Position numbers and translations under genes: made by a program. 54,844 bases of DNA, from the NCBI GenBank assembly GCA_024280015.1, contig JAJRQY010000162.1, positions 1-54,844 of the forward strand. The letters run 5' to 3'. The notes beneath the pieces were generated by a model that was given only the letters and a program-made list of their open reading frames with translations, was not told the DNA's origin and ran no database searches. Source of the DNA: Actinomycetes bacterium (GTDB taxonomy: Bacteria > Actinomycetota > Acidimicrobiia > Acidimicrobiales > SZUA-35). Shown piece by piece: positions 1 through 54,844 of the stretch (its first letter is position 1; the number at the start of each line of letters is the position of its first letter).

Positions 1-1
1 C

Positions 2-1081
2 GAGGTCTCCCGAAACCCCGAGATCTACTCATCGGAAGAGGGCCATATTCAGATCTACGATATTGACGCCGATGCCCGTGAGGGGAGAGCATCAATGATT
101 GACCTCGATGCCCCAGTGCACACCCGGCTTCGGCGTCTGGTATCCAAAGTCTTCACCCCAAACCATGTGCAGGGATACGCGCCAAATATTGAAGGCCGCG
201 TCAACGCCTTATTGGACGCTGTCGTGTCCGATGGGCAGGCCGAGTGGGTATCCGCTCTGGCCGCGCCCATCCCCATTGGCGTCATCTGTGACATCCTGGG
301 TGTACCGGACGAGGATGAGTCCTACATGATCGAACTCAGTGATCATCTGGCCGAAGGCACCGGTTCGCTGCCATTGGACCCTTCGGCGTATGGCAACACA
401 AGACCGTTGAGCGAGTTGCCCTTCAACTCACCAGCCGCCCACGGGATCGATGTCTACGCTCGCCAAACCAGAGAGCGCGTCCTGGCAAATCCGGGTGATG
501 ACCTCTTGAGCAAGCTGGCGGTGGCCGAGATCGATGGTGTTCGACTGACTGAGTCGGAATACGCCCGGTTCTTTCAGCTGATGATCTTCGCCGGGAATGA
601 AACGACTCGCTCGGCGATGGCCTACATGGCCCTCTACCTAGCCACCTATCCTGAGGAGTTTGCCAAGGTTCGAGATGATCGGTCCTTACTCGCTGGCGCA
701 GTCGAGGAGATCATCCGGTTCTCCTCACCAATCTTGTACTTCCGCCGTACCGCAATCCAAGACACTGAGCTCGCCGGAACACCGGTCAAGGCCGGGGACA
801 AGATCGTGATGTGGTACGCGGCGGCAAACTTTGATCCGGATTACTTCGAGCATCCGGATCAGTTCCGGATCGAGCGACCACCGGTCCCTGCCAATGTTGC
901 CTTTGGTGGTGGGGGTGCCCACTTCTGCCTTGGCGCATCACTTGCTCGCCTGGAGATTTCCATCTCGTTGAACGAGATCCTCGACCGGAACCTACAGTTT
1001 GAAGTTACGGCCGGGCCCGAGTACGTGCACTCCAACTTCGTGAACGGTGTCGCCAGTTTGCATGTTTCGGTGACATCTTGA
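2..1081 (+). CDS. Cytochrome P450 (5' end outside window)
   Basis: This is a heme-thiolate monooxygenase that lacks its N-terminus: the frame is open to the first base and reads typical P450 sequence (helix B/C region with SMIDLDAPVHTRLRRLV) upstream of the first internal ATG at 95. Visible landmarks in order are the I-helix oxygen-binding motif FAGNETTRSAM near base 590, the K-helix ExxR in EEIIRF near 707, and the heme loop FGGGGAHFCLG near 902, whose Cys is the axial ligand. These make the fold certain. The substrate is not readable; bacterial P450s next to CoA-transferases and acyl-CoA dehydrogenases often oxidise lipids, steroids or small organic acids. The stop codon overlaps the TTG start of the next gene by four bases, so the three genes are probably one operon. 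Confidence 0.93.
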   Translation, partial: EVSRNPEIYSSEEGHIQIYDIDADAREGRASMIDLDAPVHTRLRRLVSKVFTPNHVQGYAPNIEGRVNALLDAVVSDGQAEWVSALAAPIPIGVICDILGVPDEDESYMIELSDHLAEGTGSLPLDPSAYGNTRPLSELPFNSPAAHGIDVYARQTRERVLANPGDDLLSKLAVAEIDGVRLTESEYARFFQLMIFAGNETTRSAMAYMALYLATYPEEFAKVRDDRSLLAGAVEEIIRFSSPILYFRRTAIQDTELAGTPVKAGDKIVMWYAAANFDPDYFEHPDQFRIERPPVPANVAFGGGGAHFCLGASLARLEISISLNEILDRNLQFEVTAGPEYVHSNFVNGVASLHVSVTS

Positions 1082-2256
1082 CGCAACCAGCGGCACCTCC
1101 AGCTCGCCCGCTGGAAGGGTTGCGAGTTTTGGACCTCGCCACCTTGCTGGCTGGCCCTTTTGCCGCCTCCATCCTCGGTGAGCAGGGAGCAGACGTTCTG
1201 AAGGTTGAACAGCCCGGTGTTGGCGACCCAATGCGTCGGCTGGGCACTCCAACGGCAACCGGTGATACGTACTGGTGGTACAGCGATACTCGCAACAAGC
1301 AGATGATCGACATCGACCTGCGATCACCAGCGGGTGTCGAGGACATCAAGAAGCTTGTGTCCCATACTGATGTGCTGATTGAGAACTTCCGTTCGGGAAC
1401 CATGGCTCGGTGGGGGCTGGGGTTTGAGGAGCTTCGAGCCATCAACCCTGGACTGATCCTGCTGTCGGTGACCGGCTATGGGCAGACTGGCCCCTTGGCC
1501 CAGACCGCAGGGGTGGCCCGGATTGCCGAAGCCTTTACTGGCATGACTCATCTGACCGGTGAACCCGATGGGGCGCCAGCAATGTCTGGGTCCTCAGCCT
1601 TGGCCGACTATGTCTGTGGGCTCTATGGCGCTCTCGGTGTGATGCTGGCCCTGCGCTCCCGCGAAGAAACGGGCGTCGGCCAGCAAATTGATATGGCTCT
1701 CTATGACGGGATTGCCCGCTTTCTGGATGAGCTCATGCCGGTGTTCGCCAGCACCGGTCAGGGTCGAGAGCGTATGGGCAGCGAAACCAACCGGTCGGTT
1801 CCTCACAACAACTACCAGGCATCAGATGGCCGTTGGGTCACCATTGCCTGCACTAACGACTCACTTTTTTCGCGGCTGGCGGGGGTCATGGGCCGCTCGG
1901 ACCTGCTCGAGGATGAGCGATACGCAAGCAATAGCGCCCGCATTTCTCGGCGCCATGAGGTCAATGGCATCGTGGCTGACTGGGTGGCTGGCCAAAAGGC
2001 CAACCATGTGGTCCAAGTGTGTCGAGCGGCGACCGTTCCTTGCGGAGTGGTTAACGCCATCGCCGACTATCTGGACGACCCGCAGGTGGCGGCCCGACAA
2101 TCGGCTATCACCCTGAATGTGCCCGATCTCGGTGAGATTACTGTCCCCGGGGTGGTGCCGCGCCTAAGCAAGACCCCAGGGCGTGTCGACCGATTGGGCG
2201 GTCAAAGAAACGAAACAACTGTGGCCCAAATTGTGGCCCGATGGGAGAAGACCTGA
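1078..2256 (+). CDS. Class III (CaiB/BaiF) CoA-transferase, possible 3-sulfinopropionate CoA-transferase
   Basis: This family III transferase moves CoA from an acyl-CoA donor to a carboxylic acid. The N-terminal signature LRVLDLATLLAGPFAASILG followed by GADVLKVEQP is unmistakable. The catalytic Asp of the family fits D177 in LADYVCGLYGA. The length of 392 residues is normal. The start is TTG, overlapping the P450 stop (TTGA); no ATG fits better. The gene runs directly into a downstream gene that resembles 3-sulfinopropionyl-CoA desulfinase. Known 3-sulfinopropionate catabolism uses a class III succinyl-CoA:3-sulfinopropionate CoA-transferase paired with that desulfinase, so this is the matching partner by context. 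That substrate assignment is inference; any small carboxylate is possible from the sequence alone. Confidence 0.9.
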   Translation: MTQPAAPPARPLEGLRVLDLATLLAGPFAASILGEQGADVLKVEQPGVGDPMRRLGTPTATGDTYWWYSDTRNKQMIDIDLRSPAGVEDIKKLVSHTDVLIENFRSGTMARWGLGFEELRAINPGLILLSVTGYGQTGPLAQTAGVARIAEAFTGMTHLTGEPDGAPAMSGSSALADYVCGLYGALGVMLALRSREETGVGQQIDMALYDGIARFLDELMPVFASTGQGRERMGSETNRSVPHNNYQASDGRWVTIACTNDSLFSRLAGVMGRSDLLEDERYASNSARISRRHEVNGIVADWVAGQKANHVVQVCRAATVPCGVVNAIADYLDDPQVAARQSAITLNVPDLGEITVPGVVPRLSKTPGRVDRLGGQRNETTVAQIVARWEKT

Positions 2257-3446
2257 TGTGGGAACTAACGGCCGAGCAGTTGGAAATCCAAGCAAGGGCC
2301 AGGACCCTAGCCGTCGAGGTGATCGCTCCCAGAGCGGCTGAGGTTGACCGAAGCGAGCAATACCCGTGGGACAATGTGGCCGCCCTGCAAGAAGCTGGTT
2401 TCACTGGCATGTGCGTGCCGAAGGATTTGGGTGGGCCTGGCCATAGCTACCTGGATGCCATTGTGGTTATTGAAGAAATGTCCAAGGTCTGTGGCGTCAC
2501 TGGTCGTATTGCGGTCGAAGCCAATATGGGAGCGATCAGCGCCATTCTGCACTATGGCAGCGAGTCCCAGCGCAGGCTGGCTGCGGACTTCGTGCTCGCT
2601 GGTGACAAGCCGGCCATCTGTATCACCGAACCGGGCGCCGGATCAGCGGCCTCGATGATGACCACGAGGGCGGAGCGAAAAGGCAACGGCTACGTGCTCA
2701 ATGGCAAGAAGCACTGGATAACCGGAGGCGGGGTCTCCAAGCTTCACCTGATCTTTGCTCGTGTCTTCGATGAGGACGGGGTCGAACAGGGCATTGGAGG
2801 TTTCATTGCTATTCGAGATCAGACCGAAGGTCTGAGTATCGGCAAGCGTGAGCCGACGATGGGCTTGCGGGGTATTCCGGAGATGGAAGTCATCTTCGAC
2901 GACATGTTCGTGGCTGATGACATGGTCGTCACCCCGCCCTCCGGCTTCCGACGAGGGTTTGCTGACCTGATGAACGCCTACAACGCTCAGCGGGTAGGAG
3001 CGGGCACGGTAGCTCTCGGTATTGCTACCGGTGCCTATGAGCTTGCCCTGGAATACGCCAAGACCCGTGAACAGTTCGATCGCCCGATCGCAGAGTTTCA
3101 GGGTTTGCAATGGATGCTGGCTGACATGTCAACCAAGTTGGAAGCAGCCCGCAGCCTGCTCTACCGAGCGGCCGATACTCGGGGAGACAATGACAGCCCC
3201 TTCCCTGATGTTGCCATGGCCGGACGCGCCAAAATATTTGCCGCCGAGGCATCAATCGCGGTGACGAGTGATGCCTTGCAGATCTTTGGGGCAGCCGGGT
3301 ACTCCCGGAACAACCCCATTGAGCGCATGTACCGAGACGTGCGCATGTTCACCATCGGTGGAGGCACGGCCCAGATCCTGCGAACGGTTGTTGCCGCCAA
3401 GATCCTGGAGCAGAAGCTGCCTCAGACACGGGATGGCTACTGCTAG
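2256..3446 (+). CDS. acd: Acyl-CoA dehydrogenase superfamily, probable 3-sulfinopropionyl-CoA desulfinase
   Basis: The acyl-CoA dehydrogenase fold is clear: flavin-binding CITEPGAGSAASMMTT, WITGGGVSK, and C-terminal DALQIFGAAGYSRNNPIERM. Neither known position for the catalytic glutamate holds Glu. The MCAD-type site reads FTIGGGTAQI, and the IVD/LCAD-type site reads NAQRVGAG with Gln245. From memory, 3-sulfinopropionyl-CoA desulfinase (AcdDPN7, EC 3.13.1.4) has the same Gln replacement (Gln246) and an essential Arg84; here Arg84 sits at the same number in VTGRIAVEAN. The stretches EQYPWDNVA, GVSKLHLIFARVFD and the end LPQTRDGY also match that enzyme as I recall it. The ATG at 2256 overlaps the upstream stop (TGATG) and has GGGAGAAG five bases before it, so I prefer it to the ATG at 2241. 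The likely product is propionyl-CoA plus sulfite. Confidence 0.85.
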   Translation: MWELTAEQLEIQARARTLAVEVIAPRAAEVDRSEQYPWDNVAALQEAGFTGMCVPKDLGGPGHSYLDAIVVIEEMSKVCGVTGRIAVEANMGAISAILHYGSESQRRLAADFVLAGDKPAICITEPGAGSAASMMTTRAERKGNGYVLNGKKHWITGGGVSKLHLIFARVFDEDGVEQGIGGFIAIRDQTEGLSIGKREPTMGLRGIPEMEVIFDDMFVADDMVVTPPSGFRRGFADLMNAYNAQRVGAGTVALGIATGAYELALEYAKTREQFDRPIAEFQGLQWMLADMSTKLEAARSLLYRAADTRGDNDSPFPDVAMAGRAKIFAAEASIAVTSDALQIFGAAGYSRNNPIERMYRDVRMFTIGGGTAQILRTVVAAKILEQKLPQTRDGYC

Positions 3447-3513
3447 GACCTGTGGTAGCACTAGGCCACACGGACCATTAATCACCCTACGAGCTAGGCC
3501 GAGAATTACAAAG

Positions 3514-5268
3514 GTGCGACGACGACTGCTTGTTCTACCTGTAGTAGCCACTCTGCTTCTGGGAGTGGGTGCTCCCGTGGGGGCCGAGACTGGCCCTGTA
3601 ACGACTGACCCTGTAACGACTGGTCCAGAGAACGAACTGGTTGTGATCGGTCAACCCACGCTGAGTGAGCCTCACATCGATTTTGTTGGTGAGCCGACTG
3701 GTGCAGATATCCAAGACGCTTTGGACTCCATCGCAACCATCGCGGCCGAAGACGTTTCGAGGCCAAGAGGCGCTGAGAACACAGTTCCGGAAGGTGCCCA
3801 ATTTGCTGCATCGGGTGATGACTTCACGGTGGACTATCGGACCACTGACATGCCCAATGAAGTGAAGCTCGTGGTCAATGCAGTCATGACCGAGTGGGCA
3901 AACGTGTTGGACATGAATGGTGCGGGTGTCCAAGTCGAGATCTTCTACCAGCCGATCGCTGGTGGAACCTTGGCCGCCACCGCCTCCTTCAGTGTTCCGG
4001 TGACCGAGGGGGGCGAGACCTTCAATATGCCAACCGCAGTGCTGAATGCTCGCAACGGTTCTGATGAATATCCTTATGACTCGGACCTGCAGGTGTATAT
4101 CAATTCGAACGAAACGTGGAACTATCAGACCACGGGCCCGATTCGGGCGTATGAGTACCATCTCTACACCACCATGTTGCATGAGATTGGTCACGGCCTG
4201 GGCTTCTGGGGTGATATCGATCCTCAGACAACAGCTTCGGATACTCCCAGTTCCTTTGACGTGCGGATCTACCACGACTTGGCCACCAGCGCTGAGGATG
4301 GTCCAGCCACTCCCGTCCGAACTTCGCAGAATCCGGTGACTGCAACCGGCCATTCCTGGTTCAAGAACCTGGATGGCACCTGGGAACGGATCCATGACCC
4401 AAGCAGTGGGTTCCAGGGGGGATCCTCGATGTCCCACTTCGACGAGTACGCCTATCGACGGTTTTTGTTTGATGCTGGGGCTCTCATGACGCCGGTTCAA
4501 AGCAGCGGGGAATTGATCTATACCGTGGACAATGTGACTCTGGGGGTCATGGAGGCAGTGGGCTGGAAGGTGAAGCGGCCACCACTCACCCCGGAGGTCT
4601 CTTCAGCGACCGTGAGTCCGGTTTCCGTCGACGTGGTTCTGGTCCCCAACACCCAGGTCGAGGGCCCGCCAGCAGTCCAGTGGGAAGTTTTGGTGAAGAG
4701 CGGGACGGAGACAGTGGGTTCGATCCAGGTTGCCGCCACCCAGCGATCAATCTCGGTACCGGTATTCTTGCCCGCGGGTGACTATGAAGTTGTGGTATTG
4801 GCCCGGGGGTCTGGCGGTTCGTCTGCCCCGACTTCAACCCCGATCCTTTCGACGAATGTGACCCCACCTGCCTATGACAACTGCCGTCAGGCGCCGGTGA
4901 ACCCGACCTTCGCCACCGAAGATGCAACCAAGGCATCGCTGTTCCGGCTGTACTGCTCGTACTTCCTGCGCAACCCCGACCCTGACGGCTTCGGCTATTG
5001 GTATCAGACGTTCTCCTCGGGAGCGGTTGGTCTCAACGAAATCTCGAACCTGTTTGCGACTAGCAAGGAGTTTGGTCTGACTTACGGATCACTAAGCAAT
5101 GAAGCATTCATCAACCTGGTCTACCGCAATGTGATGGAACGTCAAGCCGAACCGGAAGGCTTTCGCTACTGGCTTGGCAAGATCGAACAAGGTGTACTTA
5201 CCCGGGGAGAGGTTATGTTTTACTTCAGCCAATCAGAGGAGTTCCAGATCAAGACCGGAACCTTCTAG
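3514..5268 (+). CDS. Secreted zinc metalloprotease with C-terminal DUF4214 domain
   Basis: The GTG at 3514 gives a good Sec signal peptide: RRRLLVLPVVATLLLGVGAP, with a cleavage site near VGA-ET. In-frame codons further upstream overlap the preceding gene and encode no signal. The N-terminal part carries a short tandem duplication (PVTT repeated). The zinc site is LHEIGHGLGFWG, a metzincin-like HExGHxxGFW motif, followed by a region with SMSHFDEYAYRRFLFDAGALMTP. A beta-rich fibronectin III-like segment follows (about residues 355-445). The last 115 residues are a DUF4214 domain (LFRLYCSYFLRNPDPDGFGYWY and a second half ending YFSQSEEF), a module common in secreted actinobacterial proteins. 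The third zinc ligand and exact peptidase family are not certain. It is probably an exported protease; it stands alone between unrelated genes. Confidence 0.8.
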   Translation: MRRRLLVLPVVATLLLGVGAPVGAETGPVTTDPVTTGPENELVVIGQPTLSEPHIDFVGEPTGADIQDALDSIATIAAEDVSRPRGAENTVPEGAQFAASGDDFTVDYRTTDMPNEVKLVVNAVMTEWANVLDMNGAGVQVEIFYQPIAGGTLAATASFSVPVTEGGETFNMPTAVLNARNGSDEYPYDSDLQVYINSNETWNYQTTGPIRAYEYHLYTTMLHEIGHGLGFWGDIDPQTTASDTPSSFDVRIYHDLATSAEDGPATPVRTSQNPVTATGHSWFKNLDGTWERIHDPSSGFQGGSSMSHFDEYAYRRFLFDAGALMTPVQSSGELIYTVDNVTLGVMEAVGWKVKRPPLTPEVSSATVSPVSVDVVLVPNTQVEGPPAVQWEVLVKSGTETVGSIQVAATQRSISVPVFLPAGDYEVVVLARGSGGSSAPTSTPILSTNVTPPAYDNCRQAPVNPTFATEDATKASLFRLYCSYFLRNPDPDGFGYWYQTFSSGAVGLNEISNLFATSKEFGLTYGSLSNEAFINLVYRNVMERQAEPEGFRYWLGKIEQGVLTRGEVMFYFSQSEEFQIKTGTF

Positions 5269-5282
5269 CTCGCTTGGTCAGT

Positions 5283-6389
5283 TCATTCGAGGGCTTGTGT
5301 GAGGGTGTGATTTGATGTTTGCTGTAGTTGATGGGTGATCACCTTTGTGCCGGTGAGCAGGTCAATGAGTGTGCGGTTGTCAGGCCGTCGCCACGCCACC
5401 AGCAGGTCCACCAACAGCAGGAACCAGAAGATGGTTGTTGTGTCCGTGGCTAGAAGCCACCCGTAGCGCAGGACTGCCCGAGCCGTTAGCTGTTGTAGAC
5501 TCGCCGGGTCCATTGCTGTATTCACCACCACGAGGCCCACGGCCCTATAGCCGGGGGTACGTCCCGGATCGACAAGCGTGGGGACCAAGACCAGGGCGAC
5601 GGCGAGCACGAACAACTGTGACAGCACCGTCACCAACCCCCTGGTCTCATCGGAGATGTCCCCAATGATCGCGGCTAGGACTAGTAAAACGGCTGCTCGC
5701 AGTATGAATGACATGACGGTTAGGTTCATCAGGTTCAACAGCACTGCGCCAGCCCGTCGTTTGCGTGATGGCGCGCCCAGGTCATCCACCCGGACCGGGT
5801 CCCGGTAGGGCCACATTCGGGTCAGCAACCAGCCAAGCATCCAACCGGCCAGAGCGCCGACAGTGTTGAGGATCAGGTCGTCGACTTCGGCGACGCGGTA
5901 TGGGCACTCATAGATCCCGAAGATGGCGGTCCCTTGGGTTAGTTCGATCAGTACCGATCCGGCGAATCCGATGAGTCCGGCCATCCACCACTTCTTGCGA
6001 AGCAAATAGCCCAGCCCGAAGCCCAGCGGTACGAACAGGACCACATTGAAAAATGCCTGAAGGAAGGCGGTTGAACGCAGCCCTTGGGCTAGCCCATTTG
6101 CAGAGAGGGCGCCGATTGCCTCTCCGATTGAGGTGAATGGCACCGGGCTCCAGTACTCATACAGTGCTCGGTTGTCGCAGAAACCCCTGGTTAGGGCGGG
6201 AAGAGGGAAGAATACGAAGGCGGCCACGCCAGACAGGTACAACGCGGTGAAAGCGGCGAATGCGGTGGGCCACAATGCCAGCCGGGAGTACCTCTGATAG
6301 ACCCACCGAATCAGTGGTAGTAGAAGCAGCGGTATTAGGCCGATGAATAGCAGAATCCCGAGGCCCAGTTCCAGGATCCAGGTGTTCAT
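5283..6389 (-). CDS. VanZ-like / RDD-domain fusion membrane protein
   Basis: This is a 368-residue polytopic membrane protein. The N-terminal half has the VanZ pattern: paired helices, LTRGFCDNRALYEYW in a loop, FFNVVLFVPLGFGLGYLLRK, then VLIELTQGTAIFG and DDLILNTVGALAGWMLGWLL. The C-terminal half, starting with RKRRAGAVLLNLMN, is an RDD-type domain ending in DNRTLIDLLTGTKVI. VanZ proteins are linked to teicoplanin resistance in one case, but most are of unknown function; RDD proteins are putative transporters or antiporters. The same VanZ-RDD combination is seen in other actinobacteria. The ATG at 6389 has AAGGAG seven bases upstream, which fixes the start. No functional context is given by its neighbours. 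Confidence 0.82.
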   Translation of the reverse strand: MNTWILELGLGILLFIGLIPLLLLPLIRWVYQRYSRLALWPTAFAAFTALYLSGVAAFVFFPLPALTRGFCDNRALYEYWSPVPFTSIGEAIGALSANGLAQGLRSTAFLQAFFNVVLFVPLGFGLGYLLRKKWWMAGLIGFAGSVLIELTQGTAIFGIYECPYRVAEVDDLILNTVGALAGWMLGWLLTRMWPYRDPVRVDDLGAPSRKRRAGAVLLNLMNLTVMSFILRAAVLLVLAAIIGDISDETRGLVTVLSQLFVLAVALVLVPTLVDPGRTPGYRAVGLVVVNTAMDPASLQQLTARAVLRYGWLLATDTTTIFWFLLLVDLLVAWRRPDNRTLIDLLTGTKVITHQLQQTSNHTLTQALE

Positions 6390-6707
6390 TGTTGCTCCTT
6401 CTGCTCAGGCGTCGGCGGGTTCCCAGTGGGGCAGCAGCAGATCTATTAGCTTCTCCGCCGTGACAGCACATAAGAAACCACCGACAAGATGGCAATGATG
6501 GGGTAGACGATGGTGGCCCAGGGTGGTAACCACTTTTCCGAATCGATGGAATGTCCCGGACACGGTAGGTCGGAATCGAAGTCGGTGGTGTCACGTCGAT
6601 TCAGTGGCAGACATCCTTGCTGCGTTGGCGGTTCTGGCTGGCTTTGCTCTGGTTCTGTTGTCGTTGGCCGCCCTGTCGCTACGACATAGCTTGACAGGGC
6701 AGTCGTG
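6390..6707. other. Intergenic region with two weak membrane-peptide reading frames
   Basis: No confident gene lies here. On the + strand a 35-codon frame from GTG 6604 to TAG 6711 encodes one hydrophobic helix (LAALAVLAGFALVLLSLAAL) but has no clear ribosome-binding site. On the - strand the frame 6715-6446 is open for 89 codons and reads a Pro/Glu-rich stretch, two Cys and a terminal membrane helix (WATIVYPIIAILSVVSYVL, then RRRS), yet contains no ATG, GTG or TTG before the helix. At most one of the two overlapping frames is likely to be real. Confidence 0.3.
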
Positions 6708-7394
6708 CTAGAGACCTAAGCCGCTGAGGTAGTAGGCCACATCATTGACTGCCCGTGTGATGGTGGGGTGGCCAGATTCGAACCGTTCCAAGGTTTCCTG
6801 CAGGCGACTGCTGAGCCTCTCTCGATTCTCTTCGGACTCGGGTTCGTTGCGCTGAGCCAGTGCGGCGGATCGAAGGTCTTCAAACTCTCCGTCGGTTGTG
6901 GTTCGCTCCAGAATCTCGATCAGACGATCGGTCGCTGTCCCGAGGCCATCTCGGGGAATGACCTGTTGGTCGTTGTTGTCCGATGCCGGCAAGACCAGGA
7001 CCGGGCGGTCGGTCACCTTTAGCAGGGTTGATTCAACGCTGCCAAGCGTGATCCGGTGGGCCAAGTGGTGCTTGTGTCCAACAATGGCAATCAATCGTGA
7101 GTCCTGGGCCTCGGCTTGTTCCAGAATGACTTCGACCGTCGGCCCGGCAATGGTGTGGGCGACCACGGTGAGTCCGGCCCGTCGGAGCGCGATCGCCGCA
7201 GCTTCAACCTCGATGCTTTCCTCACCGCGCAAGGACGGTTCGGTTGCGACGTCCAGGGCTGGAGTGACGTGAGGACCCATCACATGAAGTAGGTGGACTG
7301 GCCAACCGGTGGACTGTCCCAGTTCGACGATGGGTTCGAGCTGAGCTATGTCGATGGGTAGATCGACGGCAACCAAGATTGAGGCATGAACCAT
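6708..7394 (-). CDS. Universal stress protein UspA family
   Basis: This is a 228-residue cytoplasmic protein. The UspA fold is indicated by the first strand ASILVAVDLP, a middle segment AEAQDSRLIAIVGHKHH, and the C-terminal ATP-loop region RITLGSVESTLLKVTDRPVLVLP. The canonical second glycine of the G-x2-G-x9-G(S/T) motif is not evident (GHKHH), so ATP binding is uncertain. After the Usp domain there is an extra helical tail of about 85 residues rich in Glu and Arg (RNEPESEENRERL). The ATG at 7394 is preceded by CAAGGAG at good spacing; longer in-frame extensions lack any such site. The gene is monocistronic, with its end facing the VanZ gene's promoter region. Confidence 0.8.
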   Translation of the reverse strand: MVHASILVAVDLPIDIAQLEPIVELGQSTGWPVHLLHVMGPHVTPALDVATEPSLRGEESIEVEAAAIALRRAGLTVVAHTIAGPTVEVILEQAEAQDSRLIAIVGHKHHLAHRITLGSVESTLLKVTDRPVLVLPASDNNDQQVIPRDGLGTATDRLIEILERTTTDGEFEDLRSAALAQRNEPESEENRERLSSRLQETLERFESGHPTITRAVNDVAYYLSGLGL

Positions 7395-7590
7395 GAACGC
7401 TCCTTGAGATTGGACCCGAAGGCGCCGGTGCTGCCCTGTCGAGTCGGACAATTGCAGTCTGAATTAGATGAGGCGATCGTGCTAGAGGCAAAGGGCCAAG
7501 CTGTCAGTCGACACGCCACCCTGGGGCTGACTTTACCAACACATGAGCCATGGCTTTGTTAAGGTCGCGCTCGAACACAGTGGAGGGTTC

Positions 7591-7986
7591 ATGAAGGTTG
7601 GAGCACGTCAGGCGATCGAAGCATCGATAGCGGAGGATTTATTGCCGGGCGAGGTCATTCTTGAGACCTTCGGAGCGCAGACGGGGCCGAATCCGATGTG
7701 GGCAGCCCTGTTGGTTTGGATCGTGATCTTTGGCTCGAAGTATCGGACTGTGACGCTGACAAATCACGGACTTCTTGTTCATTCCTCCAACGGCCTGCGG
7801 CCGTTCAATGCCAAAGAACTGCTCAATCGGTTGCCTCACAACACCTCGATCGGCCCAGTTGACGGCTTGTGGAGCAAGGTTGAATTGGGCGGTGAGCAGA
7901 TGTGGATCCATCGACGGTTCCACAAGGACGTCACGGCCATGAACGATCGTCTGAGTCCTGACGAGGCTGCCACCACCCCTCAATAA
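7591..7986 (+). CDS. Conserved-looking hypothetical protein, PH-like
   Basis: I do not recognise this 131-residue protein. The ATG at 7591 is chosen because GGAGGG precedes it by six bases; the earlier ATG at 7543 has nothing similar. The protein has an N-terminal amphipathic stretch (EASIAEDLLPGEVILETFG), a single hydrophobic segment MWAALLVWIVIFG around residues 42-54, and then a beta-rich stretch beginning YRTVTLTNHGLLVHSS that resembles bacterial PH-like domains. It could be a small membrane-anchored protein. It lies divergent from uspA, and the two may share a promoter region (7395-7590). Confidence 0.6.
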   Translation: MKVGARQAIEASIAEDLLPGEVILETFGAQTGPNPMWAALLVWIVIFGSKYRTVTLTNHGLLVHSSNGLRPFNAKELLNRLPHNTSIGPVDGLWSKVELGGEQMWIHRRFHKDVTAMNDRLSPDEAATTPQ

Positions 7987-7992
7987 CGGTAA

Positions 7993-8280
7993 TCTCACGC
8001 TAATTGCACCGAGGGTGATCCGCCGCCTCCAGTTGATGTACCGGCTTGCTCGTTTGTCCGTGATGCTGATTCGGTGGTGGTGACGTTCTCTGATATTGAG
8101 TGGTCGTCGTTGGTGGTTCGTCGTTCGGTGAACAATAGTCAGTATTACTGGCGTGGCCAGGTTGATGGTCAGGCTGATGGCACTTTTGCTGATGCTGATC
8201 GGACTGGTGTGAGCATGGCCTATCACGTCGGGCCAGCCTTTGGTGTTGCCGGCACCCCAATCGATTGCACCGCCGGCTAG
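7993..8280 (+). pseudogene. Remnant of a secreted-protein C-terminus
   Basis: The frame 7993-8280 reads a coherent protein end: CTEGDPPPPVDVPACSFVRD, then a beta-rich domain (SVVVTFSDIEWSSLVVRR and YYWRGQVDG) and a terminal Cys. It begins directly after TAA-CGG-TAA with no plausible start or signal peptide, although a GTG at 8074 exists inside the domain. Pro-rich linkers followed by such Cys-bounded beta domains are typical of large extracellular proteins in this group. I read it as the surviving tail of a deleted gene. It is in the same frame as the preceding gene, so loss by rearrangement at that junction is possible. The stretch 8281-8418 holds nothing recognisable. Confidence 0.45.
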
Positions 8281-8418
8281 CTAGTACCCGCCGAGCACTG
8301 TTCAGCTGGAGGGCCAGCACACCGTTTTCGACCGCCGGGCACTCCAGTTCCGTTCCCCAGCGATCTTTGGGGGAAAACGCCCGTACCCGCGTTCTCTCCT
8401 TGGTTCTAAGGTCAACTC

Positions 8419-9642
8419 ATGATCACTCGGCGATCGAACAACGTCCGTCCAGCCCCAAGTTTGGTGTTCTTAGTTCTCCTACTCTCGCTATCGGCGTGCG
8501 CTCGCAATGACGATTCAGCAGGAATGGAAGCGACGTCTGCCTCCCTGATCAGCTCAGAGACCCGGGTCAGCGCCAAAGACCTTGCATTCTGCAAGGCATT
8601 CACGAGCCAGCTGGAGACCGAACCGGGTTCAGGATCAAGCCACGAGGAGTATCAGGCGGAGCTCACCGAATTGGCCCCTGGTGAACTGCGAGAGGTGATG
8701 GAGATACTGGAGGTTGGAGACAACAACGACAACCTTGACCAGGTCCACTTCGACGCCATCCGCGACCTCATGATCTGGGCAGATGAGCATTGTCGGGAGA
8801 CGACCGATGAGCCGGTTCGACAAATCGGGCCGGTGGATGCACCAGAGGGCTACTTCAGCTGCGGAAACCAGGTTTTGGCGGCGATTGAACCGGACCGGCT
8901 ACCCGGATCGATCATCATGTACGGTGATGGGGGCAGCGAAGATCCGTTCGGTGAGCCGCTTGTCGCCATCCTGACCGGTATTGGCATTGCCCCAACCTTT
9001 GATCCGGAGATTAAGGACCCCGTGGAGATCAATGGTGTCGTGGCAGAGACGGGCCCAGCTCGGTTCTTCGTTGGTGATATTGGACCGGCAAATACGTTTG
9101 TCGTGACCTGGATGCTGGACGGCAACGAGGTAACGGTGTTTGCTCGGGGCTATATCGAAGATGAGATTGACGAGTTGCTAGCAATTGCCAGAAGTGTCTC
9201 GATAGTGGACGGACAAGCGGTAGCCGACAAGGGGACGGGCGACATCCTGTACAACGGCGACACTCAACCGTTCTCAATTGCTGTTCCGTTCTTTCCTCGC
9301 GAAGAGCGGTATTCGCTGAACTATCAAACAGGCCAGGAACTCGGCATGCTGAGCCTCCATCAACTACAAATGAGTGAAGAAGCCTTTGTCGCCTCTCGTG
9401 CGTTCTACTGGCAAAGTGAGCCAAGTTTGGTCAATGGGTTACCCGGATTCACGGCACACGCGTGGAGCGAGACCGGGCCCTATGTCGCGGCATGGCGAGA
9501 GCCTGGTGGGGTTGTCATGCTTGCTGTCGGCAGCGGGGTGAAGGAGGATGATGTGACGGCTCTGGCTGAAGCCTCGGTCGTTCTTGACGCCGAGCAATGG
9601 CGAACCGCAGCCCGAATCGATGTTCGCTGTTTCGATTCCTGA
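8419..9642 (+). CDS. Hypothetical lipoprotein
   Basis: This is a 407-residue exported protein of unknown function. The N-terminus RPAPSLVFLVLLLSLSAC ends in a lipobox (LSAC), so Cys27 or so should be lipidated and the protein anchored on the outer face of the membrane. The mature part is acidic and has no domain I recognise. It contains a Cys in EHCRETTDEP, another in YFSCGNQVLAAIEPD and one in the final DVRCFDS, so disulfides are possible. Two similar beta-rich halves may exist, since TFVVTWMLDGNEVTVFARGY and YVAAWREPGGVVMLAVGSG both precede acidic helical stretches. The gene converges on the hut operon with only five bases between the stops. Confidence 0.72.
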   Translation: MITRRSNNVRPAPSLVFLVLLLSLSACARNDDSAGMEATSASLISSETRVSAKDLAFCKAFTSQLETEPGSGSSHEEYQAELTELAPGELREVMEILEVGDNNDNLDQVHFDAIRDLMIWADEHCRETTDEPVRQIGPVDAPEGYFSCGNQVLAAIEPDRLPGSIIMYGDGGSEDPFGEPLVAILTGIGIAPTFDPEIKDPVEINGVVAETGPARFFVGDIGPANTFVVTWMLDGNEVTVFARGYIEDEIDELLAIARSVSIVDGQAVADKGTGDILYNGDTQPFSIAVPFFPREERYSLNYQTGQELGMLSLHQLQMSEEAFVASRAFYWQSEPSLVNGLPGFTAHAWSETGPYVAAWREPGGVVMLAVGSGVKEDDVTALAEASVVLDAEQWRTAARIDVRCFDS

Positions 9643-9647
9643 TCGAG

Positions 9648-10790
9648 CTAGGTGACCGTCTGGGCAATGAGGGGCACGCCTGGGCGGTAGGCCAGGTCAT
9701 GATAAGAATCAGCATCGAGAATGACGAGGTGCCCCTTGGCTCCCGGAGCTAGGTATCCGACGTCGTCGCGCCGCAGTGCAGCGGCCCCACCAAGGGTGAC
9801 GGCTTGGATGGCTTCTTCGATGGTCATGTGCATGTCTCGCACCGCTAGCGCGATGCAGAACGAGAGCGATGTGGTGTAGCTGGAACCGGGATTGCAGTTG
9901 GAAGCAATGGCAACGGAGGCTCCAGCGTCGATGACACGACGGGCATCAGGGTAGGGCTGGCGGGTGCTGAAATCGGTGGCCGGCAGGAAGGTAGCAACGG
10001 TGTCACTGGCGGCCAGCGCTTCGATGTCCTCGTCGCTGAGGTAGGTGCAATGGTCAACCGAGGCGCATCCCATCTCGACGGCGAGCTGAACACCTGGGCC
10101 GTGACCAAGCTGGTTCCCGTGGAGGCGGAGGCCAAGCCCAGCTTCCCTACCAGCGGTTAGAACCTGGCGGCACTGGCCCTCATCAAAGGCCCCGACCTCG
10201 CAGAAGGCATCGATCCATCGGGCGTGCGGCCTGGCTGCGGTCAACATGTCGCCGCAAACCAGATCGATGTAGTCATCTGCTCGGCCCGCGTACTCGCTGG
10301 GTAAGAGGTGGGCCCCGAGGAAGGTTGTCTCCGACGTGATCTCCTGGGCTAGTCGCAGGCTTCGGGCCTCGTCCTTCACGTTCAAGCCGTAGCCCGACTT
10401 GATCTCAATGGTGGTCGTTCCCGCTCGATGGGCCTCCTCAAGCCGGGCCTTGCTCAGGGCTCGCAGGTCGTCATCGCTGGCGGCTCGAGTGGCGGTGGTG
10501 GTGACCTGAATCCCACCACCATCGTAAGGCTGACCGGCCATGCGTTTGCTGAACTCTTCGGCCCGGTCTCCGGCGAAAACAAGATGAGTGTGAGAGGCAA
10601 CAAAGCCAGGCAGGACACAGCGTCCTTGGGCATCGATGCGTTCATCGGCGACCTGTCCGACACCGTCGACCGAGACCACTTCGCCGTTGGCAATAACGAC
10701 AGACACATCGCGGAGCAAACCAAGCGCCCCCTCGCCCATCTCCGGCCGGTTGGTGACCAGCAAGCCAATATTGTCGATAACTGTGGCCAT
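9648..10790 (-). CDS. hutI: Imidazolonepropionase
   Basis: HutI hydrolyses 4-imidazolone-5-propionate to N-formimino-L-glutamate, the third step of histidine degradation. The amidohydrolase metal motif appears as FVASHTHLVFAGDRAEEF, followed by the HutI-typical FSKRMAGQPYDGGGI and IEIKSGYGLN. Further metal and substrate residues are visible in LRLHGNQLGHGPGVQL and ASVDHCTYLSDEDI. The length of 380 residues is slightly short for the family (about 400) but nothing essential seems missing. The ATG at 10790 overlaps the last base of the hutF stop (TGATG); a TTG three bases upstream is an alternative that overlaps by four. It is the last gene of the operon. Confidence 0.95.
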   Translation of the reverse strand: MATVIDNIGLLVTNRPEMGEGALGLLRDVSVVIANGEVVSVDGVGQVADERIDAQGRCVLPGFVASHTHLVFAGDRAEEFSKRMAGQPYDGGGIQVTTTATRAASDDDLRALSKARLEEAHRAGTTTIEIKSGYGLNVKDEARSLRLAQEITSETTFLGAHLLPSEYAGRADDYIDLVCGDMLTAARPHARWIDAFCEVGAFDEGQCRQVLTAGREAGLGLRLHGNQLGHGPGVQLAVEMGCASVDHCTYLSDEDIEALAASDTVATFLPATDFSTRQPYPDARRVIDAGASVAIASNCNPGSSYTTSLSFCIALAVRDMHMTIEEAIQAVTLGGAAALRRDDVGYLAPGAKGHLVILDADSYHDLAYRPGVPLIAQTVT

Positions 10791-12178
10791 CAAACAATGC
10801 CTTCCGTGACCTGAGCAATGGATGAGTTGAGCTCATCGGCCACCTTGATGGACCGGTGTTTGCCGCCCTGGGCGAGGAGTCGGCCGCCAACGACGACACC
10901 GTCGACATCGCGGGGGCTGGCACCAAAGACCACCGAAGCGAGAGCAGTTTCTTGGCTCGTCCCTGCCATTCGAACCGAGTCGAGACGCACCGAAACGAAA
11001 TCGGCCAGCTGTCCAGCCCGAAGTAGTCCGCCCTTCCAGCCAAGGGACCGGTAGCCGTTTCCGGAGGCCATGGACATCAGTGCCCTCACCGAGTGGTTGC
11101 CTCGCACATGACTGAGGAGTCGTTCATTCAACTCGACGGCTCTGGACTCTTCAAACATATCGATGACGGCGTGGGAGTCACTACCCAGGCTGATGTCGAT
11201 TCCCGCTTGGGCGAACTGGGTGGAAGGTCCGATGCCGTCGGCCAGGTCCCGCTCGGTGGTTGGACAAAGGCAAACGCTGGACTCGGATTCCTTGAGCAGC
11301 TTGATGTCAGACCGGGTCATGTGGGTGGCGTGGATGGCCGTCAACTGCGGGGAAAGGACCCCAGCTTGTTGTAACAGCTCGGTCGGTGATGCAGCGAAGG
11401 CGTCCTGGCATTGCTCCTTCTCGGTCAAGGTTTCGGAGAGGTGAACGTGGAGGGGAAGGTCATGGTTGTTGGCAAAACCACCGACCTGTTCCATCTCGGT
11501 GACCGAGAGAGCTCGCACCGAGTGGATGGCGGCACCGATCCGTACCCGGTCTGAGTTCGTAGTAGTGAGGAGGTCACCCACCCGGTTCGACCAGTCTCTG
11601 ACCGATCCGTCACTGAACCGTTGCTGGCCGTCACCAATGGGCAGGTAACCACCGTTCGCTGAGGACCCGGCGATACCGCCATGAAGGTAGGCCGTGTCCA
11701 ACAGGGTGATGCGAAGGCCAGCATCATTGACAGCGGCGAGCAAGGCCAGACCCATGGCGTTTGGATCGCTGTACGGAGTGCCGTCGGGCTGATGGTGGAC
11801 ATAGTGGAACTCGCCAACTGTGGTGATCCCGGCCAGAACCATCTCGCCATAGACAGCCCGCGCCAGCTGATAATAGGAGTCAGGCGTCAGCTTCTGAGCG
11901 ACCGCGTACATCTGTTCTCGCCATGTCCAGAACGAGCCTGTCCCTTCATGGGTTCGGCCCCGTAAGGCCCGATGGAAGGCGTGGCTATGGGCATTGACTA
12001 GCCCAGGAATGGTGAGGCCCTGAAGCCGGGTCGCGTTGGAAGGCGGAGCGACGGTGAAGCTGACGGAGTCGATCAAACCGCCAGCGGTCTCAAGCAGGAC
12101 ACCTTGTTCGACCTGCTGGTCAATCAGGGCGTACTCGCACCAGAATGAACCGTCGGTGCTTGGCAAAACCTTGCTCAC
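10790..12178 (-). CDS. hutF: Formimidoylglutamate deiminase
   Basis: HutF converts N-formimino-L-glutamate to N-formyl-L-glutamate and ammonia, the branch of histidine catabolism that later needs a deformylase. The 462-residue protein has the amidohydrolase motif GLVNAHSHAFHRALRGRTHE, which is characteristic of HutF, then FWTWREQMYAVAQKLTP, GEFHYVHHQPDG, LPLHVHLSETLTEKEQC, and the Asp ligand in LGSDSHAVIDMFEE. Its start ATG overlaps the stop of the deformylase-like gene upstream (ATGA), and its stop overlaps the hutI start, so expression is translationally coupled on both sides. The presence of hutF rather than hutG-only or formiminoglutamase tells that this organism uses the five-step route. 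Confidence 0.95.
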   Translation of the reverse strand: MSKVLPSTDGSFWCEYALIDQQVEQGVLLETAGGLIDSVSFTVAPPSNATRLQGLTIPGLVNAHSHAFHRALRGRTHEGTGSFWTWREQMYAVAQKLTPDSYYQLARAVYGEMVLAGITTVGEFHYVHHQPDGTPYSDPNAMGLALLAAVNDAGLRITLLDTAYLHGGIAGSSANGGYLPIGDGQQRFSDGSVRDWSNRVGDLLTTTNSDRVRIGAAIHSVRALSVTEMEQVGGFANNHDLPLHVHLSETLTEKEQCQDAFAASPTELLQQAGVLSPQLTAIHATHMTRSDIKLLKESESSVCLCPTTERDLADGIGPSTQFAQAGIDISLGSDSHAVIDMFEESRAVELNERLLSHVRGNHSVRALMSMASGNGYRSLGWKGGLLRAGQLADFVSVRLDSVRMAGTSQETALASVVFGASPRDVDGVVVGGRLLAQGGKHRSIKVADELNSSIAQVTEGIV

Positions 12179-12774
12179 GAACCGACCCGTTCAACAAAGG
12201 CGGTGATGCGTTCGATGAAGGCATCCCGACCGTTGCGGTTGAACTCATCCCAAGTCGACAAGGTCGCTGGGTCCTTGACCCGGTCAACAAAGAGCACACC
12301 ATCCAGGTGATCACACTCGTGTTGCCAAGTCCCCGCGGTCAGTCCTCGCTTGACCTCGTCATGCAAGACACCATCACCGTCGTAATAGCGCACACCAATA
12401 TTGACTTGGCGTTCGACGTCACCCCGCAGTGGAACAGACAGGCAACCCTCATTCACCACCACGATCTTGGGGCCATCGGGGTCATCCACTTGGCCCGGCG
12501 TGAGGAAGGTGATGGTGGGGTTGATGACGATGGTCAGCGGCAGTCTCGGCTTGTAGGGGTAGCGGGGGTTGTCAGTCACTTCCATCACCGTGACTCGGAG
12601 GGGAACACCGATCTGATTAGCGGCAATACCGGCACCATTTGCGGCCCGCATGGTGTCGACCAGGTCGCCAATCAGGGCTTGGGTCTCGTCCGATTTGATC
12701 TCATCGACGGGAACCTCGGTGGCCATCTGTCGAAGTACGGGATGGCCGATCTGGAGAATGTCACGTACTGTCAT
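12175..12774 (-). CDS. Peptide-deformylase family protein in the hut operon
   Basis: All three motifs of peptide deformylase are present: GAGIAANQIG (residues 47-56), EGCLSVP with metal ligand Cys111, and HECDHLDG with His152, Glu153 and His156. The length of 199 residues is normal. Ordinary def genes sit beside fmt and remove the N-formyl group of nascent proteins. This one lies inside the hut operon, coupled to hutF by ATGA, and there is no hutG (N-formylglutamate deformylase) in the operon. HutF makes N-formyl-L-glutamate, so this protein may hydrolyse that compound; this is inference. The ATG at 12774 is the end point of the five-unit overlapping minigene array described separately, so it has no free ribosome-binding site of the usual kind. 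Confidence 0.9.
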   Translation of the reverse strand: MTVRDILQIGHPVLRQMATEVPVDEIKSDETQALIGDLVDTMRAANGAGIAANQIGVPLRVTVMEVTDNPRYPYKPRLPLTIVINPTITFLTPGQVDDPDGPKIVVVNEGCLSVPLRGDVERQVNIGVRYYDGDGVLHDEVKRGLTAGTWQHECDHLDGVLFVDRVKDPATLSTWDEFNRNGRDAFIERITAFVERVGS

Positions 12775-12844
12775 TTTGTTGGCCTCATTTGGATGGCCTC
12801 ATCTTGCTGATCTCATTTCGACAGTCTCATTCTGGCGGCCTCAT
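12775..12844 (-). repeat. Five 14-bp tandem units forming overlapping ATGA minigenes
   Basis: Between the hutU stop and the deformylase start, the - strand carries exactly five 14-base units, each beginning ATGAG, at 12844, 12830, 12816, 12802 and 12788; the sixth ATGA, at 12774, is the deformylase start. Each unit reads as a complete minigene of five sense codons: MRPPE, MRLSK, MRSAR, MRPSK and MRPTK. Each TGA stop overlaps the next ATG as ATGA, because 14 bases plus one equals five codons. Positions 1-5 are identical in all units, whereas positions 6-14 have diverged. The first ATG comes five bases after the hutU TAG. Ribosomes leaving hutU could re-initiate stepwise through the array. Confidence 0.9.
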
Positions 12845-12849
12845 CGTGT

Positions 12850-14529
12850 CTAGGTTTCGGTCATGGGGATGCGCACCCCGCGCTCGGCGGCAACCTCATT
12901 GGCCCGTTCATAGCCAGCATCCGCATGGCGGATAACACCGGTCCCCGGATCATTGGTCAGGACTCGTTCCAGCTTCTCGCTGGCCAGGTCGGTCCCGTCA
13001 GCCACGCTGACTTGACCGGAGTGGATGGAACGGCCAATGCCGACCCCGCCGCCGTGGTGGATACTTACCCAGGTCGCCCCCGAGGAGGTATTGAGCATGG
13101 CGTTGAGTAGGGGCCAGTCGGCGATGGCATCCGAACCATCGATCATACCCTCGGTCTCACGGTAGGGCGAAGCTACCGAGCCCGAATCCAGATGGTCGCG
13201 ACCAATGGCAACTGGAGCGGAAATCTCACCCGAGGCCACCATCTGGTTGAAGCGCAGGCCAAGCCGGTGTCGCTCGCCGTATCCCAGCCAGCAGATGCGG
13301 GCGGGTAGTCCCTGGAATTCGACCCGTTCCTGGGCCATCTTGATCCAGCGGTGTAGGCCTTCGTCGTCAGGGAATTCTTCTAACACGGCTCGATCGGTGG
13401 CGGCAATGTCTGCCGGGTCCCCAGACAGTGCGGCCCAGCGAAATGGCCCCTTGCCTTCGCAGAACAGAGGCCGGATATAGGCGGGGACGAATCCGGGGTA
13501 GTCCAGTGCCCGGTCATAGCCGTGCAGTTTGGCTTCGGCCCGCAGGCTGTTGCCATAGTCAAAGACTTCCGAGCCTGCATCCATGAAACCAACCATGGCT
13601 TCACAGTGGCTGGCCATGGCTGCTCGAGAGCGGCGGATGTACTCATCGGGATTGTTGGTCCGCATCTCATGAGCGGCTTCATCAGACAGGTCGTTGGGCC
13701 AGTAGGTCATGGGGTCATGGGCCGATGTCTGGTCGGTGACGATGTCGGCATCGAAGTTCAACTCCAGCAGCTTGGGGAAGATGTCAGCGCAGTTTCCCTT
13801 GAAAGCAATGCTGAGCCCCCGTTTGGCCGCCTTGGCTTCGCTGGCCATCTTCATGGCCTCTTCGAGGGTGGCTGCTTGCACATCGACATAGCGGGTTTCT
13901 AGTCGCCGATCGATACTGCGCTGATCGACGTCAATACAGAGGGCGACGCCATCGTTCATGGTGACGGCCAGGGGCTGAGCGCCGCCCATCCCGCCCAAGC
14001 CTCCGGTGAGGGTGATGGTTCCGGCCAGGGTTCCGCCAAAGCGCTTTTTGGCGATAGCGGCGAAGGTCTCATACGTTCCCTGAAGGATCCCTTGGGTGCC
14101 GATATAGATCCAGGAGCCTGCCGTCATCTGGCCGTACATGGTCAGATCCATGTGCTCCAGCTTGCGGAACTCATCCCAGGTGGCCCAATCGGGAACGAGG
14201 TTGGAGTTGGCGATGATGGTGCGGGGCGCCCACTCGTGTGTCCGGAACACACCGACCGGCTTGCCTGACTGCACCAACATGGTTTCGTCATGCTTCAAGC
14301 TGCGAAGGGTGCGGGTGATGGCGTCGAATGCTTCCCAAGATCGGGCGGCTCGACCGGTGCCGCCATAGACCACCAGCTTGTCGGGATTCTCAGCATTGGC
14401 TGGATCCAGGTTGTTGTGGAACATGCGCAATACGGCTTCTTGTTGCCAACCCTGGCAGGAAATGTCTAGGCCAGTTGCAGCCCTGACTGGTCGTGGACCG
14501 GAGGTGCTTGACGCTGTGGCTGAGTTCAT
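12850..14529 (-). CDS. hutU: Urocanate hydratase
   Basis: HutU adds water to urocanate to give 4-imidazolone-5-propionate, using tightly bound NAD. The family is plain from [33 protein letters not shown], the NAD-binding region [19 protein letters not shown], and the C-terminal [20 protein letters not shown]. With the ATG at 14529 the protein is 559 residues, the usual size; an in-frame extension to 14637 would overlap hutH and adds non-family sequence. It follows hutH by 14 bases and precedes the minigene array by five. No obvious ribosome-binding site precedes the ATG, consistent with coupling to hutH. Confidence 0.96.
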
Positions 14530-14543
14530 TGTTTGCTCGCTGA

Positions 14544-16076
14544 CTAGAGAAGGGGCCCGGAAACGGCTTCGATATTGCTGACAAAGTCTGGCCGGCTGAT
14601 GATCGTGTTTACCGCAGCAAGTTCGGGTGATAGCCATCGGTCCGAACCGAGGCCCGGCACCTCAGCTCGAATCTGTTGAAGGGCAGCCACGGTTGGCGGG
14701 GATGCTTGCAGCGGTGCTCGGCATTCGATTGCTCGGGTGCCGGCGGTGATTTCAACGGCCAAGATGTGACCCAGGTTCTGGACCGCCTCACGCAGTTTTC
14801 GACAGGCTCCCCATCCCATCGATACATGGTCTTCTTGCATGGCGCTGGTCGGGATGGTGTCAACGCTGGCCGGGACCGCAAGCCGCCGGTTGACTGCCAC
14901 CATTCCTGCCTGGGTGTAGTGCGCAATCATGAGACCGGAGTCGACTCCGGGGTCACCGGCAAGGAAGGGGGGCAAACCGTGAGAGCGACCAACATCGAGC
15001 ATTCGGTCGGTCCGTCGTTCGCACAGGGCTCCCAGATCAGCGATTGATACGGCTAAGAAATCAGCGACTTGGGCAACCGGTGCACCATGGAAGTTGCCGC
15101 ACGATTCGACCCGTCCGTCGGGCAGGATCATGGGATTGTCGATGGCAGAGGCGAGTTCTCGCTCGGCGATGAGGTTGGCGTGGGCGATGGTGTCTCGGAC
15201 TGCTCCGTGCACGGCTGGGGTGCAACGCAACGAGTAGGCGTCCTGAACCCGACTGTCGCCCTCCTGATGGCTGGCCATGATTTCGGAGTTAGCCAGCAAA
15301 GCCCGCAGATTGGTGGCACTATCGGCCTGACCGAGCTGGGGTCGCAGCGCCTGCAAGTCAGCGGCGAAGACCCGGTCGGTTCCCATCAATCCCTCGATGG
15401 TGAGGGCGGCAGCAATGTCGGCCACCTTGAGCAGGTGTTGCAAGTCAGCCAGGGCCAACAACAACATGCCAAGCATGCCGTCAGTACCGTTGATCAGAGC
15501 AAGCCCTTCTTTGGCCCGAAGCTTCACCGGCTCAATGCCGGCCTTCCCCAAGGCTGCGGCAACCGGTTGTCGTTGACCATGTTCGTCGATGATGTCGCCC
15601 TCGCCAATGATGCCCATGGCGCAGTGGGCAAGGGGAGCGAGGTCACCGGAAGCGCCGAGTGAACCATGCTCATGCACCGCTGGCGTGATACCGGCGTTCA
15701 ACATGGCGATGATGGTCTGGACCACGATGGGGCGCACACCGGAATAGCCCCGAGCCAGGCTGCGAGCTCGAAGCGCCATGGTCGCCCGAACAACTTCACC
15801 TTCGACCAAGGGCCCCATTCCCGCGGCATGGGAGCGCACAAGGGCGACCTGTAATTCGGCCGAGCGCTCTGGGGGGATTGGTGTGTCGGCAAGGGCGCCA
15901 AAACCAGTGGTTACTCCATAGACAGATTCCCCCTCGTCAAGGATTCGATCGATGATGGCGGCACTGGATGTGATGGCGTCGATTGCTGCATCGTCCAGTG
16001 CTAGATCGGCGCCGTGGCGAGCAATTGCGACAAGATCGTTAGCGGCAAGCCCGGTGTTGGAGAGTTGAACAGTCAC
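14544..16076 (-). CDS. hutH: Histidine ammonia-lyase
   Basis: HutH deaminates L-histidine to urocanate, the first step of the pathway. The self-formed MIO cofactor triad Ala142-Ser143-Gly144 lies in [15 protein letters not shown]. Other family landmarks are [12 protein letters not shown] near residue 53, [14 protein letters not shown], and [18 protein letters not shown]. The length is 510 residues, as expected. The chosen start is GTG at 16076. The bases before it on this strand are pyrimidine-rich (CCCTCCTC) and offer no Shine-Dalgarno sequence, so the message may be leaderless or start near here. It is the first gene of the hut operon; the upstream 170 bases should hold the operon promoter, but I cannot place it. 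Confidence 0.96.
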
Positions 16077-16180
16077 GAGGAGGGTGGTTCCGATCAGGAG
16101 TCGTGTCTTGCGTATCCTGGATCAGACTACAGATCCACGTCATATCTCAAGCTTTGCTCAGAGCTGCATCAGAAGTTAAT

Positions 16181-16214
16181 GGAGTTGACGACCCATTAAC
16201 GGGTCGCAAACTCC
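16181..16214 (-). terminator. Imperfect hairpin between cbiZ and hutH
   Basis: The arms GGAGTTgaCGACCC and GGGTCGcaAACTCC flank a six-base loop; lower case marks the two mismatched positions. A second overlapping inverted repeat, GTTAATGG/CCATTAAC (16175-16200), could compete with it. It lies just after the cbiZ stop on the - strand and may be its terminator, although no T-run follows. It shares the CGACCC-N6-GGGTCG core with the hairpin at 17034. Confidence 0.4.
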
Positions 16215-16249
16215 ATATTGTTCGTGTCGTGCCCGAGACCGGCGGGTCA

Positions 16250-16972
16250 TCAACCACTGGCCGCAATACCGCGGGCGACCGTGTTGCGGACCGCTCGGGC
16301 CAGTCGGCTTCCCCACTCTGACCGCGGGCCCATAAAGGCAATCATTCCGGTGTCAGTGGCATCGATAGCGTCGTCCTTGGCTGGGGAGGTCCGATCCTCG
16401 ACTGCTGATGGCGCCCAACAGATGACGACCGCGTCACTGGCGGTGCCGGTTCCTGGGATTCCGGCCTCGATTAGGGCCTGCGTCTTGGCTTCGGTCACGG
16501 TGATGATGGCATTGACGGCGGCTGCTGATGTGAGGGTGATGGGTAGCTGGACGATGATATTGATGGTGCCTGGACCGGGTTCGGAGGACCGTGACCTGTC
16601 GGTGAAGATGCCATCGTCATCGGCAGCCCATGTCGGCTTGGAGATACCAACGGTGGAGTCGACTCGCAGGCCGTTGGACGTTGCGTGCTGGATACGGGTG
16701 GTGTCAGCCGCGGTGACCAGGCAGGCCCCGCTCCCACGCAGACCAGCGCTGGTTGCAATCTCGGCTGCGTGAGCGTCCAGGTCGGTTCGGGAGTAGTCAA
16801 CGGGCACGCCGATGTTCAGCACCCAGTCGATCGGGGCGAGTCCGCCACCAACAGATGCCGAGGACAGAGCTGGCCGTGGGCCATCGAACTCCCAGACCAC
16901 GGTCGGCGCTTCGCCACCCGCTGGCTTGGCTAGAAACCGTGGTGATATCGCTGGAAAAGGGCGTTCTATCAC
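16250..16972 (-). CDS. cbiZ: Adenosylcobinamide amidohydrolase family (CbiZ)
   Basis: CbiZ cleaves the aminopropanol side chain of adenosylcobinamide to give adenosylcobyric acid, which lets cells salvage external cobinamides for B12 synthesis. The assignment rests on the characteristic VLNIGVPVDYSRTDLDAHAAE, ACLVTAADTTRIQHAT, the central GPGTINIIVQLPITLTSAAAV, and the sequence TEAKTQALIEAGIPGTGTAS followed by AVVICWAP. The C-terminal MGPRSEWGSRLARAVRNTV is also typical. The length of 240 residues fits the stand-alone form. The start is GTG at 16972. No other cobalamin gene and no cobalamin riboswitch is visible nearby; the leader contains only the hairpin at 17034. Confidence 0.8.
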   Translation of the reverse strand: MIERPFPAISPRFLAKPAGGEAPTVVWEFDGPRPALSSASVGGGLAPIDWVLNIGVPVDYSRTDLDAHAAEIATSAGLRGSGACLVTAADTTRIQHATSNGLRVDSTVGISKPTWAADDDGIFTDRSRSSEPGPGTINIIVQLPITLTSAAAVNAIITVTEAKTQALIEAGIPGTGTASDAVVICWAPSAVEDRTSPAKDDAIDATDTGMIAFMGPRSEWGSRLARAVRNTVARGIAASG

Positions 16973-17033
16973 TCCCGAACCCTATTCCCCGTCATTGCAA
17001 TCGAGACCCTGCCCCCAACTCCCGAACCGTGTG

Positions 17034-17065
17034 GACTTCGCGACCCAACAGAGGGTCGCGAAGTC
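17034..17065 (-). terminator. Perfect 13-bp hairpin upstream of cbiZ
   Basis: GACTTCGCGACCC and GGGTCGCGAAGTC pair perfectly around the loop AACAGA, and three more flanking bases pair after one mismatch. It lies between the stop of the peroxiredoxin-like gene and the cbiZ start. It could terminate the upstream message or attenuate cbiZ. No T-run follows on either strand, so a Rho-independent terminator is not proven. Confidence 0.45.
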
Positions 17066-17116
17066 GACATAGCTTGGTGGCAACGGGTCGGAAGCCTGCC
17101 AGTTTGAGGCGGAAGT

Positions 17117-17767
17117 TCAGCCAAGGTTGTTGGCTTTGCGCCAGGTGTCCCAGGCCTCGTTGCTGGATCGGGACATGGCCGCGTGTTCCTTGGCCATTGC
17201 CTTGGATGCTGAGTCTTGAACTCGCCCAGCGATGGCGATGGCGCCAAACATGTTCCCTCGGAAGTAGGCGCCGTAGTCTTTGGGCCGGAAGTAGCCCCGC
17301 AACTCTTCGGACACCTTGACGATTGGTGTCCACGGCCCAGGATCAACCGAATCCAGGTCAAGCCCATCCAGGGCCTCGAATAGGTCGTCGTCGTTGGTCC
17401 GGTCGGCGAAGTCTCGACCCTGGTAGCGGTAGACCTCATCTCCTTGGGGACTGATAATGACCATGCCGGGCAGGGCAATCCCGTCGCGCTCGTCCGGATC
17501 GAAGAGGCCAAGTGGCTTCAGGTAGGTCTCACCACCAGGGTCAGACACCATCCTGGTATGCGTCAGCCCCCATCGCTCGGCCATACCAGCCTGGCGCTCG
17601 TCATCATTCACACTAATCGCTGCCAATTCGGCGCCGGCGCCATGAATGTCGTTGTACCTCGTTGCCAACCTCACGAGCTGGCTACAGCAATAGGGTCACC
17701 AATCGCCTCGATAGGTCATCAAGATGATGGCGCCGTTGGCTCGGCGTAGATCCAGTGGATTACTCAT
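17117..17767 (-). CDS. Peroxiredoxin-like (AhpC/TSA) protein with in-frame TGA, probable selenoprotein
   Basis: The frame starts at ATG 17767, which overlaps the stop of the upstream gene as ATGA, and reads 23 codons to a TGA at 17698-17696 before continuing 192 codons to a normal stop. The TGA falls in YRGDW-TGA-PYCCSQL. AhpC/TSA-type redoxins of this family read RGDWCPYC at this point, so the TGA replaces exactly the first, catalytic Cys and leaves a UxxC motif (Sec24, Cys27). The downstream part is intact: LAAISVNDDERQAGMAERW, GLTHTRMVSDPGGE, and LPGMVIISPQGDEVYRYQGR. A hairpin resembling a bacterial SECIS follows the TGA. The product would be a 216-residue selenoprotein thiol oxidoreductase or peroxidase. 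A nonsense mutation or sequencing error is the alternative. Selenocysteine genes (selA, selB, selC, selD) are not in the window. Confidence 0.78.
17660..17686 (-). promoter_or_regulatory. Candidate bacterial SECIS hairpin
   Basis: Counting the T of TGA as base 1, bases 17-23 (GCCAGCU) pair with 29-35 (GGUUGGC), including two G-U pairs. After an A-A mismatch, bases 13-15 pair with 37-39. The apical loop is CGUGA, beginning 20 bases after the TGA with G in its second position. Bacterial SECIS elements are short stem-loops at this distance with a G in the first two loop positions. The fold is by hand and other pairings, such as CUCGU/ACGAG, are possible. Confidence 0.55.
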
Positions 17768-18561
17768 GATGATGGGTCCTGTTCTTTGGTTTCGGCTTCT
17801 TGTTCGCTGGCTAGGTGGCCGACTCGGCGACCGCCAGTCCAGTCTTCGGTTGCCGGGGCTGCGCTGGTACCGCCGAGAATATTGAGCTGGGGAACTTCTC
17901 GCATACTGCGCTTCATTTCAGCAAAGCCGGGGAATGAAGCCAGAGTGGTGACGGCCTCCCACAGTGGAACGGCCTCTTCGTCGCTTGGCACGCGGGAGAT
18001 GACGGGTCCAAAGAACGACAGTCCGTCCGGTGGCTGGAAGGTGATGATTGGAGTGCCGACATCGCGTCCTGTGCGAGACAAGGCCAGTTCGGTCTCATCA
18101 TCGAGCATGGTGTCCCAGGACTTGTCATCCAAACGCTCGGCGTAGCCGGTGGGCAATCGGGCCGCGGTAAGAACTTCAACGGCATGCTCGGTGGTGCTCA
18201 GATAGGAGCGGGTACCGCTGCCCCTCTCCCGATCCCAGTAGCTCTGGCCGTAGGCCGTCACCAAGGCGCCCATTGGCTCGCGGCCAAGGTCATGACGAAT
18301 GGCGGCGGCCACGCGAAGCATGCGAAGACCCGCAGTGTGACCTTGTTCGTATTCGGGTGGAAACTCCGTGGCGTAGTCCATGTCCTTGTTCAGCAAGCGC
18401 AGGGAAATGAAACGCCAATCGACCTTGTAGTCCGTCTGGGCCGCCACCTTGACCAGCCAGCGTGAGGTGATCCAGGCAAAGGGACAGACAGGGTCCCAGA
18501 AAAACTCGATGTCATAGGTCGAGTCCGAGGGTGGAGCGGAAGTGGGGGCATCGCTTGACAC
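17764..18561 (-). CDS. DsbA-family, Rv2466c-like mycothiol-dependent oxidoreductase
   Basis: The protein has a thioredoxin-fold DsbA-type architecture. It matches the mycobacterial Rv2466c family (mycothiol-dependent nitroreductase/mycoredoxin-like) in the active site WDPVCPFAWITSRW, in SLRLLNKDMD, DVGTPIITF, FFGPVISRVPSDEEAV, and LASFPGFAEMKR. Rv2466c itself has CPWC; here the second Cys is Ala (CPFA), so the enzyme would work by a monothiol mechanism or rely on mycothiol. The N-terminus is uncertain: GTG at 18561 gives 265 residues and places the catalytic motif about 20 residues in. In-frame codons up to 18681 look like leader. Its stop overlaps the start of the probable selenoprotein, so the two form one redox operon. 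Confidence 0.8.
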   Translation of the reverse strand: MSSDAPTSAPPSDSTYDIEFFWDPVCPFAWITSRWLVKVAAQTDYKVDWRFISLRLLNKDMDYATEFPPEYEQGHTAGLRMLRVAAAIRHDLGREPMGALVTAYGQSYWDRERGSGTRSYLSTTEHAVEVLTAARLPTGYAERLDDKSWDTMLDDETELALSRTGRDVGTPIITFQPPDGLSFFGPVISRVPSDEEAVPLWEAVTTLASFPGFAEMKRSMREVPQLNILGGTSAAPATEDWTGGRRVGHLASEQEAETKEQDPSS

Positions 18562-18773
18562 GGTGAAATGGTCTTTCGTGAGCTGCTGGCCAACAGTAAT
18601 GTCGTGCTGAGGGGGCAACCAATTCGAGGGCTCACTGATTCCCGGACAAACATTGCGAGGAATCGTGTTGAGACATTGCACACACCGTTCTACGATGGCA
18701 ACTGTTTGGAAGCGAACAATCGCTACCGGGCAGTGAATCTGTCCTTCGAATCCCGAAGTGGGGTGTATTGCAA

Positions 18774-20003
18774 ATGTCGAATTTGTCGAATGTTTGGTTC
18801 AAGGTCACGGATCTTGAGGTTGAATCGGGTGAAGGATCCTGGATCAAGACCACCAGCGGTGAACGGTATCTGGACTTCATCGCCGGTATCGCCGTCAACT
18901 CCACTGGTCACTCCCACCCAAAGGTGGTCGAAGCAATCGCCAAACAGGCAGCTCGAGGCATCCACCTCCAGGTCAACACCTTTACTCATGACCTCCTTCA
19001 ACCCTTGGCCGACAAGTTGGGAGAGCTGACCCCGGAGGGCATCGATTCATTCTTCTACGCCAACTCTGGCGCAGAAATCACTGAAGCCGCGGTCAAGCTG
19101 GCCAAGCAGGCCACCGGTCGGCCCAACACCATTGTCTTCCAGGGCAGTTTCCATGGCCGGACCCACATGGCCATGGCCATGACAACATCAAAAACCATCT
19201 ACCGTGCCGGACACGCGCCCCTGCCATCAGGGGTCTTCGTCGCCCCCTATCCCGATGTGCACGCCGAAGACATTGAGGCTGAAGTAGCCCGGGCACTCAA
19301 CGGTTTTGATCTCCTACTCAAGACCATGACGGCCCCGGATGAAACTGCTTGCGCCATCATCGAACCCGTCTTGGGTGAGGGCGGATACCGGGCCGCTCCT
19401 GCCGGGTTCCTTGAAGGTATCGATGCCCGCTGCAAGGAGCACGGCATCTTGTTCATTGCTGATGAGGTCCAATCGGGTTTCGCCCGGACCGGCAAGATGT
19501 TTGCCATCGAGCACTACGACGTGCAACCCGATGTGATTTGCATGGCCAAGGGTATTGCCTCAGGGTTCCCCTTCGCTGCCCTTGGCACCCGCAAGGAGCT
19601 GGATGACAAGTGGACGACGGGGAGTCACGGCGGAACCTATGGGGGCAATGCCATTGGCTGCGCCGCAGCATTAGCCACTATCGAGATCTTGACCGAAGAT
19701 GGATTCCTCGAGTCGGTCCAGGCTCGTGGTGATCAGCTGGCCAAGGGTCTGCGAGAGATGCAAGCCGAGTATGGCGGTATCAAGCATGTCCGCCAGCTTG
19801 GTTTGATGATTGCCGCTGACTTTGTTGACGCCGCCACCGCCTCAGCTGTGGTCAAGCACGCCTTTGATGAGGGCAACTTGTTAACCATGACCACTGGCCA
19901 CGCCGGTACTGCGCTTCGGTTCATGCCACCCCTAACGGTGAGTGAAGAAGAGATGGATCTTGCCCTCAACATCATCAGCAAGGCTCTAGCTGCCTCTGTC
20001 TAG
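18774..20003 (+). CDS. gabT: 4-aminobutyrate aminotransferase-like class III aminotransferase
   Basis: GabT transfers the amino group of GABA to 2-oxoglutarate, making succinate semialdehyde and glutamate. The class III, PLP-dependent fold is seen from YLDFIAGIAVNSTGHSHP, FFYANSGAEITEAAVKLA, SFHGRTHMAMAMTTSK, and the Asp loop ILFIADEVQSGFARTGK. The Schiff-base lysine is Lys259 in ICMAKGIASGFPFA. The length is 409 residues from ATG 18774; a TTG two codons earlier is possible. The next gene encodes a succinate-semialdehyde-type dehydrogenase, which supports the GABA assignment, though related diamine or beta-alanine aminotransferases cannot be excluded. It is transcribed divergently from the Rv2466c-like gene. 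Confidence 0.9.
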   Translation: MSNLSNVWFKVTDLEVESGEGSWIKTTSGERYLDFIAGIAVNSTGHSHPKVVEAIAKQAARGIHLQVNTFTHDLLQPLADKLGELTPEGIDSFFYANSGAEITEAAVKLAKQATGRPNTIVFQGSFHGRTHMAMAMTTSKTIYRAGHAPLPSGVFVAPYPDVHAEDIEAEVARALNGFDLLLKTMTAPDETACAIIEPVLGEGGYRAAPAGFLEGIDARCKEHGILFIADEVQSGFARTGKMFAIEHYDVQPDVICMAKGIASGFPFAALGTRKELDDKWTTGSHGGTYGGNAIGCAAALATIEILTEDGFLESVQARGDQLAKGLREMQAEYGGIKHVRQLGLMIAADFVDAATASAVVKHAFDEGNLLTMTTGHAGTALRFMPPLTVSEEEMDLALNIISKALAASV

Positions 20004-20054
20004 GTCAGCCCCGAACCCTCAATCCAAGAACTCGAAACGAATCAGGTAGCTCCG

Positions 20055-21482
20055 ATGCAAACCCAATTATTGATTAACGGCGAATGGCGTGACGGTGCTC
20101 ACGGCCAGCGGATTTCTGTCCTCGATCCATCAACCGGAGAAGAAATCGCCAGTGTCGCCGCTGGCACTCCGGCGGATGCGACAGCTGCTGTCGATGCGGC
20201 AACCGCCGCCCAGAAACTGTGGGCCAAGGTCGCTCCCCGAGAGCGCTCGGAGATCCTGCGAGCCTGTTGGAAGACCCTGCTGGACCACGCGGGTGAGCTA
20301 ACCGAACTCATCACGATGGAGCACGGTAAGCCGTTGGCCGATGCCAGGGGAGAGGTGACCTATGCCGCGGAGTTTTTCCGTTGGAATGCCGAAGAAGCAG
20401 TGCGGATACACGGCTCCATTGGTCTTGCCCCCTCGGGCAACAACAACATCATTGTCCGTCACCCGCCAGTTGGCGTAGTTGTGATCGTGACTCCATGGAA
20501 TTTCCCAGCAGCCATGATTACCCGCAAGCTTGCTCCTGCCCTCGCCGCTGGCAATGCGGTGGTGATCAAGCCCCCGAAAGAGACTCCCTTGACCGCACTG
20601 CGAATTGGGGAGTTGCTGGAAGAAGCTGGCGTTCCGCCAGGTGTGGTAAATATTGTGCCGACCCTGTCTTCCGGCTCCTGGTTTGATGCCGCCGTTGATC
20701 ATCCGGCCACCCGCATGGTGTCCTTCACCGGATCAACTGAGGTCGGGCGGATCTTGCTTCGTCGCTGTTCGGACCGGGTACTCAAGGTATGTATGGAACT
20801 TGGCGGCAACGCACCATTCATTGTGTTTGACGATGCCGACATTGATGCCGCAGTCGAAGGGGCCATGACGGCCAAAATGCGTCATTCGGCCGAGACCTGC
20901 ACCGCAGCTAATCGCTTCTTCGTGGAAGAAGGAGTGGCCGATGAATTCACCAAGAAACTGTCGGCCGCCATCGGCGCCGTGAAGTGCGGGCCCGGCAGCG
21001 AAGATGGTGTGACGTGTGGGCCAATGATCAACGCCAAGGCCATCGAGGACATGGATGGTCTGGTGAAGTCAGCTATCGCAGCGGGAGCGACGGCCACCAT
21101 TGGTGGCGCACCCGGCGACCGGGCCGGCTTCTTCTATCAGCCAACCGTGTTGGACAATGTGGCTCCCGACTCTCCGATCACCACTCAAGAGATCTTTGGG
21201 CCTATCGCCCCCGTCATCCGCTTCAGCGATACCGACACCATGATTGAGCAGGCCAACAACACCGAGATGGGATTGATGGCCTATGTCTTCACCAAGGACA
21301 TTGGTAAGGGCATGGCGGTCAGTGAACGGCTGGAAGCGGGCATGGTTGGTCTCAACCGAGGCTCCGTGTCGGACCCGGCGGCACCCTTTGGTGGAATGAA
21401 ACAGTCGGGGCTGGGGCGAGAAGGTGCCAGCGAGGGCATCTATGAGTTCTGCGAGACCCAATACATCGCTGCCCAGTGGTAA
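20055..21482 (+). CDS. gabD: Succinate-semialdehyde dehydrogenase (NAD(P)+)
   Basis: This aldehyde dehydrogenase oxidises succinate semialdehyde to succinate. The family is clear from WNFPAAMITRKLAPALAAGN, FTGSTEVGRILL, the base Glu248 in CMELGGNAPF, and the nucleophile Cys282 in SAETCTAANRFFV; the C-terminal PFGGMKQSGLGREGASEGI is typical of the GabD subgroup. The length of 475 residues is normal. It lies 51 bases after gabT, forming the second step of GABA use. Residues in the cofactor pocket (KPPKETPLTAL) suggest an NADP/NAD enzyme of the GabD type, but the preference cannot be read with certainty. Confidence 0.92.
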   Translation: MQTQLLINGEWRDGAHGQRISVLDPSTGEEIASVAAGTPADATAAVDAATAAQKLWAKVAPRERSEILRACWKTLLDHAGELTELITMEHGKPLADARGEVTYAAEFFRWNAEEAVRIHGSIGLAPSGNNNIIVRHPPVGVVVIVTPWNFPAAMITRKLAPALAAGNAVVIKPPKETPLTALRIGELLEEAGVPPGVVNIVPTLSSGSWFDAAVDHPATRMVSFTGSTEVGRILLRRCSDRVLKVCMELGGNAPFIVFDDADIDAAVEGAMTAKMRHSAETCTAANRFFVEEGVADEFTKKLSAAIGAVKCGPGSEDGVTCGPMINAKAIEDMDGLVKSAIAAGATATIGGAPGDRAGFFYQPTVLDNVAPDSPITTQEIFGPIAPVIRFSDTDTMIEQANNTEMGLMAYVFTKDIGKGMAVSERLEAGMVGLNRGSVSDPAAPFGGMKQSGLGREGASEGIYEFCETQYIAAQW

Positions 21483-21554
21483 TCGGGGCCCGAGAACGAA
21501 GTCCGAAGTACGTCAACCCAGTCGGCAAGAAACAAGATGAACAAGGAACACAAC

Positions 21555-22841
21555 GTGACAACTGAAGCTCATCGAATCCGACTTTTCTGGCCAGACCATC
21601 TTGGTATCCCGCGCAGCAAGTACCTGCCCATTGAGTTTGCTGCCGGAGGAACCGGCCACTACACAGCCGTCTTTGCCCTCGGCTATCACCGAGACATGGA
21701 CCCGGCCCCCGGCTCCTTCATGCTCGAAGGTCTGCGAGACATGCGGGCTGAGTTCAATGGGCATGACGTTCGCCCCGGTTGGGACCCGGACACTGACGTT
21801 GTTGTTGGCAGCTTGCGTCTGGACGATGACCCGTACCCCTGGGCTCCCCGCTATGTGTTGGAACAAGCGGTGGCTGGTTGGGCCGAGCTTGGCTACAAGG
21901 TCAACATCGGCATCGAGCTGGAAGCCTTTGTCCTGGAGAAGGACGAGCGCGGCGACTGGGTGCCATACAACACCCCGGGATCCCATGTGTATGCCGTTGG
22001 TGCCTTTGCTGACCCTGCGGGCTTGTTGGAAAAGATCATGGCCCAAGCCCGAATCTGTGGCTTTGAGCTTGAGTCGGTCAACTCCGAATATGACGTTCCC
22101 CAGTTTGAGTTCACGCTCCACTACAAAGAAGCGCTGGCCGCTATCGATGAAGCCTTCTTGTTCAAGGCCATGGCTCGTGAGATTGCCGCACGGGAGGGCT
22201 ATCGGTTGACCTTCATGGGCAAGCCTTTCGGTGACCGTGGAGGCAACGGACTCCACGTCAACATGAGCCTGGAAGATCAGGATGGGCGCAACGTTCTGAA
22301 CGACCATGACAAGCCTGATGAGCTGTCCGAGGTCGCCATGCAATGCGTTGGTGGCATGCTGAAGTATCACCGTCCGATGGCGGCCTTGTGTGCGCCAACG
22401 GTGAATGCGTACAAGCGGTTGAAGCCGGCTCAGATGGCGGGCTACTGGGCCAACTGGGGCTATGACCACCGGGGCGCAACAGCCAGAATCTCATCTGATC
22501 GTGGTCCGGCGTGTCGGATCGAGCATCGCATGGCCGATGGTGCTGCCAACCCGTACCTGGCCACCGCGGCCATCATGCAGGCGGCCAGGCTTGGTGTTGT
22601 CAACAATATGGACCCTGGTCCAGCAACGACAGCAGATGGTCTGATGACCTTTGACGATGTCGATTGCATCCCGGCCAACTTGTCTGATGCCCTTGATGCG
22701 TTGGAAGCAGATCAGGATTTTGTTGATGCGGTCTCGAGCGATGCGGTGGAGCAATTCGTTGTGATCAAGCGGGCTGAGTGGGAGCGCTTCAACAATGCCG
22801 TCACTGACTGGGAAATGAACGAGTACTTGGACTACCTGTAG
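21555..22841 (+). CDS. Glutamine synthetase family ligase (possible gamma-glutamylpolyamine synthetase)
   Basis: The glutamine-synthetase catalytic domain is present: the metal-binding IGIELEAFVLEKDERGDW, ESVNSEYDVPQFEFTLHY, and GNGLHVNMSLEDQDGRNV, and the ATP/Glu-binding region RISSDRGPACRIEHRMADG with ANPYLATAAIM. At 428 residues it is shorter than GlnA I (about 470) and lacks its adenylylation-loop signature; it belongs to the GlnA-like paralogues, which include PuuA-type enzymes that glutamylate amines. Its place after gabT-gabD, and a PuuD-type hydrolase 5 kb away, suggest amine or polyamine breakdown. The GTG at 21555 is chosen for AAGGAA seven bases upstream; ATG 21537 is the alternative. 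Confidence 0.8.
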   Translation: MTTEAHRIRLFWPDHLGIPRSKYLPIEFAAGGTGHYTAVFALGYHRDMDPAPGSFMLEGLRDMRAEFNGHDVRPGWDPDTDVVVGSLRLDDDPYPWAPRYVLEQAVAGWAELGYKVNIGIELEAFVLEKDERGDWVPYNTPGSHVYAVGAFADPAGLLEKIMAQARICGFELESVNSEYDVPQFEFTLHYKEALAAIDEAFLFKAMAREIAAREGYRLTFMGKPFGDRGGNGLHVNMSLEDQDGRNVLNDHDKPDELSEVAMQCVGGMLKYHRPMAALCAPTVNAYKRLKPAQMAGYWANWGYDHRGATARISSDRGPACRIEHRMADGAANPYLATAAIMQAARLGVVNNMDPGPATTADGLMTFDDVDCIPANLSDALDALEADQDFVDAVSSDAVEQFVVIKRAEWERFNNAVTDWEMNEYLDYL

Positions 22842-22986
22842 GTCAACCTTCCCCAGATCAGGTGTCCTAGAAATATTGAACAATCCGGTCGATTCGACGC
22901 GCTTGGTCCGTCATAGGTTTGTTCAACGAGTGGTGAGGACCGGTTGTCACCTAAGCTCCGGTGCGACAACAGGGGAGAGGTACGAC

Positions 22987-23601
22987 ATGGCAACGTGGGA
23001 ACTAGCAGGCCAGGCTCGTCGGGACTTTGCCGACATGATCGAGGCGTTGACGCCTGAACAGCTTCAACAGCAGAGCCAGTGCGGGGCCTGGACAGCCGAG
23101 GGAGTGCTGGCCCACATCGCCAGTTTTGTGGAGACGGGTTTGGGTGGATTTCTGGGAACCATGGTCAAGTCGGGATTCAATTTCGACAAGGTCTCCGTGT
23201 CGATGGCCGACACCCAACTCCAGCGGCCAGTGGCTGACGTGTTGGCCTCGCTTCGTGCTCAGGCCACCAAATCTGCTGCTCTTCCCATGTTCCCCGAGGA
23301 GATGACGGTTACCGACATTGCGATCCACACCCAAGATGTTCGCCGGCCGCTTGGACTGGAAGGGTCGTTGGACGACAAGGTTCTGCGCACCGCGCTTGAC
23401 TTCATGACCACCAACAAGAAAGCCAAGATGATGGTTACCAACAAGCCGTTGGATTGGGTGCGTTTGGTCGCCAGCGATATGGACTGGTCCTACGGGTCGG
23501 GGGCAGAGATCACTGGAACTGGTGAGGCACTGCTGATGGCGCTGGGTGATCGGGACGTGCTTGATGAGCTATCTGGTGATGGCCTAAGCAACTGGCGCTA
23601 G
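22987..23601 (+). CDS. Maleylpyruvate isomerase / mycothiol-dependent DinB-like family protein
   Basis: This is a 204-residue member of the actinobacterial family whose N-terminal helical bundle is shared with mycothiol-dependent maleylpyruvate isomerase and DinB proteins. Visible signatures are QCGAWTAEGVLAHIASFVET (Trp-x-Val-x-x-x-x-His pattern) and, later, MTVTDIAIHTQDVRRPLGLE, where His and Asp would complete a metal site. The substrate is unknown. The ATG at 22987 is preceded by GGGGAGAGG; codons upstream to 22876 lack a site and look non-coding. The gene is not evidently linked to its neighbours. Together with the Rv2466c homologue it implies that the organism makes mycothiol. Confidence 0.8.
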   Translation: MATWELAGQARRDFADMIEALTPEQLQQQSQCGAWTAEGVLAHIASFVETGLGGFLGTMVKSGFNFDKVSVSMADTQLQRPVADVLASLRAQATKSAALPMFPEEMTVTDIAIHTQDVRRPLGLEGSLDDKVLRTALDFMTTNKKAKMMVTNKPLDWVRLVASDMDWSYGSGAEITGTGEALLMALGDRDVLDELSGDGLSNWR

Positions 23602-23627
23602 TCGCTTCTGAGAACAATGATGTACTG

Positions 23628-24059
23628 CTAATCCGTCAGGATGGGCATGTCTACGGCTCCAAAGTCATTGACTGGAGGTGCCGGTGGGTTTCGCCCCCCG
23701 TCAAGCAGGATGCGGTCGCCGATCGGATCTTTGAGTTCGACCTGTACGGGGACAGATTTTCCGCTGGCCTTGCACGCACCACGACTGTGGTTGGGAACGG
23801 AGGCCGTAATGGTGACCGAAGCCTCCGACTCCGTGATCGTAAGCTTCACATCTTCTGCTTGGAGCTTGTCCTGGCAAAGCGGATCAGTCACGAAAACGAT
23901 CAATGATGAGTTTTGCGCAGAGAACTCAGGGTCGGGAAGCCATGCAGCTGTTTCTCTCCCGGTGACTAGTCCGCAGCTTGATAGCACCATGAGAAGGATG
24001 GTGCATGGAACGAGTCGTTTCGTTTTGCCCAGAAGATACGAAACCTGCGGCATTGACAT
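23628..24059 (-). CDS. Small hypothetical lipoprotein
   Basis: This 143-residue protein starts with a short basic stretch, the hydrophobic segment LVPCTILLMVLSSCG and a lipobox (LSSC), so it is probably an anchored exterior lipoprotein. The mature part is beta-rich (VKLTITESEASVTITASVP) with two further Cys residues (PLCQD and RGACK) that could form a disulfide. I recognise no family. A similarly long frame exists on the opposite strand, but it lacks a signal peptide and any sensible composition, so this strand is preferred. Confidence 0.6.
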   Translation of the reverse strand: MSMPQVSYLLGKTKRLVPCTILLMVLSSCGLVTGRETAAWLPDPEFSAQNSSLIVFVTDPLCQDKLQAEDVKLTITESEASVTITASVPNHSRGACKASGKSVPVQVELKDPIGDRILLDGGRNPPAPPVNDFGAVDMPILTD

Positions 24060-24112
24060 GCGACGATCGTAGGCCAGCAGCGGACATGGTCAGGCGATTG
24101 CCAGTACTTGGT

Positions 24113-24907
24113 TCACATCTCCGGAGGTCTTGGGTTGAGGAGTAGGTTCTGCACTGCTCGACCAACGGGGCCTTGGGTGTCGAACAGTTCGGAATCTGCC
24201 ATGCCGGTGCCGTCGTTTTGCCAGTGCGAAACTGACTTGGACGCAAACCATTCGCCAATGGGTTCACGATGCAGAGATAGCTGCAGGTCTGGATTGACGA
24301 ACAGAACCTTGTGGAAGGTTTCATTGAAGCTAAGGCCGTTTCCGCAGTCGGCCAGAGGACAGATCCGTTGGAAAGGTGAAGGTTCTTCGTCGGCCAAGAT
24401 TGGGACTCGGGTTCGGAGCCAGACTGTGGCTGGGCCAAGTTTCTCCTGTGAGCTGCCAGGGGCATAGCGGGTCTCGACCGATTCGGGAAAGGCAGGAAAG
24501 CCATGGGGTGGTTTGCCAATAGCAAATGACCCGGGTGTGGCCTCGTCGAGGTCGGGCCCGGTGATGTCAGGAGTTGGAACATCGAAATGGTCAAGGCGTC
24601 GCATATGCATGGCGAAGACTCGGGCGTAGACCCGATCATCATCGAAGACTTCCGCCTCGGTGTAGGTCACGGATCGGCCGGGTTTACGAACTTCGGCCTG
24701 CACGCGGAAGCCTGCCATCGGGATTGGCCGCAAGAGCTCAACATTGAGACGCACCAGGCGAAGCTCGGGCATGAGTTGTTCGAGGGCGCGCGCCATCAGG
24801 GCCGTGGGCGGGCCAGCGTGGCAGGCTTCGGGATCCCAAGGACCGCGTGCGTGGTCGGTGGGCTGGAACCAGCGACCGTCGTTGCTGGTGAAGTAAGAAT
24901 CGTGCAT
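24113..24907 (-). CDS. TesB-like acyl-CoA thioesterase family protein
   Basis: This 264-residue protein has the double hot-dog arrangement of the actinobacterial thioesterase family. It starts with a strand and ligand loop (TDHARGPWDPEACHAGPPTA, the central helix that follows a conserved His and Gly), then LVRLNVELLRPIPMAGFRVQ and EVRKPGRSVTYTEAEVFDDD, and a second hot-dog half with GNGLSFNETFHKVLFVNPDL and LHREPIGEW. Such enzymes hydrolyse acyl-CoA esters; the chain length cannot be read. The start is an ATG without a strong ribosome-binding site. It appears monocistronic. Confidence 0.72.
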   Translation of the reverse strand: MHDSYFTSNDGRWFQPTDHARGPWDPEACHAGPPTALMARALEQLMPELRLVRLNVELLRPIPMAGFRVQAEVRKPGRSVTYTEAEVFDDDRVYARVFAMHMRRLDHFDVPTPDITGPDLDEATPGSFAIGKPPHGFPAFPESVETRYAPGSSQEKLGPATVWLRTRVPILADEEPSPFQRICPLADCGNGLSFNETFHKVLFVNPDLQLSLHREPIGEWFASKSVSHWQNDGTGMADSELFDTQGPVGRAVQNLLLNPRPPEM

Positions 24908-24974
24908 GTCGAGACTCTAGGTGCCGACTGACGGGACGTACCAAACCACGCAGCTCATCATCTCGACAGTTGGA

Positions 24975-25631
24975 TCATGCGGTGCCTTGGTCGATGGCCT
25001 CCAGCCAATCGGACCAGTAGAACTTCCACTCGGCGACATCATCGAAATCGGGCAACTTCTCGTGGATGATGGAGACCTTGGCCCGATCGTTCGGCTTTGT
25101 TTCAATCCCGATCTGGGCAATGCCCGGGCCAATCGATATCCGAATGACCTTGGATGTTGGATTCGAACGAAGCTCTGTCGCCTGCCCGGGAAACAGGTTC
25201 TTTCGGTTCCCGTCGTCGAGCAGCAATGCCTTCAGGAGGGTTGCGTCGACCTGCACGGTTCGTGACTTACCGGCGCTGAAGGTGCCGTCCGGGCGTTGGT
25301 AGGGAAGCCGGAGCCCGGTGATTCGCTCGTAGCCAACGGTGATTCCTTGCGCCCACCAGGCGTCGACGCCGTGTTCACTCTGCAGATAGCTAGCGATTCC
25401 GGCGTGACCATCGGAGGAACCCGGCCACTCATCAATGAGGTCACACCAGTCGTCCCAACTTCGCCCCGTTCCTGCCTGTACCGCATCTTCGCTGATGTCG
25501 GGCTCTGAAACCCACAGCCGGTCACCGCTTGGTGACTGCTCAATCAGGATCCGTCGAGCGGCGGCATAGCGTTCGCCGGTCTTGGACATCCGCTCACGAA
25601 TTTGACGTTTGAAGGACTCTTGCTTCGTCAC
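24975..25631 (-). CDS. DUF4287/SRPBCC-like protein
   Basis: With the GTG at 25631 the protein has 218 residues. The N-terminal stretch ESFKRQIRERMSKTGERYAA resembles the DUF4287-type helix seen at the start of several small actinobacterial proteins. The central and C-terminal part (WAQGITVGYERITGLRLPYQ, VQVDATLLKALLLDD, and VIRISIGPGIAQIGIE) looks like a SRPBCC/Aha1-type ligand-binding fold, ending with DDVAEWKFYWSDWLEAI. The function is unknown; SRPBCC proteins bind hydrophobic ligands or act as co-chaperones. In-frame codons up to 25811 are possible but include low-complexity Thr/Arg sequence and no better start. The region 25632-25872 is otherwise empty. Confidence 0.6.
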   Translation of the reverse strand: MTKQESFKRQIRERMSKTGERYAAARRILIEQSPSGDRLWVSEPDISEDAVQAGTGRSWDDWCDLIDEWPGSSDGHAGIASYLQSEHGVDAWWAQGITVGYERITGLRLPYQRPDGTFSAGKSRTVQVDATLLKALLLDDGNRKNLFPGQATELRSNPTSKVIRISIGPGIAQIGIETKPNDRAKVSIIHEKLPDFDDVAEWKFYWSDWLEAIDQGTA

Positions 25632-25872
25632 AACAACTACTTTCCTGCGTCGTTTGTCGTCGTTCGTCGGACAACCAGCGCTTGTCGACGCACGCATGGA
25701 CGCATCATCGGTAGTTGGAGTAGTTCTGTCGAGCACGCAAGGTCCCCTTTGCCTTCCAATGTCGACGGCGTTGGCGTCGAGCGAAGGTGTGGCGTGACAA
25801 GTCGCCAGCATGAAGACTAGCGAACGTCAGTCAATCCTGCCAGCCAGAGGCCGGGTCGAACCCCGAGGACGA

Positions 25873-26493
25873 TTAGTACAAGGTTGCCGCTTGACGCTCT
25901 TGCAGCGCCTCATCGTAGGCCTGCCCATCAAACCCTCCCGCGGTGATAGCGGTCATGATCTGACCGGGGCTCGGGATCGAAGCTCGATCAATCTGAACAT
26001 CGGGATTCCACAGGTCGGACCGCTTAACTGCTCGGGCACATTGGAAGTAGGCGGCTTCTACCGTGATCTCAACCACCGTGGCTGGCAGCTTGTCGCCAAC
26101 TCCGTATCGAACAAGGACATCTTGGTCGTGGCTCAACACGGCGTGGCCGTTAACTCGCATGCATTCGGTGATACCGGGGATCAGGAACATCAGGGCGATC
26201 CGTCCGTCAGTCACGATATTGCGCAAGGTGTCGATGCGATTGTTGCCGCGCCGGTCGGGCAAATGGAGAGTGCGTTCGTCCACAACATGGACAACCTGAG
26301 GACGATCACCGCGAGGTGAACAGTCCATCCCCTCTGGTCCAATGGTGGCCACGGAAACGAAAGGAGAAGCCTCAATGAGCTTCTGATACTCCGGTGTGAT
26401 GACAGCCGTTTCTTTGGTCAAGGAAGCCGGGTTGACCGTGTTGTAGATGGATTCAAGTTGGCTGATTGATGTGATGGTCTGTCTGGGTGCCAT
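25873..26493 (-). CDS. Pyridoxamine 5'-phosphate oxidase-family (PPOX) protein
   Basis: This 206-residue protein has the split-barrel flavin-binding fold. It matches the PPOX subgroup with N-terminal extension seen in actinobacteria: FVSVATIGPEGMDCSPRGD, TLHLPDRRGNNRIDTLRNI, and GRIALMFLIPGITECMRVNG, then VEITVEAAYFQCARAVKRSD. In this subgroup the conserved SPRGD and RRGNNR segments contact FMN or F420. The reaction is unknown; it is a probable oxidoreductase rather than true PdxH, because the PdxH substrate motifs are absent. It is monocistronic between unrelated genes. Confidence 0.82.
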   Translation of the reverse strand: MAPRQTITSISQLESIYNTVNPASLTKETAVITPEYQKLIEASPFVSVATIGPEGMDCSPRGDRPQVVHVVDERTLHLPDRRGNNRIDTLRNIVTDGRIALMFLIPGITECMRVNGHAVLSHDQDVLVRYGVGDKLPATVVEITVEAAYFQCARAVKRSDLWNPDVQIDRASIPSPGQIMTAITAGGFDGQAYDEALQERQAATLY

Positions 26494-26610
26494 GACCTCA
26501 GTCTGTCACGCTCTTCGGGCAGACCCGGCCCTTCACCGGCCTAGCCCTCTAGCGGCTATGGGATTCAGTTGCCCGCACCAACGCCGTCCGAAACAACGAG
26601 GAGCCGTTCG

Positions 26611-27480
26611 CTACAAGCTGATGAGCGGCACAGCGACGAGGGCCATGGCGACCGCGAACCACTGGGTGTTGGCCAGCTTCTCCCGCAACACAACTGCAGC
26701 TAACAAGACGGTCGAGATGGGGTAGAGCGAGGCCAGGACGCCAACAATGGACAGTTCGCCTCGGCGCAGCGCAATGAGTAAGAGGGCCGAAGCGATCATC
26801 TCCAACGCACCGGCAGCGACAGCAAGCCAGACAACCGACTTGCCTGCCCAAAGGCGCTCTCGGAGGGGTACACCGGCACTGGAGAAGTAGGCCAGGAGTC
26901 CAAGCATCAGTACCGACACGACTCGGGCGATCACCAACGGCCACAGGCCTGCATCATCAGCGGTATGGCTGAGCGACACAAAGAACCAGCCAAACAACAC
27001 ACCAGCGGCAACGCTCTCGCCGACTTCCTTGAGTGACGTGGCCACACCAACTTCTGCGTTGGAATCCCCGTCGGTGGCAACGCTGGAGATCACCGCACCA
27101 GCGACAATTGCCATGGCAATGCCGACCAAATTCAACCAGCTCGGACGCTCGCCACCAGCGACACCAAAGGCCACCGTGGTTAAGGATCCAGAGACAGCGG
27201 CAATGGGTGCAACCACACTGATCTGGGCATGGGACATGGCCCGAAACAAGAGATAGATACCACAGCCACCGCTCAGGCCCGCGCTGATTCCCCAGTAGAA
27301 ATCACTCAGGATCACAAGAGGTGCGGCGATGAACATGGCAGCAATGAACATGAAAACCAAGCTGGCCAGATGCGCCAAGTACGGCACCAGTTCAGGTCGA
27401 CTCTTGCGGGTGGCCTGGCTGCCGAAGAAATCGGATGCCCCAACAGCGATGGCCGACACCAGGGCGATCAGCTCGGTCAC
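26611..27480 (-). CDS. EamA/DMT-superfamily transporter
   Basis: This is a 289-residue integral membrane protein with ten predicted helices arranged as two EamA repeats. Examples are LIALVSAIAVGASDFFGSQA, FRAMSHAQISVVAPIAAVSG with LVGIAMAIVAGAVISSVA in repeat one, and MIASALLLIALRRGELSIVG with WFAVAMALVAVPLI in repeat two. The family exports metabolites, often amino acids, nucleosides or amines. GTG at 27480 follows the stop of the PuuD-type hydrolase by three bases, so the two genes are co-transcribed; this makes export or uptake of an amine or amino acid a reasonable guess. Confidence 0.82.
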   Translation of the reverse strand: MTELIALVSAIAVGASDFFGSQATRKSRPELVPYLAHLASLVFMFIAAMFIAAPLVILSDFYWGISAGLSGGCGIYLLFRAMSHAQISVVAPIAAVSGSLTTVAFGVAGGERPSWLNLVGIAMAIVAGAVISSVATDGDSNAEVGVATSLKEVGESVAAGVLFGWFFVSLSHTADDAGLWPLVIARVVSVLMLGLLAYFSSAGVPLRERLWAGKSVVWLAVAAGALEMIASALLLIALRRGELSIVGVLASLYPISTVLLAAVVLREKLANTQWFAVAMALVAVPLISL

Positions 27481-27483
27481 TGG

Positions 27484-28206
27484 CTATGAAGCCATGTTGG
27501 AGCGGGCTCGCTCAACCAACCAAGCGAATATCGGATCAATACCATCCAGCATCTCCGGGTGCCATTGCACAGCGATCACGTCATGGCCAACCATTTCCAC
27601 TCCTTCGATGGTGCCGTCGGGGGCAGTCGCCGTCACAGTCAGATCGTTCCCCAACTGGTCGACGGTCTGATGGTGGAGGGTGTTGACACCCATTGTTGAG
27701 CCGCCGGTGGAGCCGTAAATCTCTGACAGACGGGTGCCGGATTCGATGTGAACATCGTGCACATGGTCGACAACGGGGATGTCGTAGCGAGAGTGTTCGG
27801 GCACGTCCTGATGCAGGGTGCCACCGGTGGCGACGTTCAATATCTGTAGTCCTCGACAAACCCCAAGCACGGGGATCTCCAGGTCGAGCGCTCCCAGGAG
27901 CAAGGTGAGTTCCAGTTCGTCTCGGTCCAACTCATAGGCAGTGCCTTCAGGATCGTGACCGTAGCGAGACGGGTGAACGTCGGCTCCGCCGGGGAGCAGG
28001 ATGCCGTGCAGGTGGGGGAGTAAGAGCCCAACGTCCAGATCCATGGGGATATGGACGGGAATGCCGCCAGCGTCAATGACACCCCGGGAGTAGTCGGCCA
28101 GATACATGTCGATGTCGAGGCCACTGAGTGGGCCTTCGAACCCCTGAATCTGAGAGCCTGTCTTGCGACGACCGGGTAAACCAATAAGGGGTGCGGTGTG
28201 GGTCAA
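27484..28206 (-). CDS. Gamma-glutamyl-gamma-aminobutyrate hydrolase family (PuuD-like)
   Basis: This class I glutamine amidotransferase-like hydrolase (peptidase C26) releases GABA or another amine from its gamma-glutamyl conjugate. The landmarks are GILLPGGADVHPSRYG, the nucleophile Cys in PVLGVCRGLQILNVATGG, the segment STMGVNTLHHQTVDQLG, and the His/Glu pair in VIAVQWHPEMLDG. The length of 240 residues is typical for PuuD. The start is TTG at 28206. With the glutamine-synthetase-like ligase, gabT and gabD at 18.8-22.8 kb it could complete a Puu-type route, but the amine oxidase and aldehyde dehydrogenase steps of that route are not visible here. Confidence 0.85.
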   Translation of the reverse strand: MTHTAPLIGLPGRRKTGSQIQGFEGPLSGLDIDMYLADYSRGVIDAGGIPVHIPMDLDVGLLLPHLHGILLPGGADVHPSRYGHDPEGTAYELDRDELELTLLLGALDLEIPVLGVCRGLQILNVATGGTLHQDVPEHSRYDIPVVDHVHDVHIESGTRLSEIYGSTGGSTMGVNTLHHQTVDQLGNDLTVTATAPDGTIEGVEMVGHDVIAVQWHPEMLDGIDPIFAWLVERARSNMAS

Positions 28207-28245
28207 TGTCTTGGCTTTCAGCGGAGTCGGGAGGAAGCAGGCTGG

Positions 28246-28977
28246 CTAGCTGTGGTGAAGGGCGGTGGCGGCCTCAGCTGGAATGATCTCAGCTACTTCA
28301 GACAAGAACCAATCGACGAACTTGTTGGTGTTGTGCTGGACCTGGGGAACAACCTCAGCCGTCTGGGCCAACATGGCATCGGTATCGACTCCGGTCGCCT
28401 CAGCTTCACTCTTGCCCTCACCTTCGAGCCAGAGTTTGAGGTGTTCATAGGTAACTTCAGGATGAAACTGGGTGCCAACGTTCTTGCGAATACGGAAAGC
28501 CTGCACACACGAGTGATCTTTGGCCACAACCTCGGCGCCTGGAGGAGCCTTGATCTGGTCGTAGTGCCATTCCAGCCAGGGGCCCTCGGCCAGTCCATCG
28601 GTGGTGCTTTCGAAGTAATACCAACCAACCTGCTTTTCTGTGGCGGGAACTGACTCGCCGCCAAGGGCGACAGCCAATGCTTGTCCACCAAAACAGATGC
28701 CGAGGATGGGGACGCCGAGTTCGTCGGCCTTTTGAAGCATCTTGATTTCTCGCTGGACCCATGACCCAATGACATGATCGTCATAGACAGACCAGACAGC
28801 GCCCATGGGCAGGATCAGGTCGTAGTCGGTGGGTTCAGGGAACTGGACTTCGCTGTGGGCATTGTCCAAGGACTCGGTTAATACCAGCAGGTCAAGTTCG
28901 AAACCGTGGTGTTCGAGACGGTTGCCGACCATGCCTGGCAGTGATCCCGGGTCATGAACGATCACGAGTGCACGCAT
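28246..28977 (-). CDS. Type 1 glutamine amidotransferase (GMP-synthase-like)
   Basis: This 243-residue protein is a stand-alone class I GATase. The nucleophile elbow is VPILGICFGGQALAVALGG, and the partner His is in VGTQFHPEVTYEHLKLWLEG. It begins with RALVIVHDPGSLPGMVGNRL, the usual first strand of this subgroup. Homologues are annotated as GMP synthase-like or gamma-glutamyl-related hydrolases with unknown acceptors. It ends 39 bases before the PuuD-like gene, in the same direction, so both probably belong to one transcript concerned with gamma-glutamyl compounds. Confidence 0.82.
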   Translation of the reverse strand: MRALVIVHDPGSLPGMVGNRLEHHGFELDLLVLTESLDNAHSEVQFPEPTDYDLILPMGAVWSVYDDHVIGSWVQREIKMLQKADELGVPILGICFGGQALAVALGGESVPATEKQVGWYYFESTTDGLAEGPWLEWHYDQIKAPPGAEVVAKDHSCVQAFRIRKNVGTQFHPEVTYEHLKLWLEGEGKSEAEATGVDTDAMLAQTAEVVPQVQHNTNKFVDWFLSEVAEIIPAEAATALHHS

Positions 28978-29123
28978 CAGATGAGGTTAGAGCCAATCCG
29001 GGCGAATGCCATTTGGAAGCGAACGATCTTCACTTGCGGACCAGCTCACGAGCGAACAGATTCTCGCTCTCCGTCACTACTTGAATTCGGGGCCAGACGC
29101 ACTACCGTCGGCCTTGTGGCCTG

Positions 29124-30008
29124 CTAACGGAGTCGGGGAAAGCTCTCGCACTGGGGCGCCCCGCCATCGACGAGATTTTCACCACGAAAAGGAGGGTCAG
29201 AGTCAGCCGGGTCCGCGTTGTAGGTGACGTCATCGGCGAGCAGTAGGAAACCGATAGCTCGACGGGTGTGTGCGGCCGTGTTGGGTAGCGATGCGTGGAG
29301 GGTCTGTTGGTGAAAGACAACCAGATCACCCGGGCAAGCCCTCCACCAAATGCTGTCGAATCGTTGGTCCAGATCGGCGAAGTCAGGCATGGGAACCCGA
29401 CCATCCTTCAGAGGGCTCGCATAGCGCCTGGACGGATCGAAGTGCAGGGCCTCATAGGTTGGCTCGTCCCGTAGATGGCTGCCACGCTTGAAGAGTACGG
29501 CGGATGATTCTGGCACCGGGTCAAGGGCGATCCAGCAATTTAGGACAGTCCCATTCATGCGTAGGTACATGGCATCGAGATGCCAGGGAACAATGTTGCG
29601 GCTTCCGGCAGCTTTGACAAAGATGTTGTCGAAGTAGAGGGTCATGCCAACTGAACCAACGAGTTGGCGCGCAAGATCGGCGACCGGACCATCGTGGATG
29701 ATGGCGGCTACTTGTGGGTCTCGCTGATGCAGGTTGTAGTCGGTGAAGAAGAATCCTGGGTCATCTGGAGTGGAGACCCGGTAGCTATGTGGACCCGGAC
29801 TAGCTACGGCGTCATCGACAGCAGTACGAAGGGTCTCGACATGTTCGGGGGAGAGGGCACCAGGCAGGCAGACCACCCCATCGGTGGCGAACTGGGCCGA
29901 AGCACCGTTGGGCAGGGCACCAGTCTTGCTCACGGGGAAGGCGGGCGATGGCTCGGCGGGTGTCTCGGGCTGAAAGACGTCGAACGGGGAAGTGGCTATG
30001 TGTGACAT
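29124..30008 (-). CDS. Phytanoyl-CoA dioxygenase (PhyH) family protein
   Basis: This is an iron(II)/2-oxoglutarate-dependent oxygenase of 294 residues. The metal-binding triad is visible as the HxD of IVPWHLDAMYLRMNG and the distal His of VVFHQQTLHASLPNTA; the 2-oxoglutarate-binding Arg is in HTRRAIGFLLLADD. The segment GTVLNCWIALDPVPESSAVL is also standard for the family. PhyH proteins hydroxylate small lipids, ectoine or natural products; the substrate is not readable. It is divergent from a TetR-type regulator with only 63 bases between the genes, so that regulator very probably controls it. AGGAG lies about 15 bases before the ATG. Confidence 0.85.
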   Translation of the reverse strand: MSHIATSPFDVFQPETPAEPSPAFPVSKTGALPNGASAQFATDGVVCLPGALSPEHVETLRTAVDDAVASPGPHSYRVSTPDDPGFFFTDYNLHQRDPQVAAIIHDGPVADLARQLVGSVGMTLYFDNIFVKAAGSRNIVPWHLDAMYLRMNGTVLNCWIALDPVPESSAVLFKRGSHLRDEPTYEALHFDPSRRYASPLKDGRVPMPDFADLDQRFDSIWWRACPGDLVVFHQQTLHASLPNTAAHTRRAIGFLLLADDVTYNADPADSDPPFRGENLVDGGAPQCESFPRLR

Positions 30009-30041
30009 TGGGCTTCACATCTCCTATCTATACGTAACGAA

Positions 30042-30053
30042 TATTATATAATA
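30042..30053. promoter_or_regulatory. AT-rich palindrome between phyH and tetR
   Basis: TATTATATAATA is a perfect 12-bp palindrome in a strikingly AT-rich 63-bp interval between the divergent genes. Its place and symmetry suit an operator for the adjacent TetR-type repressor, overlapping both promoters. A second small symmetric element (GATGTAGCATC, 30059-30069) is next to it. Confidence 0.45.
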
Positions 30054-30071
30054 AGCATGATGTAGCATCAA

Positions 30072-30650
30072 GTGGTGCCAAAGATTGTGGATCATGAAGA
30101 GAGACGTCTGACCATCGCTCACGCCTGCTCGAGGGTGATTGCTGACGATGGGTTGGTGGGAGTGACAATGCGTTCGGTCGCTACTGCCGCTGGCATCACG
30201 ACGGGTGCTGTGACTCACTACTACGAGAGCAAGGCCGAACTGCTTGGGGTGGCGCTCGAACTTGTGGCCACCGAGACACTCGATCGGGTGAGATCGGTCC
30301 AGCCGGTCGACTTCGATGCCTTCCTATATCAGTTGGAACTGACTCTGCCGACTACTGGATCTCGTCGCGATGAATGGAAGGTTTGGCTAGCGTTCTGGTC
30401 GGAGTGTGCTCGGGGTGATCGTCGCTTGCTCGCCCACAACCGGCAGTTCCATTCGGAGTGGCTGTCGGTGCTGGAAACGTCGATTCGTCGAGTCAACGGT
30501 GATTCCGCAGACCCGATTCGGGCTGCTGAGCGTCTGGCGTTCGCGGTAAACGCTATCGGGTTGGAAGCGTGCGTCGATCCGAAGTCGTGGTCCAGGCACC
30601 GTCAGCGACTCGAACTGGTGTCGGCTGTCGGGCTCATCGGTATTGGTTAG
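30072..30650 (+). CDS. TetR/AcrR-family transcriptional regulator
   Basis: This 192-residue regulator has an N-terminal helix-turn-helix: IAHACSRVIADDGLVGVTMR, then SVATAAGITTGAVTHYYESK, followed by AELLGVALELVA. The ligand domain is of the BetI-like type, with WLAFWSECARGDRRLLAHNR. Such proteins normally repress the divergent gene and are released by its substrate or product; here that gene is the PhyH-family oxygenase. The start is one of two adjacent GTG codons (30072 or 30075). There is no downstream gene in the same direction. Confidence 0.88.
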   Translation: MVPKIVDHEERRLTIAHACSRVIADDGLVGVTMRSVATAAGITTGAVTHYYESKAELLGVALELVATETLDRVRSVQPVDFDAFLYQLELTLPTTGSRRDEWKVWLAFWSECARGDRRLLAHNRQFHSEWLSVLETSIRRVNGDSADPIRAAERLAFAVNAIGLEACVDPKSWSRHRQRLELVSAVGLIGIG

Positions 30651-30702
30651 CTGGGCAAAGTGTTTCGACAAAAACCGGCAAGTAACAGGATGGTTTGTTG
30701 TG

Positions 30703-30885
30703 TCAATCGTCGGGAGAGCCTCCCGCGATGGGAATGAGGAACAAGGTAGCGCCAATGATGTAGGCGAGGCTGCCGAGACTGGCCTCGATGTCCTTGGCGC
30801 GAACAGCACTAATGAGGAAGAGGACGCTGCCAAGAATCCAGAGCCCGCATCCCAATAGCCAGTAACGATTGTTGGATGTTTTCAT
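30703..30885 (-). CDS. Small two-helix membrane protein
   Basis: This 60-residue protein has two membrane helices, YWLLGCGLWILGSVLFLISA and SLGSLAYIIGATLFLIPI, joined by the polar loop AKDIEASLG, like YrhK-type small proteins. It is real because its ATG overlaps the stop of the preceding alpha/beta hydrolase gene as ATGA, giving a coupled pair. The function is unknown; it may be a partner of the hydrolase or simply a membrane accessory. The region between it and tetR (30651-30702) is short and empty. Confidence 0.65.
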   Translation of the reverse strand: MKTSNNRYWLLGCGLWILGSVLFLISAVRAKDIEASLGSLAYIIGATLFLIPIAGGSPDD

Positions 30886-31808
30886 CTGGGCTTGTCCACA
30901 AAGTTCGGGGCGTCATTTGCCGCTGAATAGTACGCAACCGCGGCGTCGCTCACTAGTTCGGTGTTGCGGATGGGCAGAAAGGCACGGACCATCTGATTGA
31001 AGGCCGACGGCCCTTCGTTCGGTGTGAGGTGGCCGATTCCAGGGATGATCTGCAGTTCGGCGTCGGAGATCTCATCCCTCAGAATCTCTGAATAGGCCAG
31101 GGGGGTCTCCTGGTCGTACTCGCCGATGATGACCAGTGTCTTGGCCTCAATCTCACCAAGCCTGGGACGGGCATCATTGGTTGGTAAGCAATGCACGGCT
31201 GCTCGTAGCCCGCTGCTAGGGATGCGTTGAAAGGCGGCTATGGCCAGATCTCGATCGGGTCCAGCAAAGCCGGTTGCGGTAATGCTGTCGATGATGGCCT
31301 CGGCCAGGTCGGCGGGAGTCTTGCCCGTGTCGAGGGCGGCGAGACGCAGTTGCTTCCATTCTTCGACGCCGGTCCCGTCAGCGCCGAATTCCGCGCTGGT
31401 GTCGGCCAACACAAGCTGCCCAACTCGGTCCGGATGACCAAGCGCGAGGTAGAGAGCTTGTTGGCCGCCGAAGGAAAGCCCAACGATGTGGGCTCTTTCA
31501 ATCTTCAGCAAATCAAGGAGACGAACTGCTTCGGCTGCAATCCCAGGGAACGTGAGTGGATCCAACGGATCGGACTCGCCATAGCCGGGCATATCCCAGG
31601 CAATGCAGCGATAGTCATTCCCTAGCTCGGTTAGCTGGGCATCCCAGGCAATACGGCTGCCGCCAAGGCCATGTAAGAACAAGATAGGCAAGCCGTCGGT
31701 GTTGTCCGAAGTCGGTCCCGCTTCACGCCAGGCCAGGCCATCTTGTTTGTGGTTGCTTAGCGCTGGTGTTGGGTCGCCTGAAACTGGACTGGGAGTGGGA
31801 TTAGCCAT
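30882..31808 (-). CDS. Alpha/beta hydrolase
   Basis: This 308-residue protein is a canonical alpha/beta-fold hydrolase. The oxyanion region is ILFLHGLGGSRIAWD, the nucleophile Ser112 lies in HIVGLSFGGQQALYLA, the acid is the Asp of VIIGEYDQETPLAYSE and the base is the His of IIPGIGHLTPNEGPSAF. The composition resembles 3-oxoadipate enol-lactonase and related esterases, but no specific substrate can be assigned. It is coupled by ATGA to the small membrane protein downstream, and follows the methyltransferase gene by 24 bases in the same direction. Confidence 0.85.
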   Translation of the reverse strand: MANPTPSPVSGDPTPALSNHKQDGLAWREAGPTSDNTDGLPILFLHGLGGSRIAWDAQLTELGNDYRCIAWDMPGYGESDPLDPLTFPGIAAEAVRLLDLLKIERAHIVGLSFGGQQALYLALGHPDRVGQLVLADTSAEFGADGTGVEEWKQLRLAALDTGKTPADLAEAIIDSITATGFAGPDRDLAIAAFQRIPSSGLRAAVHCLPTNDARPRLGEIEAKTLVIIGEYDQETPLAYSEILRDEISDAELQIIPGIGHLTPNEGPSAFNQMVRAFLPIRNTELVSDAAVAYYSAANDAPNFVDKPR

Positions 31809-31832
31809 GACGATCGAAACTTAGCCGAGAGT

Positions 31833-32438
31833 TCAGCTTCGCCCGAAAACGGCGACGACGAAGTCTGACGTTGGTGTGAGGGCACGCAGGTCCCAGGTTC
31901 CCAGCTTCAGTTCCGTGGTAAGGCCAGACACTTCGGCGTCAGCGAAGAATTCATCGAACTCATAACCACGACCAGCACCAAAACCGATGACAGCACGTCC
32001 ACCGTCTCGTAGGTGCAATCCCATGCGACGCAAGACTTCACGTCGAGTGCTTGGCGCCAGAAACGTCATCACATTGCCAGCGCACAAGATGGCGTCAAAG
32101 CCTTCGTCAACTCCGTGAGCGGGAAGATCAAGCTCGGCCAGATCCTCAACGAACCATTGTGGTCCAGACTCGTCCTTCTTCGCTTCATCAATCAGGACCG
32201 GGTCGACGTCGACACCGACCACCTCGTGTCCAAGCACCGACAGCATGGAAGCTACTCGTCCTGGTCCGCAGCCAGCATCAAGAATCCGGCTGCCGCGTGA
32301 GAGCATGGCGTCGATCAATCTGGCTTCACCACCAAGGTCCTTGCCCGCCGCGGCCATGTCGGCAAAGCGCTTGATGTACCAGGCCGAGTGGTCCGGGTTC
32401 TCCTCGGTGATCTTGACCCACTGACTCTTCTCAACCAT
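31833..32438 (-). CDS. Class I SAM-dependent methyltransferase
   Basis: This 201-residue protein has the Rossmann-type SAM-binding sequence SRILDAGCGPGRVASML (motif I), the acidic end of strand two in HEVVGVDVDPVLIDEA, and ILCAGNVMTFLAPSTR (motif IV). The first 30 residues (WVKITEENPDHSAWYIKRFA) match small actinobacterial methyltransferases of unknown substrate. The start at ATG 32438 has GAGGA at the right distance; the longer frame up to 32558 overlaps the divergent regulator's promoter. It probably shares a transcript with the hydrolase downstream. Confidence 0.82.
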   Translation of the reverse strand: MVEKSQWVKITEENPDHSAWYIKRFADMAAAGKDLGGEARLIDAMLSRGSRILDAGCGPGRVASMLSVLGHEVVGVDVDPVLIDEAKKDESGPQWFVEDLAELDLPAHGVDEGFDAILCAGNVMTFLAPSTRREVLRRMGLHLRDGGRAVIGFGAGRGYEFDEFFADAEVSGLTTELKLGTWDLRALTPTSDFVVAVFGRS

Positions 32439-32529
32439 TGCCTGTCCTCGTTCGCGTTGACTTGGTGATGACGGTTGTAGGTGGGCCAACCGATCTCGGA
32501 CTGGGATCGTATCCAGGAGTCGTGTCCGC

Positions 32530-32558
32530 TTGACAAATGTCCGGTTATCACCGATCAT
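32530..32558 (+). promoter_or_regulatory. Possible promoter of the ArsR-MFS operon
   Basis: TTGACA at 32530 matches a -35 box, and GATCAT at 32553, 17 bases later, is a weak -10 box. Transcription from about 32565 would give a leaderless mRNA starting at the GTG at 32566, a common arrangement in actinobacteria. Confidence 0.35.
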
Positions 32559-32565
32559 TCGGCAT

Positions 32566-33138
32566 GTGCCGTACGTTTCTCACCCTGTTCCCGATTACGA
32601 GCTGGACCCGGTCGTTCATGCCGACACACCAGCAAGGGTTCGTGCTGTGCTTGAGCCGACACGTAGCCAGATCTTGGATCTGGTCCTGGAACGGGCGGCC
32701 TCAGTCACCGAGCTGGCCCGCGCCTTATCCCGACCCAAAAGCTCAGTTGCTCATCATGTTGATGTGCTACTGGAGGCCGGACTGGTCCGGGTCGTGCGTA
32801 CCCGAAAGGTCCGGGCGATGGAAGAACGGTTCTACGGAAGAGTCGGCCGGACCGTGGTGATTGCTGACTCACAGCGTCCGGCGGATTCCGTCCACGCCAG
32901 CTTCCTGAGTGAGGCCTACGCCGAGGCCTCTCCAGATGACTCTCTGTTGAGCACCTTGCGCCATGTGCGAATACCCGAAGCGCAAGCGAGTGAGTTCTTC
33001 GACCAGGTGGTCGCCTTGGCCGAGCAGTTCACTCAGATGGAACGATCCGGTGACACCGTCTACGGATTCGTGGCGGCGGTCTATCCAACCAATCACCCGG
33101 TACTGCCTGATGCCTCGAGCGCGAACGTCGCTCGGTGA
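32566..33138 (+). CDS. ArsR-type winged-helix transcriptional regulator
   Basis: The regulator of about 190 residues contains a winged helix: RSQILDLVLERAASVTELAR, ALSRPKSSVAHHVDVLLEAG and LVRVVRTRKVRAMEERFYGR. The metal-binding Cys residues of classical ArsR are absent, so the signal is probably something else. The C-terminal half (DQVVALAEQFTQMERSG) is a dimerisation or ligand region. The GTG at 32566 is preferred because the sequence before it looks like a promoter; a TTG at 32530 is the alternative. It overlaps the MFS transporter gene by four bases (GTGA) and likely controls it. Confidence 0.82.
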   Translation: MPYVSHPVPDYELDPVVHADTPARVRAVLEPTRSQILDLVLERAASVTELARALSRPKSSVAHHVDVLLEAGLVRVVRTRKVRAMEERFYGRVGRTVVIADSQRPADSVHASFLSEAYAEASPDDSLLSTLRHVRIPEAQASEFFDQVVALAEQFTQMERSGDTVYGFVAAVYPTNHPVLPDASSANVAR

Positions 33139-34493
33139 GCGTGGAGCAAGCCGGAACTCGGTCAACAGAATCAACAAAGCTGGGAGCCAGCTATTGGAAG
33201 CTGCTGGTGGCCAGCACAATCTCCAACCTAGGTGATGGTGTTGGGCTCATTGCCTACCCGTGGCTTGCTTCGGCCATCACCCGAAACCCGATCCTGATCG
33301 CGTTGGTTGCCGTCCTTCAAAAGCTCCCCTGGCTGTTGTTCAGCCTGCCAGCCGGAGTAATTACGGATCGTTTCGACCGACGGACCTTGATGATGCGGGC
33401 CAACGTGGCCCGAGGCGTGCTCACCTTGGTGGTGGCCTTTGTGGTCCTGGACCGGCAGGGTGTTTTGCCTGGGCCTGATGAGGTCGAGGCTGGCGTGGCT
33501 GGCGGTACGGACTTCGTGTTGTACGGGATGATTCTGTTGGCCACGTTCATGCTGGGTATGGCTGAGGTGATCTACGACAATGCTGGTCAAACCCTGATGC
33601 CATCTGTTGTCGACAAGTCTCTGTTGGAAAAGGCGAACGGACGACTATGGAGCGTTGAGCAGGTGGCCAATACCTTCATCGGACCGCCGCTTGGCGCTGC
33701 CCTGCTGGTCGTCGCTTTCGCTGTTCCCTTCTTCTTCGACGCCGTCTCCTTCCTAGCGGCTGCACTCCTGATTGCTTTGATCCCACCTATCCGCCGATCG
33801 GCGGCCCCAGAGAAATCCGATGCACCATCATGGCGAGCGGAGTTGAAGGAGGGGTTCATGTGGTTGTGGAAGCACCCGCTCTTGCAGAGCATGGCCATCA
33901 TCTTGGGGCTGTTGAACATGCTCTGGATGGTGGTCGCCGCCGTCCTGGTCCTCTTTGCGCAGGAGATTCTGGAGACGACGCCGGCCGAGTTCGCGCTGCT
34001 TGGGACCGGCGGTGCCGTAGGTGGCGTGCTCGGAGGGTGGCTTGCGTCCCCAATCGTGGCCAAGATCGGCCCGGGCAGGTGCTTGGCTCTCATGTTCAGT
34101 GTTGGAAGCATGGTGCTTCTGGTGATTGGCCTGAGCTCACTCTGGCCCGTGGTCTGGGTGATGACGTCAATCTATGTATTCGTTGGCACGCTCTGGAATG
34201 TGATCACGGTGAGCTTGCGTCAGTCCATCATCCCCGATCACCTCTTGGGTCGGGTGAACAGTGTCTACCGATTCTTCGCCTGGGGCATGATGCCGATTGG
34301 TGCACTCCTTGGCGGCCTCATCATTGTGGTTACCGAGTCCTTCGGCAGTCGTGAGCTTGCGCTGCGAATGCCCTGGTTTGTCGCTGGTTTCGCTCAGCTG
34401 ATCCTATTCATCGTCGCTGCTCCCAAACTGACGACGGCCAAGCTTGAAGCCGCTCGCGCTGCGACCACCGGGACAGTTGGCGAGGTTGTCTAA
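33135..34493 (+). CDS. MFS transporter (efflux type)
   Basis: This is a 452-residue major-facilitator protein with twelve hydrophobic segments. The MFS signature between helices two and three is FSLPAGVITDRFDRRTLMMR. Other segments are FVLYGMILLATFMLGMAEVI and GGAVGGVLGGWLASPIVAKI, and the domain around helix ten reads SLRQSIIPDHLLGRVNSVYR, as in the macrolide/enterobactin exporter subfamily (MFS_3). It likely exports a drug-like or toxic metabolite under control of the coupled ArsR-type regulator. Its TAA stop overlaps the stop of the converging lipoprotein gene (CTAA). Confidence 0.87.
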   Translation: MSVEQAGTRSTESTKLGASYWKLLVASTISNLGDGVGLIAYPWLASAITRNPILIALVAVLQKLPWLLFSLPAGVITDRFDRRTLMMRANVARGVLTLVVAFVVLDRQGVLPGPDEVEAGVAGGTDFVLYGMILLATFMLGMAEVIYDNAGQTLMPSVVDKSLLEKANGRLWSVEQVANTFIGPPLGAALLVVAFAVPFFFDAVSFLAAALLIALIPPIRRSAAPEKSDAPSWRAELKEGFMWLWKHPLLQSMAIILGLLNMLWMVVAAVLVLFAQEILETTPAEFALLGTGGAVGGVLGGWLASPIVAKIGPGRCLALMFSVGSMVLLVIGLSSLWPVVWVMTSIYVFVGTLWNVITVSLRQSIIPDHLLGRVNSVYRFFAWGMMPIGALLGGLIIVVTESFGSRELALRMPWFVAGFAQLILFIVAAPKLTTAKLEAARAATTGTVGEVV

Positions 34494-35290
34494 TCGCGGA
34501 CGGTGAGGAAGGAAGCAGCGCTCGAAAACTCCGGCGATGCCAATGAAATGGTAATGAGGTCAATTGGAGGATCTCCGGGAACGCGCCGGGCCAGCTCAAT
34601 CCTCGTCACTTGAGTGTCGTAGTCGACAGTGATGAATTCAGGGTCCAATTGTTGGCCCCAAACGTAAGCGATGGCTCCGCCCTCCGTCGGCAGGTACCCG
34701 TAGGCAATCTGATCGCCCTTCATGTTGAGCGGACGGTCAGACTCATCTCGAAATTGGATTACTTGGATAGTTCCGATGTGATCCAAGAGAATCGAAAAGG
34801 TGCCTTCCCAGTCTTGATCGGTCACTGACACGATCAGGTGGGCCGTCTCGGGGGAAAAGTTCCAAGAACGGACGACATCGAAACGTACCTGTTTTCGCAT
34901 CAGCCAAGGATTTTCGTGGACCAGTTCTTGGAGTTTGGTCGCGTCGCCGCTTAGCCCTTGGGGGTAGCCGCTCCACATCTGGGACACCGCTTCATAGTTG
35001 TCGTCGAGTTCGGCGGTGACGAGCTGATCGACAAATTCGGCGGCGATCCTTCGAGCTTCAGAGGGCTGAAGGACAGTAGGTTTCGCGGGCACGGTTGATG
35101 AGCTAACCCGAGTCGTGACTGGATCGAGCTCTGGCGGGGTGGACTCTGTCGCCGTTGCCGTACTGATAGTTGTTGGTAAGAGACTTGTCGGACTGCCACG
35201 GGAATCATCTGGATCTGAGGCGGTGCAGCCGGATGCCGCTAGCAGGATCACTACTGCGAGAAATGCAGATTTCTCGGTCGACCAGCTCAT
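34490..35290 (-). CDS. Hypothetical lipoprotein
   Basis: This 266-residue exported protein starts with KSAFLAVVILLAASGC, a Sec signal with lipobox (ASGC). A Thr/Ser/Pro-rich linker of about 55 residues (TTISTATATESTPPELDPVT) follows, then a folded domain with EARRIAAEFVDQLVTAELDD, VSQMWSGYPQGL and a beta-rich C-terminus. The fold of the mature domain is reminiscent of NTF2-like or DUF4878-type lipoproteins, but this is not certain. It converges on the MFS transporter with overlapping stops. Confidence 0.68.
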   Translation of the reverse strand: MSWSTEKSAFLAVVILLAASGCTASDPDDSRGSPTSLLPTTISTATATESTPPELDPVTTRVSSSTVPAKPTVLQPSEARRIAAEFVDQLVTAELDDNYEAVSQMWSGYPQGLSGDATKLQELVHENPWLMRKQVRFDVVRSWNFSPETAHLIVSVTDQDWEGTFSILLDHIGTIQVIQFRDESDRPLNMKGDQIAYGYLPTEGGAIAYVWGQQLDPEFITVDYDTQVTRIELARRVPGDPPIDLITISLASPEFSSAASFLTVRD

Positions 35291-35435
35291 ACCTTGACAG
35301 ACGCCTATGCCTGACCTCCGGTTCCATTATTATGCGAGCGGCGAGAACTCTTGGTTGAGAGGATCTGCCGCCGACAAGGATGGAGCAAGCTATGTCGGAC
35401 TGCAGTTGTTGAACAAGGCGAGAAGGCGGCTCGGA

Positions 35436-36701
35436 ATGAATACAAGAAGAAAGACAAGAGCAGTGGGTGGAGTCGCTTTTGCTAGCGTCTTGTGGCTTAC
35501 CTCCTGCGGTTCGGGTGACAGCCTGGGTGCGTCGACGACCATTAGTCCTGGCCCAGACCCCTCGGTCGCCGAGCCCGACGTTTCCACCAGCGTGACCACT
35601 CCGACTGACAATTCAACAACTGAGTCTTCGACCACCCAATCAGTCGAACCCGCTGCTGATCCAGCAGTGGAAGCATCGACTCGAATAATCGGGGCCGAGC
35701 TAACTGAAGGGTCATGGCCCGACGCCGAACATGTCGGCAGGGTTGAGTCTTGGGCGATTGCTGGTGTATTGCCCGGCAGCCGCAAGGTTGTGCATTTTGA
35801 GCGAACTGGTGAAACGGTCGAAGGTTGCGAAGGTGGACGGGATCCATTGAGTCGGCTGGTATTGACTGACTTCTCCACTGGTCAGCGTTCAATCCTGGTC
35901 GAGAATCTGGAACCGACTGACATTGGAATTGACCTAGGGCCTCAGGGACGAGTTGCCTTGATCGGCGGATGTGACGCCAACGGCTGGCTGGCTGCGGTGG
36001 GGACAATCGATGCCGGCGGCTTTCTTGAGCTGCCGCGATTGGACCACTCAGCGGATGACGCCGTCAGATTTGGCGGTAACGATGGATACAGCACGACATG
36101 GTCGGCTGACGGGAACGTGCTTTACCTGGGTCCTCTAGAGATAGACGTCAGCACAGGTATGCCCCTCAAAGAATACGACTTTCAAGCTCCGCTGCGGCTT
36201 CACGGAAAGCTTGCCGATGGCTCCCGCCTGGTGTCCGGACCGCCGGATGCTCAAAGCCAGTCAGCGTTCTGGCTACTTGATCCAGACGAGGGTTATGACC
36301 ACCTGCCTCAAACTGCACCGATCATGGCGGGCCGAGCGCTGTATCCCTCAGCAGACGTTTCACTTGCCGCCGACGGGGAACGAATCCTCATCGTTCTGGA
36401 TCAATGGACTAACGATGAGCGCACCATGATCGTCGGCGGGGGAGAGGTCGTGGAGATTGCTGGCTTCGCACAACTGTCTCCGGACGGAACCCGGCTGCTC
36501 GTTCGAAGCGGTTTCGACCCGGTCAGCTTGTCTATTGTGGATCTCGTTAGTGGTCAGGGCACCGTCATACCGATGCCCGACGACGGTCAGCTTATGGAAG
36601 TCCGTTGGGCCGGGGGCAGCGAGACCGCATTGATCGCGACTGCGCCCACCAACCTTGGATTCAACACGACCATGGACATCTGGTTTCTCGACTTGACCTG
36701 A
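35436..36701 (+). CDS. Hypothetical lipoprotein with beta-propeller-like repeats
   Basis: From ATG 35436 the protein has 421 residues and a lipoprotein signal (RRKTRAVGGVAFASVLWLTS ending before Cys, lipobox LTSC). A Thr/Ser/Pro-rich linker follows. The remaining 320 residues contain repeats of the type found in TolB/PD40 propellers: STTWSADGNVLYLGPLEID, DVSLAADGERILIVLDQW, FAQLSPDGTRLLVRSG, and a final VRWAGGSETALIATA. The function is unknown; such proteins often act as extracytoplasmic sensors or scaffolds. The frame continues upstream to 35307, but that part encodes no signal. Confidence 0.7.
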   Translation: MNTRRKTRAVGGVAFASVLWLTSCGSGDSLGASTTISPGPDPSVAEPDVSTSVTTPTDNSTTESSTTQSVEPAADPAVEASTRIIGAELTEGSWPDAEHVGRVESWAIAGVLPGSRKVVHFERTGETVEGCEGGRDPLSRLVLTDFSTGQRSILVENLEPTDIGIDLGPQGRVALIGGCDANGWLAAVGTIDAGGFLELPRLDHSADDAVRFGGNDGYSTTWSADGNVLYLGPLEIDVSTGMPLKEYDFQAPLRLHGKLADGSRLVSGPPDAQSQSAFWLLDPDEGYDHLPQTAPIMAGRALYPSADVSLAADGERILIVLDQWTNDERTMIVGGGEVVEIAGFAQLSPDGTRLLVRSGFDPVSLSIVDLVSGQGTVIPMPDDGQLMEVRWAGGSETALIATAPTNLGFNTTMDIWFLDLT

Positions 36702-36708
36702 AACCTGG

Positions 36709-37539
36709 CTACTCCTTGAGTGCGCCGGACATCATGCCCCGCAGGAAGTATCGACCGAGGAAGATGTAGATCAGCAGGGTGGGGAATGCGGCCATGAACG
36801 AGGCCGCCATCTGCACGTTCCACTCGATGATTTGTGAGCCAGCGAGGTTGTTGAGGGCAACGGTCACGGGCCAGGACGAGTTATCGGTCAAGACAACGGC
36901 AAAGAGAAAGTCGTTCCATGCTGAGGTGAATTGCCAGATAAAGACAACAACGAAACTGGGGATTGCCAGCGGCAGCATCACCTGGGAGTAGGTCTGCCAG
37001 ATGCCGGCCCCGTCCACCTTGGCTGCCTCGATGAGGGTCTCGGGGATGGTGGCGAAGTAGTTGCGGAAGATCAGGGTGGTGATGGGGATTCCATAGATCA
37101 CGTGAACAAGAACGAGGCCCCAGGTCGATCCGGCAAGCCCGATGCGTGACATGAACTCGACCAGGGGAATCAGTACTGCCTGATAGGGAATGAACATGCC
37201 AAACAAGATGATCGGGAAGATGATGTTTGCGCCCCGAAACTTCCACTTGGCCAGAACAAACCCATTGAGTGAACCCAATACCGAAGAGATCGTGGCCGCC
37301 GGAATCACGATCTTGACCGAGTTCCACATGTTCGGCTTCAGGGCATCCCAAGCAGCGACAAAATTGTCGAACGAGATCCCCGATGGCAACTCCCACATGG
37401 TGGCCAGGCTGACCTCGTCAAAGCTCTTGAATCCGGTGTTGAGCATGATGAAGATGGGAATGAGGTAGAAACCAGCCATGGCCAGGAGGGGAATATGCAT
37501 CCATGCCTTACCTCCGTGCTTTGCGTCATAGGAACTCAT
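36709..37539 (-). CDS. Carbohydrate ABC transporter permease, MalG/UgpE type
   Basis: This 276-residue membrane protein has six helices and the ABC-permease EAA loop, ETLIEAAKVDGAGIWQTYSQ, followed by VMLPLAIPSFVVVFIWQF. The N-terminal periplasmic segment and the C-terminal FLGRYFLRGMMSGALKE are typical of the second permease of CUT1 sugar importers. Its ATG overlaps the stop of the partner permease (ATGA). No ATPase gene is present in the cluster; CUT1 systems in actinobacteria often use a shared MsmK-type ATPase encoded elsewhere. Confidence 0.92.
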   Translation of the reverse strand: MSSYDAKHGGKAWMHIPLLAMAGFYLIPIFIMLNTGFKSFDEVSLATMWELPSGISFDNFVAAWDALKPNMWNSVKIVIPAATISSVLGSLNGFVLAKWKFRGANIIFPIILFGMFIPYQAVLIPLVEFMSRIGLAGSTWGLVLVHVIYGIPITTLIFRNYFATIPETLIEAAKVDGAGIWQTYSQVMLPLAIPSFVVVFIWQFTSAWNDFLFAVVLTDNSSWPVTVALNNLAGSQIIEWNVQMAASFMAAFPTLLIYIFLGRYFLRGMMSGALKE

Positions 37540-38459
37540 AGATCCCTCTCCTGACGCAGGGTGTACCAGAGATAGGGAATGACCAAGACTGCGACTGACA
37601 TCAACAAGACAATGCCAATGGCGGCCCCCCGATTAAAGAAGTAGCCATCAAAGGTTGTTGTCCACATATAGGTGGAGGGCACATCCAGGGCTACCTGTTT
37701 GCCGGCCAGGGCAATGATCAGATCGAAGACCTTCAGAGAGATGTGGCCGAGGATGATGATGGCGCTCAGGGTGATTGGGCGGAGCAAGGGAATGATGACC
37801 ATCCGGTAGACCTGATACTCCGAGGCACCATCGACTCTGGCCGCTTCACGCAGTGTCTCAGGCACCGCCCGCAGGCCAGCCAGGTAGAGAGCCATGGTGT
37901 ACCCCGACATCTGCCAGACCGCGGGAAGTGCCACTGCAGCAATACCCCATTCGGGGGTGGCATGCCAACTATTGATCAAGAAGTCGAGCCCAAGCTTGTC
38001 GAACAGCAGATTGAGCCCGCTCAAGCGATCACCTTGGGCGGGGTTCATTAGCCATCGCCACACCACGCCGGTGACGATGAAGGAGATGGCCATCGGGAAC
38101 AAGAACAGGGTTCGGTAGAAGCCCTCACCGCGTATCCCCTTGTCCAACAAGACGGCCAAGAGAAAGCCGATGATGAGGCAACCCAGTACAAAGACAAAGG
38201 TGAAGATTGCGGTGTTCTTGATGTCAATGTCGAAGCGAGGGTCCTTACTCAAGGCGACGAAGTTGTCGTCGCCAACAAAGTCATAGTTCGGAAGAAGACC
38301 CTTCCAGGCACTCATCGAGACTCGAGCGGTCCAGCCAATGAAGCCGTAGACGAAGAGCATGACGGCGATCAAGGATGGCATGACCCAGACCAGGCCCCAC
38401 CACTTCTCCATGCTGAAGGCTTTGCGACGAATCGGAGCCTTACCGGCGGTAGTCGTCAT
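37536..38459 (-). CDS. Carbohydrate ABC transporter permease, MalF/UgpA type
   Basis: This 307-residue permease has six membrane helices and an EAA loop ETLREAARVDGASEYQVYRM followed by VIIPLLRPITLSAIIILGHI. The start at ATG 38459 has a purine-rich site (GAGAGAGACAAG); the extended frame to 38525 runs into the hairpin region and is unlikely. Together with the MalG-type gene, with which it overlaps by four bases, it forms the channel of a sugar importer. Divergence from galT and galK suggests galactose or a galactoside as substrate. Confidence 0.92.
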   Translation of the reverse strand: MTTTAGKAPIRRKAFSMEKWWGLVWVMPSLIAVMLFVYGFIGWTARVSMSAWKGLLPNYDFVGDDNFVALSKDPRFDIDIKNTAIFTFVFVLGCLIIGFLLAVLLDKGIRGEGFYRTLFLFPMAISFIVTGVVWRWLMNPAQGDRLSGLNLLFDKLGLDFLINSWHATPEWGIAAVALPAVWQMSGYTMALYLAGLRAVPETLREAARVDGASEYQVYRMVIIPLLRPITLSAIIILGHISLKVFDLIIALAGKQVALDVPSTYMWTTTFDGYFFNRGAAIGIVLLMSVAVLVIPYLWYTLRQERDL

Positions 38460-38526
38460 CTTGTCTCTCTCACGAACTGTTGCCTTGGAAGGTCTGGTCT
38501 GGATGAATGGTACAAAACTAGACACG

Positions 38527-38569
38527 GATGGCCCGGCCCACCAACAACATGGGTGTGGGCCGGGCCATC
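38527..38569 (-). terminator. 15-bp perfect hairpin between binding protein and permease genes
   Basis: GATGGCCCGGCCCAC and GTGGGCCGGGCCATC form a GC-rich perfect stem with a 13-base loop in the 131-bp gap after the solute-binding-protein gene. Such hairpins commonly give partial termination or protect the upstream mRNA end, so that the binding protein is made in excess over the permeases. There is only a short TTTT tract about ten bases beyond the stem on the - strand. Confidence 0.6.
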
Positions 38570-38590
38570 AGATTTACGTAGCTAGTGCGA

Positions 38591-39964
38591 CTAGCCGTTG
38601 GCAGCGTGTGCTGCTACCAGAGCTGTTTGCAAGTTGGCGACATCCTTGTCAATCAGGAACAGACCGACTGCAGAGTCAATCTCAGACTTCCAGGAATCGT
38701 TAGCGACAACACCATGGGTCAGGCTGCCAACAACAGTGTTGGAGGCCCAATCGTCCATGGCGGACAGCAGGTACTCGCCGTACAGAGAACGGTCAGCGTC
38801 ATTGCGTGCCGGGATGGAACCCTTGACCGGGTTGAACGCATCCTGGCCTTGGTTGGATCCGGCGACGGTCAACCAAGCAATGGCGGCATCCCGGTTGGGT
38901 GCGCCCTTGGCCAGCACGAAACTGTCGGAGAGGAACTGGAAGACACCGTCAGAACCCGGAGTGGCAGACCACACATAGTCCGTTCCCGGTTCCTTGCCCA
39001 GCTCACGGAAGAAGCCTTCTTGCCAGTCGCCCATGATGTTGAAGGCAGCGTTCCCGTCAAGTACCAGCTGTCCAGCATCCTGCCAGGACAAGCTGGATGA
39101 GTCGGAGTTGGTGTAGCCGAGGACGGTGTTGTAGTCCTCAAGTGCCTTAGTCACCTCAGCAGAATCCCAAGCGACGGATCCGTCCCAAAGGCCGTTCCAG
39201 GAATCAGGTCCCATTGAAGCCAACATGATGGTTTCCATCAGATGGAGCGATGTCCACTGTTCGCCCATGGCCAGAGGTGCATCCATTCCACCACTCTTGA
39301 GCGTCTCCATAGCGGCGATGAACTCATCAAGGCTGGTTGGCATCTCGATGCCAGCATCGCTGAGCACGGTTGGGTTGGACCACAGCACGTTTGCTCGGTG
39401 GATGTTGACGGGGACGGAGTAGATGTTGCCGTCCTTGGAGATGAGCGGGATCAAGGTTTCGGGCATGACGTCGAGCCAGCCCTGCTCGTCGTAGAGGAAG
39501 TTGAGTGGTTCGATCTGGTCAGCAGCGACGTAGGTGCCAATGAGTTCTTGACCGGCGTGACCCTGCCAGCTATCTGGCGGGTCGCCAGCTTGCAAGCGTG
39601 AAGCCAGTACCGCTCGGGCATTGGTTCCTGCGCCACCAGCCACGGCAGAGTTCTCGAAGGTGATTCCAGGGTCGGTCGAGCCGAAGACCTCAATCATGGC
39701 GTCAAGACCTGCGGCCTCACCGCCGCCGGTCCACCAGGAGAAGACCTCGACGGACCCGCCGGCGGTTTCTTCGTCGGTGGTGTCGTCGGTGGTGTCGTCG
39801 GTGGTGTCGTCGGTGGTGTCGTCGGTGGTGTCGTCGGACCCTACTGCGGTGCTGTCGGATCCTGATTCATCACCAGCGTCACCTCCGCTGCTGCCTCCGC
39901 AAGCACTGGCCACGAGGGCTAGGGCTGCGAAGAGACTCATCAGTTTGAGCATTCGATTTCGCAT
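38591..39964 (-). CDS. Sugar-binding lipoprotein of ABC importer (family 1 solute-binding protein)
   Basis: This 457-residue extracellular solute-binding protein begins with a lipoprotein signal (LMSLFAALALVASACGG). A flexible acidic linker made of repeated DDTT follows, encoded by a 12-bp tandem repeat. The mature part begins VEVFSWWTGGGEAAGLDAMI and continues with RAVLASRLQAGDPPDSWQGH and YSVPVNIHRANVLWSNPTVL, a pattern I associate with glucose/mannose/galactose-type binding proteins (GtsA-like). It is the first gene of the - strand transcript and lies divergent from the DeoR regulator, one of whose candidate operators is 44 bases upstream. Confidence 0.9.
   Translation of the reverse strand: MRNRMLKLMSLFAALALVASACGGSSGGDAGDESGSDSTAVGSDDTTDDTTDDTTDDTTDDTTDEETAGGSVEVFSWWTGGGEAAGLDAMIEVFGSTDPGITFENSAVAGGAGTNARAVLASRLQAGDPPDSWQGHAGQELIGTYVAADQIEPLNFLYDEQGWLDVMPETLIPLISKDGNIYSVPVNIHRANVLWSNPTVLSDAGIEMPTSLDEFIAAMETLKSGGMDAPLAMGEQWTSLHLMETIMLASMGPDSWNGLWDGSVAWDSAEVTKALEDYNTVLGYTNSDSSSLSWQDAGQLVLDGNAAFNIMGDWQEGFFRELGKEPGTDYVWSATPGSDGVFQFLSDSFVLAKGAPNRDAAIAWLTVAGSNQGQDAFNPVKGSIPARNDADRSLYGEYLLSAMDDWASNTVVGSLTHGVVANDSWKSEIDSAVGLFLIDKDVANLQTALVAAHAANG
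39771..39837 (-). repeat. 12-bp tandem repeat inside the binding-protein gene
   Basis: The + strand unit TCGTCGGTGGTG is repeated five times exactly plus seven bases. On the coding strand it yields the Asp-Asp-Thr-Thr linker between the lipid anchor and the binding domain. Because the unit is a multiple of three, slippage changes the linker length and keeps the frame. Confidence 0.95.
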
Positions 39965-40007
39965 TGTCTCTCCTTCTCTTGGCCAGCGGGCTGGCCGGGA
40001 ATCTCAC

Positions 40008-40026
40008 CAGCTTACGGTTCCTTTCG
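40008..40026. promoter_or_regulatory. Candidate DeoR operator, left copy
   Basis: CAGCTTACGGTTCCTTTCG is the exact reverse complement of the sequence at 40152-40170. The site lies 44 bases upstream of the binding-protein start, where it would overlap that promoter. Paired, inverted distant sites on both sides of a divergent promoter region suit a DeoR/GlpR-type repressor that binds two sites and may loop the DNA. Confidence 0.65.
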
Positions 40027-40151
40027 CTATCTTGTCAACTGCTTCACTTCTCTTTCCTTTGACTTGCATGCGGGACAGCTTTTTGATCGACGATGAGCGC
40101 TTCTGAACCGTATTTACGCCGAAAGTCGAGGATGAACACTTGACGGCATAC

Positions 40152-40170
40152 CGAAAGGAACCGTAAGCTG
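40152..40170. promoter_or_regulatory. Candidate DeoR operator, right copy
   Basis: CGAAAGGAACCGTAAGCTG repeats the left site in inverted orientation without mismatch, with 125 bases between the two. It ends six bases before the ATG of the DeoR-type regulator, so it would overlap the regulator's ribosome-binding site or transcription start and allow autoregulation. Confidence 0.65.
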
Positions 40171-40176
40171 ATCGCT

Positions 40177-40971
40177 ATGAAAACCGAGCAGGCTGTTCCG
40201 GGTGAAGTACGGCGTGAGCGCATGGTCACCCTGATTTCAGAGCGACAGTTCATGCGTGTCAGCGATCTGAGTGAGGTATTCGCTATCTCCGAAGTGACCG
40301 TTCGGTCCGACCTTGCCCAGCTTGAACAGGCAGCGTTAGTTCGCCGCGTACATGGTGGGGCGACCGAGATTTCCTCCAAGCATGAGATGGAGCCGTCGTA
40401 TGAAGAATCTGAGCAGTCGTCTTGGGAGGAGAAACGTTCGATCGGAGAGCATGCTGCTTCCCTTGTGGCCAGTGGGAACTCGGTCATCATCGACGTTGGT
40501 ACAACAGCTACCGCGGTGGCACGCGCCTTGGCCAAGCGAACTGACCTGGAAGGCGTGGTTGTCTTCACCAACGGAATCACCACCGCACTCGAGCTGGAAC
40601 CGGCAATTCCGCGGCTGACCGTGATTCTCACCGGCGGCCAGCTTCGCCCGAAGCAACACTCCCTGGTCGATCCGATGGGTAACACCATTCTCTCTCAGGT
40701 CAACGTCAACCTGGCTTTCATTGGCTGCAACGGGGTGCACCCCGATGAAGGAGTAACCAACATCAATTTGCCCGAGGCCGGGATGAAGACGCGTATGGTC
40801 GAGGCTGCACAACGGGTTGTCGTCGTGGCCGAAGGCGCCAAGCTCGGAAGGATCAGCGTGACCCGAATCGCACACCTGGCCGACATTGACCTCTTGATTA
40901 CTGGCTCGGGTGCACCTCCGGAGTTGGTCGCCCAGATTGCCGATGCCGACGTCGAGATAAGTCTTGTGTGA
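40177..40971 (+). CDS. DeoR/GlpR-family transcriptional regulator
   Basis: This 264-residue regulator has the DeoR helix-turn-helix signature RVSDLSEVFAISEVTVRSDL followed by QLEQAALVRRVHGGA. The effector domain is of the ISOCOT fold: VIIDVGTTATAVARAL, VVFTNGITTALELE, LTVILTGGQLRPKQHSL and AFIGCNGVHPDEGVTN. These repressors normally sense phosphorylated sugars. Its stop overlaps the start of galT (TGATG), and it is divergent from the sugar importer, so it should regulate both arms, probably in response to galactose metabolites. Two perfect inverted sites surround the divergent promoters. Confidence 0.92.
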   Translation: MKTEQAVPGEVRRERMVTLISERQFMRVSDLSEVFAISEVTVRSDLAQLEQAALVRRVHGGATEISSKHEMEPSYEESEQSSWEEKRSIGEHAASLVASGNSVIIDVGTTATAVARALAKRTDLEGVVVFTNGITTALELEPAIPRLTVILTGGQLRPKQHSLVDPMGNTILSQVNVNLAFIGCNGVHPDEGVTNINLPEAGMKTRMVEAAQRVVVVAEGAKLGRISVTRIAHLADIDLLITGSGAPPELVAQIADADVEISLV

Positions 40972-42059
40972 TGGGAGCTTCTTCTCGCCCGTCAACCAGT
41001 CGATCAGCCAGTGGAGGCGACAAGCCGCACCGCCGATTCAACCCCTTGTCCGGCGAATGGGTCCTGGTCTCGCCCCAACGAACCCTGCGACCATGGTTGG
41101 GAGAGCTCGAACCTCCACCACAATCCAGCACGGTGGTCCATGACCCTTCCTGCTACCTGTGTCCGTCCAATCAGCGGATGAATTCAGAACGCAATCCTGA
41201 CTATCGCGGCACCTTTGTTTTCGACAACGACTTCCCAGCCCTGGTCCCGGCCATGGCGGAGGAGCATCAGTCACCGGAAGAGCCTTCGGACACGATCTTC
41301 CGGTCCGAGCCGGTATCGGGGTGTTGCCGAGTGATCTGCTATTCGCATCGACACGATCGAACCATGGCCCGACTGTCGGTGGAGGAAATCCGCTCAGTTG
41401 TTGACGTCTGGGTTGAAGAAAGCTCCCAGCTGGGTCGTTCTTACTCCTGGGTCCAGGTGTTTGAGAATCGGGGGGAGGCGATGGGTGCATCGAATCCCCA
41501 CCCTCATGGCCAGATATGGGCAAGCAGCTCAGTCCCATCCCTCGTGGCCCGGGAGGGGGAGCAACAACGTGCATACCTGAACCGGACGGGCCGGAATCTA
41601 CTGGGCGAATATCGAGATCACGAAATGGAACTTGGTGTTCGGGTCGTGACCTCGAACGAGTCATGGATGGTCTGTGTCCCCTACTGGGCCACCTGGCCCT
41701 TCGAGGTACTGGTCTTGCCACTTGCGACGGTTCAAAGGATGGATGAGCTCGATGGGGCTCAACAAGCTGGCCTGGCCGCCATCATGAAGGACCTGCTCGT
41801 TCGCTACGACAACCTATTCGAAACGTCCTTCCCCTATTCGATGGGCTGGCATGGGGCGCCCTATCCCGATTCTGGGAACCAGGATGACTCCGCCTGGCTC
41901 TTGCACGGCCACTTCTTTCCGCCGCTCCTCCGTTCGGCCTCGGTCCGTAAGTTCATGGTTGGCTTTGAGCTTCTGGCCGAAGCCCAGCGGGACCTCACTC
42001 CCGAAGATGCTGCTGACCGACTCCGAGCAGTCCCAGGTCCGCACTACCTGGACCGATGA
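40971..42059 (+). CDS. galT: Galactose-1-phosphate uridylyltransferase
   Basis: GalT exchanges galactose-1-phosphate with UDP-glucose to give glucose-1-phosphate and UDP-galactose in the Leloir pathway. The catalytic motif is ASNPHPHGQIWASSSVP, with the nucleophilic His in HPHGQ. The zinc-binding region appears as SCYLCPSNQRMNSERNPDY, and the N-terminal RFNPLSGEWVLVSPQR is standard. The C-terminal half has APYPDSGNQDDSAWLLHGHF. The length of 362 residues is normal. I prefer ATG 40971, which overlaps the regulator stop by one base; GTG 40968 is the alternative. It overlaps galK by ATGA. Confidence 0.96.
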   Translation: MGASSRPSTSRSASGGDKPHRRFNPLSGEWVLVSPQRTLRPWLGELEPPPQSSTVVHDPSCYLCPSNQRMNSERNPDYRGTFVFDNDFPALVPAMAEEHQSPEEPSDTIFRSEPVSGCCRVICYSHRHDRTMARLSVEEIRSVVDVWVEESSQLGRSYSWVQVFENRGEAMGASNPHPHGQIWASSSVPSLVAREGEQQRAYLNRTGRNLLGEYRDHEMELGVRVVTSNESWMVCVPYWATWPFEVLVLPLATVQRMDELDGAQQAGLAAIMKDLLVRYDNLFETSFPYSMGWHGAPYPDSGNQDDSAWLLHGHFFPPLLRSASVRKFMVGFELLAEAQRDLTPEDAADRLRAVPGPHYLDR

Positions 42060-43276
42060 TGAAGGTTGATCGACCACAGGAAGATCTGTCTGATCCGGAG
42101 GGTCGTGCGATTCGGGCGTTCCATGACCGCTTCGGGGGTCAACCCGACGTTGTAGTCCAAGCACCGGGCCGGGTGAATCTGATTGGGGAACACACCGACT
42201 ACAACGCCGGCCTGGTCTTGCCAATGGCCATTGATCGCAGGATCGTCATTGCCGCCCGAGCGACCGACGACGATCAGGTCAAAGCAACCAGTGGCGGCCA
42301 CGATGATCTTGATCTCGATCTGAGGGGTTTCGTCGGGCGAGGGCGCCGACCGGCCGCGTCAGGATGGGAACTCTATGTCGGAAGTGCCGCCTCCGGAGTC
42401 TCAAATCACCACCCGTCGTTCCGTCAAGAGACGTCTCTCGGATGGGAAGGAGTGGTGGCATCCTCTATCCCAACGGGTGCAAGCCTGAGTTCGTCTGCTG
42501 CCCTTCTGGTGGCCACCGACCGGCTGTTTGCACACATCGCTGGTCTCCAGTGGGAACCGGTCGCTGCGGCCAAACGAGCCCAACGGGTCGAGAACGACAT
42601 AGTTGGTGTCAAGACCGGGATCATGGATCAGTTGGCCTCGGCGTGTGGTCGGGCAGGGCACGCGCTCTCAATCGATTGTGCCGACAACTCCATCACCTAT
42701 GTTCCAATGCCATCCAATATCGCCGTCATCGTGCTTGATACTGGCACCAGACGAGAGCTCACCTCCTCGGACTACAACTTGCGTGGTCAGGAATGCCAGG
42801 CGGCAGCGGCAGCCTGTGGCGTTGCTGTCCTGAGACAACTTGATGACTTCTCTCCTGATGAAATCGAGTCCGTCACAGCGCGTCTTGATGACACCCTGCA
42901 GCGCAGGCTTCGCCATGTCATCTCAGAGAATCATCGAACTCGGCTGATGGTTGCTGCACTGGAGATGGGTGATACAACGCGGGTTGGGAGCCTGCTGTCG
43001 GAGTCACATGCCAGCCTGCGCGACGATTTCGAGGTGTCCAGTCGTGCACTAAACGCCATTGTTGAAGCGGCAGAATCGGCCCCCGGGATTATCGGAGCGA
43101 GGATGACGGGTGCCGGGTTTGGCGGCTGCGCCTTGGCCCTGGTTCATCAACAACAGGTCCAGGAATTCATGGACACCACTGTTGAGGCCTATGAATTGGC
43201 CACCAACAATTTGGCAAGCGTGTATGAGTGCCGGGCGGCCGACGGGGCAGGAATCAGGATCCTGAACCAGTTGTAG
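42056..43276 (+). CDS. galK: Galactokinase
   Basis: GalK phosphorylates galactose with ATP. The galactokinase signature is PGRVNLIGEHTDYNAGLVLP near residue 35, the GHMP ATP-binding loop is IPTGASLSSSAALLVA, and the third motif is ARMTGAGFGGCALALVH. The 406-residue length is usual. The start overlaps the galT stop (ATGA). Neither galE nor a beta-galactosidase gene lies in the window; the transported sugar may therefore be galactose itself or be hydrolysed by an enzyme encoded elsewhere. It ends nine bases from the converging lipoprotein gene. Confidence 0.96.
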   Translation: MMKVDRPQEDLSDPEGRAIRAFHDRFGGQPDVVVQAPGRVNLIGEHTDYNAGLVLPMAIDRRIVIAARATDDDQVKATSGGHDDLDLDLRGFVGRGRRPAASGWELYVGSAASGVSNHHPSFRQETSLGWEGVVASSIPTGASLSSSAALLVATDRLFAHIAGLQWEPVAAAKRAQRVENDIVGVKTGIMDQLASACGRAGHALSIDCADNSITYVPMPSNIAVIVLDTGTRRELTSSDYNLRGQECQAAAAACGVAVLRQLDDFSPDEIESVTARLDDTLQRRLRHVISENHRTRLMVAALEMGDTTRVGSLLSESHASLRDDFEVSSRALNAIVEAAESAPGIIGARMTGAGFGGCALALVHQQQVQEFMDTTVEAYELATNNLASVYECRAADGAGIRILNQL

Positions 43277-43284
43277 GGGCCATT

Positions 43285-44325
43285 TCAGACTCCGCAGCCG
43301 GTGCTCAGAATCTCGACGGGGCCGAGGTCGTCATTGATGTATTCCCAGGCAACAACCGCTGAGCCTTCGTAGTAGTCATCCTGGGTCAAGATTTCCATCT
43401 TGGCATCACCGTTGAGGTCAGCAAATCCGGCCAGTCGGCCACGGGGGAAGTAGACACTGTCGGGCTCGACTCCGGTCTCGAAGCGCAGGATGGCGGTTTG
43501 AACGTCTCCTTCGATGACCTTGCGAAGGAGGACGATTGAGTAGCTTTCGGAATCGGGGAAGATCGTCCAGTCCCAGTTGTCGTTGGCGGAGATCAGGATC
43601 TCGTCGACACCGTCGCCTTCAAGGTCAACTCGAACGACCTGGTCCAGGACTGCACCGGCGGGATCAAGTCCTCGGCTGGACAAGAGATCCTGGACAACTT
43701 CGAGGTATACGTCGGGCGGAGACTCAAGAAGTGTCCAGGTGCGGGGGACTGGGTCCCAATCGGCAAGTACCCCAATTTCGGGGTAGCCAGCGGGGTAGGG
43801 GGCGTTGTAGCCAAGGGCAGGCTCGGTGGGAAGGCCACCATGGAAGATGGGATCGCAGGTCACCTCGGCAGCGCCGGCAACGACGGACTCTTGGACTCCG
43901 TCGATGGTGATGACGGTTACGTCTTCACCATCCCAGTTGACCAAGCTCCCGACATCGTCGTTCCAGTCACCACGGAACCAGCGGTTTCCAGCCCAACCAC
44001 CAGCGGCGCCATGGGAATAGATCATGAGACTGGATGAGTTTGCCGGTGCCTGTTGGGCTACTGCGGTGGTTGGCGCAGCAGTTTCTGCGGTTGAGTTTTG
44101 AGTGGTGTCCGAAGCGACGGTTGTGGTCGGCTCGTCTGGCACCGAGTCATCAGAACTGGAACCGTCTCCGTCCAGTTCACTGCCAACTGATGGGTCAGGA
44201 GCAGCATCGGCGGCAGCGGTGGTGACCGAAGCATCGACCTCGCCATCTGAGCTACACCCGGCTAGCAGGCTCGCGCCTACAAAAACTGGAAGACCAATAT
44301 TGAACCAAATCTGTTTCCCTCGCAT
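43285..44325 (-). CDS. Lipoprotein with FG-GAP/VCBS-like repeats
   Basis: This 346-residue lipoprotein has a signal ending in VGASLLAGCSSDG (lipobox LAGC). A long Asp/Ser/Thr-rich linker follows (about residues 30-95). The mature domain contains two calcium-loop-like segments of the FG-GAP/VCBS kind, VDLEGDGVDEILISANDNWD and FADLNGDAKMEILTQDDYY, which are Asp-rich beta-propeller repeats often found in secreted sensors or adhesins. The function is unknown. The N-terminal globular part, SLMIYSHGAAGGWAGNRWF, and two Cys residues (VTCDP and the C-terminal TGCGV) could be structural. Confidence 0.7.
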   Translation of the reverse strand: MRGKQIWFNIGLPVFVGASLLAGCSSDGEVDASVTTAAADAAPDPSVGSELDGDGSSSDDSVPDEPTTTVASDTTQNSTAETAAPTTAVAQQAPANSSSLMIYSHGAAGGWAGNRWFRGDWNDDVGSLVNWDGEDVTVITIDGVQESVVAGAAEVTCDPIFHGGLPTEPALGYNAPYPAGYPEIGVLADWDPVPRTWTLLESPPDVYLEVVQDLLSSRGLDPAGAVLDQVVRVDLEGDGVDEILISANDNWDWTIFPDSESYSIVLLRKVIEGDVQTAILRFETGVEPDSVYFPRGRLAGFADLNGDAKMEILTQDDYYEGSAVVAWEYINDDLGPVEILSTGCGV

Positions 44326-44416
44326 GGGTCAACAATCGCCCAAACTTGGACAATTGTTAGGGATACGCCAAAACGGGATTGGGCAGAGGCCCCGGTAATG
44401 GTCCGCCTGGGTTTGC

Positions 44417-44878
44417 TCAGGTCAGATCGTGCTTGGTGCGGTCACAGATGGTGCGTAGCCCGAAGCTCGAACGGATTCGGGCGATTCCCGGCAGTCGGGA
44501 AAAGTGGGTTCGATGGAGGTTCTCATAGTCCTCGACGTCTCGGCAGGCAACACGAACCAGATAGTCAGAGTTGCCGGCCATCAGATGACAGCTCATGACA
44601 GCCGGGTGTTTTGCTACCTCGGTTTCGAAGGACTTCAACAACGTTTCTTCCTGGCTGGAGAGTGAAATCTCGACAAAGACCGAGGTCGCCTTGCCGATGG
44701 CCGCTGGATTCACCAAGGCCACATATCGATCAATGACTCCCTTGTCTTCCAGCGAGCGAACCCTTCTCAGACAAGCCGACGGCGACAGACCAACCCGGTC
44801 AGCTAGCTCGGTGTTGGTGATGCGGCCGTCTTCCTGTAGCGAAGAGAGAATGGCGCAATCGGTGGTGTCGAGAATCAT
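44417..44878 (-). CDS. Lrp/AsnC-family transcriptional regulator
   Basis: This 153-residue feast/famine regulator has the N-terminal helix-turn-helix DCAILSSLQEDGRITNTELA with DRVGLSPSACLRRVRSLEDK, and the RAM ligand-binding domain starting TSVFVEISLSSQEETLLKSF with CHLMAGNSDYLVRVACRDVE. It is divergent from the alanine dehydrogenase gene, the classical AldR-like arrangement of actinobacteria, where the regulator senses alanine or related amino acids and activates ald. A perfect palindrome, 20 bases upstream of its own start, is a likely binding site. Confidence 0.92.
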   Translation of the reverse strand: MILDTTDCAILSSLQEDGRITNTELADRVGLSPSACLRRVRSLEDKGVIDRYVALVNPAAIGKATSVFVEISLSSQEETLLKSFETEVAKHPAVMSCHLMAGNSDYLVRVACRDVEDYENLHRTHFSRLPGIARIRSSFGLRTICDRTKHDLT

Positions 44879-44897
44879 GCTCGCAATAATGAACGAT

Positions 44898-44918
44898 CAG
44901 TTGCTTAAAAAGCAACTG
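44898..44918. promoter_or_regulatory. Perfect palindrome, candidate Lrp/AldR operator
   Basis: The arms CAGTTGCTT and AAGCAACTG are exact reverse complements around a central AAA. The site lies between the Lrp-type regulator and ald, in an AT-rich interval. Lrp proteins bind such AT-centred dyads, so this is the best candidate operator for both genes. Confidence 0.65.
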
Positions 44919-45068
44919 AAAAGTGCTTTGAGTCGAGAGAATCTCGTGGAAAACGCAATCGTCAACGCTGGCGCGTCTTCTAAGGTTTGTTATTCATACA
45001 CATTTCGAGACGCCTGACGATTGGCGCTCGATCGATCGCCCTTGATTAAGACGAAGAAGGTGAATGCC

Positions 45069-46178
45069 ATGCATGTCGGTGTACCCAAAGAAATCAAGAC
45101 CCTCGAACAACGGGTAGGACTCAGCGTTGGAAGCGTCCGAGAACTCACCGCCCATGGCCACTCCGTCGTGGTCGAAACCAATGCTGGTGTTGGCATTGGC
45201 GCCACCGATGACGACTACCAAGCCGCCGGTGCCACCATTGCTGCAACACCAGCTGACATTTTTGGTGCTTGCGACATGATCGTCAAGGTCAAGGAACCCC
45301 AAGCAGTCGAGCGGGCCATGCTCCGGCCCGGACAACTCCTGTTTACCTACCTCCACCTGGCTCCCGATCCAGAACAAACCAATGACCTGCTGGCCAGTGG
45401 TGCTACCTGCATTGCCTATGAGACTGTCACCGATGATGCTGGCGGTCTGCCACTTCTGGCTCCAATGTCCAAGGTCGCCGGGCGTATGTCCATCCAGGCT
45501 GCCGCCCATTCATTGGAAGCCCCACAAGGCGGAGCAGGCTTATTGATGGGCGGGGTGCCTGGAGTGGCACCGGCCAAGGTTGTCGTTATCGGCGGTGGTG
45601 TCGTTGGCGAGCACGCAACTGAGATGGCGGTTGGACTTGGAGCGGAAGTGACTGTGCTCGATCGTAATCACGCGGTGCTCGATCATCTGACTGCACGCTT
45701 TGGCCCAACCATCAAGGCCATCTACTCCACCACTGCCGCCCTGGAAGAGTTTGTGCTGGCTGCCGACGTGGTTGTTGGTGCGGTCTTGGTCAAGGGTGCT
45801 CGCGCTCCTCGACTTGTGACCGCCGACATGGTCAAGGCCATGCACAACGGTTCGGTCTTGGTTGACGTTGCCATTGACCAGGGTGGAGCATTTGAGACCT
45901 CTCACGCAACCACCCACTCTGAGCCGACCTATGTGGTTGACCGCGTGGTGCACTACTGCGTGGCCAACATGCCGGGTGCAGTTCCTCGCACATCGACATT
46001 CGCGTTGAACAACTCAACCCTGCCCTTTGTCTTGGCCTTGGCCGACAAGGGTGTTGCCCAAGCGTTGGCCGATGACCCTCACCTGATGAACGGTCTCAAT
46101 GTGGCTGGAGGCAAGCTCACCGAACCCTCAGTGGCTGAAGCTCTCGGTCTGACCTACCACGACCCTTCGTCGCTCTAG
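45069..46178 (+). CDS. ald: Alanine dehydrogenase
   Basis: Ald reversibly deaminates L-alanine to pyruvate with NAD+. The 369-residue protein has the N-terminal signature MHVGVPKEIKTLEQRVGLS, the catalytic Lys region VKVKEPQAVE, the substrate His in FTYLHLAPDPEQT, and the Rossmann motif VVVIGGGVVGEHATEMAVGL. The C-terminal ALADKGVAQALADDPHLMNG is also family-typical. ATG 45069 has GAAGAAGG eight bases ahead; the frame upstream to 45021 is leader. The Lrp-type regulator is divergent, and alanine-dependent activation is likely. Confidence 0.96.
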   Translation: MHVGVPKEIKTLEQRVGLSVGSVRELTAHGHSVVVETNAGVGIGATDDDYQAAGATIAATPADIFGACDMIVKVKEPQAVERAMLRPGQLLFTYLHLAPDPEQTNDLLASGATCIAYETVTDDAGGLPLLAPMSKVAGRMSIQAAAHSLEAPQGGAGLLMGGVPGVAPAKVVVIGGGVVGEHATEMAVGLGAEVTVLDRNHAVLDHLTARFGPTIKAIYSTTAALEEFVLAADVVVGAVLVKGARAPRLVTADMVKAMHNGSVLVDVAIDQGGAFETSHATTHSEPTYVVDRVVHYCVANMPGAVPRTSTFALNNSTLPFVLALADKGVAQALADDPHLMNGLNVAGGKLTEPSVAEALGLTYHDPSSL

Positions 46179-46227
46179 TCAACCGGATTCTCACCAGACT
46201 CGGCCTGGCCAGAAACTTCCGTTCGTG

Positions 46228-46244
46228 ATGGGAATCATTCCCAT
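46228..46244. promoter_or_regulatory. Zur/Fur-like palindrome
   Basis: ATGGGAATCATTCCCAT is a perfect 8-1-8 dyad centred 20 bases before the permease start. The inner fifteen bases fit the 7-1-7 pattern of Fur-family sites, in particular actinobacterial Zur boxes (TGNNAAT-N-ATTNNCA). Binding here would block transcription of the metal permease when zinc, or another metal, is plentiful. Confidence 0.6.
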
Positions 46245-46256
46245 TATGATCGGAGG

Positions 46257-47105
46257 GTGGAATTCCTGACCGACCCGATCCGATGGTGGCTCAACCCGTT
46301 TGAGTTTCCCTCGATGCAGCGAGCCTTGATTGCCGGGCTTCTCGTTGTCATTTCGACGTCGCTGGTTGGTACCTGGGTTGTACTTCGTGGCATGACATTC
46401 TTTGGTGATGCCCTGGCTCACGGAGTCCTTCCCGGGGTGGCCTTGGCCTTCGTCTTTGGGGTCAACACGACTCTCGGTGCGGTCCTGGCAGCGGCGGCGA
46501 TGATGGGTGCGGTGAGCTTCCTGAAATACCGATCGCCCCTGCCAGAGGAAACATCCATTGGCGTGCTCTTTGTCGGATTCCTGGCCGTTGCCATTGTCAT
46601 CATGTCCGCTGACCGACCGGACTATGTCGGCGACCTCAATCGATTCTTGTTTGGCTCAGTCACCGGATTACAAAATGATGATCTTGTCCGCCAAGCAATT
46701 GCCGCTGCCATCACTGTTGTTGGGGTCATCGTTTTCTACCGGGCATTCTTAGTCATGACCTTCAGCGAGACCAAGGCCAGGCTCCTTGGCTTGCGACCGA
46801 AGGTGGCCCACATTGTCTTGCTGGCCCTTCTCGGCTTATCGATCGTCTCGTCATTTCAAACCGTTGGTAACCTGCTGGTGTTCGCCTTCTTGGTTGCTCC
46901 GCCCGCGGCCGCTGCTCTGGTTGTCCGACGAGTGCCCCTGATCATGGCCACCTCGGTTCTCCTTGGCTCGATCTCCGTTGTCGTCGGCTTGCTGATTAGT
47001 TTTCATTACGAGAGCGCAGCCGGTGCGACCATGGCCTTGGTGGCAGTGGCCTTGTTCTTTGTCATGCTGATGGTGAGTCCAGCAACCAAACCTCGGGTTC
47101 ACTAG
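46257..47105 (+). CDS. Metal ABC transporter permease (ZnuB/TroC family)
   Basis: This 282-residue membrane protein matches the ABC-3 family of zinc/manganese/iron importers: QRALIAGLLVVISTSLVGTW, VLRGMTFFGDALAHGVLPGV, and the conserved LLGLRPKVAHIVLLALLGLS with FQTVGNLLVFAFLVAPPAAA. The GTG at 46257 directly follows GGAGG, too close for an ordinary ribosome-binding site, so the message may be leaderless. It sits directly behind a Fur/Zur-type palindrome. No binding protein adjoins it; the likely ATPase lies at 49375-50190 on the opposite strand. Confidence 0.88.
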   Translation: MEFLTDPIRWWLNPFEFPSMQRALIAGLLVVISTSLVGTWVVLRGMTFFGDALAHGVLPGVALAFVFGVNTTLGAVLAAAAMMGAVSFLKYRSPLPEETSIGVLFVGFLAVAIVIMSADRPDYVGDLNRFLFGSVTGLQNDDLVRQAIAAAITVVGVIVFYRAFLVMTFSETKARLLGLRPKVAHIVLLALLGLSIVSSFQTVGNLLVFAFLVAPPAAAALVVRRVPLIMATSVLLGSISVVVGLLISFHYESAAGATMALVAVALFFVMLMVSPATKPRVH

Positions 47106-47163
47106 GACCCGAACATCTCATGGGCCAATCCCGCGTCCGTGCCAATTTTGTTGAGGAGAGCAG

Positions 47164-47910
47164 ATGCCCAAAGTCATGATCATTACCGGGGCCAGCCGAG
47201 GCATTGGTGCGGCAACCGCTCGACTAGCGGCGACGGCTGGCTATGACATTGCCATCAACTATGTCGGCAATCAGCAAGCGGCGGAAGGTGTGGCCGCCGA
47301 GGTCCGGGCTGCGGGGCGTCGAGCCATTGTTCATCAGGCTGATGTGTCTGATGAGGCGGCAGTTATTGGATTGTTCGATGCCACCGAAACCGAGCTTGGG
47401 CCAATCACCGCTCTAGTGAACAATGCTGGCATCTTGTTTACCCAAGGTCGCTTCGAAACATTCGATGCTGACCGACTGAGGCGAGTGGTTGAGGTCAATG
47501 TTCTTGGCGCCATGTTCTGTGCCCGGGAAGCTGTCCGTCGCATGTCGACCACGAATGGTGGGCCTGGTGGAGCCATTGTCAACGTGTCTTCAGCTGCCTC
47601 GTACCTGGGCAGTCCCAATGAGTTTGTGGACTATGCGGCCACCAAGGGGGCGATGGACTCGATGACCATCGGCTTGGCCAAGGAGTTGGCCCAGGACGGT
47701 GTGCGCATCAACGCCGTTCGACCTGGTCTGATTCGGACTGAGATTCACGCCAGCAGTGGTGATCCCGGTCGAGTCGATCGACTGGAGGAGAACGTGCCGA
47801 TGGGTCGTGGGGGAGAGGCAGAGGAGGTGGCATCCGTCATCATGTGGCTGTTGTCTGAGTCTGCTTCCTATGTGACTGGTGACTTCATCAATGTGTCCGG
47901 CGGTCGCTAG
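47164..47910 (+). CDS. Short-chain dehydrogenase/reductase (SDR)
   Basis: This classical SDR of 248 residues has the cofactor motif IITGASRGIGAATARLA, the NNAG motif in ALVNNAGILF, the catalytic Ser in IVNVSSAASYLGSP, and the YxxxK of EFVDYAATKGAMDS. The C-terminus VTGDFINVSGGR is typical of the FabG/glucose-dehydrogenase subgroup. AGGAG precedes the ATG. The Asn in the INYVG cofactor region (rather than Asp) suggests NADP preference. The substrate is unknown, and the neighbouring metal permease gives no hint. Confidence 0.88.
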   Translation: MPKVMIITGASRGIGAATARLAATAGYDIAINYVGNQQAAEGVAAEVRAAGRRAIVHQADVSDEAAVIGLFDATETELGPITALVNNAGILFTQGRFETFDADRLRRVVEVNVLGAMFCAREAVRRMSTTNGGPGGAIVNVSSAASYLGSPNEFVDYAATKGAMDSMTIGLAKELAQDGVRINAVRPGLIRTEIHASSGDPGRVDRLEENVPMGRGGEAEEVASVIMWLLSESASYVTGDFINVSGGR

Positions 47911-48063
47911 CTCTCGCCACAGATCGCTCAACGAGCCGAGCGAGCCACTCGTCTTACCGAGAACCGACTGAATCCGACCCCGAAGGCGACGATGGCCAGA
48001 GGGGCCACCGCGTACTTCCACTCGCTGCGATCCGAGAATGAGATACTGGCGAGAACTGTCTAG

Positions 48064-48546
48064 CTAACTTGCTTGTTCTTGTCCGGTCGTGGACTGCCAC
48101 TTGGATTGGTAGGGGACGACATGGGTGCGTTCATGCAACCAGGCAATGAGGACAAGCACGACAACGAGAGCGTTTGCGACCGTACCGACAACGAGGATGC
48201 CGGTAGAAACCTCGAGGGTGCGCTCGCAATGTTGGCGTAGCAGATCGATCGAGACAGTCACCATGGGGACAAAGGTCAGAAATACCAGGACCAGCGCAGC
48301 CACCGGACTGTCTTTGAGCCACGCGAGCAGATAGGAGATCACCAGAAAGGCTAGGCAAAGGGCCGCCATCATGTAAAAGGCCACGATGTCTTCTTCCGGA
48401 TCACAACAGCCGATCCCGTCCCATTCACTATTCAAGCGATGGAGACCCGGGATGGAGCGGACGGCAAAGATAAGCCATGACAGACTGATCAGGGCGCCGA
48501 GCGCACCCGCTACTCGAATGAGTCTCTGACTTGTTGGGTCACCCAT
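48064..48546 (-). CDS. Four-helix membrane protein of unknown function
   Basis: This 160-residue protein has four membrane helices: VAGALGALISLSWLIFAVRS, VAFYMMAALCLAFLVISYLL, VAALVLVFLTFVPMVTVSID, and GILVVGTVANALVVVLVLIA. A polar loop, SEWDGIGCCDPEEDI, lies after the first helix and contains a vicinal Cys pair. The start ATG 48546 is preceded by GGAGG, which lies in the last codons of a 48-codon frame upstream, so the two are likely coupled. I recognise no family. Within the 153 bases to the SDR stop there is a further start-less frame with one hydrophobic helix (47928-48059). Confidence 0.65.
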   Translation of the reverse strand: MGDPTSQRLIRVAGALGALISLSWLIFAVRSIPGLHRLNSEWDGIGCCDPEEDIVAFYMMAALCLAFLVISYLLAWLKDSPVAALVLVFLTFVPMVTVSIDLLRQHCERTLEVSTGILVVGTVANALVVVLVLIAWLHERTHVVPYQSKWQSTTGQEQAS

Positions 48547-48554
48547 AGCGACCC

Positions 48555-48701
48555 TCAGCCTCCGTGTATGCCGCGTTTGAGTTCGATCTCCATCTCCATC
48601 TCGGGGGAGTCCGGGACCTTGCCTGGTGGAGGAGTGTTGGGTTTGCCGAGATTCTGAAAGAACCGGATCATTTGCCGCAGGATGCTCGTGAGACAAACCA
48701 T
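48555..48701 (-). CDS. Small ORF, 48 residues, upstream of the membrane protein
   Basis: This frame runs from ATG 48701 to TGA 48555, eight bases before the next ATG, and its last codons contain the GGAGG that serves that gene. The predicted peptide is amphipathic at the start (SILRQMIRFFQNLGKP), Pro-rich in the middle (NTPPPGKVPDSPE) and ends with an acidic-hydrophobic repeat (EMEMEIELKRG). Third codon positions are rich in C and G, as in the neighbouring genes, which supports coding. The function is unknown. A terminator-like hairpin ends 29 bases before its start. Confidence 0.5.
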   Translation of the reverse strand: MVCLTSILRQMIRFFQNLGKPNTPPPGKVPDSPEMEMEIELKRGIHGG

Positions 48702-48729
48702 ACAACAGGGCGGAGAGTCGGAAAAAGTT

Positions 48730-48763
48730 AACACCCCCGATCGGGCGAGCGATCGAGGGTGTT
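48730..48763 (-). terminator. Hairpin followed by T-run on the - strand
   Basis: AACACCC-C-CGATCG and CGATCG-A-GGGTGTT pair with one mismatch around a six-base loop; on the - strand the stem is followed within two bases by CTTTTT. It looks like a Rho-independent terminator for a - strand transcript arriving from about 48.9 kb, just ahead of the 48-residue frame. It could also work as an attenuator for that frame. Confidence 0.6.
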
Positions 48764-48826
48764 ATAGCGACGTTAGATCCACCACAGTCGACTTGATCGG
48801 TATTACCGTTCGCCTCGAACTGTTTC

Positions 48827-48865
48827 ACTGCCCGTCGGACGAATCCGGCGGGCAGTTTGCTTTTT
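48827..48865 (+). terminator. Rho-independent terminator on the + strand
   Basis: ACTGCCCGTCGG and CCGGCGGGCAGT form a 12-bp stem with one G-T pair and a six-base loop, followed by TTTGCTTTTT. This is the most canonical intrinsic terminator in the window, yet no + strand gene precedes it. The transcript it ends must start after about 48.55 kb, so a small RNA of roughly 100-250 nt is implied. Confidence 0.7.
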
Positions 48866-48886
48866 GGTGCGGTGGGGTTGCCCCTC

Positions 48887-49066
48887 CTACTCCAACCGGT
48901 CCCAGTGGTGCCGAAGCAGCCAGTGTTTCCAGGGCTCACTCACTTCCACTTCCATGGTCACTTCGGTTTTCACTCCCACGTTTGACGGTGAGCGCTTCAG
49001 TTTCGGTGATGATGTTGGCTTGGCGAGGTTGCCGGTGGTGTTTCTATTGTCTGACCTGACGTTCAC
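48887..49066 (-). CDS. Candidate small ORF, 59 residues
   Basis: This frame runs from GTG 49066 to TAG 48887 and reads a basic N-terminal half (AKPTSSPKLKRSPSNV), then VKTEVTMEVEVSEPWKHW and a His/Trp-rich end (LLRHHWDRLE). Codon third positions are moderately GC-rich. GAAAAG lies 4-9 bases before the GTG. The upstream frame is closed by a TGA 45 bases before. I do not recognise it. It lies on the - strand downstream of the metal ABC ATPase and upstream of the hairpin pair, so it could be a small protein or a chance frame. Confidence 0.3.
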   Translation of the reverse strand: MNVRSDNRNTTGNLAKPTSSPKLKRSPSNVGVKTEVTMEVEVSEPWKHWLLRHHWDRLE

Positions 49067-49274
49067 TTCGGCTTTTCGGAAAGTAGACAGTGCTGATCTT
49101 CGTCACTTCGTGTCCTGAGTCCACTGAGCGGTGTTGCCACTGCCTTGCTTCTTCGTTCAACTTTGTGCTTCGGAAGAGTGTCTTATTTGACTTCCAAGCC
49201 TTGTTCCTGACTAGCTGCTCTCCATCTTAGGGATATGTTTTCCCTGGTCAAGACCTTTTTCTGAATCCCCAGGG

Positions 49275-49347
49275 TTGTCCCCAGCATTTCTTGGTTATGC
49301 CCAGAAGTTCCTGGTTTCTCCACCGGTTGTCCACCGAGTTAACCACA
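49275..49347 (+). other. Cluster of five DnaA-box-like nonamers
   Basis: TTGTCCCCA (49275), TTATGCCCA (49295), TTCTCCACC (49316), TTGTCCACC (49327) and TTAACCACA (49339) lie in the same orientation within 73 bases; each differs by one or two bases from TTATCCACA or TTGTCCACA. They lie beside an AT-rich stretch at 49180-49265. The remaining part of 48866-49374 outside the small frame has no gene that I can support. No dnaA or dnaN gene is near, so an origin is unlikely; a DnaA-titration or regulatory site is possible. Confidence 0.35.
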
Positions 49348-49374
49348 GGATTGCGTGGATCGGGAGATGAGGTA

Positions 49375-50190
49375 CTAGTGCTGGTGACCGTGCTCGTCCA
49401 GGACGAGAAATTCACTGGCGTGATCGTGCTCGGCGTGATCGCCGAGCACCCGATCACCAAAAGCACGACGGAGATTGTCCGATGAGAGAACCTCGTCCGG
49501 CGGCCCGTAGGCAACCAGCTCGGTAGACAGCAACAGAACCTGGTCGCAGTGCCGAGCCTCGTCCAGATAATGGGTGGAGATGATAATGGTGCGTTTCGCC
49601 TCGGTCGCACCGTCGATCAGATCCAGGATCTTTTGTTGGCTCGGCAGGTCGAGTCCGGTGATTGGCTCGTCCATCAGCAACACATCGGGCTGCTGAACCA
49701 GAGCCTGGGCGACCAGAACTCGTTGTCGCTGCCCACCGGAGAGATCTCCGAATTGCTGGCTCAACAGGTCAGCTACTTCTAACTCCTTGGCTGCACTAGC
49801 AATGGCATCTCGGTCCTCACTCTTGATGCGACCGAGCAAGCCAAGCTTGCCGTAGCGACCCATTCGCAACACCTCACCGGCGGTGACTGGCAACCAACGC
49901 TGGGAATCCTGGTGTTGGAGAACGAAGGCAGGCTTGCTGGTGCACTTGATGGCGATGTCACCAGAAGTTGGCTGAGCCAGCCCGGCGATCACGTTAAGTA
50001 GAGTCGTTTTCCCGGAGCCATTGGCCCCAACCAGGGCAACGCTTGTGGCCCGGTTGATGGTGAAGGTTAGATCTCGCAGCGCATCGGTTGAACCGAAACG
50101 GACCGACATGGCCTTGGCCGCGACGCACGTTTGGCTGTCCTCGGTCTGGTCGTCACTGGCTTGTCTTGTTTGATTGTCCGCTGTTGGCAC
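49375..50190 (-). CDS. Metal ABC transporter ATPase with His-rich tail (ZnuC-like)
   Basis: This ABC ATPase energises a metal importer. The Walker A motif is LVGANGSGKTTLLNVI, the Q-loop lies in PAFVLQHQDSQRWL, the signature is FGDLSGGQRQRVLVAQALVQ, Walker B is VLLMDEPITGLD, and the switch His is in TIIISTHYLDEA. The C-terminus is rich in His and acidic residues (GDHAEHDHASEFLVLDEHGHQH contains six His), as in zinc-family ATPases. I chose GTG 50190 (271 residues) because the first strand, TCVAAKAMSVRFG, begins upstream of the internal ATG 50109. It follows the amidohydrolase gene closely. The permease at 46257 is the likely partner. Confidence 0.85.
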   Translation of the reverse strand: MPTADNQTRQASDDQTEDSQTCVAAKAMSVRFGSTDALRDLTFTINRATSVALVGANGSGKTTLLNVIAGLAQPTSGDIAIKCTSKPAFVLQHQDSQRWLPVTAGEVLRMGRYGKLGLLGRIKSEDRDAIASAAKELEVADLLSQQFGDLSGGQRQRVLVAQALVQQPDVLLMDEPITGLDLPSQQKILDLIDGATEAKRTIIISTHYLDEARHCDQVLLLSTELVAYGPPDEVLSSDNLRRAFGDRVLGDHAEHDHASEFLVLDEHGHQH

Positions 50191-50213
50191 GCTCGACACG
50201 AGGAACAGTATGC

Positions 50214-51548
50214 CTAGGGCTGAGCCAGGGTCCGCGCCCGGCTCTGGACCTCGGCCCGAAGCTCGGTGATGGAAGCATCGACCGGCAAGCCATTGTCGAC
50301 CGACAGGGCTCCTTCGACCCAGACCTGTCGCACGGCGGCACGAGAACCGCCCCAGACAATGGCGGGAATGATGTCGCCGTTGCTGAGGATTGGTCCGAAG
50401 GAAAGCTGATCCGGATCGAGGTGGACCATGTCGGATCGAAAACCGGCACGAAGCTGTCCCAGGTCGGGTCGACCCAATACCGATGCCGCCCCACACGTGG
50501 TCATCGCCAGCACATCCGCCGGACCGAGGGCTGCGGCGTCGTGATTGTTCAGCCGGTGTAAACGAAGAGCGGTCCGCATCTCTTCGAACAGATCCAACCG
50601 GTAATGAGAAGCCGGGCCATCGGTGGCCAGACAGACATTGATGCCAGCGTCTTGTAGACGTTGCAGCGGTGCGATTCCCTGGGCGTGGCCCATATTGGAC
50701 ACCGGGCAATGGCAAATCCCGACCCCACGCTCGGCCAGCAGGGCGATGTCTTCGTCATCGACCCAGATGCCATGGGCGGCAACCGTCTTGGGAGTGAGCA
50801 GACCCAGTTCGTCCAAGACCTTGACCACCGATGAGCCGAGCCCAGCAACCATCTGGTTCTCGGTTGGGAGCTCGGCCACATGGATGTGAATCAACAGGTC
50901 GTTGTCGGCGGCCAGCTGGCCAACGGACGCAAGGGTGTCCGGTCCGAGGGCGTAGGCCGAGTGAGGGCCAAGGCCCGCACCGATCAGCCGATGCTCGGCG
51001 TGACGGTTGGCGAAGTCGACTGCTGCTTCCAACTGCTGGGAGATGGGCCCGAGACCGGCGAAGGAGTCGGCCTCGATAAACGGGGCAGTGATGACAGATC
51101 GGAAGTTGGCTTCGATGGCGGCTTCGGCCATTGCGTCGGCATGGAAGTACATTTCACAACTGGTGCCAATGCCATTGCTGAGCATCTCGACGACACCGAG
51201 AGCCATGCCAGCTCTCACGTCGGCCGGGGTGAGCTTGGACTCTCGGGGCCACATCACTTCCTTGAGCCAGCGGTCAACCGGTAGTCCTTCACCTGCGCCA
51301 CGGAACAGGACCATGGGGGTATGGCAGTGGGCGTTGATCAGGGCGGGCATGAGCAAGCCGGGGATATCGACGTTCCGGACGTCGGGCCCGACGGGTGGTG
51401 CGTCGCTGGCTGGACCAGACCAGACAATGGCCCCATCAACAACATCGACGACACCATCATCGACCAGTTCCATCGACTCGCCGCCGAGCAGGAGCTGGTT
51501 GGCGACATAGCGGGTGGCCGAGGTCGGACCATCGTGTTGGGAGGTCAT
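50214..51548 (-). CDS. Amidohydrolase, 5'-deoxyadenosine/S-adenosylhomocysteine deaminase type (MtaD/TRZ-ATZ family)
   Basis: This 444-residue metal-dependent deaminase has the N-terminal metal motif LINAHCHTPMVLFRGAGEGL, LKEVMWPRESKLTPADV, the central LLIHIHVAELPTENQM, and the sequence TVAAHGIWVDDEDIALLAER with GICHCPVSNM and the Asp ligand in CLATDGPASHYRLDLFEEMR. This pattern is shared by MtaD-type deaminases that act on 5'-methylthioadenosine, S-adenosylhomocysteine or 5'-deoxyadenosine, and by atrazine chlorohydrolase; the exact substrate is open. ATG 51548 is preferred; the extension to 51590 is not family-like. A weak -10 box (CATAAT) immediately precedes the ATG. Confidence 0.85.
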   Translation of the reverse strand: MTSQHDGPTSATRYVANQLLLGGESMELVDDGVVDVVDGAIVWSGPASDAPPVGPDVRNVDIPGLLMPALINAHCHTPMVLFRGAGEGLPVDRWLKEVMWPRESKLTPADVRAGMALGVVEMLSNGIGTSCEMYFHADAMAEAAIEANFRSVITAPFIEADSFAGLGPISQQLEAAVDFANRHAEHRLIGAGLGPHSAYALGPDTLASVGQLAADNDLLIHIHVAELPTENQMVAGLGSSVVKVLDELGLLTPKTVAAHGIWVDDEDIALLAERGVGICHCPVSNMGHAQGIAPLQRLQDAGINVCLATDGPASHYRLDLFEEMRTALRLHRLNNHDAAALGPADVLAMTTCGAASVLGRPDLGQLRAGFRSDMVHLDPDQLSFGPILSNGDIIPAIVWGGSRAAVRQVWVEGALSVDNGLPVDASITELRAEVQSRARTLAQP

Positions 51549-51621
51549 CGAATTATGGTGGTCATCGGACCATGGCTGTTGCTGGCACAAGACGGAGTGT
51601 AAGTCACTCTGGCTTTAACAG

Positions 51622-53250
51622 CTAGCCGCCAACTGGCCGGAAGAGTTCGTTGCCGTCGGCGTCGAGAACACTGCTGAATGAGCCGTCCGTACGAAACTTC
51701 ATGCCCGTCAAGAAGGCAACCCCTGCTCGTGGCTGGGTCCAGAACATGCCGTCGTCGGTCTCGAGTACAACGACGGCGACTTCCGGGGGAAATCCTGCCC
51801 ACATCCCGCCAGAGCTAAAGACTGCTGCCTGGCCGCTCGGGTCGCCGAAGGGAGGATTCTCAATGAATTCCAAAGACTCTCTGTCCGTCTTGTTCCCGGC
51901 GGTAATGGTCACGTTGTTGGACCAGCCCATCGTGAGGTTTCTCACATTGGTGTCAGGGCTCTTGGCCGATGAGCCAAAGCCGAACCGGTGATCAGCGACT
52001 GCGGTCCAAACACATCCATCGCCCACGCTGCCAATGACCGTGAACTTGATGAAGATCGCCTCCGGGTACTCCTCTATGGTTTCGGACCACCAGGAATCGT
52101 AAAGCTCTTCCAACGACGGACAGGCCGACAGGTCACCGATCACGACTTCGGTTCCGAGGTCACTGGTGTCAAAACGAGGCTTCGGGGCAGGAGCAGCAAG
52201 GACAATAAGCGGGTCCTCGCCCAGAACAGTCTCACCCTCCAGCACATAGTGCGAAGGCGGGGGAGTGGCCTCGTCGAAGCGACCGTTGAGCAACTCGGCT
52301 CCGACGTACTCGGTGGCGGTGACCTGCGTGTCGTCGATCTGAGCCTCGCGCCGCAATATCTCCTTGCCATCCACGTCCATTGCACGGAGAACCACGGTCT
52401 CACCGGGGCTTAGGCCTGATCGAAATGCTGCTACTCCGTTGCGTGGTCTCATCCATACCGGCCCGGCTTCTCGGGTCAGGGCGACAACTGCGGTTTCGAC
52501 GGGAAGTTGTGACCAGAGCACCAGACCGTCTGCGGGCAAGATGAACGGGTATGGGTCGATGTTTCCGCTTTCGACTGATTGTTGCTGGATCAATCTGAGG
52601 CTGCCGGGTTCGACGGCCTGATACTGGGTCATTCCCCCAAGCGATGACATGACCGTCCGTCGGCGAACGATGTCGGTGGGATCCGATGCGTTGAATTCTT
52701 CCCACTTGCTGCCAGCAACGTCGTCGACGATATTGACAACAACCGGTGCTCCTTCGACCCATCCAAGCAGAATCGTTTTGACGTGGATGCCGTTCGCGGC
52801 ATTTTCCTCGACATTGACTCGATCCAGCATCTGGTTGATATCGGGTTGCGTGATTGGCAAGAAACCAACCTCGTCTCCCAGATCCGATGTGTCGAACTGA
52901 GGCTCGGGACCTTGGGTGGCATGGACGATGAGAGGATCAAGGCTGACGATGGCCTCGCCGGGTAGGACAAGGGTGGATGAGCGGTCAAGATCGTCCTGCT
53001 GGATCTCGGTTGTTTCGGCCGAGTCGAGTTCGAAGGTGTTGTCAGAGTTTGAGCCCAGCCATGCGAACGAGCCAGCCACCACCACAAGACCCGCCGCAGC
53101 GGCCAGAAGCCAGCGTCGGTTACTGGTTGAAGACGTTGGCTCTGTATCAAGCCGGGCGACGATCTGGGCGAACTCGAGATCGGGGGAGGTGCTGTTGGCC
53201 ACGGTGGTCAAGGTCTCCCGCAGGCGGGACTCGGGCGATTCGGTACTCAT
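51622..53250 (-). CDS. Membrane protein coupled to ECF sigma factor (putative anti-sigma or sensor)
   Basis: The 542-residue protein has a cytoplasmic N-terminus of about 45 residues, one membrane helix (RRWLLAAAAGLVVVAGSFAW) and a large exterior part. Its ATG overlaps the stop of the sigma-factor gene (ATGA), the usual position of an anti-sigma factor, but I see no zinc-binding HxxxCxxC motif. The exterior region is an internal duplication: VLPGEAIVSLDPLIVHATQG with PQFDTSDLGDEV recurs as VLEGETVLGEDPLIVLAAPA with PRFDTSDLGTEV about 250 residues later, and AGPVWMRPRNGVAAFRSGL recurs as GMFWTQPRAGVAFLTGM. The duplicated domain may sense an external signal. The function is inferred from position. 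Confidence 0.75.
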   Translation of the reverse strand: MSTESPESRLRETLTTVANSTSPDLEFAQIVARLDTEPTSSTSNRRWLLAAAAGLVVVAGSFAWLGSNSDNTFELDSAETTEIQQDDLDRSSTLVLPGEAIVSLDPLIVHATQGPEPQFDTSDLGDEVGFLPITQPDINQMLDRVNVEENAANGIHVKTILLGWVEGAPVVVNIVDDVAGSKWEEFNASDPTDIVRRRTVMSSLGGMTQYQAVEPGSLRLIQQQSVESGNIDPYPFILPADGLVLWSQLPVETAVVALTREAGPVWMRPRNGVAAFRSGLSPGETVVLRAMDVDGKEILRREAQIDDTQVTATEYVGAELLNGRFDEATPPPSHYVLEGETVLGEDPLIVLAAPAPKPRFDTSDLGTEVVIGDLSACPSLEELYDSWWSETIEEYPEAIFIKFTVIGSVGDGCVWTAVADHRFGFGSSAKSPDTNVRNLTMGWSNNVTITAGNKTDRESLEFIENPPFGDPSGQAAVFSSGGMWAGFPPEVAVVVLETDDGMFWTQPRAGVAFLTGMKFRTDGSFSSVLDADGNELFRPVGG

Positions 53251-53774
53251 GGTTCGATCCTTTCCTTCAGCTGGGCAAGGCCCCGATGGATCAGTGACTT
53301 GACCGTCCCCGGTCGAACCCCCATCAGCTCGGCAATATCGGGAACAGTCAGGTCCTCATAGAACCGCAGCACGAGAGCCGTGCGCTGACGCTCCGACAAG
53401 TCAGCCAGGAGCTCCCAGACCTCGTCCACTTCCGGGGGCCAATCAGCTTGGCTTGATTGGGAGGCAACGATTTGCAGCTTGCGCTTCTCCACTCCTCGTC
53501 GCCGGGTTCGAGAGTGGCAGTTGTTGACCACGATTCGCCGTAGGTATTGCTCCGGTTTCTGTACCTTGGACCGCCGTTGATAGACGGAGACGAAGGCGTC
53601 TTGCACTGCCTCCTCCGCCAGCTGGAGTGACCCGGTTAGCAGATGGGCAAGACGAACAAGCCCGGGCATCAGATCTTCGAATAGGACGGCAAGGTCATCC
53701 ATTGATTCCAGGCGGGGGCGCGACGAATCCCGATCGGTTCCAAGTATCAGGATCTGGTTGTGATCTTGAGCCAT
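53247..53774 (-). CDS. RNA polymerase ECF sigma factor
   Basis: This 175-residue protein has the two regions of ECF sigma factors. Region 2 reads FEDLMPGLVRLAHLLTGSLQ, AEEAVQDAFVSVYQRR and PEQYLRRIVVNNCHSRTRRR; region 4 reads LLADLSERQRTALVLRFYED, LTVPDIAELMGVRPGTVKSL and IHRGLAQLKERI. It resembles the SigE/SigM-like group of actinobacteria. It should direct transcription of its own operon and target genes, kept inactive by the coupled membrane protein. The start may be ATG 53774 or, less likely, ATG 53702 just before the region 2 helix. Confidence 0.9.
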   Translation of the reverse strand: MAQDHNQILILGTDRDSSRPRLESMDDLAVLFEDLMPGLVRLAHLLTGSLQLAEEAVQDAFVSVYQRRSKVQKPEQYLRRIVVNNCHSRTRRRGVEKRKLQIVASQSSQADWPPEVDEVWELLADLSERQRTALVLRFYEDLTVPDIAELMGVRPGTVKSLIHRGLAQLKERIEP

Positions 53775-53888
53775 CTCAGGTCCGACGCACCGGACAGGAG
53801 GAAACGTTGCTGATACAGATCAATTTGTTGGCCGCACTTAGCGAACCGGCGCTCGCTAGCAGGTCAGGAATCAACAGAGGACTCGGTT

Positions 53889-54842
53889 CTAGCCCGCACC
53901 GGACACGAACATCTCGTCGTCGATACCGCGCCGGTAAGCCTCCAGGGCTTCGGCAGAGGAATCCAAACGCAGATTGCTCTTGCCAAAGTTTTCGTGCCAA
54001 TAGCTGATGGCAACGATCTCCGGATAGTCCCCATCCGGCCCGAAAAGCGAGAGGGCATCGCTGATCCATTGAGCCTTGTCACCTATGTCCGGCCGGTCGA
54101 TCACTCCCCATTCGATGATGGCAATAGGTTTCCCCGAGGAGGAGAGGGAGATGATTTTGTCCCACGAGTTCGCAAGGACCTCCTCAAAACTCCACCATCC
54201 AGCACCTGGCTCTTGTGGTCCGTAGACCGAAACCCCGATCCAATCGATGTAGTCATCGCCGGGGTAGTAGTCGTCGATGTCGTTCCATGAGTCCTCAGAA
54301 CTATTGGTGGCATCGACGTGGAAGACCCAGGTCACATTGTTGACGCCTTCGGCTCGGAACAGGTCGATGATGCCTCGATAGGCGTCGCGGAAGCGCTCCG
54401 CCCCATCTGGCGCTTTTGGGTCGCCGTATTGGTCGATTGATTGGCCGCCGTTCCAGGTTGCGTTCCAAGGAAACCAGGAGCGATTGACCTCAGTGCCAAA
54501 CTCGATTATCAGAGGAATGTCCGCTGCTTTGGCTGCTCGTGCCCAAGCCCGAAGCTCAGCATCAAAGTCGCCATCGATGAAGGCCTGCATGCTGTAGTTC
54601 GGATCGGGCAATTCCTCGTTCATATTGCGCGGCATCATTCGGATGTAAGGAACGACGCCGGCATCAGCCAAGGCAGCGACCCGCTGGGACGGAAAGGTAA
54701 TCCCTGGTTCGGGTAGCCACCAATTGTTGGAGAACATGGCCCACGCCAGTTTCTTACCGACCAGATCTTCAAACTCACTGACCTTGTCCGCTGTGACCTC
54801 GTCTTCCCAACCACCAAAATCAGGATAGGCGGCGTGGTAGAT
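53889..54842 (-). CDS. Secreted glycoside hydrolase, GH26-like (5' end outside window)
   Basis: The gene runs off the right edge; the frame is open upstream of the first internal ATG (54737) and reads AAYPDFGGWEDE and LVGKKLAWAMFSNNWW, so the N-terminus is missing. The TIM-barrel features are PYIRMMPRNMNEELPDPNYS, the acid/base Glu in LIIEFGTEVNRSWFPWNAT, the segment VTWVFHVDATN with DDYIDWIGVSVYG, and the nucleophile Glu in PIAIIEWGVIDRP. This is the GH26 pattern (beta-mannanase or related endoglycanase, clan GH-A). The substrate is a plant or algal beta-glycan by family, not by direct evidence. It ends 113 bases before the sigma-factor start region. Confidence 0.8.
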   Translation of the reverse strand: MYHAAYPDFGGWEDEVTADKVSEFEDLVGKKLAWAMFSNNWWLPEPGITFPSQRVAALADAGVVPYIRMMPRNMNEELPDPNYSMQAFIDGDFDAELRAWARAAKAADIPLIIEFGTEVNRSWFPWNATWNGGQSIDQYGDPKAPDGAERFRDAYRGIIDLFRAEGVNNVTWVFHVDATNSSEDSWNDIDDYYPGDDYIDWIGVSVYGPQEPGAGWWSFEEVLANSWDKIISLSSSGKPIAIIEWGVIDRPDIGDKAQWISDALSLFGPDGDYPEIVAISYWHENFGKSNLRLDSSAEALEAYRRGIDDEMFVSGAG

Positions 54843-54844
54843 GC

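Follow-up and report, generated by a model that had tools for sequence, protein, structure and literature searches.

In the window, that is, the whole 54,844-nucleotide stretch of DNA that was analyzed, the genes hutU and def (a peptide-deformylase-like gene) are joined by a tandem array of very short open reading frames, in which each stop codon overlaps the next start codon. This chain is probably a slippage product that arose at a translationally coupled junction and was filtered by its length, and judging from the arrangement of its starts and stops it would relay ribosomes from hutU to def. Comparable chains built of other sequences were revealed at many other gene junctions, and among the matches listed their periods and phases are biased.

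Table 1. Positions of the array and of the surrounding hut genes in the window.
Feature	Position	Strand	Family match or remark
hutH, histidine ammonia-lyase	14544..16076	-	TIGR01225; first gene of the run
hutU, urocanate hydratase	12850..14637	-	Pfam and TIGR01228; ORF as listed
hutU TAG stop	12850..12852	-	5 nt ahead of the first ATG of the array
Array of five 14-base ATGAG-N9 units (five 5-codon mini-ORFs)	12775..12844	-	every TGA overlaps the following ATG
Unit 1 of the array	12844-12831	-	
Unit 5 of the array	12788-12775	-	
Sixth ATGA	12771..12774	-	stop of mini-ORF 5 overlapping the start codon of def
def, peptide-deformylase-like gene	12175..12774	-	PF01327, NF001159; downstream of the array
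GTGA overlap, def stop and hutF start	12175..12178	-	next overlapping junction, without an array
hutF, formimidoylglutamate deiminase	10790..12178	-	NF006681, TIGR02022
hutI, imidazolonepropionase	9648..10790	-	TIGR01224; ATG overlaps the hutF stop (TGATG)

The gene order of the run is hutH-hutU-def-hutF-hutI (Table 1), and hutG is absent among these five genes. For hutU, the ATG at position 14529 is a likelier start than the listed one, because the TIGR01228 match begins at residue 50. The def product contains the sequences GAGIAANQIG, EGCLSVP and HECDH, which we take to agree with the deformylase motifs. Encoded beside hutF, it may be the N-formylglutamate deformylase of the pathway. A second deformylase-like gene, 39% identical to it, was found in the same genome [G000 C34, L088]. 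Another tandem repeat of the window, a 12-base one at positions 39771–39857, lies in a 470-codon minus-strand frame that looks by eye like a solute-binding lipoprotein; it encodes a DDTT repeat near the N-terminus and is an ordinary coding repeat.

Read along the minus strand, the units of the array follow each other in the order ATGAGGCCGCCAGA ATGAGACTGTCGAA ATGAGATCAGCAAG ATGAGGCCATCCAA ATGAGGCCAACAAA, after which def begins with ATGACAGTACG. The peptides of the mini-ORFs, from unit 1 to unit 5, are MRPPE, MRLSK, MRSAR, MRPSK and MRPTK. The array was independently detected by TRF (12771–12844, period 14, 5.3 copies, 70% matches), and the three-unit ATGA pattern has four matches in the window, while its mean in 100 dinucleotide shuffles is 0.00. 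Thus, the five ATGAG units of period 14 and the ATGA-linked five-codon ORFs described in the initial annotation were confirmed by the minus-strand reading, by TRF and by the shuffles. Its placement of the array between hutU and the deformylase gene was also correct, but the strand has to be changed, since everything lies on the minus strand. Two further details needed correction. The gap is not filled exactly from the hutU stop: 5 nt (ACACG) intervene before the first ATG, whereas the stop/start overlap is 4 nt at all five units and at the def start. Nor is ATGAG the only constant part of the units, since C at unit position 11 forms a sixth constant column. Three units of the array suffice to close all three reading frames. 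The constancy of ATGA within the array has a probability of about 0.015 for four named columns and of 0.17 for any four adjacent columns. This is weak evidence when taken alone, and the argument therefore depends on comparing genomes.

In total, we analyzed 80 def-like loci, 75 of which have a hutU match at a distance of no more than 2.5 kb; in 53 loci the two genes are adjacent. As scored, these 53 junctions comprise 17 direct overlaps, 22 plain gaps, eight junctions bridged by mini-ORFs and six in which def is not reached. Among the last six, L019, L035 and L069 look like direct overlaps whose start was missed by tblastn, and L020 is a longer overlap, so that the failures left are L050 and L058; in L050 a second ATG in the gap runs, by eye, to a TGA overlapping def. 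Another start on the hutU stop is present in 10 loci, and in eight of these, by hand count, complete in-phase mini-ORF chains extend to def (the script gave eight bridged and six not; the start positions of L057 and L080 were set by hand in the scoring). One third would be expected from frame alone, and the corresponding probability, calculated by hand, is about 0.003; six of the eight bridged loci form one clade, and perhaps three independent events are represented. In this clade (L039, L041, L042, L045, L051, L064), with def proteins 81–91% identical, the junction is spanned by a single ORF of 7 or 10 codons; the encoded peptides have diverged and the length differs by 9 nt, with the phase kept.

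The presence of the array itself is specific to lineages. In the same-genus relative L006, which is identical in sequence to L087, hutU and def simply overlap at ATGA, with no units at all. It is followed among the matches by Ilumatobacter and other MAGs of the Acidimicrobiales, so that the order considered below is presumably this one. Besides the window, a three-unit period-14 array was found in only one of the 80 def loci, L008 (Ilumatobacter), which has a chain of its own, MKAAQ, MRPAR and MKRARRS. Thus, when the junction was compared in relatives, the expectation that the array would be conserved across related hut operons failed, and a dedicated hut function therefore loses ground.

Some other elements were noticed at these loci. 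The palindrome CAAAGTTGTG-N5-CACAACTTTG is present in two Ilumatobacteraceae loci, at positions 165, 4186 and 4959 of L012 and at positions 939 and 4959 of L025. In L025, the copy at the def junction is contained in a 24-codon ORF bridging hutU and def, and in L012 two of its copies flank an ORF situated between these genes; possibly, it is a mobile hairpin element. Upstream of def in L073 (before position 5001), a longer tandem duplication of some tens of bases, including a copy of the def start, was seen by eye.

The chains are not peculiar to the hut operon; comparable ones were revealed at many other junctions. The pattern (ATGA N10)x3 ATGA was found in 11 of 39 genomes of the family (backwards control, 2/39) and in 22 of 198 genomes of the order (backwards control, 4/198), the two samples overlapping by seven genomes. 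In the genome studied here, two ABC-2 permease genes are likewise joined by a period-14 chain [C120], a kynureninase gene is preceded by one of period 17 [C59], and there is also a GTGA array with a final start opening 95 codons [C48]. A scan of the phylum with the period-14 pattern gave matches in seven of 296 genomes: two of 22 inside the order, one of them being this genome, and five of 274 outside it. Four of the five outside matches end on a start of 100 or more codons. Chains of this type thus extend beyond the order, and they look commoner within it by the count of 22/198, less clearly so by the 2/22 of the phylum scan.

In many genomes, the chains precede genes with metabolic, transport and regulatory functions. 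Among the matches listed, there are 44 ORFs downstream of period-14 and period-17 chains; 30 of them, mostly the longer ones, were tested, and 29 of the 30 match Pfam. In the 42 junction arrays, the stop of the upstream gene is located on a TGA within the array in 27 cases, within 14 nt before the array in seven and farther away in six, and the remaining two have no upstream ORF of 60 codons. Period-14 chains at the junction of genes for PTS enzyme I and a PRD-domain regulator were found in genomes from two different families [L094, L112]; either common ancestry or repeated origin may account for this shared junction type. The recurrence of chains at kynureninase and CNNM genes was discarded as evidence, because the upstream genes differ.

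Two further scans were made, each at a single period. Chains based on GTGA were found in 24 of 198 genomes, compared with 17 of 198 for the backwards control, and the last start opens 100 or more codons in only 11 of 27 arrays; they give weak support to junction chains, because the genome count is close to that of the control. In viral contigs (IMG/VR), scanned at period 14, the pattern was present in at least 119 stretches. Among the matches listed (80 loci, L235–L314), there are 105 arrays, 95 of which have similar units; 62 of the 95 consist of 7-base repeats (ATGAAGG, ATGAGTT and others), and seven of the 95 end on a start of 100 or more codons.

To describe the phase of the repeats, we used several periods. 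The number of genomes of the order with a match (n = 198; backwards control in parentheses) was 5 (1) at period 11, 6 (5) at period 13, 22 (4) at period 14, 53 (16) at period 15, 9 (4) at period 16, 17 (3) at period 17 and 5 (2) at period 20. Two of the nine genomes with a period-16 match hold 8-base repeats, and inspection by eye suggests that most of the period-15 matches (20 loci classified) are in-frame coding repeats or repeats of low complexity. The context of each array was judged by the length of the ORF opened by its last ATG, a criterion that leans on ORF length in GC-rich DNA, and arrays readable on both strands were counted once per strand. Among the matches listed, the array ends on a start of 100 or more codons in 20/27 cases at period 14 (27/36 with the family sample included) and in 15/19 at period 17, in 2/7 at period 13 and 2/11 at period 16, and in 2/5, 7/20 and 2/6 at periods 11, 15 and 20. 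The sum for periods 14 and 17 is 35/46 against 4/18 for periods 13 and 16 (Fisher P = 1.3e-4, among the matches listed; nine period-14 arrays known from the family search alone are excluded from this comparison). Of the initial proposal that the starts and the phase are under selection, the part concerning phase is therefore supported by these counts, while the constancy of ATGA inside the array adds little. Since 3n+2 arrays are located on gene starts far more often than those of periods 13 and 16, stepping of ribosomes by termination-reinitiation is the likely reason for the kept phase.

The 3n+2 rule alone does not account for the excess of periods 14 and 17 over 11 and 20 (5 and 5 of 198 genomes). 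A census of tandem repeats that did not depend on ATGA was made in 1,095,131 bases (the window, the 80 def loci and 20 stretches of the same genome). It revealed 94 repeats with periods from 8 to 30, distributed over phases 0, 1 and 2 as 76, 5 and 13; only three are at gene starts, a sample too small for the phase rule. Periods 9, 12 and 15 are represented by 25, 21 and 18 repeats, and a preference of slippage for certain lengths is therefore unlikely to be the only cause of the predominance of 14 and 17. Our guess is that a minimum length of the mini-ORF for reinitiation lies behind it.

To get insight into the origin of the units, we compared them with their own junctions and with each other. 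Comparison of units from different arrays revealed that: (i) the last unit and the start of its own gene agree in 3.45 of 6 positions against 1.85 in permuted pairings (0 of 2000 permutations; 42 junction arrays); (ii) the tail of the first unit matches its own upstream flank in 4.05 of 6 positions against 1.67 (0 of 2000 permutations; the same 42 arrays); while (iii) the first units of 27 period-14 junction arrays are similar to each other in 3.05 of 10 positions against 2.87 (sd 0.07) with shuffled columns, which is a slight excess without a common unit. The units thus resemble their own junctions and differ between loci, and therefore the chains are local tandem duplications and not copies of one mobile element. 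The units of the window share only ATGA with the def start. As they have diverged and no longer resemble it, and as the hutU stop is 5 nt off the chain instead of overlapping with it, the origin of this array has to be judged from the others: probably, it is an old, diverged tandem duplication. In view of the general resemblance of units to their junctions and of the same-genus relative without an array, the initial view is not supported insofar as it rejects an origin by slippage.

From these data the following scheme can be proposed. The junction would have started as a hutU TGA overlapping the def ATG, as it does in the same-genus relative, and would have been expanded by tandem duplication, after which the units would have diverged through point mutation. 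A ribosome ending hutU would reinitiate at the first ATG, translate five codons, terminate on the TGA overlapping the next ATG and repeat this until it reaches def. With a period of 3n+2, the TGA of each mini-ORF would overlap the next start and the coupling would be handed on; with a period of 3n, extra copies would be an in-frame extension of the next protein; with a period of 3n+1, the last upstream ATG would read out of frame past the gene start and the coupling would be broken. Duplications would thus tend to survive only at 3n+2 or 3n, and this filter on length, not a dedicated regulatory design, would explain the exact phase. The scheme implies that the mini-ORFs would be translated, that coupling would be the selected trait and that some downstream translation would be lost at each relay step. 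A regulatory role for the chain is possible.

A stronger form of such a role would be an adaptive rheostat, in which the number of relay steps determines, probably by lowering it, how much product the downstream gene yields in relation to the upstream gene, and slippage tunes the number of copies without a risk to the frame. It would fit the presence of chains ahead of metabolic, transport and regulatory genes in many genomes, the constancy of ATGA in every unit of a diverged array and two cases of one junction carrying chains in genomes of different genera or families, namely hutU-def (the window, L008) and PTS enzyme I–PRD regulator (L094, L112). A precedent is a minigene altering downstream output, as far as it is described in the accessible part of the source (PMC8708949). 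However, the presence of chains is sporadic, with none at the junction of the same-genus relative and a three-unit array in one of 80 def loci, and the repeated use of the same junctions may only mean that few conserved junctions are coupled. We therefore regard the rheostat as unlikely. Equally doubtful is its extension to a general, continually re-born device. According to this idea, any coupled junction may give rise to a chain whose ORFs have 5 or 6 codons, and the unit of 14 or 17 nt would be set by the shortest ORF allowing efficient termination-reinitiation. The chain would catch ribosomes in any frame and re-register them for the next gene, and its slippage-variable copy number would serve as a rheostat of operon stoichiometry without a frameshift cost.

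Alternatively, the array might be a repeated ribosome-binding site, in which each ATGAGG would place GAGG 8 nt before the next ATG and thus create a multiple landing site for 30S subunits. In the window, GAGG is indeed located 8 nt ahead of the def ATG and ahead of two other unit boundaries. Across the 42 junction arrays, however, a Shine-Dalgarno 4-mer was found ahead of 10 of 42 gene ATGs and 28 of 107 internal ATGs against a background of 17%, which makes this explanation very improbable. We give as little credence to neutral slippage devoid of translational meaning, with a coincidental phase. The units do resemble slippage products and their presence is lineage-specific, but the pattern is less frequent at periods 13 and 16, where most arrays lie off gene starts (4/18 on them, among the matches listed), and in one clade the mini-ORFs between hutU and def remain in phase despite a length difference of 9 nt. 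Finally, the array was initially suggested to offer repeated AUGAG sites to a HutP-like RNA-binding protein or to sense Arg-tRNA through AGG/AGA, and its position in a hut operon and the rarity of these codons, noted at the outset and borne out here (8 of 142 Arg codons in hutH, hutU, def, hutF and hutI), would agree with that, but such functions are extremely unlikely, as unit sequences differ from locus to locus with little in common, other chains use other second codons and the RNA fold of the array is not unusual (z = -1.07).

The preferred reading, a length-filtered slippage product relaying ribosomes, can be compared with several known systems, of which the closest are the mycobacterial interspersed repetitive units (MIRUs). 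Classic MIRUs are 53, 77 and 101 bp long, all of them 3n+2, and insert at DTGA sites. The array in the window would be similar in having mini-ORFs linked to the following gene through a -4 (ATGA) overlap. The differences are in the size of the units (40–100 bp in MIRUs; 14 bp in the window, 14 and 17 bp at other loci) and in their nature, since MIRU units are shared across loci and are apparently mobile, whereas the units described here differ by locus and arose in place. In the available parts of the sources, MIRUs are described as apparently mobile junction repeats that insert at start codons and contain an internal ORF coupled at a -4 overlap (PMC12548453); they form tandem copies, the number of which varies between isolates at some loci, and a junction filled with repeats in the M. 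tuberculosis complex spans just a few base pairs in other mycobacteria (PMC2734929).

Coupled gene pairs using termination-reinitiation provide another parallel, in that ATGA or TGATG overlaps, which would serve the same purpose, are located at the unit boundaries and at the def-hutF and hutF-hutI junctions. In the pairs as described in the accessible text (PMC6728339, PMC10666635), two real genes are joined, whereas here a run of five-codon ORFs is interposed. According to the same partly available sources, coupling was strict in 13 of 14 overlapping pairs tested (PMC6728339), and reinitiation drops steeply with distance (PMC10666635). For two E. coli pairs, the terminal 15 nt of the upstream gene were sufficient (PMC10666635, as far as accessible); this length, the smallest one reported in that work, is close to the 14-nt unit. 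The TAACTGA heptamer repeats of Beggiatoaceae, many of which are located within several nucleotides upstream of start codons, with a proposed translational action, are likewise short direct repeats near starts; as presented in the accessible part of that work (PMC4679880), they are one fixed heptamer with neither a start codon in the unit nor a chain.

Regulation of the HutP type would imply that the hut operon retains repeated RNA sites, whereas a three-unit array was found in one of 80 def loci and the chains of other operons differ in sequence. Bacterial minigenes, such as lambda bar, resemble the mini-ORFs as very short ORFs upstream of a gene, a likeness that in our case concerns the predicted ORF structure. 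The minigene mg2 of axe-txe, according to the accessible text of its description (PMC8708949), is a single two-codon ORF that ends 15 nt before txe and alters txe output in cis, in contrast to the tandem ATGA-linked chain described here; minigene toxicity is said there to decrease with minigene length. No description of short 3n+2 start/stop tandem repeats at gene junctions was found in the openly readable literature.

For operon junctions, these findings suggest a rule of growth, according to which insertions persist where the chain of overlapping starts and stops still enters the next gene. This rule predicts which repeats at junctions do no harm. In addition, the chains are a natural series of serial reinitiation events that could be used to measure the efficiency of reinitiation. 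They also show that an architecture similar to that of MIRUs can arise via slippage instead of transposition.
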